From assembly GCF_037038585.1 (NCBI RefSeq), contig NC_092525.1, forward strand, positions 30,592,367 to 30,656,366: DNA of 64,000 nucleotides, in the 5' to 3' direction. This document shows, in pieces, positions 1 through 64,000 of the stretch. Under the pieces are notes generated by a model. It searched no databases and was not told the origin of the DNA. It worked only from the letters and a program-made list of their open reading frames with translations. Source of the DNA: Patagioenas fasciata. Taxonomy: Eukaryota > Chordata > Aves > Columbiformes > Columbidae. The position numbers were made by a program, and so were the translations under genes. The first letter of the stretch is position 1, and each line of letters opens with the position of its first letter.

Positions 1-3000
1 CGAATTTATTCTTCTGCTCCTGAAGGCCACCAATGTCTCAGCTTGACCCAATTACTGCGTTGTACAGCCTATCACACCGACCATTTTCATTTCCTCCTTT
101 TCTTCAGAACTGAGCCTCATTAAGAGGAAATATGACAGGTCCAGTCAGTGATAAAACCAAACTCTTAGGTTAGTTCTGTGTTTGGAGGCAACCTTAGGTT
201 TTGTGAACTTTTATTCAACACAAAAGCAGCTCCTGGTACTTGCAAGCTTTAATGGATTTGTACCATTTACAGTAGTTGTGCTTGTCATATTGTTTTCCCC
301 AGAACTAGGTCTCTAATAAAGATTAATATTTTTATATGGTTTTGTATCTATCTATATATATACATATTTCCTTGGAATGTCTTTCAGCACTCTGGTAGAA
401 CACCAGGAAGATATTTTTCAACAGATTGAAGAGATCCCTGTATTTTTTCACTCTGCTATTCCGAAATGTCGGAAATATTGATGAAGTGATGCTTGAAGTG
501 AAAATGCAGCAGTATCCTATCTTTAAGCTTGAATCATTCTGAACAGACAGAGGTCCTTTTTTTAAAATTCTTCCTGTCCTTCAATTTTAACTCTTTTGTA
601 CAGCCTCTCAGACATACAACACAAAATAAGCTATAGTGTTTTTTTTGTCTACAAAACCATTTAAGAAAAATTAGTACTCTAGCTTGTCTGGGTCAGAACA
701 CTTCCACTGTAATATTTCAGCATAAACACAGAGAAATAGCTCACATACTAATTTAATTCCTTGTTTAGGATGTAAAAGCAAGACTTTCAAAAGCAATGCA
801 CTTTGTGTACTTCGACCCTCGAGTGAAGCCCCATCACTTGCTGCCATGACCGTGGCACTCTGGGGTGCCCATCCACAGGGCCTGCCACTGCGGGGGGGCT
901 GGGGATGTGCCTGACCCCCTCCCAGCCCATCACCCCAGGCTGGGTACACCTGTCCCACTGCACCCCACTGCCACAGTAGAACCTGCCTCTGCTCAGGGAG
1001 GCTTTTCTTTCACCACCATTGCCTTTCATCATGCATTCAGTTGCCTCCCAGCTTTTAGCCAATTTCAAAAAGTTTCATTTTTCACCAGAAAACTGCTAAC
1101 TGGTTTTAACCAAGATTAAGATATGGAAAATAACAACTTTTCTGATTGTAAGACAACTATTTCTAAAATTCCCTTTAAGCCTAAAGCTCATTTAGCCCAG
1201 AGAGAGCAAAAGAAAAGCATGGAGCTGTAGGACCTCAGTGCCATCAAGCCTGACCATGCAAACAGGGGTTGAGCATCCACACAGCACTCGGGCTGTGGTA
1301 CCAACACTTGAAGGAAACCCTCCTGGTTTGCTCCTGCAGGTCCGGCTGCCTCCTTTTAATTAGGCACAGGCAGGTGGCACACACAAGCACACACCCTGCT
1401 CCGTATGAGCCTTTCTTTAGATTCTGGTTTTGGGGAAGGTGAAACATAAAAGCACAATTTCTAGCACCATAGAAGAGAGGGATCTAACCACACTCTTGCA
1501 GAGAGGACATGGAAAGGCAGAGAAAGGTGTGCTTCACCTCAGCCAGGCTCAGCAGCCTCTGTCCTTCACGCTTACGAGAGCCTTTCCCTCCATGATGAGG
1601 TACAGATGCTAAACTTGGCACTGCTTTATTACAGGCAATGCTACTCAAGAACATCCACAACAACAGGAAAACAAAGCAGAAAAGAGACTGAGCCTTCCCA
1701 CTCACTAATTTTAGTTTCAAAGCAAGAGGCTGAACAAACAAGCACCTGACAGCAGAGGCGTTTTGGGATGCCAGCTCTCCCGGGATCCCAGGGGGCACTT
1801 GGGTCCCCATGCACCACGCTGTGCTGCTGGCTGCCAGGCTGCCTCTCTCAAAACATTACCGTAACTTCCACAGTAGCCACTGCTTAATGAACCATGGTTT
1901 AATCCATTAATGGAGCTGAGCCAAAATGAGTAAAATCACGCTCAGGGCAAATTTGTCCATTTTCTGGTATCTCTTGAGTCTCAGCTGGGGGAGGATGGAC
2001 CAGAGCACTTCTCTGACAGCAGATGCAGCCTCACTGGAAAAAAAAAAAATCACATTGTGATCAGTAATTGCACAATCCTTTCAGGAGGTGTTCATCCTTC
2101 TACAAGGTGTGCTTCACTGAAGGGCAGAGAACCTCTCCAAACTCCAGCCTTATTACTGGCCTCCTTCCAAAAACTGAAGCCAAAAAGTAATAAGAAAGTT
2201 GGCTCAACAGTGGTGCCAGCCACAGCCTTCCAGTTCATCAGTCCTGAGTAAAGAGAGAACTAGAACCTACTCCCCACCCCACTTTTATGGGCACTTCATT
2301 CAGTTTTTGAAAGGCCACAGAAATGAAATGCAGGCTATGTGCCTTCTGCCCCCCAGTGACATTGTGAGGCAAAATCCAGAAGCAAATCCCAAAGGAGGAC
2401 CCTCAGGAAGGGACCCATGCTCATGTAAAGGGCTGATGTTACTCCTGGTGCAAACCTCTTATCTTTTGTCTCAGGGCTGTGTTTGACAGCATTGGCTCCT
2501 CTGCTTGCCACTCCTGTGCCCAGGCAGAGCTTTGTTCCCTGTGATGCTGTACGTTCCTGAAGCCAGTAGAGATGCGAGGTGTCTGAAACAATAAAATAAA
2601 TATTAGTGCAAATAAAACGATAAAAGTTCGGGATCCTGGGTTGGGCTGCCTGTACATGCTCTGGTCACCAGCGCTCCTTGGCGGTGGAAAAAGCCATGCA
2701 GGAAGGAGCCAAGGACCTCTTCAGGAGTCAGCATGGGGCTGGATGGGCCTGTTAGCCCTGGCAGAGTTCCAGTGCTGCCAGATCCAGTGTAATTTTCAAT
2801 ACAAATGGGAACACAATGCAGGAAGCCACAAACCATCAGTATGAAAGCTAGCTTAGGTCTGCTGAGTTTATTAGCCTGGGCTCCTGGCCACAAGAACGTA
2901 CCTAATTTGCTTCTGGACTGCATCTAGCACTGGAAACCAAACAGGTTGGTTTTTCTGGGCTGTATGAAGTAGTGAGTAGGTGTCACCTTGATTAGCCAGT

Positions 3001-3966
3001 GTTATATTTATCTTTGAGGAGGGTAGACTACTTTGCACCAGCAGTTCTCATGATGCACAATCAGTGCAAAGAAATACAGAAAAAACAGAAAAGCATTTCT
3101 TATAATTATTCTTACATGAATGAGCTGTAACTTTAACTATCATCCATGGAAAAAGAGTTGTTTCTGTCCAATTTGACACAGAGCTGGATCCCATCACTCC
3201 CTACACTGGGCAGCCAACAGCAGGGCCAGCTTAGGTTGAAGCAGAGGTGGAAGGGGACTCAAAGGAGGGGGTTCCTATGGGACCAGGGGCAAAGGAGGCC
3301 AAGTTGCTGTGCACCCACATATGTGTGCTGGTGTAAACCACACCAGGAGCAGAGGAGCTGTGCCCCTGCGAGCCCACCTGTGCACACGCCAGCGACAGTC
3401 ACACTGGAGTACCGGACTTGGGAAGATGCCACCTCTTTAATAAGGCCTTGAAATTAGTTTCAAAAAGGCATGAGGGGGATTATTCAGCATCCTGCTACAA
3501 TTCTGGGAAAGCAAGCACAGTTCGGGTTTGCTCTTCACTTACATGAGTATGCTGGGAAGGTGCAGAAATGCTTGAAGGGATGAGACCAAGATTTTGCTGT
3601 CACGGAATATTAGAGCATTGGGTTCACATTGCAGATGAAGGTATAAGTTAGGTACCACATTGCTCAGTCTGACAGGACGGAGGCATTTCGAAACATGACC
3701 AGAAGCAAGATTTCAGATATCATGGGAACTTCAGTGTCAGAAATACGGGTGCCTACTAATTTAGGCCCATCAAGGGCTGAGCATCAGCCAAGTGCATATT
3801 TGGAAGAGCACAGTTTGACAGACTGAGGTGCTCAAAGTAGGACTGAGGTGTGCAGGAAATTTGGCAGTGCTTTTGCAAAATTCATCCTCATGCAAGTCAC
3901 TTACTTAAAACTCATTTTTAAGCATTCCAGTTTCTCCCTGTGGTAAAATTCAAATGTCACAATTGT
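1..3966. other. Intergenic, no gene recognised
   Basis: Mixed AT-rich sequence with a GC-rich islet at about 840-1000 and moderately GC-rich sequence near 2400-2560 and 3180-3400. No open frame here resembles a known family, and all are under 110 codons. No repeat family is recognised. Confidence 0.7.
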
Positions 3967-4074
3967 AAAAAACAAACAAACAAACCAACCAACCAATGCC
4001 ACCACCACCACAACAAAATAACCAAAACAAACAAACAAACCAAACACCAAACAAAAAAAACCCCTAACACACAA
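3967..4074 (+). repeat. A/C-rich low-complexity tract
   Basis: Imperfect (AAAC)n, (CCAA)n and (CCA)n units run together, with the A/C strand on plus. It creates spurious open frames on both strands. Confidence 0.85.
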
Positions 4075-7000
4075 ACTGTAAAACTGTGCATTCTGCTTTT
4101 CCTATGTGAAATCTGGACATTTAGTGAACTCTTTTGTTCCAGACATGTAACACAAGTACCAGCAGACATGCAAAACCCCAGCTCTATGGTCTGAGCATTT
4201 CCAATCCAGCAGCAGTCTGGAAGCAGGCAGTGGCAGGAGAAACCATGTGCTCGGGGACAAGTCTGCTCCGGTGTTGATATTTAGAAAATGTGCTGATCAG
4301 ACAACTCTTTTTTGAGCCTCCCTTCCATTTCCTGCTTTTCCTCTTCCCAGCATGCCCAGCGCAGCCCATGCCAGGACCGCAGTGCTGTGCGTCGGCGCGG
4401 TGCCCCAGCAAAGCTCCTGCAGAGCACCAGCGGCCAGCGTTGGGCAGGGTGAGCCGTGCCCTCTCTGCCCAACCTTTCACACCCTGGGGTGCCCAAGTCT
4501 TTCCCCAGCTGATCTCCACTCTCAACCTTGCATGTGACTCCAGGCTGAACAGTCACTGCTCTCCTTCAGAAACCAGCACCTGAGAAATTCTGCCCCTCTT
4601 CTAGACTTCGCTTGTGAGGGAAAGGATGCTTAAGGCTGTGGTGATTGTTTAGCAGTATCCCAGGTTACCTTTTAACACAGCATCGTCCTTCTCTTACACC
4701 CTTCTCTTACCTTACACTCCTTAGAAGACCTAACAATAGCATTGACTGTTGTGTAGCAAGACAGACAAGCTGTGTCTCAGGGTGATGGACTGGCTTACTC
4801 CACTGACTTCTACCTTCAGCAACAGGCTCCGTTTATATCAGGACATAGTTTAAAAGGAATTATCATCTTTTTAATAGATCACATACTGAGTCACAAGCTA
4901 CATATTCAACAGAAAAATCAAGCTAATTGCTCACTTCTTCTAAGATATCCCTGAAGGATAATCGAACTCTGCAGAGCTGTTTCTTAGTTGGAAACTAAAT
5001 AATTAAGCTAAAGAAATGCATTTCTCTTTCAAGTTTCTCTCTGTATTTTCTTCTATTCTCCTTCATATCAAATACTTCAGCATGAACATAAGCTATTGAC
5101 TTTAATTAAAAATTAAAATTAGCTCTACTTTGTTTTGTTAAATCCACAGCTGAAAAAATAAAAAGAGACTGTCAAGATAGAAAAAGAAAGCATTGCAACC
5201 TTTGTGCCAGTTCTCATCCCTACCCACTTATCTGGCAAATTGTGAACTTGCCGTGCAGCATCTTCTTCCTGCATGGAACTCAAGGGTCTTCAGCATGATT
5301 TACCACACGTGGACTTCAGCTCATAACAGCAGCTGCATATAATACAAACAAAGAAATAGACAGTATCATGCCATGATAGATTTGTGAAGGCCTAGAATTT
5401 GATAGAAATCTTCTTTATTAATTTTTATCTATTACTGGCTAATTGCTTACGTACTGTAAATCTGCAAAGATCAATTCTTGAAATCACCAAACAATTTGAT
5501 GGTGTGAAACACTAACAAGTCCTAATACAGTAAGAATGTTAATCGATAAGCTAAATGAAGCCTTGTATTGCCAACGATGCATGAAAATGTATTATTGTTA
5601 GGGACTACAAATATGGGTTTCACTGAAAGCAATAAAATAAAAAGCCAAGTATTTTGAGAGAAATGGAGTATAAACAGCATCTGTAAATATTGACTGTACA
5701 ATGAACTTTTTCAAACCAGCCACTTCAAGGAATAAGCCATTTCACAGAAAAGCTATTTTCTTGCATAAATAGTAAAATAAAAGAGTGCCAATTCAATAAA
5801 GGAATATTTGACAAAGGCCAACTCTGAGCTATACGGATGTAACAGAAAACCATGTTTACATATAGCAAATACTGCATTTTAAACATTTCTAAATATTTAT
5901 GTGCATATTAATATACATTAAACTTAGATAAACTTGCTTATAAACCTGCAGCCTCACCCCAGACAGAATCCTACAGCTACTCCACTCACACAACTGTGCC
6001 AAGCAAACAGAGTTACTGCAGATGTTCAGTTACTGCAGATGTTCACCGCTGTAGGAGGAAGCAGCTTCTTCACCTGCAGGCTCGCTCTACTGTATTGCAC
6101 TATGGCCACATGGAACATTCCTGCCTTCCCAAGTTTCTAACTGAATCAGATAAATGTTAAGGAAAAATGGTATTTTTAAACTGTCTGTGAGTTCTAAAAG
6201 GCCACAGAATAGTGTTCTGTTTGTAGGAACAATTTAGCTTTATTAAGCAGCATGACACAGACTAAGTGAGCTGAGACAAGCTTTGTACACCGTGTTGCAG
6301 CAGAGTCATCATCAGCAGCAGAGGCCAATCAGTTCAGAACCCGATTACCAAGAGCTGTGCTGGCATGCTGCAAGGAAAGCTGTAAAGAACACCTCACTTA
6401 CTCATCTGCAAAGCTAGACACCCCATTTCACCTCTGATACTACTGAAGGCATTTCTCATGGCAGCAGAGGTTTGGCAAACTATACTTCTCAGAAAATATT
6501 TGTGTCTTTCTCTGTTTTCATTAGACCTCTTTGCCAAACTGCCAGTTGTGAAGGTTGTTTCACTTGCACAGCATTGTTAGAATATATTTCACCAGTAGTA
6601 TAGACAGCACTTACTGTGAAATCTGTATTACTTATTTTCCTGCTGGTAGGAAAATAGACTACTTAAAACCAGTTGGGAATCTAAAGAGTTAGACCTGCTA
6701 CAGGCAGGTCTTAAATTGCTATTATAAAAAGGTCCATTAGCAGGTTTGATCTGAGCAAGGAGGGTGTGCTGGTTTACTGTATTAGTCAGAATTCTTCCCA
6801 ACTAAATTCTGCTCATGAATTTTAGAAGTATTGAATTAGAGGAATCTGGTTTTCAGGGCCAGGCATGAATACTGGGAACAGTCATATAATAATGTACTCT
6901 TATGTTTTAGGCAGAAAAAAGGAAGCATTATTCTTTCTGAACAATTTCCTTCCTCTTTAAATCTTCAGATACTCTGCTTTCTCTAAGGTCATTGCATGAA

Positions 7001-8628
7001 TTTAAGATACACCATTCTGGAAACTAAATTAGCCCTCATTTACTGGGAAGTTGAATGCAGCCAGACTAATGGTGGTGCAAATATAATTGGTTCCCAACAT
7101 GTGTCAGTGTGTATACTCCTCAAGCCACGGAAAAGATGCATTATGGGACTAATTTTTAAATGTTAATGGATATTGGATGTTTGCCAGACACCCAGCTGTG
7201 CACAAAACATTGAGATGGTAAATAGCTCTTGATCTGTTTAGAAACAAATTATAATGGCTGTTTGGATTCCACATGACTGAAGGCATGGTAACCAGCACAA
7301 GCTCACAGACTGACCCTATTAACTGCACTAAGGGGAATGCGCCGATTTTAAAAATCAAAATAAGAGACATAAAATAAGGCTATTAAGATGCTGTTTAAAT
7401 TATTTTAGATTAATATTAAACAAACAAAATCCCAACAACAACCCATAGCACCTGTTACCACTGCCTACATGAGCTAAATTATTCAAGGAGGCTTTTTTGC
7501 TAGGTTTCTTTGGTAGGAGGTAAAAAGAAACGCTTTCATCACTCAATTAATTTGATTCTAAAGCTGAGATCTGAGTGAAAATCTTACCTGTGCTTATAGA
7601 ATAAAATCTCTCCTGCTGCACATCAGCAATGGGTCTCACTGAGATGCACCAGGGAACAAGACCTCTCTTCATTTGATGTATAGTTCTCATAATTTTGATT
7701 TAAAGTCTATGAATACCAGTATTTGCAGGAAATTCTCTACTTGAAATGTCTTACTAATTGTATTCATTTGGTCAGCAAAACCCAACAGGGAATTTTTAAT
7801 CAGTTGGATTAGGTGCTTTTGATTACTATACTGTAGCATTAGCAGAAAGCATCATTTCGCAAGTGAAAAGTGTACTAATTGTCAGCAACGCAGAAGAGCT
7901 CTTTTCCATAAAGCTGTGTGTTCAGCAGTTTAAGACCCCTTTTCACAAATAAATAAGACAGTCACATCTATATTCAGGAGATCTGCCCCTTTAGGATTTT
8001 GCTGCTTGGGTTTGAAAAAATCTGGAAAAATCTTCCACATCTAGGACATGATCAATCCATTTATGATACTGAAGTTTCTCCACAAAAGAACACCAAAACA
8101 GCACAGCATCATTGAATCAACAAAGAATGACTCAAGACCGTCTAAGAGCTGACTATGCAGCGTCATTAAATCATAGCCTGTCAATAAAGCAAAATTTGTA
8201 CTCCCCAAGTAATTCTGCACTTACAGTTTTGTATCTTGAATTTGTGCTTCTTACCATCTATTCTGTAGCTTGGTTTTTAACTGGGTACTTTCTGCTAATT
8301 TGGGTCCCTTCCATAGCTCTTTCTCTATGATCTGAAATACACTAATGTAGTAGGAAAGAAAGCCTGAGAGCCACTTCTCAGAGTTCTTCAAAATTAATTT
8401 CCTCTTTCTCAAAATAATGTTTTTTCCCCAAAAGTAGAACATATACAAAAATGAAAGCATCCTGACCATTAGGAAATATGTGCAATACTAAGAGGCACCA
8501 TTAAAACTTATCAAAGGAGGATATTTTTCCCCTGACAGCTCAAGAGTCTTGATCCATTCTTAGAGAGTAAACACGGATCTCAGGGAAATGTTTTCTTTAC
8601 TGCTGATTTCAAGTGCTAAAAAAATGAG
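4075..8628. other. Intergenic, no gene recognised
   Basis: A GC-rich islet at 4355-4520 (several CpG) is followed by AT-rich sequence. The only discrete structures seen are the tandem duplication at 6.0 kb and a short direct repeat of CTTCTCTTAC near 4.69 kb. Confidence 0.7.
6011..6044 (+). repeat. 17-bp exact tandem duplication
   Basis: AGTTACTGCAGATGTTC occurs twice head to tail with no mismatch, so it is recent or a replication-slippage event. No function is evident. Confidence 0.95.
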
Positions 8629-8710
8629 ACTGAAAATAAAAATAATGAAAAAAACACCAAAACAAGACAAAAAAAAAACCCCAAACATCAACAAAAACGG
8701 AAAAAACCCA
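8629..8710 (+). repeat. A-rich low-complexity tract
   Basis: A-rich sequence with C interruptions on the plus strand. Confidence 0.8.
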
Positions 8711-9825
8711 CCTTCCTCAACCTTAAGAACTCGCTTGACAAGCCACAGGACAGAGACCTGCCCTTGCTTGCTGCCACCCCAGCCCCGCACAGCCCTGGGC
8801 ACGTTGTTTCAGTGGCACTGTGACACCCACAGCAGAGAAATTTTGCTCACTCTAAAGATTCCAGGCAGTTGCGGGCTGGGAATCACATAAAAGACTTTAC
8901 CTCCACTCTGCCAGCAGAACGTGAGAGAGTCACAGCACTGTCTGCAGCTACAGGAACCCTGGAGAAGAGTGAGGGTTTGGCCATAGAAGCGTTCGTGGTG
9001 AATTGGGCTGGGATGGGGGAAGCTGGGGTGCAGCTGGATCTCCTTGGAGTCTCAGGAGCGGGGATTTTGTGCCTTTGAAGCTGTGCTGAGGAGATGGGCT
9101 GTGCTGCCAGCTCATGCTCCCTCTGTCCTTCTCAACAGGCAAATGACAACAAGCTGATGTCCCACAGGAGCAACAAAGGTGAAACAAGCTTGTTGTTCAC
9201 CCCTTGTCCTGGCTGGGGGGCTAGAAGGAGCACGCCCATAGCCATGTGCATTTCACCTCTTTATAATGTTGTGATACATTCCATCCCAGCTGCAAGCAGA
9301 CAAAAAACTGGAACTTCTCTTTCCTTGTAAATCACTGATTCAACATCAGGATTCAGAAAGCACAACTAACTACTTCAAGGACCAAGCTATACCTTCAGTT
9401 ATGTTAACATAAATCTGAAATAATTCCACTAAGATTGGAGAATTTATTTGTTATTTTCAAAAGCAAATGAGGAGTCTGACCAGAAGCATTCAGAGTTTCA
9501 ATGACCTACATCCAAAGTGTGTTTTCACAGATGCAGAGTAATTTCATTAGAGTACTCTGCAAAATCTTTTACTTGCATAACTTGTTTCCATTTCTTTTTA
9601 GTGTAATGAGATTTCATGATGAAAGCCAAATACAATCTAGTATAGCAAAAGTGCATGTTACGCTGATCCTAATAAGCCCAATGAAAATCAATAATGCTGC
9701 TAGTTTCCCTGAAATCAGCCCACATAAGCTCCAACCACCGTGTTCTGCCTAAAGCAGAGTATTAGTAGCTTATATAAGACAGATATTTCCTAGCAGAAAA
9801 TCTTAAAACAACCACACTTGAGGGG

Positions 9826-9869
9826 AAAAAAAAAAAAGTTTAAAAAAAAAAAAAAAATATATATATATA
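9826..9869 (+). repeat. Poly(A) runs ending in (TA)n
   Basis: Two A runs of 12 and 16 bases are separated by GTTT, then a short TATATATA stretch follows. Confidence 0.85.
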
Positions 9870-11156
9870 GTTGTCTCCTGTCCTTAAACTGTGGCTAAAA
9901 GATCAGTTCCCAGCTGCTACCAAAGCACCGTGCTGACTGCAGCCTGCACGGGGCCAGTCGCCAGGCCCTGGCTTCTCTGTCCCCGGTAAAAGAACAACAA
10001 CGTTGTCCACTCATTCGCTGAACAAGGACAAGAAATTTTTGCTCTGAGAGCAGAAGCCCCAGTTTCACTGGCATAGAAATGAGGATTATAATAAAACTGG
10101 GAAAAAAAAAAGAGCCAAGCACACTGTATCAAGGAGAGGTATTAAAAATTCAGGCAACCTGCTGCAATCAACTTTGAAAGGGTGCGTGTATCATCTGTCA
10201 TATTTCACTCCCTTTGCTGGTAGCTTGCCCTGCATTCATTTATGGGAAATCCTCAATTAAGAGGGGAAGAGAGGGCAAATCTAAAAGCAAAGACACGAAT
10301 AAGCAAATGTCAGAAGATGGAAACAGACAGTTCATCTATATGTTCAATCATAATTAGTATATCTGAGAACAATACCAATCATTATGTAGATATTTATAGT
10401 GCATGTATTTCAAATAAAATCCTCCTTGGAAGTTTTCCTCTTCTTAAATAAGCTAATAAATGTAGGAAGCTTAAAATACCATTTCCATTGCACTAGTAAG
10501 CTATTTTTTCTTTGCATAAGGAAATGTTTTGCTGTAACGATCTACCTTATGAATGACCCGGGGAAATAATTTCAGGTTTCTTTAAAATGCAACCATTTGT
10601 TTCTTATTGGTGAGTTCAATTTCATTAAAAGTTATGGAGTGAACAGCAACAGCCTATTTGCAATATTGGATAGCCAAAGGTACATAATTATTTCCAGTTT
10701 ACTATTAAAACAATATTTAAATAATTCAGCATGGGGTTGCTTTTTTCCTTTTGTAATGATGTACTATTAACAGGTTGACAGATTTGCAAGAGTGAGGCAT
10801 TGCATGAATTTTTTGAATTAGGAAATTCTTACAGAAGCAAATGTAAACATGAGCTTTTATTTTCATGTAACGTTTGCATTAGAAAGTCTTCCCTCAGGAC
10901 AAGAATATATTGAATTTCTGCAAGTGTATAACTTCATGTAAGTAGCATATTTGTATTTATTTACCAAATATGAGTAGAGTAATTCTGAATAAAATTACTG
11001 TATATACAGACCACACATATGTAGCATATAGAAACAAGTGCCATGGATACATCGGAAAGGTACTTCTCCCTGTGACAGGGGGATGGGGCATGGCTCATTC
11101 TGCCTAGTTCAGAGGTTGTAACGGCCTATGCCTGTACATCACAGGTGTACAGAACT

Positions 11157-11170
11157 GTTGCTATGGAGAC
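11157..11170 (-). promoter_or_regulatory. RFX X-box-like motif
   Basis: The minus strand reads GTCTCCATAGCAAC, which fits the palindromic X-box consensus GTNNCC-ATRGCAAC bound by RFX1-3, regulators of ciliary and neuronal genes. There is no nearby gene start, so a distal enhancer role is the only option; this is inferred. Confidence 0.5.
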
Positions 11171-12124
11171 TGGCTCAAATGAGCAGGAAATTTCATTTTG
11201 ATAAAGTTATGTTCTTGGGCAGAGGAAGAAGGCTATATTCAGCATCGCATATGGCATTTTTTAATGTTTGATACACGTTCTGTAAATAACCACAGACCTG
11301 AAAAGTGAGTGGCATTTTCCCCTCGTGGTATTAGCACCTGTGAATAGCACCTTGGGAGTGGGTGGTGAGGCTGGGAACGTCCCTGTAGCACAACTCTGCT
11401 CGTTTCCCCGCAGACAGCGGCAGCAGAGCCATGGCAGCACCAGCACCCGGTCACGCTGCTGAAAAGTGAAAAATTCATTTCAGGTAGCATGTTTCATTAA
11501 TTTCAGCTTACATAAAAACATTAATATTTTTAAATAAAAGAAATAAAACTTCTTCAGATGGAAGATCTTTCCCATGCAATCAATCAAAACCATGTTTTGA
11601 AATCAGCGAAATGAAATATTTTCACTTTTTCCAGCTCCCCACATACCAGGATTTATCAACTCTAGCAGTTCACTAAAGCTGTCAGAAATTTGCTAAGCAA
11701 TTCCACAGACCAGAACCTGCATTTTTCAGAGGAAAGAAGATTTGACAGAAAGCTGCCACGCAGCTCGCCTCACTAAGGACAATGAAAAGACAATTATCAC
11801 TGGGCTGGGGAGCATCTGAAGTAGTTACTGCTGCTTTTTCTTTAACCCTCAGCTCTCAGTAGCACCTTCTGCTGTCCTAGGACATTGTCCCGGGGGTTCC
11901 TGGCCAGGGGCAATGGCCACTGCTCCCCCCCCAGAGCACTCCCAAACTGCTGCAGTTCCACCTACAGAAGGGACAAAATCTGCCCCTCACCTGGGGTCAC
12001 CCGTGTCTCAGGGAGGAGCAGGCTGGAGGGCTGGGGAAGCACCAGACCACATCTCCGCAGGTTAAAATCTCTGGAGGAGAAAAGTTCTTAGCTGATGTGC
12101 AAACAAGGATCAGGAGCTATCTTT

Positions 12125-12218
12125 GGTGTGTGTGGGGGGGGTGTTGTTTGTTGTGGTTTGTTGGTTTTGTTTTCGGGATTTTTTTTCTGTTTGTTTGCAT
12201 TTTTTTTTCTTTTTAAAT
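12125..12218 (+). repeat. T/G-rich low-complexity tract
   Basis: A GT repeat and G run pass into GTTTG units and T runs on the plus strand. Confidence 0.85.
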
Positions 12219-13892
12219 CTTGACATTTGAAAGCTCCTAGCTATTTACATCTAGCAGCCTTATGCAAACAGCTATTATATTGAAAACTTTTTTTGGACCA
12301 TGGGAATTTTTTCTGCACTGATTTGTAACAAAAATAATTTCAACATTAAAGAATTGACTACTACTCCTACAATTTGTGCAGTGCTTGGAAAGTACAGAAT
12401 ATTAAAAGCCTTTTACCTGAGAAACACCTTTCCTTAACCTACTTTCACTATGGTGAAATCCATTCAGCTTCTGGCATATGTTAAGCACTAGTCATTGCTG
12501 GGAAGGTCTGTTGGCAAAACAGAGACCTTAGCTATCATATGTCTTTTCCAAAACTGTATCTTAACTTCCATAAATAACTGATGAGGTGGAATCTCCTTTT
12601 GCACCTCAGTATTGTGCCCTTTTATTATAAGAAAAATCTATTTTGTACTGTAATAATATCACTTGCGACAATAAAATAAGAGAATATGCTGCTCCCCTGT
12701 CCCCTCCTGAACCAAGCACCTAGACTGCAGTAGGATAAAGAAAAGCCAGAGAAAATGAAAAATATCAATAAAGTTACACAGGTAAATTGAAATACTTACT
12801 ATCTTGGGGAGAAAACCCATTATTAAAATAAAAATACCTGAGATAGTGTGAGGCACTGTGACAATGAAGATGTCATTACTAAATAGGACTCTTCGGTCCC
12901 CTAGCTGTCAATAATTAATACATTATTTACACTTGCACATTCTCATTTCCCAGCTTTCAAGATTTCATTTACACTCTGATCCTTTGCTTAGCAGCAAATT
13001 TAACATCAACGTGACCTTCTTCTGCCTGACACTATACACCTATCAAGCAGAGAAAGAGAATAGCATCTAATATGTACATTTATTAAAGCAGAAAGCTTCA
13101 GTTACTGGAAGAAGTGACAAATGCCAAGTGTTTGCCACAATAAACTGGAAAAGAAACAAATCACTCCCAAAGAAATATCAATTAATAAGCTATCTTAATA
13201 ATACAGTTTGTGGGAGCCTCAGTATTTGCATGTTTTAGGGAATGTAGCTGAAGTGTTTCTAATTAAAACCCAAAGGAATTACCAAATTTATGAAAGCCAT
13301 ACCACAAACTGCCGACAGCCTTATGTTAAAGATAGATCATTTTGACTATCTGAAATTATTGTATTTTGTTAGGTTGAAACAGCATTTTTCTTATGATGCT
13401 GAGGATATACACCCATTCCTAGAAGGAACAATGTCAGATGGACATCTGAGATGTAAATTACCATTACATCACAGTGTACATAAAGAAGAATATACAAACT
13501 ATTAACATATGTTTACACTGTGCTGTAAACAAGGATTGTCAGAACACAGCTTACTGGGGCAACCTTCTAAAGTTATTGCCAGAGTTAATTTTTCTGTTTT
13601 GACAAGCAGGTATTCTGGACTTACCCTGGCACACTGGGGACAGACACTGGATGATCTTGAATGGGGAAAACCGCAGAAATTTAGAGTTTGGGATCTCAGG
13701 GAATTTTTCTGTTGGCTTCACTGGATTTTGGAGCATGTCCTCAATGCTACCAGAAACCATTAGGAGTAAGAGCAGCAATGGTCCTACTGCAAAATAGGAA
13801 GAGCTGATGTCAGACACTGAAAAGGATGATGTCTCAAATATTTTGGCAAAACCAGTTCATCCAGACACAGGAAATGGGACATCCCTAGTAGC
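12219..13892. other. Intergenic, no gene recognised
   Basis: AT-rich sequence with no recognised gene or repeat family. The last 100 bp may already belong to the LTR described at 13.9 kb. Confidence 0.65.
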
Positions 13893-13898
13893 AGGAGA

Positions 13899-14631
13899 TG
13901 GGACATTCAGGATAAGGTGAATTGTGATTTACATGTCAAGGACAAGCCATGAGCCACAGACAAAGGCCAGCTGGCTGCCACAGGGGTGGGGGACATGTTG
14001 AAGGGCATGCAACTCCATCTTCTGACAGATCCAGCATGGCACTAAGGGAAAAGACCCCAGACCACTCGAGCCCCTTCAATGTGTCCGGAGACCCTTTGGC
14101 ACTTTGCCATCTTTCGCAATCGTGCGCAAGTGATGTCCACACAAAAGACTAAAGATTTCACAAGCAGGGAATGCAGAGGACTATAAGAACCCACCTGCAC
14201 AAGCACTGGACTGACACACACCCACCACCCTGAAGACCAGTCCCACCGCAGGAACTGAAGACGACACTGGAGGATGCTGCACATCACTGGATCCCAGACT
14301 ACAAACCCTGTCATACACAAAGCGGAGGGTTGGTATCTCACCCTCTCTCCTTTCTTTCTTTCCTATACTTATATTAGTTTGCTTTCCTTTTTATAAAGAA
14401 TAGAGTAAGATTTACAGCCCCACATGTGCCACAAACCTTTTATGTTTACCAATTGAACTTAAATCACATAAATCCTTCTGCCACCAAATAATTTGCCAAT
14501 TAAGCCAAGCTGCGAAATAAAAGCTTTTTCTTTATGGATCTTAACTATCCTGTATACCCTTTTCCAATGACAGGGACCCATGAACCTGAGTCACCTCTCG
14601 CCCCACCCATACCTCTGGGTGAGACGTGACA
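13899..14631 (+). mobile_element. Probable solo LTR of an endogenous retrovirus
   Basis: The segment opens TGGGACATTC and ends GAGACGTGACA, flanked on both sides by the identical 6-mer aggaga (13893-13898 and 14632-14637), which could be a target-site duplication. Inside are a TATA-like box (CTATAAGAAC, 14181-14190) and an AATAAA (14516-14521), in the order expected for U3-R-U5. No retroviral gene lies beside it, so it would be a solo LTR. The left edge is unsure: related sequence (AGGAAATGGGACAT, resembling AGGAGATGGGACAT) lies just outside, and the element may begin nearer 13808 or 13831. Confidence 0.45.
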
Positions 14632-14637
14632 AGGAGA

Positions 14638-16696
14638 TAGCCCAGAGATGCTTTTCCACATGCAGGCATTCTACTGAACCATTACACAAAATCCTGAATA
14701 AGTTACTTCGTCATTTTTTGGTTGTGTAGAATTTATGGTCATCATTTAGAAGACTAAGAAAACTTAGTCCAAAGAAATCTAAAGCTCCAACCTTAACTTC
14801 TCGTAATTTTGCAGAAGGCAACTGCATTCTCTGAGCCAAGCAGGTGCTTCCTCCAGCAGGAGTTTGCTGGCACTGCCCAAACAGCAGTTTGGCGGGAGAG
14901 ATGATTTCTACAGCGGGACAGCTTCAGGGTTAACCACACCATTGACTCCCTCGGTCTCTCCAAGCACCTCTGCTGAGCGATTGCCGCAGTTCTTGCACCT
15001 CTCTGTGGTGGGGATGGTATTCTTGTTAATCACACAGAGGCCTGGATTTGGCACTTTCTGAAGTTTCATCTCAGGAGCTGTAATCAGAGGGAAAACACAG
15101 ACACACTGGACAGCTTCTACAAAATGCTGTACCATCTGCTTGACCAAAAGGAGCACACCAGCCAGGAGGAAGCATGGAAGTGATGTGAACACATTGTGTT
15201 AGCTAAAGCTGGGCTTTCTCACTGCATCCAGGCACTGTGGACACAGAAACCTGCCCGAGACTAACTTAAGCCTCAGTTCATCTATGCACAAACAACACAA
15301 CAACTAGCCCAATGGTGCCATAAAATGACTGCAGTGATAACCAGCTTCCACTTTCTTCTTGTACAGCCAGCACTCAGCTATCACTGCCAAAGCTATGTCA
15401 AACAGGGAGGTCTGTATTAAAGACGTTACTATAACCACTCTGACTTCGATATCTCATTAATTGATTTACCATTGCATGACATATTAACTCCAGTTTCTAC
15501 AGCCCTCGTTGCCATCAGTTGGCGATCTCCAGTTGGCACTGGAGTGGGCACATGTTGTTATTACATCCCTGGTCCTGCTGCATCCCACTGTCACTCACTT
15601 TTTTCCCAACCAGCTTTACAATAATCAATTGCTACAATGCCATAAAAATTAGTTAATATACAACAAAAGAGAGTTCATGCATTATTTTGCACTCTTAGAA
15701 ATTAGTATTATTCGCTGCAAGTAAAAATCTCCAAGATTAATTCTTGCATGCCAGCTCTTAGCCAGGAGCACAATATATTGGTTGAATTGTGTTTTCTTGT
15801 TAGCAATAGTGATTTTATAGCAGAAGCCCTGGCACAATCTTTATGATGGAGGAGCAAACAGTATTGCATCCACTCTGCCATAAAAAGTAATCATTTCTGG
15901 AAGACTCGAACACAGTAAAAATTCCAGGCTGTGGACTGGATTCAAATTGGTGAGTACCCAAAATATGTCCAAATGCCACCCAGTTGCAAGATCTGTTCTG
16001 AATTCCTGAGCTATTATGGGAAAACAGTGTATATGAGACATGCTGGATTGATGGCATCTGCATGCAAATGCTTTTTTGCTTGCCGCACAAATACACATGG
16101 AAATCAGAGTGTAAATTTCCCTCTGCTGCCCGTTTCTGTAAATCACTCCTCAGCAAGTGATGGGTCAGTTTTATTTAATGGGATAAGAAAATGCATTGCT
16201 CTCTCACTAAAATTGATCTTAATTTCTATTTGCCCTAATTTTTACCATTAACAGAAATATTGGTTATTAAAAATGAAGCGTTTTGCAACATGAATAATTT
16301 GCAATAAATTTTGTTTATTCGTGGACTACAACGGGAAAGCCTAGCTCTTCTTTCATCACTATGCACCCCTATGATTTCTGATGTCTTTGTTTTCCCAAAT
16401 GCTGACCTAAAAATCAGCCAGGCAAGAAAGCATCTGGCAGAGCCCATCATTGACTAGGAAGATCCTTTGTCTTTCATCTTTCCTGCCAATACATTAAGTT
16501 TGCCTGAAGATGGGCAGGAAAAAAATGAGATGCAATGCTTATTTTCAATTTGGCAAAATCATCCATAGACCATTCCCTCCAGGATATATTTGTCAAAGGT
16601 GGAAGACTGAAAAGCATAAGATAATCAGCACTGCTACTTCTCAAGTTCTCATTCCCGTAAGGGCAAAGAAGAACAGACCAGAAAAAAATGCGGCTG
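14638..16696. other. Intergenic, no gene recognised
   Basis: A perfect hairpin (CTCCAGT-TGGC-ACTGGAG) lies at 15527-15544. Open frames of about 100 codons near 15.8-16.25 kb overlap on both strands and resemble nothing known. Confidence 0.65.
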
Positions 16697-16778
16697 TTTT
16701 GTTTTTGGTTTGTTTGGGTTTTTTTTTTTGGGGGGGGGGGTCAGGGATTGGTTTGGTTTTGTTTTGGTTTTGTTTTTA
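16697..16778 (+). repeat. T/G-rich tract with T11-G11 junction
   Basis: GTTTG and GGTTTT units surround eleven T (16719-16729) followed directly by eleven G (16730-16740). Confidence 0.85.
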
Positions 16779-17089
16779 ATCATCAGCACCAGACCCCAAA
16801 GCTACAGTATTTTCCATGACACAAGGAGGACCTGTCTACTCTATTCTTCCTGTATCCTGTGCATTTTTCCTTTCCATATGTGCAGACGTAAGAGACCCTG
16901 AGATTTTGGAGACCAGCCAGAGCAAGTCCATGGAAACAAAGCTCCCAGAGTGGCTGTGGAGTTGGGCAGCAAGTAAACTCCTTGGGTATTGCCTCAGAGA
17001 GGCCAGTGGCAGAACTGAAAGCACAGCTTTCACAGGTCGCTTCCCATCTTGAGCCCCCCTTGGCTCTCCCCACTGGGATGCTGGGATGT

Positions 17090-17176
17090 CTTGTCTAGAT
17101 TGTGCTTTTGCCAGGAAAAGGTTGGACAAGATGACTGTTGAGGTCCCTACCAACTTGGTTTTCTATGATTCTATTT
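17090..17176 (+). mobile_element. CR1 LINE 3' end fragment
   Basis: The sequence AAAAGGTTGGACAAGATGAC, then GAGGTCCCTACCAAC and the terminal TTCTATGATTCTAT, is the well-known 3' end of avian/reptilian CR1 elements, in plus orientation. Only the 3' terminus is clear; the 5' side fades into unrecognised sequence. This is the clearest single sign that the host is a bird (or close reptile). Confidence 0.85.
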
Positions 17177-20100
17177 AAAGCAAGGAGGAAAAAAAAAAAA
17201 CATTTATTAAAACAGAAAGACTAAGGAAATAAAAGCAGGAGAGGCAGGGAGAGACCAGATGTCACCCAGCACTGGGGTAGAAACCTGCTCTTCACATGGA
17301 CCCAGCAGCTGGGGGCCAGCTCTGCTAAAGCCACCTCTGCGCAGCCCCGAGTCCCCGCTCACACCCCTGCACCCAGCAGCTCCAGAGCGATGCACAGGCG
17401 GCTGCACTGGCTGCCGGGCCGGGGTTTGGTGCTGAGCAGGGTCTGCTCCCATCCCCACAGCCCACACCCATGCACTCACACCGACTGCAAACCCACTGAC
17501 ACCACAGGGGAAATGTGGCACAAAATCACTGCAATGAAGTGCACACACACACATTCATGTGGGCTTATGAATTTAGTTAAGCAGAGATATAAACAGATCT
17601 ATCTACTAAGAGGGAAGGTCTTTTAATGCTCTTCACCGAATTACAGGCTTTTAGATTTTTATTTTTTTAATATATATTTGGTCTGGAAAATAAGAAGAGA
17701 CAGAAGCAGCTTTGGTTTTATATGGTCGGCTTGCTGGTTTTGATAGTTTTGGAACATAGCTGCTGATACATTAAGAAAATACAATTTGGCAGTGTCAGCC
17801 CACGCTGTGTGCCTGTCTGTTGTGTGGGGGTGGGTATGGATAAGGATCACAACACAAAATGTGAACTGTGTGTAAAACGCCAGTAACTTATCTCCAGAAG
17901 AGGAGTTTATGTAAATCTACATTAAAGCCTTTACTCTTGTTTGCTGATAAATTTATAGACGTTAGCATCAAGGTAGCAATCAGGATTCATCAGCTTTACT
18001 TTTTTATAACCTGTTAGTCTCTGATAACATCTCTCTTCAAGTGACATACTGTAGCATTGTGCAGTATTAAATGATATGCACAAATAAGTACCTAATGGTA
18101 GATTTAAATATGTTGCAGCAGTCCAAGTTCTTTCATTTTCCTGATTATAACGGCATTTGCATAATGTATGAATTCAAACATTATTGCTGTTAAATAATGC
18201 ATAAATATTCTCCCATGCTGAAATACATCTATTTCTTCTCCATGAATTATTTTGAATGTATCATTCAGTTGTTTTTCTATTTAAAAATGTAGTTAGAACT
18301 CTGCATATCACAGTATTATGACTGGAAGAAGTATCACCACAAGTAGTTGGCTAATGCTCCAAACTGTAAATGAAGTATACATTATTAAATGGGCCATCTC
18401 CTTCCTTCTTCAGAAAGCATTATCACCAGAATACAATATTCAGTATTTCTGAAATGTCAGAAAGAAATGCAGGTACATATTTGATTATCTGGCAGGTCTT
18501 AGGAGAGAAAAAAAGAACAACAACATTTTGCTCCCCAACCTGAAGGGAATATGAACATGGTCAAATATAAAGAGAGATAAATCTGTAAGAGGTGATTGTG
18601 TGAGTTCTTGAATAGCTCTTTGTGAAACTAAGCACCATCAACACCCATTGACTTCCAATCCCATATCCCCCAGATGATGGACCCTTTTATTTATATTTGA
18701 TTTTATAAAATGTGCCATCGAGCAAACTCTTAGATAAATCCTGTCAACACTTTCACAGAAGTCACTTACATCAATGACAGATGACAGGATGAATAAAAGG
18801 ACTTCAGGATTCAAGTATCTAAACTTGAGCACAAAAAAATTTAACTCGGTGCACAACATTTAACAATAAAAATGTCAAAATGAAAATAACAGAATGTATG
18901 TGCCTCCTGGGTCTATAGCCCCGCTGAAATGGTCAAAGAAAGTAAAGAATTTAATAAAACCCTAAGGACTCAAAAATACCTTGTATATATGCTTACTTAG
19001 AAATACGCAAATGCACAAATTTGCCTGCTTCACCCTAATGTCTTTTTCCCCGGCAACATCTTTGTTATGAAATACCTGCTTTTTGCAATTGCAGTATTTA
19101 AAGATTTAAGTATCGACTTCTAACAGTATTGCCTCTCTCTTTTCTCCCCTCTATAACTGGTGTCTTTTTTTTTAATTACTCTTTACTTACCACATAGACA
19201 TGACTTAGTGTTTCAGTTTGGACTCTAGCTTGCTGGATTCTCTTGTCTCAGTAGATTTTCCACTTGGTGAAGGTAGGAAATAATCAAGTCTCCAATAAAC
19301 ATAATCTTTTTTTAGAGTGTGTCATCTTTTATGATTCGTCATTATAATGCTAAAATGTGTCTCGCCCTCACACCATTACTTTACCCGTGTAAACCCATAC
19401 ACCTGTATATGCATACGTGCAAAGAAACTATTCACTCTGTCAAATAGATTTTCTGTCACTTTTGCTCCCTTTTTTCCTTTACTGCTGCTGATTATAGTGG
19501 AAATGCACTTCTAAAACCTAATAAGCTGAATCAGTGGTAAAATGAACATATTTTGCTTACACATATTTAAAGTGAGTTTGCATAACATGGGGAACATTCT
19601 GAAATGGATTTGATCAACTTGAAACTATTGCAAATAAAGCACAGAAAATGTCATCTCTTAAATAAATTCAATACACTTGTTAACGCAAATAAAAAGGACT
19701 CTGGAAATTCATGGCAGTTTCTAATGCACAGACATCTCAAAAAAAGAAAAAGTTGCTGCACAAATGCTTTAGCATGAATAAAGCCCTTGATTAACAAGAC
19801 TGACTATTACTGCACAGATTGGACCATGGAGAGCCATGAGCATATAGTTAAAAATACTCAGTTTTACTCAGTGAAGATATTGCCATTTTTGTAGCTGAGA
19901 TGTGATAGGGGAAGATCTCACCTGTAAAACCTCATAATAGCCACCCAGACACTACCTAGCAAGAATTAATCCTTCCTTTCCCTTTAGTTTGAGGTATTTT
20001 CTGTTTTCAAGCCACTTCACACTTGCAGCCTGGGTCCAGCAACAGGGCCCTGCCGGTGGCCCATGCCGAGCAGCTGATCACCTGGTTAGCTGTGCTTGGA

Positions 20101-22457
20101 CCAACAAGTATCCCATTTGGGGCCAAGCTTTCAAATCCAGATAATAAATCTGGGTTACTTTCTCTCAGGGAGAAACATCTGCAAGATGAAGCTAAGCTGG
20201 AATACTTTTTCTTTTCACTCATTTGAACAACATAATGGTGCAGATCTCCAACAAACGATTAGTGAAAGGCTGAAGAGACAAACGGGCTGCGTAGAGCAAA
20301 GCCACCCTATATGTAGTATCTGCTGTACTTTAGCAAAGTTCACAAGTCATAAAGAAAGGACTATGCAGGTGGAAAGAAACACACTGTAGTTAAAAACTTC
20401 TCTGTTTAATTCACAAATGAATCAATGAAGTATGAAACTCACCTCCTTATCTCGTCGTGGGTTTGCTGTCAGGAGCAGAGGTGCACAGATCAGAGCAGTG
20501 ACAAAAGGAGCGGTGGTGTACAGCTGAAACGCTCCTTCCCATGGGTCCCATGCTTTGATTTCTGCCTTTAATACTGATAAGAAGTGACAGTAGTTGGATG
20601 AAACAATCAAAATTGGAGCTGAAGAGCTTATAAACCTCCTGACACTTCAATAAACCAAAAGCCAATACAAACCTTAAAAAAAAATCATATATCCATTTTG
20701 ACTCTGAATGGCCACATGGAGCAAAACTAACACACACTCAGAGGGCTAGAAGTTACCTCCTGATTTATTTACTCTCATTTCATAAATTTTAAATAAAAAA
20801 ATAAATGCTAAGTTCTACATGGAGAAGTAAAGTCTTTTATAACCTTTTAGACAGTTGCTGCCAGTTCTCAGGAGAGCTTTGTGCCTGCTGCTAAATGTTT
20901 ACGAATCAATATTTAATATTTTGGAAGATGAAGTCTTAATTATCCATCTCCCCTTTAAGCATCAACCCCACTTTGTGGAAATACAACCATTCACTACCTG
21001 ACTAATTGACTGCTGCTTATTAGCACATATTTTCCTGTAGGTCAGAGAGAAAGGCTTCCAATCACTTTTCTTGTTTGCTAAAGATACGATACATTTCACC
21101 TGACTTTATCCGTCTATAAGTTGATCTCAGCTCGTTTCTAAAACTCCTGCTATAGTCAATAGCACCTCCAAGCACACAATTCAGCATATCGGACATAACC
21201 GCCCTGGTTAGAGCTCCCTGCTTCTCCCCATAGGTAACTAGCCTGAAGTGTGTACCCAACACACAGACAGCAAAGAGTAAGCAAGAGATAAATGCCAAAT
21301 TTATGAAACCACAGATTACTGAAAGTAAATGTGAAATTTAGAGTATTATATTCCTTAAACATTTTCAGTTTGCAGTCCAGACACATCTTATTGCAGAATA
21401 TATTTTTCTCATTTGTGAGTACAACGGTTAAATGTGTGTTAAATTTATGTAGGAAATTCTGAGGAAGGACAGATTTTCACATATTTGGGCAACTCAGAAT
21501 TCTGATGCCTCAGCGTTCAGCCTTTCTATAATTCAAAATCTTCTCTACGTGCTCTAGGAAGAGATTCACTGACCTTCTGTTAAATGGAGGTAGAAAGAAA
21601 GCACAGAATCCAGCACACTCTGGATCTGGATCATCTGAAAGTGAGTTCTATATCAAAATCTTCTACTTCCAATATCCACTTTTCAGTTTAGTATCTGCAA
21701 ACATGAAGATTTTTAGTGAAGGCCAGAAATTAAGTGCACTGAAGCTAACAGGAACATTTTGGCTGATTTCAGTGGAACCCGGATAAATCCCAGGAGCACA
21801 AAAATCATTGCAAAACTTAAATATATATACTACAATTCAGTGGAGATTTTGACACAGGAACTATCTGCTCAAATAGAGCTGACAAAAACAAACGGATTTT
21901 TCTAATAGACATTTCTGTTTCAGAAAGCCACTTCTCTTTTGTTCTTTGCACCTGATCCCGCACTGAAGTCCTGGACTGAATCTGTGGCCTCACATTTATT
22001 TCACTGGCAACTGATTTTGGGGTCACATGAACAAGAATCATAACTTCATTGCAGAAGATGAGTATGAAATAAGGGAGCATAATTTTAAAATAAATGAAAA
22101 ATATCTTTCCGTTATCAATATAATACTGAAAATAAAAATAGTTCTAAATTTAAAGGTTTAATGTAAATGTGGTTTTTTGTATTTCTTGTTTTTGGAAGCC
22201 TAAGAAAGCTGTATCACATCATAGGTTTATTAATGCAGCATCCCTACTCTGACAGTGTTCCATATTTGATGCCTATTGAGTTTTTGGATAGAAAAAGACA
22301 GCTATAGTGGCTTCTTTTTGCTGTTAAACACTCCAGAGTCTGGCAATCAGCTCTTTCCCCTTAGAGTATACATTTCTTACACTAATATGGAGAAATATCA
22401 GAAGTTGCATTATTTGCATATGTAATATCTGTGTTGTCAAAACACTTGATGTTCAGG
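17177..22457. other. Intergenic, GC islet then AT-rich sequence
   Basis: A GC-rich islet with about seven CpG in 100 bp lies at 17250-17480, just after the CR1 fragment. From 18.0 to 18.4 kb there is repeat-free AT-rich sequence with a perfect octamer (ATTTGCAT, 18155-18162). No exon is seen. Confidence 0.6.
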
Positions 22458-22500
22458 TAAAAACAAAACAAAACCCAAACAATCAACAAAACCCACAACA
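22458..22500 (+). repeat. A/C-rich low-complexity tract
   Basis: AAAAC-type units with CCC interruptions on the plus strand. Confidence 0.7.
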
Positions 22501-25500
22501 GAATATCAGTGAGGCCCCAGTATTCAGTTTCATTATCCCACTAAACCAAGTGCATGTCTTGTTGTGTCAGCACATGCGTGAATCAAAAGCAATGGGCACA
22601 TTTATTTCTTCTTATGTGAAGAGTCTAGGTATGAGAAAGGAAATCTCAGTGCCAGTATAAATCAGAGTAGTGACGTGAACAAATCTTATTTCTGTCACTG
22701 AATTTGGAACTTCAGGGTACAAAGAAGCACAATTGCCTCTGTTATTGCCATCTCACTTTGCCCACCAAGTTGCCCAAATGAATACACTAACACGCTGCCT
22801 CTGTCTTGTTTTGAGCAGTGTATATCTATAGTGGAAACCTCTTTTATAAGATGACACAATATACATCAGGGAACTTCAGTTTTGGGTAAAAGTCTTGTTT
22901 CAGGTAACATTACGAGTCCAGATTTGCTGTCAGACCCCAGTCCTCCCAATCTGGCACTTAACCACACACTTAATCCGGTTTATAGCTGGGGACTACTCAC
23001 ACAATATAAAACAATGTGCTTCTACAACACTTCCCATGAGTGTCTCCCTTCAGATCACCCTTCCAAATGACCAAGATTTTGGTATATGAACATGTGGCCA
23101 TATGTGGTTAATAGCTTTGTCTTCTCCCTTTCCCCTTTAAGTAGGCTACTTCTCATCCATGCCAGAATCAGTACTTGAGCTTCAAAAGTGTTAAAAAAAA
23201 AAAAAATTAAAAAAAAAAAAAATAAATATATATATGTATACATATATATATATCCCAACTTGGGATACTAATTCAATCTCACAACACAAAGGCAGAGAAG
23301 ATGTGTGTTGTGGTGTCACAGGCACGGCAGCAGCCACCCCGTGGGAACCACCTGGGTGCAGCTCCCAACCAGCTCCTCCTTCAGAGGCACTTCTCCTTGG
23401 ACTTCCCTTTCAGCAGCCTCAGTCACTGCTGCTTGCTCTCCGTGCCATGTGGGAAGTGTCCCCCGGCTGTAAGCAGCTGCCTGCAGAAACTGCTGCTGGC
23501 TCTGCACCACGTGTGAGGCTGTGAGGTGGGATGGTGGCCACAGCACCTGGGAAGAGCCCAGAGGCAGGCAGTTACCCCAGACCAGCTGGCATGGGGCATC
23601 CTGGCTTCCTTTGAAAATATGACCGCTTGGCAAGTCCCTTCCATAATCAAAAAGCATCTAAAAAGTCTCACAGGGAAGGGAGAGGGGGAACGGAGCCTTC
23701 AGGGCATCATGCCTTCAAAGACATGAGCAGAGCAGCCTGGCAGTCTTCCTAGCGCAGGGGGTTTCCCCAGCAGCACTGTGGTGTGCATACCCGCCAGTCT
23801 CCAGTCAGCTATTTTTATGGTGGTTTTAGACAAATGGAGAGCATATCAAATATGCAACTCTTCAGCAATTGTTATTTCTTTGAAGAGTTTTGGTGGAGCA
23901 GTAACATATTTTCCCCGTTTCCTATGTCATACTTGTGTTGATGCATCAAGAGAGTTTCGTTGCATTACTCAATGACAATAGCAGGCAACAGCCATCAGTG
24001 TGGCTCTGTTGAATTCAAGAGCACCATGCTGACTTAGATTTCTGGCCACAAGCTACTTTGAGGGATTTCATTTACTGCACAGAAAATTGCTCCAGAAGAT
24101 TTTTTTTTTTCCCCTGGGTGGAAATTGTCCTCAATACCATGAGTGCACAGCAGCTGTATCAGACATTTGGTCCACTAATTAAAAGAACTAGAATAATCAG
24201 CTTTAAAGCTCTAATACCCATCTCTAAATACCTCTGAATGAATTCAAACTAATTTTTACACAAGAAGTAGAGAGCAGTACTTCTTACACAGATGTGCCAT
24301 GTTGGTATTACACAACCTAAAGCATTGCTACTTTTTCTGGTTTTATTTTTGCAGGGCATGCATTAGTGACCTGATCCTGTCCACTTCGGGTTAAAAAGGA
24401 GACTTCTTCTGGCATGAGTAGAAGCAAGATCAAGTCCTAAATACACGTCTTCCCCAGAGGACCAGGATATGCTGCTGTGAGAGATTGCTTCAGCAAGCAG
24501 AAAAACGAGCTGAAACTTCTCCTACTTTTGCTTTGTCCTTTGCATTTTTCATACTCCGTATTGACAGCTTCTAGATGTGCAGCATTCTGTGGCTGGTGAT
24601 CCTTCCTACGCCTATGTACTTTCCTGTCTACAGCCCTATTAACCTCAGATTTATTAGCTAGTTTGTCAGCCACTTACACTGCCAACTTCCCAAGAGGCAA
24701 ACACATCCCTATTTGAAGATGCACCAAAAAGACAGCAATGGAAAAAAAAAGTACATCCCATCTCACCCTTTTATACTTTAAGACATTTAAACAAAAAGTG
24801 AATATACACATGTATTCAACCAAGATTTTAAATTTAAATCAAGGTTAAAACACATGTATCAAACTCTAGGGTTCATTTTAGCTCCAGAAACTGTTATTTT
24901 CTTACTATTTTTTGTTGCTTGGGGAGGGAGAAATATGTTGAATTATGGAAAAAATATCATAGTGGATATTTGGTAAGAAAGATTTTAATAAAGACACATG
25001 GTTTTGTGTGATTAAGGCTCAGCTATTAAATGTCTCAAAGGAGTGTTATTTTGATTGCTCTGCTTGACACTCCATTACAATGATGTGCTAAATTTATAAT
25101 GGTGGGCACAATATCTGGTGTATGACACAGACTTTCCTCATGACCTACACGTGGAGGTGGCTATGACATGTAAGCAACACGTACCTTTTTGAATACGATT
25201 AAAATCTGGTTCCAAGTGTCATATGAAAACTGGAAATCAAGCCACCAAAGGTACAGCAGGAGAGTCTATAAAATATTTAGACAGATGGGTGCACAGGTAG
25301 GTTTTTTGGCACACATTTAAGCAACGAAACTTTTCTAAAAGATAATGAACACTTTAAAAGTGTTCTCTGTGTAAATCATCAAACATATTTTTTAGGTACT
25401 TTTCTGCATTTAGGATACATTTAAAGAATACTCATTGTTCTCCAAGGCCTTCAAAACATATTAATCTCCCTGCATGATTTGCTCTAGGGTGAGTTCACCA

Positions 25501-28500
25501 GGCAACATAATGAAACATCAGTTGCCTCAATGCTGCTGTGGCTATTTTAAACAAAACCTTTTCCTGTGTTTTCCCCCCTGTACATCTTTGATATTTAAAA
25601 GAGTGGGAAGTAGTTTTATATTACCTTGTGAAAAAAATTATGAGAATGCATGTAAAAGTGTGTAAAAGGTCATGGGGGGAGCAGGGAGGCAGTGTGGGGA
25701 AGGATATACCAGGAATTTCAGGTTCAGTATCTAGCCATCCTATGTTTTATCTCCCTATACCATCAAGGACTCAGCAGTATCTATTGCACTGAACTCAAGA
25801 TGCACTTGGGACAAACAAAACCTTTCAAATCATTTGCAATAAGTTTAAATGAAAACTGTCTGACAGAACAGATTTTTTTTTCAAGTGCCATGACATAAAA
25901 AGCACAACCAAAAGTTTAGCAAAAATAAAATACATGGACTACTGAAGCAGTCTATTCCACCTACTGAACAAGTCTGTTATTTATTGAGAAAATAAATGGA
26001 ATAGGAAACAGAAAGTAGAAATACTTGGAGTTTGACAGTAACTTACAATGATTGCAGTTTAATTCTTACAATTTTTTTCTCAACCATATGTTTTTATTCA
26101 AACATTCTTTAAAAAGAGTGGAAAAAAAACTGAAGACATGTTTGAAGGAAGTAACTGGCTGCACTTTTGAAAAAAAACCAAAAACATAAACAAAAAACCA
26201 ACTACTTTGTGAAGATATGGAATGCACTAAGTCTCTCAAAGTGTGGAAATTGTACAAGCCTCCAAGAACAGGATGGTAGGTCCAGGGTACCTATCAGTGC
26301 TGCAATCACTCTTCTAGAGCTTAAGCTTGCAAGATGCCTATCAATGCCTTAGAGTGCACAGAGTCCTCAGAAGGAGCTGGCGCAGACCATCCTGGCCCTT
26401 TAGAGACTTAACTACAGACCTAATTCAGAGGGGTGTCATGGTTATCGAGAATGCTCGTTAACACTCAGTGATAAGGACAGCCCTGTTGGTGAGCCACACC
26501 AGTCTGGCGAAAACTAAAGGGTATAACTTGATTTCTGCACCTGTTCAAGACGAGTCATGTTTTACAGTCAAACCCTTTGGCCCAGCAGGGAGCGGTCCAG
26601 GGGCTGCTGATGTGCTGGAATACGAACTGGCTGAGCTGGGGCTGCACCAGCGCCTCAGACAAACCCAGCCAAGGCCACAGCTCCTGCGGCGGGCAAGCAC
26701 AGCCCCAGAATGGGCCAGTGTGACTCCACACCTGAAGCCTTGCTTCACTGGAAACTGAGAAGCTGCTAGTTTGGGTCAGAATAACAATTGGACACAAAGA
26801 GCTTCAAAAGCTGTTTTGTTGGGAAAGCTATGCAGAAGGGACTAGCTGGGTAAGTTTTTCTGACCCTGGACAATAAGGGTGAAAATATTTTCTGAGGCCA
26901 TCTCCACAAACTCAAAGGTTATGTCTGGATGAAAGGCTGGAGATTCGTACCTATGAATGTATTTATACAAAAGGTTTGATGAAGCTTGGAAGACAGAGAA
27001 TCTGTGCTGAAAAACACTAATAGAGTTCCCATAGAACAGCTATTAAGACAAGGTGATACAAGTGTTCCACATCGGGATGTATATAGGCAGATATTTTTAA
27101 GTGTTACTTCTTAAAAGTTGCATAGCCCTCTCCCTTTGTGTATAAGGTTTTTAAGAGAAGCTGTTTAAAAGCTTTCAAATGGCAAGATCTGGCCAGTGCT
27201 GGCAGGCTGGTGTGCAAGGTGAACACAAATCTGGCAGAGTTCTGTTACAGCATATCCCACCCACCCATTCCTATTCCTTTCTTCTACCTGTTCTACACAG
27301 GAACTTTTCTGAATATAATAGGAGTTAAGGTAATTATTTTGACTTTTGCTGTCCCATTTGTGAGCCCTTTTGTAAGATTTTACAAGGCTGATTGCTGGAT
27401 AATGAGGTTATGATATAAAAGTATTCTTCACTTCAAAAATCAATCACACACTATTAATTCTGCATGTTATTTTCATGGTCAGTGTCGATTACTATGCAAG
27501 CGTGTTTTGCCTAAAATGCAAACAAATGTACAATTCCAGTTTTGTCAATGTATTTCTATACACTTACTATATTTGACATTTGCAGCAAAATACTTACAAC
27601 CATTTACTCCTCACTATTGGGTTTATCAATTGAAATGCCATTCATTTTGTGCAGATAAAAGAAATGTGGCTTCACTTTTTCCCGTTTATTAAGATGTATC
27701 CAAGCAGAATTTTCACTTCATTTAAAAAGCTCATATATCACTCTCCTTGCATTCGCTTTATATATACACTGTCAAAAATTCTGAAGAGGATTATTACATA
27801 ATGCATTCGTTCACCTTCTGTTTATCAGAAACACTTCTATTAGCATAATGGCTTCTTGAACCCTTTTTGCTAATATATATTGCGTTGTTTACACATTGTT
27901 TGTATCGGTGTGTAAACTGCGATATTAGCTTTAACTAATGCATCTAAATAAAAGATTAATTGAAAAAAAAAAAAAACACCACAAGGAACTCAGGAATATT
28001 AGAAAATTGTAGCATGCAGATCTTTATTCTAACCAATCCAACAGGATGTCTAATTTGAAACCAATCACAATCTCTTTAATTGCTATGGCTAAATAGGATT
28101 AATCCCCCACTAGTGACTGCGAGAGAGGATACAAGACTTTACTGCTACTGGATAACAAAGCAGTTTGAAGTTCAGATTGCTTGGCTTATAACCTCTGATA
28201 ACCTGTGTTCAAGAGATCACTAAAAATTACATATTTTGAAAGTTACAGGAGAACTTTCCTTAAGGGGAAAGTACCACAGTGACAAAGCATTGCTGGTTGA
28301 GAAATAATAAAGTCTCCCGGATTTTTCATTTTTCTCAAATTTCTTTTTCATCTCTTGACAACAAAAGGAGCAGAAATTGAGTACAATAGCTTAAATTATT
28401 ACCTCCCCCCCACCTCCAGCTAAGAATGGTCTTTTCCAAATCTAGTAATAATTGCAATAATTGTCCATTTTTTCCTCTAGGAATCATGGTAAGAGTATAT

Positions 28501-29687
28501 ATTGAATGCTGATAGTGCAAATGAACTTGCAAACAAAATCGTTTGAGGGTGGTGTCCATGCTTATGGGGTGCTCAGCAGGAACAACAAGTTTGCATATTG
28601 AAAGCAACATCATTATAGATACAGAGAAAATGGAGATGGATATGGTGAGCCAAAAGTAGAGGAGTAGTGTCACAAAGGTCTCCAAAGCTGAAGATGAAAC
28701 TTACAACTTGATACTGCAAAAAAACCCAGAAAAATATTAAAACCAATAAATGATTAGTTCAAAACAATAAGCATCTGTATTTTTCTACACTGGTAAGATC
28801 TTGATGTACTTCAAAATGATCAGAGAAAGAGTGGTTACAGGAGTGGAGCCTGAGGGATGCCCACTGCTCCGTAACCAAGAACTTCTGAGGCAACAGCAGC
28901 AGCGTCTGGGCTGCAAAGTGCTGCCCACAGCGTGACCGGTGCCCAGACTCAACACGCAGCTGTCAGAGCAGTAAGCTGCTGAACTCTCTTTCCCACTGCC
29001 ATAAACTACTAACTGGAAAAGAAGCTCTGGAATATAATGAGATAAACAATACTAAACAAGAAGTGTTGTAATGCAAATATTGCTTTAACTTCAGAGGGAT
29101 GAAGCAACAGCCATAACCGAGTTAGATATGGATCATGCTGTTTATTTGTGTATATCCATAACATTAGCTGTTGAGTACGTCTATAAAAGTTCATTCTTGA
29201 TCTGCTTTCTGATGCTCAGTTTAACCACGGAGAATGAGACAAATGACTGTCAACACCCATTCCTTTGGAAATGCAATGCAATAGTTATTTAAGTTAGCAT
29301 AAACCCCTTGTGATCCATCCACAATTTATTAGAAGTTAGAAAACGGAGGAAGGAAATGTGCAACACTCATTTCCAATCTTCTGCCAGCTTTGTAAGGATT
29401 CAATAAAAAAGCCATCCATCCTCTTTTGTCAACCAATAGTTCTCTAGTCTCAAGCTATAAAAAAACCAGCACAATAAATTAAATGTTTGACAAGGAAGAT
29501 ATATGGCTTCACAACACTCTTTGATCCATGTTTTTAAGGAGAATACACGGAAACCCATAGCTGTAGTTATGCTATTGATTACTGGAAAGATGTGTTTAAA
29601 CAAAGAATATAGAACATCTCTCCTCACCCAACCTTGGAAATTATTCCAATTCACAATCAGAAGAAATAGAAAGAAAATAAGAGGAAG
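22501..29687. other. Intergenic, possible regulatory stretch at 27.4-28.0 kb
   Basis: GC-rich islets occur at 23300-23600 and 26560-26730. The 27440-27960 stretch is AT-rich, non-repetitive and keeps several CpG. It contains inverted forkhead-type sites (27887-27917). Open frames are short and unrelated to known families. Confidence 0.6.
23192..23253 (+). repeat. Poly(A) followed by (TA)n microsatellite
   Basis: Two A runs of about 14 are joined by TT, then ATATATATATG and ATATATATAT. It resembles the structure at 9.83 kb. Confidence 0.85.
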
Positions 29688-29738
29688 TAAAAAAAAAAAA
29701 AACCAACAAAAAACCACAAACAAACAAACAAAAAAAAC
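29688..29738 (+). repeat. A-rich / (AAAC)n tract
   Basis: A run of fourteen A is followed by AACC and AAAC units on the plus strand. Confidence 0.85.
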
Positions 29739-32700
29739 CAGCAGCAAATCCAGTTTGATGCTTCAAACACAAAGACATTTTTTCATGATTAAAAGGAAAG
29801 ATATTGATTACTGAAGGTGAAAAGATACTTTTGGAAAACAGAGCCAAAGGACAGAGTTTACCTCACCTTACTGTCTCAAGTCACTAAATTAAGTGTGAGT
29901 CAGTGGAGAAAACCAGTTACTTCCAGAGATGACTTAACCCCCTGTGTCTGCTAGAAACCTCTCTTGACACAGGTCAGACTGTTCTGTTGAGCTGCTTATC
30001 TCTGATGACTAATTCTGAGACTACGAGAGATGACTGGTTCAGATGAGATGTCTAATATTTAGGCAGCTAAATTTAGGGGAGATGAATCACACAAGAGAGC
30101 CTGCCTAGCTGCTGCTAAGATCAATAGGAAGACAAGTTTTATTTTAGTGGTGTGCTACAAATGGCAGACTGTCCATTTTAACAACTCAGTCGTGCTACTG
30201 TCATGCTGTAACATGCCGTACCAAAACCTGCGAGCACTGAGCTGTTTGTAATGCTCCAGGATGCCTCTAATCCAAGTTAAGCACAGCTTTCTGTATTTAT
30301 CATCTGGGATAAATTGCAGCCTAGGAAACCACTGATGTGGGCAATTTGACTGGGTTGTTAGTGTGTTTTTCAGACAACAAAAGTTTGTGTTTAGTCATTA
30401 AAATCAGGAGAGCTGTAGAGTCCAGCCTGCATTCGGAGGAACCTGTATCCATGGTGGATATATAGAGCTGCTCCTATGGAGCTGCTGTACCTTACAGCAC
30501 AACTCTGTGGATAAGAAACAGCAATACACACAGTGACTGAGGGCGAGGTGTCAATAGCTGGTACTCAGGAATGAACTGTAGTTTCAGGAAATCAGGAAAA
30601 CTGTGTCAGCCTTGAGGTGGACTTCAACACTGCTGGGAAAAGTCCTGCTCTGCGTTTCAGTGTCTCAGGGTAGGGAGGCCCAGACTGAGTGTAATGTCCT
30701 TTTCAGTGAGCATCAGCAAGTCCAAATTAACCTGAGATCACATCTGCACAAAAGATTACTACCCCCAACAGGACAGCATAGGGATACGTCTTTTGCAGAT
30801 AAAGTCTGCTATGAAATACTTTCTGTTCTTTCCATGTCCATCTTTTCCTGACATACAAACTCTCAGCATTCAATGCCGTGTGAAATAACTGCAATTTTCC
30901 TTCTAGCACCTACTAAGAGTGATGAGCTGACAGATGGGAAGCACGTGATCAGCCCACTCAACGTTCTGCATACCTGCCAAAGCAATGATGCTACAGAATG
31001 AAACCTGCCCTCATCTTCAGATGTCTTCTGCAGGGGCTGGTGTGAAAACTTTTGGAACATCTGTAAGGTAATAAGAGAATCAGTAGCAAACAATTCCTGA
31101 GGTGTCAGCCTGACATTTGTTTTGGATAGTACCTAAATAATGAAGTTCACAGGGAAGTAGATGATTTCTGCAATTTAAAGTTTATGCAAAGGATAATTTT
31201 TAAGAAACTTTCCTCTACCAACAAGTCACTAATCTTTCTGTAGGAGGCAATTTTTGAGTACTTCCCACACATAGACACAAAGATTACAGGCCCATCTCTC
31301 TACTGGAAACCTTAGGCTCCTTTTTATTTAGCATGTTTTTCTTGTAAAAGGAGCTACAAGAAACTGAGTAATCCAGTGTATTAAAAACAGCTTTTTAATC
31401 AATTTGGTTATCTGAGTGGAAGAAGTAATAGAGAAAGAAAATATCTCAGCCCAAGTTAACTTCTCTACCAATCACACCGTTTTAGAAAGTTCTCTCTGAA
31501 AACAAGCTCTCGCCTGACACCTCACGAAAATATGAACTCAAGCAAGAAAATGTGCCCAAGTGTATTGGGTCAGGATGACCTCAGCCTCCTGTTTTGTGAA
31601 CTATTTACAACCAAACCACTCACTGTGCAATGCTGCCAAATTCAGATCCAGCCATAAATTTGACACCCACTGGACACTGCTGCAAGTGAGGAAGGAGTTA
31701 AAATCCAGTGTCTTTCTACCACTCCAAAGCCATGCACATACCCTGCCCGCACTAAAGGTTTACACCAGCTTTTAGGCCTAAAGCTTCTATTTCTGCATGC
31801 TCCACTATCAACTACAACTGAATGCTTTTTACAATCAGAAACTTTTGCGTTCAAGCCTCTGCCAAAACTCAAGCAGACGAGTCATCCCACATCCCTCGCG
31901 GTGCTCCCCGCAGCGGAGACCCACCAGCCTGATGTATCTGTAGGTCTTGCTTCCTCCTCCTCTCCTGCAAGAGCTAAGACAAGTTTGCAAGTGCTCCTCT
32001 TTTTCTGGCCTCAGCACCACACATGCTGTTCAGCTGGGCTTTAGGGTCAGACCTCGGACTGGGTTACACGGGTGTAGCGAGGTGTGCTATGCCAACAACT
32101 AATGGATTGCTTCTTCCTCATACCAAATACAAATTAACATAGTTTAAAGCTCAGTGCAAATCATAAGAGTGATAAGTCATGCCACCTTTGAACAGGTGGG
32201 ATCAGGTGGTAGATACAATTCATTTGCAGTGGACAAGAGCTCTGTGCAAGGCAGTTGCCCTGTGCGAAGCTGCACGTTGCTCTTGCAACTGCAGGAGCCT
32301 GGTGAGTGCTCACTGGGTATCCTGGCGCTGCATGTCAGACTGCGGGGTGGAAACCTTGACACTCACTCACTCTAGGTTCACCACCACATCCTTTCTGCTC
32401 TCACCCTGTATTAGCATAAAGAACTATTATTTTAGAGTCATTTCAGTAAGAAAGCACTGGTGCACTAGCAACAAAATACATTGATCCCCAGAGCAACAGT
32501 TCTCGCAGTGCGCCGGAGGGTAATTTGTAACCCCTTCCTGCCTTGCAGCCAGGTAGCAACGCAGGGGACACTCATCTCTCCCTGCTAATGCACTGTCCCA
32601 AAATTAATCAAATATAGTCCTCATTCTGAACTTGGCAGATATACAATAATTTGTTTGGAGGCCCTACACGCACAAAAGAAATCACAGGCTGGAGCGACAA

Positions 32701-35700
32701 CTTACAGACCAGACATCCATCCTGCGGTGCTTGCATGGCCTCAAATGTGTTTGCTACTTGTTTTTCAGTGTCTGGTGCATCTGACAGCCTCAAGACACAA
32801 AAGCCTGAAGTTTTGAATGAGGTTCATCCGAAGCCCTCAGACAGCTGACAATGAAGTTACATCAAAAGTGTTCCAGAAAATCCAGCACCTATTACTCTTA
32901 GGTTTATTGCTGGGAATAGTTGGGGTTTTTTTCAGCAGTATCTGGTTTGCTCTCTAGGTAAGCCCTCTCCTGTTATCCTCCTGTTCACATCTCATGTGTA
33001 TGTCAGGAAGCTGCAGACCTGGGCGGAAGATGCCAGGGATCCATCCAAACTCCATCGTTGGGCCTCAGGAGCTCGCTTTATAGCAAGATGACAAACAGCA
33101 GGCAGGATGCATGTAACAACCATGGAGACTGTGAGATTAGTAGCAGGGAGGGGTGGGGGGCGGAGGGGGAATCATCTAGAAGAGGAGGTTTTTGCTGCAA
33201 TCTAGGAGCCCAGTGCAAGCTACAGCTGGTGTCTTTGCCAGTACCAGTGGGGTCAAAAGTCACACAGATGTGCCACATAAGACTGTCCCTGCACTGTGTA
33301 AAGGTAGTGTCAGTGTTTCCAGAAGAAATGAGCACCGCTAAAAAGATCTCACGTTAACCACCATCTGATCTGCTGTAACAGTAACCAAGACACTTTTCCC
33401 TGAAGCAAAGCCTGGAAATCACAGTAAAAAGAAAAATCACAATTTAGAAATGGAATCCTAAAAGACTGCTCCTTTGATAAGAGCTCAGTAAATCTTTCTA
33501 AATTAGCTTCTGAATAGCTCTAAATTAACTTCTATTCAGGACTAGATTAAGGCAGTCTGGGTTCAAAGGTGCCTTATGAGAGCGAGGAACCAAATGATCC
33601 AGCAATCATCCGAATAATCCCCACCCGGGATAGTCAGAGGAACTCAGGCCCTTTCTGCCTCTCAGAAGGGCTGGCCAGGTTTGTTCTCTTGTCTGCAGAA
33701 GGGAAACCTTTATTACCAAGGGGGCAGATTAGCTCTGGTGGACATGTAGGTGAGAGCTATTGCGCTTCTCACCCCTGCCCCTCCACAGAGGGTCTCACTG
33801 GTATTTCGAGCTGGTGCTTTGTCTCTGTTAGGAACTCTGATACTTGCTGCAGCTCCAGGCTCTGGGGAAGCAGAGGCAGCTCAGGCAATGCCAGACAGCC
33901 AGGCTACATTGCTGACATCTGCTTATTTATCGCTTGAAATACAGTGGCACAATACATCTTTGCACTGAAAGCAAATAAAAAAAGTCCATATATCCCTAAC
34001 ATTATGGTAATTCCTCAATAGTTTAGTCAAGAATTCCAGAGGATCAGTGCTAGCAAAACTAGTATCATCTACATCTGATCTCTCAAATAATCAAAATACT
34101 TCCACTCCAGAATATTCATACTGTGTTCAGCTTCACAAATTTTTGACAACATCTTGCAGCTCTGATATTTGGAGGTGATTCCCGAAGCCTGCAGTAAGAT
34201 AGAGGAGTTTTGCATACCTTACCATACCCCTTCCCATTATTTGACCCCGCTTTCTCTCTCCCAGCCTCCCGTAAAACAACCAACCTGCCTCTAATGACTT
34301 ACCCCCTTGGCAGTGCCAGTTTTGCTGGTCGCTGTGCCCCAATCTGGTATTTCTGACATTGTTCCCCAGGAAATCCCAGCCTGATGTGTGTGACTGACAG
34401 GGTCACCAAGTTACTGTTGGCCTTGCACGACTGTGCTCCCCCACAAGCCTCCTGCCATTGTGTCTGAAATCCAGCTGTTTCTCACAAAGCTCTGCCTTTC
34501 ACACCTTCTGCGGTCCAGGTGATGCCCAGTTACAGCCAGTCTGCACCATCTGTTCGTGTCTTACGTTGTCACCTGTCACATCCAGCCATTTCTCACGTTG
34601 TGTCTGGGCAGTTCCCACAGCTGCGGCATACAGGTGAATGTATGGGAGGAGAGACAACTTGTGATGCCCTCTTATTCATGAGACAGCTTTCAAAGACAAA
34701 GCCTGATCCTGCTTCCTTGTGCCCAATGAGTGATTTCATTATTCAGAAGCAATGATACATACATACATAGAAAAAATATAACTGTTAGCTCATTGAGACA
34801 AAATTATCTTTTTAATTGAAGTGGTAATTTCAAGTATCTTATCCTGTGACTAAGGTTTAACTTAAGGAAACACTGTCTAAACTCCACACTCTACATTTGC
34901 TGCTTCTGCATAAGAAATGGTGTCTATACTGCACAATTTAAATAATGAAGGACTAACAATTGTGATTAATGACTGATATTCAAAAATCTTCAGCTTTAGA
35001 AAGGCATTACAGCAATAGCTTACCCGCACAGAAAATTGCCTTGGCATGAAAAGCATCCTGAATTGTAAATATTTATACATTGCTGTGGAAGTTTGAAGTG
35101 CTAAAATACTGTAGATGGTCAAAAACTGCAGAAATGCCAACATATTTTCATGAATATGTGCTGTAATTCAAGTAAATTTTGTTTTGTCAAGCTACTTTTA
35201 CTAATATCATTTCCTCTTTTGAGTATGACAAATAAATCCAAGCGCCTTTTATCAAAACTCATAGCTACATCATTTGTATATCATTTACATCTTTCCTTTG
35301 TGCCTAGACCCTGATGAGAGGGTAGCAAAAGATACAAGAAGTAGAATTCATGTCTAGCAGGAGCTTGAAAATAAAGAGATGGGCATCTACAATTTTTCAC
35401 ACCTTGCATACATATAACGTTAATCAGATCTTTAGGATGTTCAAGGACTCCACAAGATTGTACCTGCGGAGCCTATTCTCCTTCATTATATGGTTAAGAG
35501 TACAGAGAGGTTATTTTCTCTGTCTTAACGTTTGGTGCCTGTTTAAGTAATCTTACACATTTAAAACAAAAGATATAGAACTGCAGATACTCCCCTTCCA
35601 TTGCTGAATTTTGCAGTTCTCTCTGATGACTTCAGAAACAGATAATTCAGTTTGAATTACTGAGTGTCTTAAGCCAGTGACTTCTGTAGAGCAGAGAATT

Positions 35701-38700
35701 ATAGCACCTTATAAAGTTATACCTTACCTCAGTCTTCAAGAATTTTAAAAGATACTATAAGATTCTCATCACAAAGCAAAATTGTAATCAGTAGGAGTAG
35801 TGAACTCATTCTAGTCACATTTAATCTCTTATTCCAAATATGCACATAATAGATGTGAATGGGGAAAAAAAAAGACAAATAATCAAAACCTTTATTATAA
35901 CGGGTCTAAAGCTTGGCTTCTATGTAATAACTCAACCACCAGCAGCCCCAAAAGTTAATTGAAAGGACATTAGACATGCATTATGTTCCAAAAGAGGAAA
36001 AACTAAGCAAACTTTTAGCCTGGGAGATTAAAAAGGAAAAAGGTCTACACAATAGTTTCAATTAGCACCCACACCCATGACCTGCCTAAAATTAATGGCA
36101 ACTTTCATGTACCCTGCACTGATTTATAGGAACCAATCTTGGCCATAAGGGAAAACAGAGTGAGGAACCTCTTCCTTTTACCTTGGCACCAGCTGCGAAC
36201 ATCTCAGAGCAAAAACTGACGAAAGGAAAGCATGATGTGCTTGGAACTGGTGTTTCTTTCCTGCTCTCACAACGGTGATCTAAGTCTCTGTGAATTTTCT
36301 GCTGCTTCTTGCTATGGGCTTTTGTTTTGAACAATTCTTTCTGTGAATCTGAGATCCATACCACTACAGCTGATTATTCTTTTCAGATGATTTCCTTTGC
36401 TAACATCCTGAGAGTTAATTCTTGTTACAGTACTCTCTCTACCCTGAGGAGCACATTTCCTATTGACCAATACTCTGCTTAATTCTGATTATAATTGTAA
36501 AGGCACTGCACTGAGATTAAACCTCCTACTTCCACATCTGATGCACAGCAATCTGAGAGGGTTATTAAAATAGACTCCCTTCTGATCATCTCCGTAGACA
36601 TTTTAATCTTACATTCAGTGTTTTTATATCCAAACCTTGCTCCTCACACACAGGGGGAAGTGAATTAATTGAATTGAGTGGGAGGCTGATTTGGTGGAGT
36701 CCATTGGAACTGAGCAAAAGTATATCTCATCTATTGAAAAGCACTTACCCTGAATTCTAACAAAATAAGCCCATTTTTAAACTGCTCACTTCAAAGGGAA
36801 GAGTGGGAATTGCCTGTGCTCTGTCTTTCCCCACTAGTCTTTCTATTATCATTTTTCTTAAAAACAAAACAGGCACCTGGGACAGGATGATACAACTGCA
36901 ATGCATGCAGTGGAGCGTGGGTTTCTTCCCCCTTACTAATGTTATTTCTAATACAGAAACATCAAAGGCCTTTCAGTGGAGCCATGGGATGAGGATGGAC
37001 TGTGAGGCACAGAGTGAGGTAGACAGTTAACACTACTTCATTTTCTCTCTCTACCCACTGCAAGAAATCCAATGGCCTGGGCTGACTTGCTAATTTTCTC
37101 ACATCTTCTTGCTGGTCATTCATTATACACAAAGGACACAAAAAATAGCAACAGCCAGAGAAAGCATTTGCCTAAAGCCTCCACTCTGATGTTAGCGCAC
37201 AATGCAAGCTGGAGCTTCCTCCTGTTGGGATGTGAACCTTCTCAGAGAGCCCAGCACCTCCCAGAACAGACCATGCTTAAAGAACAGGCTACAGGGTTTG
37301 TCTTTGAAGAAAAAGGATCGTGGACTGGGAGGATGCTGGCAGCACATTGGATGTGCTGCTAGGTTTACTCTCATCTGTCAGCATTTCTGAAGAGATGTGT
37401 TCATTAGGAATGAAACGGGATTAGCATGAGTCAAGGAAATGTGAATGTGTAGGTGCCCCATATTCTGCCCTCACATCGAGGCTCTTCAGCCAGAAGGCAG
37501 AATATTTGCTGGGAAGGTCAGAGAGAAAGGAGAAAGGCTAAAACTAATATTAAACATAGGGATACTCGTGTCTGATCCCCATGTTTGCAGCCAAGGCTCA
37601 GAAACAGATCCGGTAAATTCTAATCCCCTTTTACCTCTTTCAGCAACCCAGAACATGACAGTACTTTAACATGTCAGGGATAGGGTGAGCTCAAAATCTC
37701 CTCTGCCTTCCCGGGCCATGTTAGGACTAAGACCTGTGTATTCACCTACAACACAGGTGTAAAGTATCCTTTTAGCTTCTAGGACTAAGCGAAGTTTCAA
37801 AGAGGCCATGACTAGAAGACAGCGCTCTCAAGAAGAATTGCTGTGGAGCTGAGCCCTTGGTTTCCAGGACCCAGAGGTCTCTCAGAGAAATGACAGGCAA
37901 GCCACCATGCCAGTTACACATCAGTGTGGTCTCTGGAGTTCCACATTTTCAGTTTTGTCATATTCATTTTGCTACAATCCAAGTCTTTAACACTTTTTTG
38001 GTAGTTAGGAGAATCTCAAGCAAGGCTGGCAAGCGTGATACACATGACAGCTCCAGAGCTGCCTTCCCCCAGTTAAATACAAGCCTGTGAAGGAAGCCTG
38101 GGTATCTGCAATCCTGGGACGTAAGGCATTGTTTTCTGCTAAGCTTCAGCAGTTAGTTCAGCACAAGCAGCATCAAATGCTGAAGCACAAAGAGCCCTGA
38201 GAACTGAAGTTCTCTCCCCCAAGTAACAAGGAGTCACAAGTTAGTCTGTAACTTCAGGAGCATTAGCAGTTCTGTTGCATCTTGTTCTTCCTTACGTTAA
38301 AGCTCCCCTCACTTTCATTCAACAAACTACTGCCCTGCTCACTATTTTTAGTTAATTGCTTTTATTTACCAGATTTCACATTTGTTAATCTGATCAATAT
38401 CAAATTAACCTCACCTTCAAGGTCATTAGTGAACATGCTGAAAGAAACTGCTTTCAGAAAACCCTGGGAGCACCACGTACATTCTCCCTGTTTGACTCTG
38501 GCAACCACCCTCTCTCCTGTCAATTGATCCTTTCTCATTGCTAGCCCTTCCTTTAGTAGATCAGTAGATTTTTGTGAGCTAAAAAACCTAAGATAACTAG
38601 CAATTCTGCCATATCCAGTTGGTACCTGGCAGATGTGAGGGGAGTCAGAACCTCCCAAAAACTCATTTGACTTTGTACATCAATATAATGGAAAGCTTTG

Positions 38701-40999
38701 GAGTATGTTTTTTGAAGTGTTGCTACCACCATTGTAACCTTATCCACCAAAATTTAAGGTCTCTTTTAATCCTGTATACACATCCATATAAAGCATAACT
38801 CCAAATATTCCCACCGCCCATTTTATCATTAAGACCATCCCCATTACCTGGACTCCTCACTGCTAAATCTTGTGATGTTCTTCACACACAATAGGTCTTG
38901 CTCAAGTCTCCCATCACAAAATTTCTGATGTACTTGTAGCTAAGGTCTCCTGGAGCCAGTACTCTGTACGCAGGACGTGAAGGGTGAAGATGGCACGTCA
39001 GAAGGTAGCACTCTCTGGATTCAGCTTCAGATCCACTCAGGCCTCCCCAGGTCAGTTCTGGCTGGGGAAGAGAAGCAGTTTCTGAAACATTACCCAGCAG
39101 CTTCCAATGCACTTACCTTGCAGACGGCCAACAACAAAATTTGGAAGCCAGGGTTGCCACAGGGCCATTATGTCTGCACCAACAAGCACAAGGAGCCTGC
39201 AGCAAGTGCGTGGGGATCATTCACAGGGTAAAAATGGTGGCACGAAGGCAGCAAAACCGGGGAACGAGGCACAGGGAAGTAGCCCTGGGTGGAGAACAGA
39301 TCAGGAGAGCAGCTTTCAAAAACAAGCAGAGTGTCAACAGTGTAAATGCTCTAAAGTTGGGGTGGGGAGGGAGGAGTGATGAAAGGCAGGTGTTGTGCTA
39401 GAGAAAAGAAAAACACTTATTCTGCTTAAGGTTTGGTGTATTTAACCTGAGCTAGATGGGAAAATGGGAAAGGAAAAGAGAATGTTAAGGGGGAAAGAGG
39501 CACAGAATTTCAGACAAGATGTAAACTCCGTCTAGCAGAATTTTTTCTTTCTTTCAATTTAATGTTCCGTCTGCTTCAACTCTAAAGAACAGAGCTATCA
39601 ATACACTTCAGAACTCTAAGACAGAACTAGTCTATGGTTAACGTTAAAGCATGTAATCAGCTCGAAGTATGACATTTCTTATCACCTTTACCTCGTCATT
39701 AACTATAAACAGAAATATTTTAGTCTTTTCCTTGAGAATTTCCCTTATCACAGCCTCTTAAAATACTCTCCACAGTCCTGAATCAATTTGGTAAAACTGT
39801 TTTACTTTTGGCTCACTTTCTTTGACATCCAGATCCCAGATCTGTGTTAATATACATAGCAATTATGTTCTAACTAGAAATGCCACAATATCTTACTTTA
39901 TTCATCACTACATAAATATGTAGATTTATGTGCATGTCTCATAAGTAGTAAATATTACCATTATCTGTCGCCATACAACAGTAAAAGCCTGGCTCATGAA
40001 GCACCATTTTCTTGTGTTTCTCTTCTCACACTACAGTGAGAGTCAAAAATCAGAAATGTTTCTTTGAGAATTATTATGGCCTTTACAACTGACACCTCAA
40101 AGTAAAAGAGTCTTTGCCTCAAGGAACTTAAGGTATAAATGTCAGCCCAATTCCATTAGGTAAAAGCAAACATCATTCTCATTACAATTAACAAAGAACT
40201 AACTTTTTTGTTTCAAAAAAAGCATCTCTGGAAACAGAAGAACAGGAAAATCCTACTGAGATGACAGAGACCACAAAAAAATTGTGCCTGAAGAATCCTA
40301 CTTGGACCTACAGCAGCAGCAATGGTAGAAACACAACAAAAGTGGCAAGATAGACTAAAGACAGGGAAAAATAACCCCAAACCACCACGAAGAATAACCA
40401 GTATTGCAGAGACCACCATCATTAATCCAAAGGGTGATTACAAATGTTTTTTCCTGCTTCATTGAAGAAAAAACACATTAGGAATTTAAATAACTTTACT
40501 TAAGCAAAACATCCAGCACTGCCTGTGAAGCTGATATAATCCACTATTTCAGCAGCATGTGGCAAATTATTTCATAAGATGCTGTTGTAAAGCAATGTGC
40601 TTATTATGCTAATTTATGTTGTATATCCATGTGATGTACAGTATTTTAGTTAATTATTAGAATCTAGAACCTAAAAAGGTTCATATGGACATTTAGGGCA
40701 ATGAACATCATGGTGCGTATTAGCCTAAGCTACTCAGTATTTCAACCTATATCTAAAAACCATGGCAGTTCAGCCCCTATGGCTGGAACAAGTATATCAG
40801 CATAAAGTGTTTTAAAGCTGGGATTTAACCACATTTTAGCTGGTATTTGACTTCTGTTGAAGCAGCCAGTGTTGTCTTCCCCTTCCTGCCAGGAGTACGC
40901 TCCATCTACTTTGGCACTCCTCGAGCCATTCAGTGACCGGCATCAGTCCACTGAAGGGCAAAAACAAATTACCAAAAAAGGGGAAGAGAAGAAGAGAGG
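29739..40999. other. Intergenic, no gene recognised
   Basis: Mixed sequence with no recognised transposon or exon. The longest open frame (33569-33937, plus, 122 codons) lacks family resemblance and has no flanking splice logic that I can see. Copies of the 11-mer TGAGGTGTCAG begin in this stretch. Confidence 0.6.
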
Positions 41000-41109
41000 T
41001 TGTTTCCTTTTGTTTGTTTGGTTTGGGTTTTTTTGTTTCTTTGGGTTTTGTTTGTTTGTTTTGTCTTTGTTTGGTGGTGGGTTTTTTTGTTTTTGTTTTT
41101 TTTTGGTAG
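41000..41109 (+). repeat. T/G-rich (GTTT)n tract
   Basis: About 110 bp of TTTG, TTTGGG and T-run units on the plus strand. It accounts for the F/V/W-rich open frames here. Confidence 0.85.
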
Positions 41110-44083
41110 GGAGGCTGTCAGTTTAACAAGCTGGATCCAATTGAAGACAGGCATCAGAGCTGGCAGAAGAGCACTTAGCCAAGAATGGGAGGAACATGAG
41201 CGATGCCTTCAACCCCAGTGAGCTGTGAGAACAGCTCAGCCATAAAGCTCCGACACCTCCTGAACCTGTCCAGGCTACTGCCTGCAGTGCTGGGGGAGCA
41301 TGTGGAACACCTTCCTCTTGAGATCTGGTACTATAGATCACAGCAGCCCCAAGATCAAGATTGTATTTGTGACAATTATTAATCTGTAAAAGATTTGAAT
41401 AAAATCAGTCTGCAAAGTTTCAGCTAAATGCACAGTATCTTAGCTAATTTCCATTGTTAAGTGAATCACACCTAGCCTCACAATACACAGCACATCTCCA
41501 TAGGGCTGCTTGACAAATTCAAACACTTAAAACACTGCCATTTAAAAAAATGCAAATTCATTTCTGAAATTGCAAAAGCAACAAACAGAATTCTTAAAAA
41601 AGGAGGTGGAGGGACATAGGCTGAAACTGGCTGAGAAAGTGTAGAGCTCTAGGACCAGTTGCCCTGCAGGTACCGTCACCTCTCACCTGAGCAGGGCAGA
41701 GGAAGCTCTCAGCTCCTGCGCCATCTCTGGAGAGCTGAAGCTATTGTATAGCAATTCGATATTGACATCATTTTCTCTCAGCTTCCTTTCCCGTGCATAC
41801 TGGGTCACTACATCTGGATGAACTTTTTCTTCTCCCTAGAAACAAAGTTCTGGCAGGGCATAGCAGATGTCTGCAAAAGGGAAAATCTCGGCATTCGGTA
41901 GCAGTTGCCTAGCTACAACCTCCTAAATGGCAGAAGTCTAGACTCGTTTTTTCCAGCACAGAAAATAAATGCCTGTTGTTCCAAGCACTAATCCTACTGA
42001 AAATTTGTTACAAATTACAAGACCAACAAGTATAACACAAGATTTTTTTTATTGTTGTTATCATAAAAGAATGATTCAGAGTGTATTAAGTTCATAAAAC
42101 ACTTCAAACAATGTGAAGCATTTGAGGAGCTTCTTAGTATAACGATGACATTGGTTGCCCAGGATTCCAGCAGGTGCTAAATTTTACATGAACCTGAAAT
42201 TAACTTGACTAGCAAGATTCAGGGATTTGCAATGAGTGAACTGTCTCAAAACACACTAGAGGACTCCCAGATTTTTCTATTGCTACTCTGGATCTTACTC
42301 CAAGAGCCTGAAATGCATACAGCCCTAACTTTGCTTGCCAGCATCTTCTAGACTATTTTACTGACTAGCTCTAGGCACTTGCTAGTGATAATGGGTAGTT
42401 CGGTAATGCTCCCACTGCCACTGCTGAGAACACATCCCATGATAACCAAAACAGACTGCAGACTTACCCAAACAAGGTATACTAGCTGGAGGAAAAAAGG
42501 CTATTTAGAGTTCTCCATAGCAGTGCAGAAGTGCTTATAGTGTTACAATTCTCATTCTTTTTTTGTTATCGAACAAACAATTCATTCGAAATACAGCCAT
42601 TGCTGTGTAACAAGATGGCACCACAAACACTTTCTTTTCAAGAACGATCATGAGTGAAGAGCCACCGATGGGGAAAAAAGGTCATCTACTATTAACCATA
42701 TATTCTGAAATAACTACACTCCAAAGATGATGTTTAGCTACATGTAACAGAAGAACCTGAAAATAACGACTTTCTAAAAACCAAAGTGGACTTAAACTGC
42801 AGGGAGATACTTAGGTCAAGAATTTTTCCTACAGTCTAGCAATAAGCATAGCAAGCACTGAGGCAGGTGGATTATAAAAGTTGTGTGACTTCTGTCTTCA
42901 GAGTTTAAAGAACAGGTTAGACAAACCTCTGCCCGAAATTGTTAAGGTTTACCAGAATCTGCTTGAGACCTGGGAAATGAAGGTGATCTCTGATATATTT
43001 TTTTAAAAAGATCAACAGGAAAATCTCTCTAAAAAGAGAGAGAAGAAAGAGAAAGCCTGCACACTTTGAAACACAAACTTTGTTCACAAAAATAGTGTAC
43101 CAAAATTACCTTAAAGGTTAATGTTCAGAAAGCAAAGCACAGCATGCTAAAGAGAATATTTTGTTGGCACAGCATTGTGGCTACTTAGGAGCTGAGGCTC
43201 ATCGGTGATTTGAAGCAGCAGCAAGGCTGGTGTCCCACCACATGCAGCACATCACTGGTGCTCGGCAGATGCAGCCGCCAAGAAGCCTCTTGCTTCAGCA
43301 CAGAACATTATGGAACTAAAGGGGATGGGGTCAGCCCAAAGGGTACTGGAGCACCGTTCCATGGATTACAGATGGTCAGAAAATTTACAACGGGCAATTT
43401 TTCATCAAAAAATGCCCGTTGCCCAACATGTGTCACTTTCGAGGACTGCTCTAACAAATCTCTTACTAGATCCTGCTAGCTTGCTTTATCTATCTCTTTG
43501 GCACTCCATCAGTGTCAATCATTGTAAACTACCCTGACACCTTAGCCTGTCCTAGGGCTGGAGACTTCAGGCTTTCAGTCTCACTGGCTTCCAGGGATGA
43601 TCAGTACCCATCCTGGGAAAACCAGCTCCCACAGCAGCCTGTGGGCAGTTGCTGAGCTCTGACACCTCAGGACCTGTTGAACAGAAGTGAAAACATAACA
43701 CACCCCACAAGCTGTACAGATTTTGATCAGATTTGTTTGTAAAAATAACGCCCCAAAATAACTCAACCAGGAAGTTTCCCCTTATCAACAATTTTTAAGA
43801 CCTATTTATGCATGAAAATGACTTAAGGAAACCTTCTGTAACTCCCTCAATGCTCCTCTGTTCAATGCTTCTGTTGCAAAACAGCCATCCTCTCCCATGT
43901 CTCATGTACCCCTACCCAGGTCCCCTCGCAAGCTGCTGCCTCTTAAGACAGAACCACGTGCACGTCCGTTTTGTAATTCCTGCCAGCACAGGAGAGAAGG
44001 CAGATTTTCCCCTTCACTTTCTCATAGCATTGGAAGTAAGGGCTTTGACCTAGCAAGAAAACCAGGAGCGCTATTTTGAGGAT

Positions 44084-44113
44084 TTGTGGTTTGTTTTTTT
44101 TTTTTTTTGTTTA
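44084..44113 (+). repeat. T-rich run
   Basis: TTTGTGGTTTG leads into a T15 run on the plus strand. Confidence 0.75.
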
Positions 44114-44353
44114 GATATTTGAGCCAATTCACATTTAATTCACATTTTCCAAAGGAAGAAAAGTTCTTTGCTTTTCCTTTGCTGCCTGCATGCAGAACTA
44201 ACCAAGAAAGAACATACCTTTTAGACATTACATGCTGTAAACACTGAAGTGGGAAAAAACAAAGCAACATAATTCTCTTCCAAACTCGGCTGATTGGGGA
44301 AAGTTCAGTGAACTCAGGAAATTACAACAAAGGTGTATCATGCAGTAAAAAAT

Positions 44354-44378
44354 GTTTTTTGTTTTTTTTTTTTTTTTA
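44354..44378 (+). repeat. Poly(T) run
   Basis: T6 G T16 on the plus strand. Confidence 0.8.
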
Positions 44379-47270
44379 AGGTGAAGCAGGAACACACCAA
44401 TCTCCTTTTGTTAACCAAGCGCGTTTGAGACCAAGCGTGTGCGCACACGCGTGTAGATGCACTGTAAAGATTTTCCAAGCTAAAGAGACTCAGGTTAAGT
44501 AATTCTAAATACATTCTTACATTAAAAGAAGAAAACCAATTAAAGAAATTCTCTGAAGCTTCATTATTGTGGCAGTGTCTCAGTCTCTGGCATGGAATAA
44601 GGGTTGACAGACAGCAGCTTCAGCCTCATCCCCACCCCACAACCAGATCTGTTCAAGAAGCCTTGCTCACTGTAAAAGATTTAATACTGGGAAAACCTTT
44701 CCTTGAGATGGACTAGTGGATTTATATACCTGTTCACAGAGACAGGTGTAATTCATAATATTTTTTTCTAGTGTTTCAACAGCACTGCTTATTATCGAAG
44801 CATAGAATTAGACAAAATGTCTGGAGTAAACTAGGGTATGAAATTGAAGTGCCTTAAATACTGCAGATAAATGGTGCTTTCAGGTTCTAACATACTATAA
44901 TAAACACAAGGAAACTTCCAATGAATCGAAGGGTTTTTTTGGTAAGAGAGCTTATAAAATTTATGTAAAACGTTAAATATGGCAATCTACAAATAGTCAT
45001 ATGAGCTGTTATTCCTGCAGGGCAAAGGTGCCTTTTAATAACAGGTTAAATCACAATATACAGAAATACTACAAAGTGCATTCACTTGACTTTGAAGTTT
45101 TGCCCCATGTTTTAGTATCAGGTTTTTCTTGCTGTCAGGTTTTGTTTTACTTCACTTACATATTGTATTTGCCAGTGGACATTACCTGATCAAAGAATCA
45201 TTTTTGGACTTCTCCAACCAATTTTATTGCTCCATTAGAGAAAAGTCTAACAATTCACAAAGAAAAAAAAAGTAATCGGCAATCACCTTCTGTCAAAATA
45301 CTCGCATTATTTTAAAAATCGGAAATTGCATTTGGAGTATCAACATGCCTACGGAGACCTCCTACTAACATAATCTGAAAATTCACATCCCATGGAGTGT
45401 AAGAAGTTATTCATAAACCTCATTTTTAGTAAAATTTTAATAAAAATGATGCTTTGCATTTTCACATTCTGAAGAGCTAAAAATACAACAGAAACTTATT
45501 TACATTTTATAACAACAGAAATGTACAAATTACTATACAAAATGCAGTACCACCTAAAGAAAAACAAGTTTTTTAAAGTTCTAGCAGTTAGGAAATTAAA
45601 CCTGTATTTTCTGAAGAGATACCACTTTAGAGACTAAGTATCAATAACTGAACAGTGATTTTCTTCACTGAGTTAATAAAAAAGCTTCCATGTCAATTAT
45701 GACTATCATTGCTTTTAATTTTGACTGATACAAATATAACCTTATAATAAAAGTTACTGAATTTATAACAAATCAAATTCAATATATATTCTTTCCCTTG
45801 AGGTTTTGCCAAGAATTGTTCAAAATGGGAAAAGTAGTATAGAAACTTTTTTGTGTGGAAATAAGCCTACCAAAAGATGAGCAAGTTACAGTTTTACAAA
45901 AATTCTAGATTTGTAAACACTCAAACACTGCAGATGTTTGACGTTATTTCAAAATTATACACATGGCAATCACTGTATGCTATCTGATACAGATGCTTTA
46001 GAGCGGAAAAAGTTTGGCACACACTGAACCCATGGAATGGTAAATTTCTGTTCACATTTCTATTTGAAACACGCACATGTTCTGATATGCAAAAGGAAAT
46101 CTGACATTTTTACTTTTAAAAATACAGGGCACCATGGTATATAGATGAAAAATTCAAAAGATCAGCTCAGTCAGACCCTTAATTACTGTTCAAGTCAACC
46201 AGGAGACAGTAACATCAATGAATTTGGATGCCTGAGTTGTAAAAACATGTTGATTCACATGTTTCACGTACAAATAGATCTGATTCTGCGAGCAGTTCAG
46301 ATTGGGTGATCACTGTGATATCTGGAGTGCAACTTAAGTTATATCTTGGGTGTATTTCTGATAAAACAGGTAAGAACCTGATGCATTTAATTTAACGTAG
46401 TGAATACTAATGCAAGCCCCCTATGTTATACCTTTAAAAAGCTGATAGCTATTTATTGATTTGAAAGCCAACCCAAAGAACAGACATCAGGTCACAAAGT
46501 AGTATAGTATCAATAAATCTACAGTAGCTGTACTGCAGAAGTGACAGAGAAATGCTTCAAATTGAACAGTGACAGCTTTTACCAATGTAATGCTTCAGGA
46601 TCATACAGTTACTCTTAAAGCGGTTTTGTGTAGAAGTTTTAATCCTACTTTGAGCAGAAAAAAACCCACAGCAATCAAAGTAGTATGAAGAACCACTACT
46701 GAAGTGCCCAAACTGTTTTTACATTCATTTGAACCCATGTCTCTGAAAAGGTGAAATATTCTGGTCTGGGATATGTATGGTCTGCAAATCTGATGTTAAA
46801 AATTTTGTTACTTTAACCCATGAGGATACTGTATGATTAGTAGAAAATCTTTAGCAGACACAAAAAAAAATGAAAGATGAAACTGCAGCAAGAGAGCATG
46901 GCAAACCTGAGAGATCTATTAGTGCATAAATCTGCTTGAAAACTAAAAAGATAGAAAGAGAGAGCTAACAAACTACAATAAAAGTTATGTCTTCAAAGCA
47001 GTAAGTTATAACAGGGTGGGAAACATTTAATATGCACATTTGCCTGCAAAAGGGTCACTGTCTTTCTGAAAATAAAGAGCTGGTATTTTTCACAGCATCA
47101 GATTTCTGATAAAAAGCCATAAATCGTATTTTTTTTAATATTATGCTTTTCCCACCCTGGCAGAGAATAAACATGAATTTAGAAGCACAGTAGAAGTGAA
47201 AAACAAAGAAGAGGAGAGATAGAAAGCAGCAGAGAAAGACAGAAAAGGTGAATACAGAGCTACAGAAGTG

Positions 47271-47276
47271 TTTATT
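47271..47276 (-). terminator. Candidate poly(A) signal AATAAA (distal)
   Basis: The minus strand reads GCTCAATAAACACTTC and is followed within 60 nt by a T/C-rich stretch (CACCTTTTCTGTCTTTCTCTG region). It lies 1438 nt after the stop. This is a sequence match only, with no transcript evidence. Confidence 0.4.
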
Positions 47277-47644
47277 GAGCATGCTACAGAGGTAAGCAGA
47301 GTACACACAAAATGAAATTAAACAACCGTCAAACCTCCCAACTTTGTTAGAAAATTAATTTTTAATTGTGCCACTTTCAAACTATACTGAATTTTACAAT
47401 TCTAAAGATGTAAAAACTCAACTAATAGAAAATATACATGACCATTTGTTTTCTACATAGATAACAGAATCTATGAATCTTGAAACTAAGTACATCAATT
47501 TCAAAAAGTATTGGTCATTTTAACAGAATCAAGGTAACAGTTCAGAGTGACAGAACTGCTTTCAAATTAACTGGATCTGTAGATTCTGAGCCATGTTTAT
47601 AGTAAAGTCAGATCAATTTCTAAATACAAAATATTTTGAAGAGA

Positions 47645-47650
47645 TTTATT
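47645..47650 (-). terminator. Candidate poly(A) signal AATAAA (middle)
   Basis: The minus strand reads AGTTTTAATAAATCTC, about 1.06 kb after the stop, just beyond the miR-133/miR-9 site. The downstream sequence has T-rich runs (ATTTTGTATTT). Use of this site would keep both microRNA sites. Confidence 0.3.
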
Positions 47651-47699
47651 AAAACTGAATATTACAATGCAAGGTAAATTAAGACTAAAGGCACATAAA

Positions 47700-47708
47700 C
47701 TTTGGTCC
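47700..47708 (-). promoter_or_regulatory. Overlapping miR-133 and miR-9 seed matches
   Basis: The transcript reads GGGACCAAAGT. GGACCAAA is an 8-mer match for miR-133 and ACCAAAG a 7-mer match for miR-9, sharing six bases. miR-133 is known to repress nPTB during muscle development and miR-9 has been linked to nPTB decline in neurons, so one short element could serve both tissues. It lies about 1.0 kb after the stop. Confidence 0.65.
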
Positions 47709-48214
47709 CACCTGGTTGTCAGTTTTAGAAAACTGCCACAAAATTTCCTGCAAGCATTTGCAGCAAACTTTCTTCGTCACTGAAAGATACATGCACCATG
47801 TCCTGAACTAGCCTGACCAGTCTGTACATGCTCAGAAATCCACAACCATATTCCATATCTTAATTACAAACTAAAGATGGCAATATATATTGAAATGCAC
47901 ATAAGTCATGTCAACTTCAAAAACATCTACGAAAAATATTCAGCCACAAACAAGACATTACTTAGTGCTGACATTTATATGATACATCCCACAAGAGTGT
48001 GTACAAAAAGGTTAAGATTCTACATTGCTTTTCACATGGGGCTCAAAGTCACAGAAGTCACTTTTTGTCCTTTAAGAAATTAATATTCTGTACCTTGTTA
48101 ATTTTAACTAATGCCTACATTCATAATTGAATCTAGACCAGAACCTTGAAATACAAAAGGCCTCTTTAAAAAAAGAGCACAAAGCAAAAAGTAGCAGAAA
48201 TCAAATAATGTCAT

Positions 48215-48220
48215 TTTATT
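48215..48220 (-). terminator. Candidate poly(A) signal AATAAA (proximal)
   Basis: The minus strand reads AAAGAATAAAATGAC, about 490 nt after the stop. Use of this site would keep the miR-124 match but remove the miR-133/miR-9 match. Confidence 0.25.
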
Positions 48221-48430
48221 CTTTCAGCATAATGCATCTTATCCAATTAAAAAGAAAAATAAGTGACAAGCCAGCAGATGAAGGAATCTATCAAGCAGGA
48301 GAAACAAAAGCTTAACCTTTTTACACACCCCTGCCTAAACATATTTAAATTATCATGTAACAATGTGCCCCAGACAACCAAATTTGCTTTTTACTAGTTA
48401 CGCAACTCCAGCAGTACTAGTTTTCCTTTT

Positions 48431-48438
48431 TAAGGCAC
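48431..48438 (-). promoter_or_regulatory. miR-124 8-mer seed match in 3' UTR
   Basis: The transcript reads GTGCCTTA, the full 8-mer complement of the miR-124 seed, about 270 nt after the stop codon. miR-124 is neuron-specific and is known to repress PTBP1; a strong site in PTBP2 here is a sequence match whose function is inferred. Confidence 0.6.
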
Positions 48439-48708
48439 GTACATCAACTAAGTTGAAAAACTCTGGTATTAACTTGAACTTGTTTAAACAAAATGATGGT
48501 TTATCTAAACAACAGTTGAACAACAGCAGTTAGTATCACTGCTTAACTTTTTTTTTAATTATTTTTAAAACAACCAAGGAATGATAACAGCATGAGAAAA
48601 AAAAAAATAAAAACCAACAGAACACAAACTCTGGTCCCCACTTTCCTGAACAGTCAATAGGTGACAACACCAAACAATGCAATACATCCTCATTTTCAAT
48701 CTGTCTTT

Positions 48709-48841
48709 TTAAATAGTTGACTTAGAGAAAGAAACTCTCAGATGGTGGTTTTCTCCAAGATTGTAATTGTGAAGATCAATCAAAGCCTGAATAGCTTCTT
48801 CTACTGTTGACATCTGAAGAAGTGCCATCTTGTGATCTCTT
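48709..48841 (-). CDS. PTBP2: PTBP2 exon 14: end of RRM4 and stop codon
   Basis: This coding part of the last exon completes Gln and encodes 43 codons, [20 protein letters not shown] to SFSKSTI, then TAA at 48711-48709. HKMALLQM is the RNP1-like strand of RRM4. The C-terminal SFSKSTI is the family ending, so the protein is complete here. The acceptor reads ttgtttcagAAG, a NAGNAG pair: use of the first AG gives FFQRDHKM, use of the second drops the Arg and gives FFQDHKM. Both keep the frame. Confidence 0.98.
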
Positions 48842-48988
48842 CTGAAACAAAATAATGGCATTAGGGACTTGAACACTACAGGGGTTCTCCTAGTATTTGC
48901 TATTCTCCATGTACTTTTTCCTTAAGACATGCTGCAAAAAACAGTTAAGCAGTCTTCTGTTAAAGCTATGTACAGGAAAGTTACTTAC

Positions 48989-49066
48989 TGAAAAAATTTA
49001 AATGCTTTCACAGTGCCTCCAGTGTTACCAAACAATGTGCGTAGATCCTCTTCTGCTACTGATGGT
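48989..49066 (-). CDS. PTBP2: PTBP2 exon 13: RRM4 first half
   Basis: This 78-nt exon completes Pro and encodes [20 protein letters not shown] then AFKFF, ending with two bases of Gln. It covers helix 1 and strand 2 of RRM4. The acceptor is ctgtctgtag and the donor TTCA|gtaagt. FGNTGG replaces the FANTGG that I remember for the human protein. Flanking introns are very short (97 and 147 nt). Confidence 0.97.
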
Positions 49067-49163
49067 CTACAGACAGAAAGAAAACAAGCATAGTAAGAAA
49101 TTATTAGTTAATTGTGTTGCGATTCACATTAATACTACTGGTTTACGGACAGCCAACACTTAC

Positions 49164-49380
49164 GGAATATTGGACAGATGAAGTGTTGCAGAAGGAGGAA
49201 ATATATTTTGAAAGTTTTTTGAGCCAGGCTTCTTGAAGCGATGAAGAGGTGAATTTCCAAAATCTTTAGTCAGCCCTTGGTCATCAAGTCCCTCTCGAGG
49301 TAGTTGTACTGTCTGATGTTTAGAAAGAGTAACCCGAATAATCTTTCCATACATTTTTTGTCCATTAAGGTGGCTCATGG
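49164..49380 (-). CDS. PTBP2: PTBP2 exon 12: end of RRM3, linker, start of RRM4
   Basis: This 217-nt exon completes Ala and encodes 71 codons, beginning [20 protein letters not shown] and ending [11 protein letters not shown] with two bases of Pro. It carries the last helix and strand of RRM3, the fifth strand, the short linker ([20 protein letters not shown]) that packs RRM3 against RRM4 in this family, and LHLSNI, the RNP2 strand of RRM4. The acceptor is tctttttcag and the donor TTCC|gtaagt. The frame is open throughout, and no frameshift or stop is seen. Confidence 0.98.
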
Positions 49381-49768
49381 CTGAAAAAGACAAGAGGTTT
49401 ACTCAATTCAGCGTTACTTTTCAATAGCTTGTGGGACATCACACATAACCCTGGCAAACAAGAAAAAAACCCCAAGTAAATCAAAGGGTCAGTGTCCTAA
49501 AAGACTGGAATCAAGAGCTAGGTCTGCAGAATCTGCACGAATATTTATTTATTTAAAGGCCATCACATGTGATTCAGCTGCTGAATTCGTTTAGGATATT
49601 GTGCAGACCTTCTGGAATAGAAATGGATGCCATAAGACTTTGGATCTTGTGGGTAACCAGGATACAAGACAAACTGACAAATGTAAACATGCTTAGTTCA
49701 CCTGATTTTACAGAACATAATGTCAAGTACCTAGACTAATGGGAATATAAACAGAAAACTGATCTTAC

Positions 49769-49861
49769 CCAGCTGTGACTGGTTTCCATCAGTCATCTGT
49801 ATAAGAGCACTGTCTTTCTTATTGTATAAAATCTTCACACGCTGCACATCACCATAAACAC
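49769..49861 (-). CDS. PTBP2: PTBP2 exon 11: RRM3 core
   Basis: This 93-nt exon completes Gly, encodes [20 protein letters not shown] followed by [10 protein letters not shown], and leaves one base of Ala. [15 protein letters not shown] holds the RNP1-equivalent strand of RRM3, which in PTB proteins lacks the usual aromatic pair. The acceptor is gactttgaaaag and the donor CTGG|gtaaga. I recall A rather than T after IQM in the human protein, so this may be a bird-lineage difference. In the frame used when exon 10 is skipped, this exon contains the premature TGA. Confidence 0.97.
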
Positions 49862-50090
49862 CTTTTCAAAGTCAAAGGTAACCCAAAAGAAAAAGTTCAT
49901 TTTAAAGCCAGTCACCTACGTAATATATTTTGACATATTAATGGAACATTCAGACAGCAACAAGATCACTCACTCAAACTCAACACTCTCACAAATGAAT
50001 AAAGGAGATAAAGATTTTGAATAGTGAATTTTGAAAAGAATAATTTCTGATAAACCCTCAAAGCTATGTGAATGATATTAAATTAAAGAC

Positions 50091-50114
50091 CATGCAAAAA
50101 TATATTAGCATGCA
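50091..50114 (-). promoter_or_regulatory. Paired UGCAUG motifs in intron 10
   Basis: TGCATG occurs on the transcript strand at 50114-50109 and 50096-50091, about 206 and 224 nt after the exon 10 donor. UGCAUG is the Rbfox binding site; downstream sites usually promote inclusion of the upstream exon. Three further copies lie in intron 9 at 51552-51547, 51021-51016 and 50913-50908. Confidence 0.6.
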
Positions 50115-50229
50115 TTAAAAGAAAATTTGTGTCTATGGAGAGTTTTAAACAGCAAAAGAAAAATAGCAAAAGATTTACTATTCGACTTTAAGCCAAACTG
50201 CTAGCTACAAATAAGAATTAAGGTGAAAC

Positions 50230-50290
50230 AAATAAACAACAACCAAAAAAAAACACAACAAAAAAAAAACCAAACCAAAATCAAATAAAT
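50230..50290 (-). promoter_or_regulatory. U/G-rich tract downstream of exon 10 donor
   Basis: In transcript sense this is T-rich with G interruptions (TTTTTTTTTGTTGTG, TTGGTTGTTGTTT), about 30-90 nt after the 5' splice site of exon 10. U-rich tracts in this position can recruit TIA1-type or CELF/ELAVL proteins. It could equally be a plain low-complexity repeat, as similar tracts occur in other introns of this gene. Confidence 0.5.
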
Positions 50291-50320
50291 AATAAAAGTA
50301 TAGTGCTAACAATAACATAC

Positions 50321-50354
50321 CGAAGAGGGTAAACAGACTTTGGGGCGTAACCAT
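50321..50354 (-). CDS. PTBP2: PTBP2 exon 10: 34-nt regulated exon of RRM3
   Basis: The exon is exactly 34 nt and encodes MVTPQSLFTLF plus the first base of Gly, joining NLNEE to GVYGDVQ in RRM3 helix 1. Its length is not a multiple of three. Without it, exon 9 joins exon 11 and the frame reads nine codons to a TGA at 49837-49835, which lies 66 nt before the exon 11-12 junction. In mammals the matching exon is skipped when PTBP1 is abundant, sending PTBP2 mRNA to nonsense-mediated decay, and included in neurons. The acceptor is ccttctaaag and the donor TTCG|gtatgt. Flanking control signals are listed separately. Confidence 0.96.
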
Positions 50355-50425
50355 CTTTAGAAGGAGAGAAGAGCAAGCAGCGTAAGACAAGAAGAGAGAA
50401 GAGTCGAGGAAGAGCGGAGATGAAC
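50355..50425 (-). promoter_or_regulatory. CU-rich PTB-type sites and UGC motifs at exon 10 acceptor
   Basis: The transcript carries GCTCTTCC, then ACTCTTCTCTCTTCTTGTCT, then GCTCTTCTCTCCTTC directly before the acceptor. These are classic UCUU/CUCUCU-type PTB sites. Between them lies CGCTGCTTGCTC (50382-50371) with two UGC triplets, the kind of element near a 3' splice site through which SRRM4 (nSR100) activates neural exons. The layout fits repression by PTBP1 and neural activation; the binding itself is inferred. Confidence 0.75.
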
Positions 50426-50792
50426 AGATCATCCATAACGAAGGGTGGTTCCCGCAGAATGGTGAGGTGGTCATGGATCATGGTTTCAAGGCGGTTAATT
50501 GGGGCAAGTTGGTCCGAGGAACATTTTGTTCAAGCACAGAAGCATGAACATAAGGAATGAAGACAGGGAATGTGGACAAAGACGAGAAGGGTAAGACAGG
50601 GAAGGGCACGGGAATTTGGATCAAGACAAGGAAAGGGAAGTTGAACACATGGGGAAAAGGATGAAATGGGGAAGGGAAAACAGCAATGCAGAAGAAAAAA
50701 ATAAGGAAGTGGGGAACAAAAAAAAAAAAATAAAATATAGGTCAGTACATAGGAAATGCAGGAATTTGGTCAGAAAATGGTTGGTTTATGTA
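50357..50792 (-). promoter_or_regulatory. 436-nt AG-free exclusion zone before exon 10
   Basis: On the transcript strand there is no AG dinucleotide between the acceptor AG (50356-50355) and the AG at 50794-50793, while GA occurs about a dozen times in the same stretch. Long AG-free zones mark introns whose branch point is far from the exon, because a scanning spliceosome would use any intervening AG. The zone is partly CU-rich and partly mixed sequence (50420-50530) that still avoids AG. Confidence 0.9.
50741..50747 (-). promoter_or_regulatory. Predicted distant branch site TACTGAC
   Basis: The transcript reads TACTGACC followed closely by ATATTTTATTTTTTTTTTTT, a near-ideal branch motif with a polypyrimidine tract directly after it. 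The branch adenosine would be at 50742, 388 nt upstream of exon 10. A second candidate, TTCTGACC with its adenosine at 50770, lies 416 nt upstream. Both sit at the far end of the AG-free zone, as expected. Confidence 0.75.
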
Positions 50793-51671
50793 CTGTACAA
50801 GAAAAACTGAGTAAAATGTAGTCACCCAAGACAAATATGGGTAAAGTACATTCATATCAAGAGTAAACTACAGCATTTCATCTCAACATGAAAATAAATT
50901 AAAAAGGCATGCAATAGAAATTTTAAACTTTGAACTTTAACTGCGTAAGCATGGCTGGTTATGAAATGCAGGCAAAAAATCTTTCAAAATGGCACTCTGA
51001 TCTAAAACATTTTAACATGCAAGACTGTGGATGACAAAATAGTACCAGATGATAAAAAAAAAGCTTAATGATCTACAGCAACAGAGGCCAGTTAAAAATG
51101 GAACAGCTAGACTGATGCAAACTTCCCACATTTCATACCAGCTTTCACAGCCATCAAAATAAGTGTGTACAGGACAGTAAAAATGCAAAACCAAATAAAC
51201 CCCTCCAGATTTCAGAGTTAGCAAGAAAGATACAGTTAGGGTGAAAATGCTTTGCCATATTTTTTTAATTATTATTTTTTAAAGACAAATGAGTAACTGC
51301 AAAGAAAAAAATTACTAAGAGAGACTGGAAGAGTGCCTCGTCAAGATCTTTGGGAGAACCTTCAAAGAAAAATGTGTTAGAGTAGTTTACATAAATTAAG
51401 ACCTTAAAACATGAGATACAAGCATGAAATGAAACAGCAAACAATTAGAAGAAACAAAACAGAAATTCTAGTTTATGTGATTATAATTGCAAAAGAAAGC
51501 ATAGTTGGTATTTTGTAAAAATAAAGCTTTCAATTCAAATGTCAAACATGCAGTAGTTACCACATTTTTCTTAGAAAAAATAGGTAGCCGACTATCAAAG
51601 GACATTTAAAGTTGTTAGCTACCTGGGAAAACAAAAGTATTTAACAATAATGGCTTTAAGATTAACTTTGG

Positions 51672-51722
51672 GGGATTTTTTAAAAAACACAACAACAACA
51701 AAAAAAAAAAAAACACAGCAAA
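51672..51722 (+). repeat. (AAC)n / poly(A) tract in PTBP2 intron 9
   Basis: ACAACAACAACA is followed by a run of about 13 A. In transcript sense it is a U-run with UUG repeats, about 115-165 nt after the exon 9 donor. Confidence 0.8.
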
Positions 51723-51836
51723 AAATACTTTGAGCTTAAAATACAAATGTAAGAGACCAAATGCAAAGAAATCAGAAAATACTGACAAATGAAATGTGAC
51801 TAAAGAGGAAAAAAAAAGTAAAATTGTTTCACTGAC

Positions 51837-51991
51837 CTCTTCATTTAAATTGCTGACCAGAAGGACTGTGTTGCCACCAGCCGAAACTCCAGGCATTCCC
51901 ACACGGCCGGCAGCAGCGGCTGCAGCTGCAGCTGCAGCATTTGGAATAGCCAAAGGACTCAGTGCTCCTGGAACAGCTGCAACAGGAAGCC
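51837..51991 (-). CDS. PTBP2: PTBP2 exon 9: alanine-rich linker and start of RRM3
   Basis: This 155-nt exon completes a Gly codon and encodes 51 codons, from [16 protein letters not shown] through a run of ten alanines to [24 protein letters not shown] is the RNP2 strand of RRM3. The linker between RRM2 and RRM3 is unstructured in PTB proteins. The alanine run is coded by mixed GCT/GCA/GCC codons, so it is not a pure triplet repeat. The acceptor (ttttaaaattag) has a weak pyrimidine tract, and a second in-frame acceptor, tgttgcag, lies 15 nt inside the exon. The donor is GAAGAG|gtcagtga. The exon ends in phase 0, so including or skipping the next exon decides the frame. Confidence 0.97.
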
Positions 51992-54810
51992 CTAATTTTA
52001 AAATAAAGCATATTTTACGAAACACACACAAGTCGTTTAAAAACATACCTATAGCAGTAAAAGTGTTGCATACAACACTCCACAAAGCAGACCATTCCAC
52101 TGCTAAAGTGATCCAAAGGGTTGTGAAACGGGTTGTTACATTAAAATACCCAAGGGAAACACAAAAACTTTTTTGATTCAGATCAAGTCTTCAAAGGAGT
52201 GATGAGGTGTAAACCATGTTTCCTTTCCAAATGAACATTCTTGTGCACCAAAACTTTTCCCACTGTACTCCAAAATCTGTCTAGGTTATCAAAACAGTTT
52301 AAACGCTAATTGTGGTCTCTGCATCATTACACCCCTCTTGTCCATCCCCCTTTGAGAGGCATTCCTGTCTCCAACCTGACGCTTCAGACTAAACACACAC
52401 CTGAGCTGGGGATGTGAACAGGCACTACACACACTTTATGTAGGAAGAGCTTCATCCTATTTGATCAAAATTTTATTTGCACATTTTAACAGAGTTCAGT
52501 AAAAGGACACTAACATAGCAAAATGTATATAAGTGTATATAAAAACAAGAAAACAAATCCGTCGTTTTATTTTCCTTTACTGCAATTTGGTTCGCAGATT
52601 TCAGTATTTTGACAAAATTTCTAATGTGTATACGATCATGCTAACACAACTTTTGACCAACCTGTCAAGTAGACAGTCTAAATATAACCTTTACACTATG
52701 CATCTCAGACTACTTCCCTTCCCTTCCCACATGAAGTTTTATTTTAAAGAAAGTCATAAGAGAAAATTCTTCAGTTTCAGTCAGTGCCCAAATAATATTA
52801 AATGTAATTAACCCTTAATTAAAAAAAAAAAAAATCAGATTTACTGTCAAAAAGGAACACACAGGGGGACAGAAAGGGGCAGTAAGCAAGGTTGCTTTTT
52901 TAAAAAATTATTTTTTAATAAAAAAAGATGTCTAGCTCCACTCCACCTCTTTATTTATTTTGTGTTGCACAAATTCGTGAAAAATGACTAATTAAAAAAA
53001 GGGGGGGAGGGGGTGCGGGGAGAGATTTTGCTGGGCTGGACAAATGATGCCTCAAAGGCCACAGGATATCATCCATCACTACTCTGCAATAGTGCTTAAC
53101 AGTATCACTGATCAAGCATTGGAAAATATTTCCTGGTAATTTCCTATCAAAGCACATACAGAATTAGGAACGGTAAGTATTCTAAGAAAAGAAATTAAAG
53201 ATATGGAATGCTTCACAAGAAAAGTTTAAAAAGATTTAAAATGTTAGTATTCAGGGGTCAAACCAGAGGAACAGAACGTTCTGAGTAGTGACAATTCTAG
53301 TCATCTTTCATGATGGGATGAGGGATAACGTACTTGAATCAAAAGGCAACAAATACATTCTTTTTATTCCATTATATGTTGTATTTGTGGGACTGACTGC
53401 AATACAAAAACAGAAGGAAACCCCCTATCTTGTCTTCCTCTCTCCCATCCTGCAAAAACACTTAATAGATTTGAGAATGTGTTTCATGGTCTACGGAAAC
53501 AACAGGCACTTACATTAAAGAAACAATAAAGTGACACCCAATATGTTTGATCACGTAAGACAAGCAGCAGCTACCGGGGTGAAGGAAGCACTGCCCCAGG
53601 GGCGCTGCTGCATGGTCCCTGTCATGGGGCTGCACTGGGCCTGCAGGGACACAGGGGCTGTCACAGCGAGGATGTGGAATTAGAGGCACCGCCGCTAGTG
53701 GAAGCACAGCATTTCGTTTCTCAAAATCCATTTTGTGTGAAAGTGTAATACCATGCACTTATGTATATTAATAACATAATAATACATGTTTTGCTCTTGG
53801 GTTAAAGTTGAAGAATGTAGCTTTACTGTCATGAAAAAACAATTAATAAAAGATGCAGTTAAAGAAAGTATCCCTGTGGAAGAAGTAAAGAAGTTTATTC
53901 CCAAAAATCAGACTCTAATACACAGGGAAACTTGTGAATATAAAATGAAACTCCTCAAACAACTTAAACACCCCCCAGCTATGTTCTAAAAAAAAAAAAA
54001 AAAGTACTTTTGAGTTCTTTTATTGTACATGCTGAATGTCACATTTATTTACACTCGGCTACTGCAGAGGTCACACAGACAGAAACGTGAAGAATGACAG
54101 TCCAGTGTGACAGACATCCACCTGAAGGGAAACAACTTATTTTATACTAGGTCAACAACAATCATTTCGGTATTAGAAAATGCCAAGATAGTAGAGCATT
54201 TCAAATCTTCTAATGTGCCTAACCACCTTTTTGTAGCCTTAGAAGCTTTAAGCCAGTCCAGCACTTTAGGAATAAAGGAATTTAAAGATGACTAGTGAAG
54301 TTTTTACAGCTCTTTCCATAGTTGGGCAGAGCATAGCTGAGTAATTCATACTTTTAAAGAGCAAAATTCTTCATAGTATCAAACTCTCTACAGGACATTC
54401 TTTGGTTCCACTGAAGTAGTTAAAAACAAAGATTAATTCAACACCATTCATATAGAAATATTTTCAATTATTATCCTTCGAAACAGACTAAATTAATAAG
54501 AATCTTAAGAAGGGGCATTAGTGGAAAGTGCTAATAAAAGCAAGCCAGGGATGACAGCAAGGGATAAAGCTGTGGGCGCCCTAACCACAACAATATATTT
54601 ACACTTGTTATATTAAACAAATATCTAAAGTGGAGTTAAAGTATTATTACATATTAGTATTTGCAATTATAAGCAGTTCTTATATAAAATATTTTGGCTT
54701 CTGAAGTTCAGTATAATACAGTTGCTGTTTATTCCAAGGTTTTTTCCTGTAATATCGCCTGTAACTTTTTTATTGTGGGGAGAATGCGTATAACTTTTCC
54801 TATGTGAGAT

Positions 54811-54862
54811 GGAAAACAAACCAAAACAAAAAAACAAACCAAAACAAACAAAAAAACCAACT
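54811..54862 (+). repeat. (AAAC)n tract in PTBP2 intron 8
   Basis: ACAAACC and AAAAC units on the plus strand, U/G-rich in the transcript. Confidence 0.8.
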
Positions 54863-56775
54863 ACCATCTGCTTCTGATAATACCATTGAAATCAACCCAT
54901 TCTGTCCATTAGTGATTTTCTTATTCTTTCAAAAGGATAACAAGACTCATTGAAAAGATGTCCAATTTACAGTCTCAAAGATTTCTGATACCTTAGTTTC
55001 ATCACAGCAGAGGATGCAGCAGACAAATGAACAATGATGCATGCAGGCTAGGCTCAGCTACGTGACCGCTATGTTTCTAACCGCTTACATAGCACACGCA
55101 GACCTCATTTCTTTATAGGTCAGCCAAATTACAACCCCACAGAAAACACACTGCCTGTTCTGTAGGTCTCTACTGCACTGATTTGACATTTTGATTTAAG
55201 CAAATAAAAAAATGTTAATAAATAAAAATGAGAACAACTTGTATTGTGATCACTAGTTACCATGCAACATACTGTTCAAGATTTGAGGACAACATGATCG
55301 ACTGGTATTAGAAAGCTTTGTAATCAGTTTTACTTCAGCTTCCAACAGTTACAAATAACAGGTTTTTCTTTTTCCGGATATCAATGAAAACATACAAATA
55401 ATATACACCTTTTTTCCTAGGCTTTTTAGGTCTTTCTCCTCAATGAAGTTTAAACACAGCACGTCACATTACTTATTCCCCTTCAAAGTATCGTTCTGTA
55501 TGACTTCTGAAATGCAAATTACTAATGCCATTTTAATAAGAGACGAATTAAAGCTATACTAAAAGTATATGATGAACTTATCTATGAAAACTACAGGCAG
55601 CAGGAGTAGTTGTTTTAATGCAGGTATACACAACTGTGACCGAGAACTGGATTTAGTTCCTAGTCCTGTTATGAACTTGTTTGTAGCTTTATCTCAAGTC
55701 ACCACCATCTTTTTGAACTTGTTACTGGCCAACTTCTTAAACTGAACGGGTTTGGGGGAGATAGAGGTTCTTTTAAAAATCTCCGCATAACAGCTTATGA
55801 AGCTGCAAGTGTCACCACACTACACCATAAAGTTACATTTACTGAAGAGGAGGGTTAATTCCATCCATAAGGAAACTCAGATATGTAATGGTTTTGTATT
55901 AATGCAGATTTAAACACCAGAGTAACAAGACTCACATCTTGTCACTAAAACAACTCACAAAATTACATTAAAAGTAAATGTAATTTCTGACACATGAATT
56001 ACAGCACACTGTTAAAAACAAAAGGCACCCAAGTTCTGTAACTATCTGGCATATAATAGCATAACATAAGCAAAAGTCAGAACTGAGTCCTCACCACATT
56101 TTCTGTTAGTGTTCTCATTATATACGTATAAGAGAACAGCTACAGCAGGCATTTTAACCAGAATGCTACAGATTCAACTTGTTGTATTCTTTCTGAGTAG
56201 GCACAAGAACACGAAGAGCATCACATTAAGCTCAAAATGGAGCTCCCCTCATTCATGGAGAAACATGCCCTCCGGGAACCATCTGGGAATGGGACATGGT
56301 AGACACTCTGACTGAGAACACTGAAGTTACTCTTTATCAACACTATGGAAATAAGTATTCTAAAGCAAGCAAAATGAAATACTGAGAGAAAAACAAACAG
56401 CAGGAAGAAGGTCACTGCTATCATTCCGCCATACTTCACACATCATAGATTGACAACCTCCATCTTAAAACTCTCCGAATTTTTAAGTGTTCTCACCATT
56501 CCCCTTCTGAGTATCTGAATGAAAATGCAGCTATAAATTGCATGCACAAGTGTTCATTTAGACTTTTGATTTTTTTTCTATCCTTTACCCTTTCTTATTT
56601 ACATTACTTATATTTTGTGTCTTTTTGCACAGTAAGCAGCCCAGAATGAGAACCCTGTTCTTCCATATTCAAACAAGCATCATTCCCATTTTGACAACTA
56701 ACCAAATGGCTAAGGCACTAAAGGTACTATGGAGCCTTTTTGTAAAGTTTTTTCAGCTGTAGAGCTCAAATTCTG

Positions 56776-56896
56776 TAAAAAACACCAAAAAACAACCACC
56801 AAACAAGGCAACTTGGAGAAAAAATGAACACCAGAATCCAAACAAAAAAAATGAAACAAAATAAAAAACTCCAAACCAAACAAAAACCTCAAAAAC
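56776..56896 (+). repeat. A/C-rich tract in PTBP2 intron 8
   Basis: Loose A-rich sequence with CC interruptions over 120 bp, U/G-rich in the transcript. Confidence 0.75.
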
Positions 56897-57930
56897 ATCA
56901 ACTAGCAAAAGAGATCACTGTATAATCATACCCACCTGGCAGATGATGCAGAGTTACAGTTTACCAAGCTCACCCAACAGGCCACTAGCAAAGTCAGAAA
57001 AAGTACCCAGCTCCCTTAAGTCTCTTTCAATACAATGAATCATTTTACAGAAGAAAAAAACAACTTTGGCATATAATCTTCACTACTCATCATAATAAAC
57101 ATGACTGACTCTGAAAGTGTTACACAGCTGCAATGCAAGTAGCCCATGTTGTGCACCTTTTATTTTCTTGCTGCTTGGAAAAACAATGCATTTTAAAGAG
57201 GTCCATCCAGACAGTGACAATTAAAATACTTAATTAGGTAATAACTGCCATCTTCATAGTTTTACTAGCAAAAACCTTTCATATGCACAGAAGAATGAGT
57301 CTAATTAAAATCAAAAGGTTAGAAAATTTATGTAGTTTTGTAAAATTACAAAAGTGTCTAAGTGACTTCCAAGCCTAAAACACTAGAATATAAAGTCAGC
57401 TAAAAACTACAAGTATAGTAATCACAATTACTAGACGTATCCAAAGTGCTGCAATGACCCTAGTGATACCACTATACCAAGCAAATTAAACCTGTTAATT
57501 TGATGCATACTATAAGCATTATATACACAGAAGGATGTTAGTAAGCCTGAGACAGGAAATCAGAATTCAGGAAAATGTTAAATTTAAGTTACATTGGTAA
57601 AACCGCAGTTGGCACTCTCTCCTCTCCTAAATCCCCGCCCTACAAAACCTAACATGACAGCAGAGGCCCCTCTTTGCTACTTAAACTCTGACTTCAAGTT
57701 GGCCCATCCTGTACAAAAAACAAAGGATGAAATCCATGTTGTTCTTAAGTTCTCTTTAGTAGAATATGGGTAATGATGAAAGAAAAAATAATAAGAGCAA
57801 CGACTAAGTGGGAAGAAAAATGACCACATCAAAATAAGCCAGGTTTTATAAAAGTCATGAGATTGTGACTGAATACTATTAAATATTAAGAAGTAGGAAG
57901 TGAAATTCATGCAATGAATTGTGATAAATT

Positions 57931-57970
57931 AAAAAAAACCAACAACAAAACAAACCACAAAACAAACAAA
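57931..57970 (+). repeat. A/C-rich tract in PTBP2 intron 8
   Basis: A8 followed by ACAAC and AAAC units. Confidence 0.75.
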
Positions 57971-58622
57971 TTTCTCCTGAAGCATGCAGAACATGCTGAA
58001 TTAATTATTTTACTAACAGTCAGAAGATGTATTTATCTGTACCTATCTCAGAGCATTTCACCTACTTCTTCAGATGAACTTGAAAAGCTGGCAGGATATT
58101 AGAACTCATGTACCAGAGCACAAGTGCAACTACAGATTTTTTTCCTGTTATTTACAGAAACTATAAAGTAGCAACTTTTTTTAATTTTAAGCAAAGAACA
58201 CAATCTTTCCTTATTAAAGGAAACCAATAAAATGTTTTCATGATCTGATATTACAATTAAACAACAGCATGAATGACACATGTAAATCATGTTAAGTCTC
58301 AGGTGAGAGGGTAGACAAGGTGGGCAATAGCAGCTGAGAAGAACATATCAAAGAGGGAAGGACAGATTTGAAAATTAAAGTAGAACTAACTTGACTTTTC
58401 CTTATATGTTGTGTATTTCTCATTTTGTCATACATTCTCTCATTCATTTATGCAGGACTTCTAAAGACAATTGTGCTACTACAATTCAGATCACAATATA
58501 GACCTAACCCTGACTGGGCCTTTGGAGCCTACTGCAATTTCAGATCTTTAGTTTTTAGAAGGATTAACAAATATTTTTATCAAGTGACTTTCCAATACAA
58601 AAGAACAATGTCAGAATCATAC

Positions 58623-58818
58623 CTAGAAGAGAAGTCTCCTTTGCAAATGCTGCAGCAATAGCTGGGTCCAGCGCTGGCTGCCCATCACCAGATGGAAGGT
58701 CAGGACGAGTGTAGTCCCTGCTTTTATCGTTGTTGTACTTGACGTTCAAATTCACCAATTTGGAAAAATCAATCCGTAGGGTACAGCAAGCATTATAAAT
58801 ATTTTGACCATCCAGGGT
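58623..58818 (-). CDS. PTBP2: PTBP2 exon 8: end of RRM2 and start of linker
   Basis: This 196-nt exon starts in phase 0 and encodes 65 codons plus one base. It reads [20 protein letters not shown], then [20 protein letters not shown], then a flexible stretch ending [11 protein letters not shown]. The first part is the last beta strand of RRM2 and the extra strand region typical of PTB proteins; [14 protein letters not shown] is a family hallmark. The acceptor is ttccttttccag and the donor is CTAG|gtatga. No exon 7 was found in the 5.2 kb to its right, so intron 7 continues past the window edge. The T of TLDG sits where I recall A in human PTBP2 and S in PTBP1, a tolerated position at the exon join. 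Confidence 0.97.
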
Positions 58819-59153
58819 CTGGAAAAGGAAGTTAGTTAATTTAAAAAATTACACAACACAGGTTGGTTGCACAACATTTTTTTCTTTAAAAATAAACAAG
58901 GTCAGCATATATATACATTTATCCATCTTACTATCTAGCTTAAAACCAACTAAGATTAAAATGCATGAACCTCTCTTAACATGATTCCAGGAAGTTCGAT
59001 GTTTACTTCTCTTACCTAGAAACCATTTATGCAAAGTGGCAAGAGACATTTTAATTCAGTCAAACTTAAAAGTTAGTCTGTTGAATATAGTTAATTAACC
59101 TGTATTCCATAGTACACCTTTAAATCAGACATAATGCCAAATAAGTTTCTCAA

Positions 59154-59193
59154 CAAAAACATAAAAAAACCAAACAAACAAAACCAACAAAAA
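59154..59193 (+). repeat. A/C-rich tract in PTBP2 intron 7
   Basis: CAAAAAC, AAACAAAC and ACCAAC units on the plus strand. A short (AAAT)n run follows at 59204-59219. Confidence 0.75.
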
Positions 59194-62100
59194 TCCGACT
59201 ATTAATAAATAAATAAATCACACAAATACTCTTTTACACGGAAAGCCGACCTGAGGAAAAAAAAATTAAAAATCTAGACTTAAATAATGTGTTAGACAGC
59301 TATCTATTAAAACACAATATTTACATTATTCCTGCATGTTTTTCTTCTGCCCTGAAAGGTCATAGGTGCCAGAATCGAAAGAACAGCAACTTTATCTGGT
59401 AACGTAATGTTACTAACACTTCCCAAAAATGTTATTTTCACAATTATTTCGTGCTTCTGAAAAGATGTCTATTAACAGTAAAATTCACAGAAATTCTTGA
59501 CATCACTTAGAACTCTCTGAAAATAAACTCTAAAAAGGTCAAATTACATGTTCTGTCCATCTTCATTATATACCATGCAAACTGCTACACCTGGATTTTA
59601 TTACATTTACCTTTTGGGTATACCTTTCTTTCACTTGAAGCACAAACACACAAGTATGAGATGTTAAAAAAAAAAAAAGAAACTTTAATAAATGCTTCAT
59701 ATTATTAAGAAATGTTAGCAAGTGAAGATACAGCTCACCTTAAAAATCAATCAATTCAATCAAGTAATTATGTTAAATAAAAACCTACCTTATATATACA
59801 CAGCTGAGGGGAGGGAGGAAATCACACTTTCAAATACAAAAATCAGATTTTTTTTTGTTTCTCTTGATTAATGCTGGACTGAAATGTATCAGCTTCCTTG
59901 GTTACATATGCAGTGCACTTTCCAACACATTCAAGTTCTGGGAGGACTTACTATTTTGAGCCAAGCACTGCACGAAGCTGGTGTGCCTGCTGGCTATGGA
60001 AGCAACATCGCTATTTTCAGACAGTGATGCATCTGGAAACTGAACATCCTGCAGACACCCCCTGCTAGGTCTGGGCCAGCAAGGCTGTCCCTTCCTGCAA
60101 AATCTATTATCACAGCTGACATCTCCAGGGCTCATGAAATCACTTAAAAGAATTACCACCATTAGCAGTCAATGCACAAGAATAACTCAGTATTTTTAGA
60201 ACTTCCAAGTAATGGGAAAATAAAATAAAAATTAAAAAAAAGTATAGAAACCTGACAATCTAGACATTGTCTCAACAAATACTTTAACAATTAAAAAGAA
60301 ACTCATGTGCTTGAAACTCAGCTTAAACAATGCCTCATACGATATTGGCAAAGCCAAATCTCCTGGCTCACAGAATACTGGCTGAGGATTAACCCTGTAT
60401 TGTTGAGGTGGTGGTGGGTGTCATCATTACAGAATACAGCATTTGCTAGCTTTTTTATACACAGTGGTAAAGCAGTATCCAAAATGCCTAATGTTGGTAT
60501 TTGAGAAAAGAATCCCACTCGAACACTTAAATCTAAGAAAAGTATACACTGAGAATCAGTCATCACTTTTAGAAGTCTTCTTACCTCCTAAAATCCACTA
60601 AGATACAGATTAAAGATAGGTTCGGTTTATGCAGCCAGAGCCTACTTGTTGTCCAAGACAATGCTATTGCCATCAAGGAAATACCCAAACAGCACTATCT
60701 GTTAGCTTTGTCCAAATGATACAACTATGACACAAAGCTTTAAGTCTTTAAAACACAGTCAAGATTCATCTTATACCCCTGTGTGGAATCTGTAGGCACA
60801 CTGATTTACAGCTGGCATAAGGCTGTTGATTAGAAGTTTTCAAAAGCAGCAAATCAAAATATAGCCAGTGTTTGTACTTTCCACAGCAGTCAATGTTTAA
60901 ATGGAGCCACATAAGCAACTAAAACGTATAACGAAATAGCAAAAACTCCTCTTTCTGACAAATTCCAAGTGACCAACAGTACATTAAAAAAAATACTGCA
61001 TAAGAGAAATCCCTTGTAGCTGGGACATTGAGAGTATGAAAGAACATGTTGAACCAGGAAGGCAGAAGATGCCCTCCTAATGAGCGCTGTAGTCACACTC
61101 TGAGAAAGGCTTGTTGCAACAGATCAAAACCAAGAAACCTTACCCCCAGCCACCTCTACCAGTAGCACCACACACCTCCAACAATAATGCAAGAAAGATT
61201 ACCAGCAACTAGGCTTTTTTCAAGATTAACTGTTCACATGTAAAGTCACAACTGGGAATGTGTGTGTCCTGAGCTCCTCCTTGTATGGCAATAAAAGAAT
61301 ACGCAACGGACTCACAAAACCTGTTCCTTTCAAACAGGCATCCTGAAAAATGAGAATACAGTTGCCATACTGTTAGTGAATGTACATACAGACATCATGT
61401 CAAAAAACTCTAGTTGTTGCTAAGAGAAACCTTTTTCTTTGAGTATTTATCTATACATACATTCACATGTGATACAGTACCACACCACACACACGGCAAA
61501 CCAAGAGGATCATGTATCACAGGACACTTCTACAAAATGTATTATTCGTTATGTTGCCTGTGCCAGCCTTAAGCCTCAACAATAGAAGTATCAAAACTTA
61601 TGTCATCATGCCATGCTAAGAGTGTAACGACACTGATCCATTTCCAGGCCCCTGCCTTCCCTCTGTCCCCCATGTTACTAAAAAGTAGCCTCCTCTTGGA
61701 CTTTCCCAAGGGGTAATGTGATTCTGGCGAGTGGCGCACCTGCCAAAAGCTTGTCAGCAGCCGGATTCCTGAAAAACTATGTTATGTTTAGGAGCACTCA
61801 AACAAAACGCAGAAGGCCAGCAGAAAACAGTCACAAAAGAAAAAACAAAAATCCCTTTTTCAATTCAGACTGACATATAACCCAAGGGGAGAGACACACA
61901 CCTGAACCAACACAATGACCTCAACTTAGTGCAAGCACACTACCATCCCTATGAGTTCCTCTGTAGACACTTAGACTGCTCAAGTTCATAAACAGTGGAG
62001 GTGGCTGGAAAGAAGCTAGTATTTCTAGACAACTTCTGAAGTAGAAACATTCAAAGTATTTAGAAAGGGTCTTAACAACCAGGGTTATATTCACAAAGAA

Positions 62101-62448
62101 TCCAAAATCTGCTCATGTCCCAAGGCAGCACCTTTCACTGACGGTGAGAACAAGGAAGCAAGGCCTAACACCACAAAAAACAGCAGAAATAGCTTGGGAA
62201 GTCATAAGGACCCAGAACAGAGAGATACAATTGTCTGTCACAGACTGTAAAAATGACCGTGCAGGGAATATTGATGAAATGGAGGCCTGCACCACAGAAC
62301 CCAATACTCTCCCATTTCTTAAATTATAATGTCAAACCACCCTTTCTTTTCGCTCATAGAAACCAGGAGGATCAAGAGATGAAAACTCCTGACTAAGAAA
62401 AGATCCCACAGATTAAAAGTAAAGACAAGCGACTGTTCCAATGGAGGG

Positions 62449-62490
62449 GAAAACAAACAAACAAACAAACAAGAACAGGGAAAAAAAAAA
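62449..62490 (+). repeat. (AAAC)n microsatellite and A-run in intron 7
   Basis: Five or six clean AAAC units (62450-62472) and then a run of ten A. Confidence 0.85.
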
Positions 62491-64000
62491 TAGTTGAACA
62501 CCAGTATTTTCTCCTACTGCTGACATAATCAACCACCCACAAGCTTTTCTGCAAAAGGACAGTAATAATTTCTACCTAGTCAACATGGATTCACGACACT
62601 AGGATGTCTCATTTCTCAATGTGATTGTGGATGACAGCAGCAAAGGTGATCTCAGATGGCAAAAGTACTCTGCAGAGCTACAAAATAAATGGCAGATGCA
62701 GCTCTGATGCAGCTTCACACAGGTTAAGAGTCAGATCGGTAGGCTCTGAATTGGAGGAAGAACATTGCTAGAATAATTTCTTCTCTCAGGCCTTCTGCAC
62801 CTCAATGAAGGGCTTTCTGATCTAATGGATAGAATTCACTACTCTTTTTACTTTCAGGGTTCAAGACATCTGAAAAACCTTGTGAAAGAAGAGTCCCTTG
62901 AGAAGTGCTATATTCATAAGAACTATGCTTTGATGAGCTTCTCCTAAGGTCTGTATAGACCATGAATCTGTGGAATTAAATCCCCATACAAAAGACGGTC
63001 AAGGTATCCTCTAAAAATCAGGAAGAGATATGTCACTTAAAATATTCTTTAGCTAATTCACATATGTTACCTAAAACACAGACAAGAACACAGTTTGGGA
63101 GCCACAAATGTGACTTTCTGATATTCTTGTTTGCTGCTCAGAAACAGAGCCTAGAGATTTAGCTAGCAGGTATTTCTAGTGGCACATGGCTTCATGCCAC
63201 AACAATTAGTGTATCTGCTCCTCTCTTTCTCAAGCACTGCAGACTCCTAAAATGATGATACAGGACAGGAAATAGAACACTTGCAGGATGAGGACAGCTT
63301 GAAAGCATTTTCCCAGGTCCGATGAAGGAAAAAAAAAAATCAAATTAGAGTGGAGAGAAAAAAGTGGCAGAGAGGAGCAACAAAACTACGGCCTTCTCTC
63401 CAAACTCATAAGGAGAAAAAAAGAGAGAGAAATTTAGTCCCTACTCTCTCTCTTCCCAAAGCACACCGAGCAAGAGAAATGATAAACAAGATTTTTAGAT
63501 GAGTCTAACAGTTTAAGGCATTAAGAAGCAATCCTTACAAAACATACTCCAGCTCAAATAAGTACCTCAAAGTAACTGAAGGTCATATGATAAATACCTC
63601 TTGGGAGAGATGTATCCCAAGTGCACCCTGCAGGTACGCATTTGAATGAAATTAATTTCTTCTGAGACTAGTGTCTTGGATATGAGAAATTTCTGTGGCT
63701 AAAAACTGTATGTATAACACATCCCATTCTCAAAAAATATTTTTTCTTTGCTTTTTTATGTGCAGTTCCTTGACTGAAGGACCAGTTACATATCTTATTA
63801 TTTTCTACAAAATTGGAAAATGCAGGAGACAAACACTGCTGCTGCACTTCCCGGGCTTTCTGATTCAACGGCTACAATCTAGCACTCTTCTGTTTATGTC
63901 AACACTACTTACCATTTCCAAGCACAAACTGTGCTCTTTAGCATTCGAGATGCCCAAAAATCCTTAATGCAACTATCATGGATAATTGCCCCAAAGCTAC

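Follow-up and report, generated by a model that had tools for sequence, protein, structure and literature searches.

The intron that precedes the 34-nt exon 10 of PTBP2 in Patagioenas fasciata carries no AG dinucleotide over several hundred nucleotides ahead of its acceptor, raising the question of where the branch point of this exon lies. The window (the whole 64-kb stretch of DNA that was analysed) holds the 3' part of the gene, exons 9 to 14, on the minus strand (Table 1). Exon numbers count from human exon 10, and positions with a sign are counted upstream (-) or downstream (+) from exon 10. The peptide joined from the window scored 443 bits against PDB 2mju (PTBP2) and 380 bits against 2adc (PTBP1); on this similarity the gene appears to be the PTBP2 orthologue, being closer to PTBP2 than to PTBP1. 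Exon 10 is followed by a donor GT at 50320 (minus strand), and the reading frame is kept from exon 9 to exon 11 if exon 10 is included. If exon 10 is skipped, the frame runs into a TGA within exon 11 (49837-49835), which leaves 66 nt to the exon 11/12 junction, with further junctions downstream. An AS-NMD switch exon is one whose skipping brings in a premature stop before later junctions, and skipping of this 34-nt exon would bring in such a stop. At the other end of the gene, a CAGAAG tandem acceptor at exon 14 (48839-48844, minus strand) would add or omit an arginine in RRM4; according to the available text of PMC3250501, this tandem acceptor is deeply conserved and chicken ESTs show both forms.

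Table 1. Features of the PTBP2 locus and of its PTBP1 paralog. Positions refer to the window except where the PTBP1 locus (L016) is named.
Feature	Position	Strand	Basis or remark
PTBP2 exon 9, 155 nt	51837..51991	-	translation and splice signals
AG exclusion zone, PTBP2 exon 10	50357..50792	-	read and counted directly; 436 nt, no AG
TTCTGAC, second distant candidate	50769..50775	-	adenosine 50770 = -416
TACTGAC, predicted main branch site	50741..50747	-	adenosine 50742 = -388
T-rich tract just 3' of TACTGAC	50718..50739	-	sequence; likely U2AF-binding polypyrimidine tract
Branch-point/pyrimidine-tract block homologous to PTBP1 intron	50696..50757	-	local score 40 vs maximum 34 in 500 shuffles
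Proximal intron block homologous to PTBP1 intron	50355..50523	-	local score 90 vs maximum 35 in 500 shuffles
Acceptor AG of exon 10	50355..50356	-	sequence TTCTAAAG, then ATGG
PTBP2 34-nt cassette exon 10, peptide MVTPQSLFTLF	50321..50354	-	splice signals, frame with exons 9 and 11, 2mju match
Two TGCATG (RBFOX-type) motifs, downstream intron	50091..50114	-	+207 and +225, 18 nt apart
PTBP2 exon 11, 93 nt	49769..49861	-	frame calculation, position check
PTBP2 exon 12	49380-49164	-	
PTBP2 exon 13	49066-48989	-	
PTBP2 exon 14	48841-48709	-	
PTBP1 AG-free zone, 453 nt	L016:3279-3733		67 N inside, -346 to -280

The original prediction, which was made from the letters of the sequence, held that the transcript strand lacks AG for 436 nt next to exon 10 and that GA occurs there about a dozen times. 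A direct count agreed exactly, with 0 AG and 12 GA. The length is 436 nt as an AG-free run and 438 if taken as the difference between the AG positions at -440 and -2. Neither strand of the window has a longer stretch without AG; the runners-up are 192 nt (plus strand) and 126 nt (minus strand). Upstream of the zone the next AGs stand at -440, -454 and -515, and the dinucleotide occurs at ordinary frequency beyond it (nine in 50793-50992). At five other PTBP2 acceptors, with the last 12 nt of each intron skipped, the first upstream AG was found at -59, -56, -23, -70 and -28. The 192-nt run of the plus strand (3931-4122), the second longest of the window, overlaps an A/C-rich tandem repeat at 4006-4059. 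A wrong-frame ORF of 82 codons (50284-50529, minus strand) extends over the zone and exon 10; it arises because the absence of AG also means the absence of TAG stops, and it is a trap for gene finders. A coding or alternative exon within the zone, using this open frame (50529-50284), was considered and rejected, there being no upstream acceptor inside the zone.

Potential branch sites were ranked by scoring the adenosines from -455 to -9 with the two matrices printed in Gooding 2006 (its Table 2 and its Table 3, the latter from 19 sites). The two highest Table 2 scores belong to TTCTGAC at -416 (7.37 bits, 6.14 by Table 3) and TACTGAC at -388 (7.33 bits, 6.61 by Table 3), and the third to a mid-zone adenosine, TCTTGAT at -267 (6.16 and 3.01). 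Adenosines that score at least as high as TACTGAC make up 59 of the 38,846 in the window, both strands counted; about 0.1 would therefore be expected among the 71 adenosines of the zone, and two were found. Both distal sites had been singled out beforehand, one as a TACTGAC with a long T run, its adenosine 388 nt from the exon, and the other as a second CTGAC at 416 nt, and both descriptions hold. The T run consists of 13 T (50730-50718) and begins 12 nt after the -388 adenosine. The earlier remark that distant branch points have been proposed for mammalian PTB-family exons is also correct: in Gooding 2006, human nPTB appears with an AG exclusion zone 438 long and with its branch point predicted at -389 (PMC1431707, in its available text). 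For PTBP2 the idea is therefore not an open one and has been in print since 2006.

A search of the same genome returned a second place, C34:4745041-4745285, that is 72% alike. This locus is PTBP1: when its exon was joined, by analogy, with the next two exon pieces, the product gave 179 bits to 1qm9 (PTBP1) vs 153 bits to 4cq1 (PTBP2). The exon likewise measures 34 nt (peptide RVTPQCLFILF) and has an AG-free zone of its own. From the composition of the 386 determined bases, the probability of finding no AG there is 9e-7; the second longest AG-free run in the locus is 142. Of 112 adenosines scored (heptamers containing N were skipped), the top one belongs to a TACTGAC at -402 that a T-rich tract follows, so the identical heptamer stands at -388 in PTBP2 and at -402 in PTBP1. 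The next adenosines are those of TATTAAC at -158 (5.94) and ATCTGAC at -440 (5.36), and TCCTTAC at -46 is a weak proximal candidate, with 4.01 bits from Table 2 and 5.13 from Table 3.

Local alignment of both introns recovered two homologous blocks (Table 1), of which the proximal one spans the last ~170-190 nt of the intron. By BLASTN, with the exon and its downstream flank in the alignment, it is 72% identical (185/258 positions, 29 gaps), and with gaps counted the identity is 104/192 columns. No likeness between the paralogs was found in the stretch between the two blocks, no homology in the 850 nt upstream of the zones (33/200 shuffles reach the score), and little likeness in the downstream intron (9/200 shuffles as good). 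The determined middle of the PTBP1 zone (L016:3455-3541) is an 87-nt A-rich stretch; because it holds no G, its lack of AG has another cause than that of the pyrimidine-rich middle of PTBP2. The same-genome PTBP1 zone and its two intron blocks homologous to PTBP2 are new here. The conservation of the proximal block between the paralogs is not explained by a branch point alone and likely reflects a regulatory role. We are evenly divided on whether the 3' intron module as a whole, branch block and final ~170 nt together, is older than the PTBP1/PTBP2 duplication and has been kept homologous, with a further conserved function of the proximal block such as a shared repressor/activator sensor; the further function would follow from both genes having kept the module as homologous intron since the duplication.

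If the branch point is distant, either of the two distal adenosines could serve, and in one variant of this reading, whose probability overlaps with that of the reading as a whole, -416 would be the main site or would share the load with -388. This variant draws on the top Table 2 score of -416, on the AG exclusion running to -438, past the need of a branch at -388, and on PTBP1, which also has a TCTGAC upstream of its TACTGAC, at -440. We consider it rather unlikely, as the 30 nt behind -416 are only 67% pyrimidine vs 87% (70% T) behind -388, and among -416, -388 and -267 a strongly T-rich tract directly follows -388 only. The Table 3 score of -416 is also the lower of the two, the human prediction was -389 (PMC1431707), and the homologous paralog block starts at -403, so that it holds TACTGAC and excludes the -416 site.

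The loose branch-site consensus is yUnAy, and two adenosines within 60 nt of exon 10 could offer a conventional main branch point, in which case the AG-free span would be a side effect of a regulatory region that is pyrimidine-rich and conserved. These are CCTCGAC at -50, the best in this range by Table 2 (2.93, and 2.91 by Table 3), and GTCTTAC at -29, which fits the loose consensus and scores 1.75 by Table 2 but 5.13 on the 19-site matrix, not far under the 6.61 of TACTGAC. PTBP1 likewise has a proximal CTTAC, at -46. According to the available text of Corvelo 2010, the branch point of an exon with a long AG-free zone is sometimes a nearer one, an example being MBNL1 exon 8, whose zone is 134 and which uses -51/-64 (PMC2991248); the length of a zone is no proof by itself that its farthest site is used. 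Even so, a conventional branch point at exon 10 strikes us as distinctly improbable. By Table 2 both proximal sites fall far below the 7.33 of -388, and a conventional branch would leave zero AG in about 390 nt unneeded. The -29 adenosine aligns with a C in PTBP1, and this argues against a single proximal branch point conserved in both genes; turnover of proximal branch sites between the paralogs may have taken place, because PTBP1 has a weak proximal candidate of its own at -46. In human PTB exon 11, moreover, a high-scoring site at -51 was dispensable, its mutation having no effect (PMC1431707, available text).

The absence of AG is in part due to pyrimidine richness. The zone is 73% pyrimidine, and because of this only about 7.5 AG are expected by composition. 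From -103 to -202 the pyrimidine content is lower, at 62%. If the bases are shuffled inside 30-nt blocks, zero AG results in 2/20,000 cases, and the hypergeometric P for no AG is 1.9e-4 across the whole zone, 0.0012 for -387 to -3 alone and 0.0023 for the less pyrimidine-rich part from -202 to -53. That a pyrimidine-rich or repeat-derived tract merely happens to be without AG is hardly credible: this would suit the composition and the stretch from -341 to -173, where the absence of AG taken alone is not significant (P = 0.12), but zero AG occurred in just 3 of 20,000 whole-zone shuffles, no tandem repeat is reported within the zone, the human zone is of the same length (PMC1431707), and PTBP1 has a separate AG-free zone.

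With these alternatives weighed, we consider it highly probable that PTBP2 exon 10 is spliced from a distant branch point, at either -388 or -416. The match to the human prediction within one nucleotide and the PTBP1 zone of the same genome make this the best reading. That the AG-free zone implies a branch point about 390 nt out, as first put forward, is too strong a wording for it, and the preference for -388 over -416 is one that we infer. U2 snRNP and U2AF would assemble at TACTGAC and the T-rich tract behind it, with TTCTGAC as a likely minor or alternative site. Step 1 at the distant site would occur without an acceptor AG, and in step 2 the spliceosome would take the first downstream AG, that of the exon 10 acceptor; because the first AG downstream would be the one used, the next ~385 nt would have to stay free of AG. 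PTB-family repressors would probably find room to bind in the pyrimidine-rich span, leading to skipping of the exon, a frame shift, the stop in exon 11 and NMD, so that PTBP2 would stay off where PTBP1 is abundant. For the bird, branch-point use, PTB binding and repression, and NMD are proposed by analogy with human work in which they were shown or predicted.

Other elements around exon 10 may add to its regulation. UGC motifs lie at -25 and -21, and we take them to be reminiscent of an SRRM4-type enhancer, as a candidate. Among eight PTB-type motifs counted in the zone, only TCTTC is clearly denser (6 vs ~3 by composition), and the seven others are near or under the composition expectation; we draw no evidence for PTB binding from this count. 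The TGCATG pair of the downstream intron has a P of about 0.02 by strand density, and the upstream intron holds three more TGCATG (51552, 51021 and 50913). The pair resembles the two RBFOX2 motifs of the downstream intron of human PTBP2, which act on human exon 10 (PMC8455679, available text).

An RNA structure that draws the branch point near the exon was considered and rejected, as the whole zone is without excess stability (z = 0.33), and no Rfam family matched at gathering score in 48500-52200. Both paralogs have a similar stem in their minimum-energy folds, at 50422-50496 (minus strand; -142 to -68) in PTBP2 and L016:3575-3664 in PTBP1. Its arms pair AUCCAUGAC with GUUAUGGAU in PTBP2 and UCCA/CAAC with GUUG/UGGA in PTBP1. 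Neither segment is more stable than its shuffles (z = -0.36 and 0.25), the centroid fold of PTBP1 differs from the minimum-energy stem, and folding of the alignment of both paralogs proposed other helices, with double changes in 0/8 pairs and 41/300 column shuffles as good. The common stem is a weak lead.

Among the literature matches listed, none concerned the PTBP2 branch point in birds; a chicken spleen study merely cites a paper on PTBP2 exon 10 (PMC8701255, available text). The available parts of PMC5062968, PMC5224494, PMC8894380, PMC4365034 and PMC3464207 hold no mapped PTBP2 branch point, and for six DNA words drawn from zone and exon the only literature matches were three unrelated papers. 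A pattern scan of viral contigs returned no match. A pattern scan of genome contigs returned 13 loci, bacterial or archaeal, and among the matches listed similarity to the region was at most 51 nt, the best being a 24-nt match (L006) that overlaps the search pattern itself.

Compared with known systems, the locus has several properties of the distant-branch class. Such exons have an AG-free zone of at least 150 nt, found in 165/67,334 exons of the Gooding 2006 set (PMC1431707, available text) and 436 nt long here. They also have, towards the 5' end of that zone, a high-scoring site with a polypyrimidine tract next to it (here -416 and -388, ranks 1 and 2) and an ordinary AG frequency upstream, as in the bird. 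Exons of this class lack a good conventional branch site close by; here such a site is poor by Table 2, yet not by Table 3. Rat alpha-tropomyosin exon 3 and alpha-actinin, as described in the available text of Gooding 2006, are alike in their AG-independent step 1, in scanning to the first AG and in having regulatory elements between branch and exon; some distant-branch cases differ in that the outcome is a choice between mutually exclusive exons and not skipping to NMD. In tropomyosin minigenes inserted AGs were used in vitro, and in cells the product was undetectable at the usual cycle numbers (PMC1431707). For variant callers and annotators, AG-creating changes hundreds of bases from exon 10 may matter.

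Human PTBP1 exon 11 is the paralogous exon and resembles bird PTBP2 exon 10 in having a UACUGAC towards the far end of its zone (381 in length), a U-rich tract and NMD-coupled skipping. It differs in being from another gene and in its shorter distance, -351, where mutation of the UACUGAC abolished inclusion (PMC1431707, available text); the site of bird PTBP1 lies at -402. Within this one genome the two paralogs are still recognisably homologous at the distant branch block and in the intron next to the exon, the upstream intron having drifted.

The closest system is human nPTB/PTBP2 exon 10, the same gene and exon. According to the available text of Spellman 2007, PTB represses this exon in HeLa cells, the skipped form undergoes NMD, the exon lies inside an ultraconserved element, and a length of 34 nt, as in the bird, is implied by the comparison with ROD1 exon 2 (PMC1940037). 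For exon 10 of PTBP3 (ROD1) Spellman 2007 gives a conventional branch point, at -21, and a short AG-free zone would be expected there. The zone measures 438 in human vs 436-438 in the bird, and the branch point is predicted at -389 vs -388, a comparison of printed human numbers with a bird locus known from sequence alone. The published human prediction is thereby extended to a bird with its spacing almost unchanged, and the arrangement is a clear example of an already known case, the bird copy of the human prediction of 2006.
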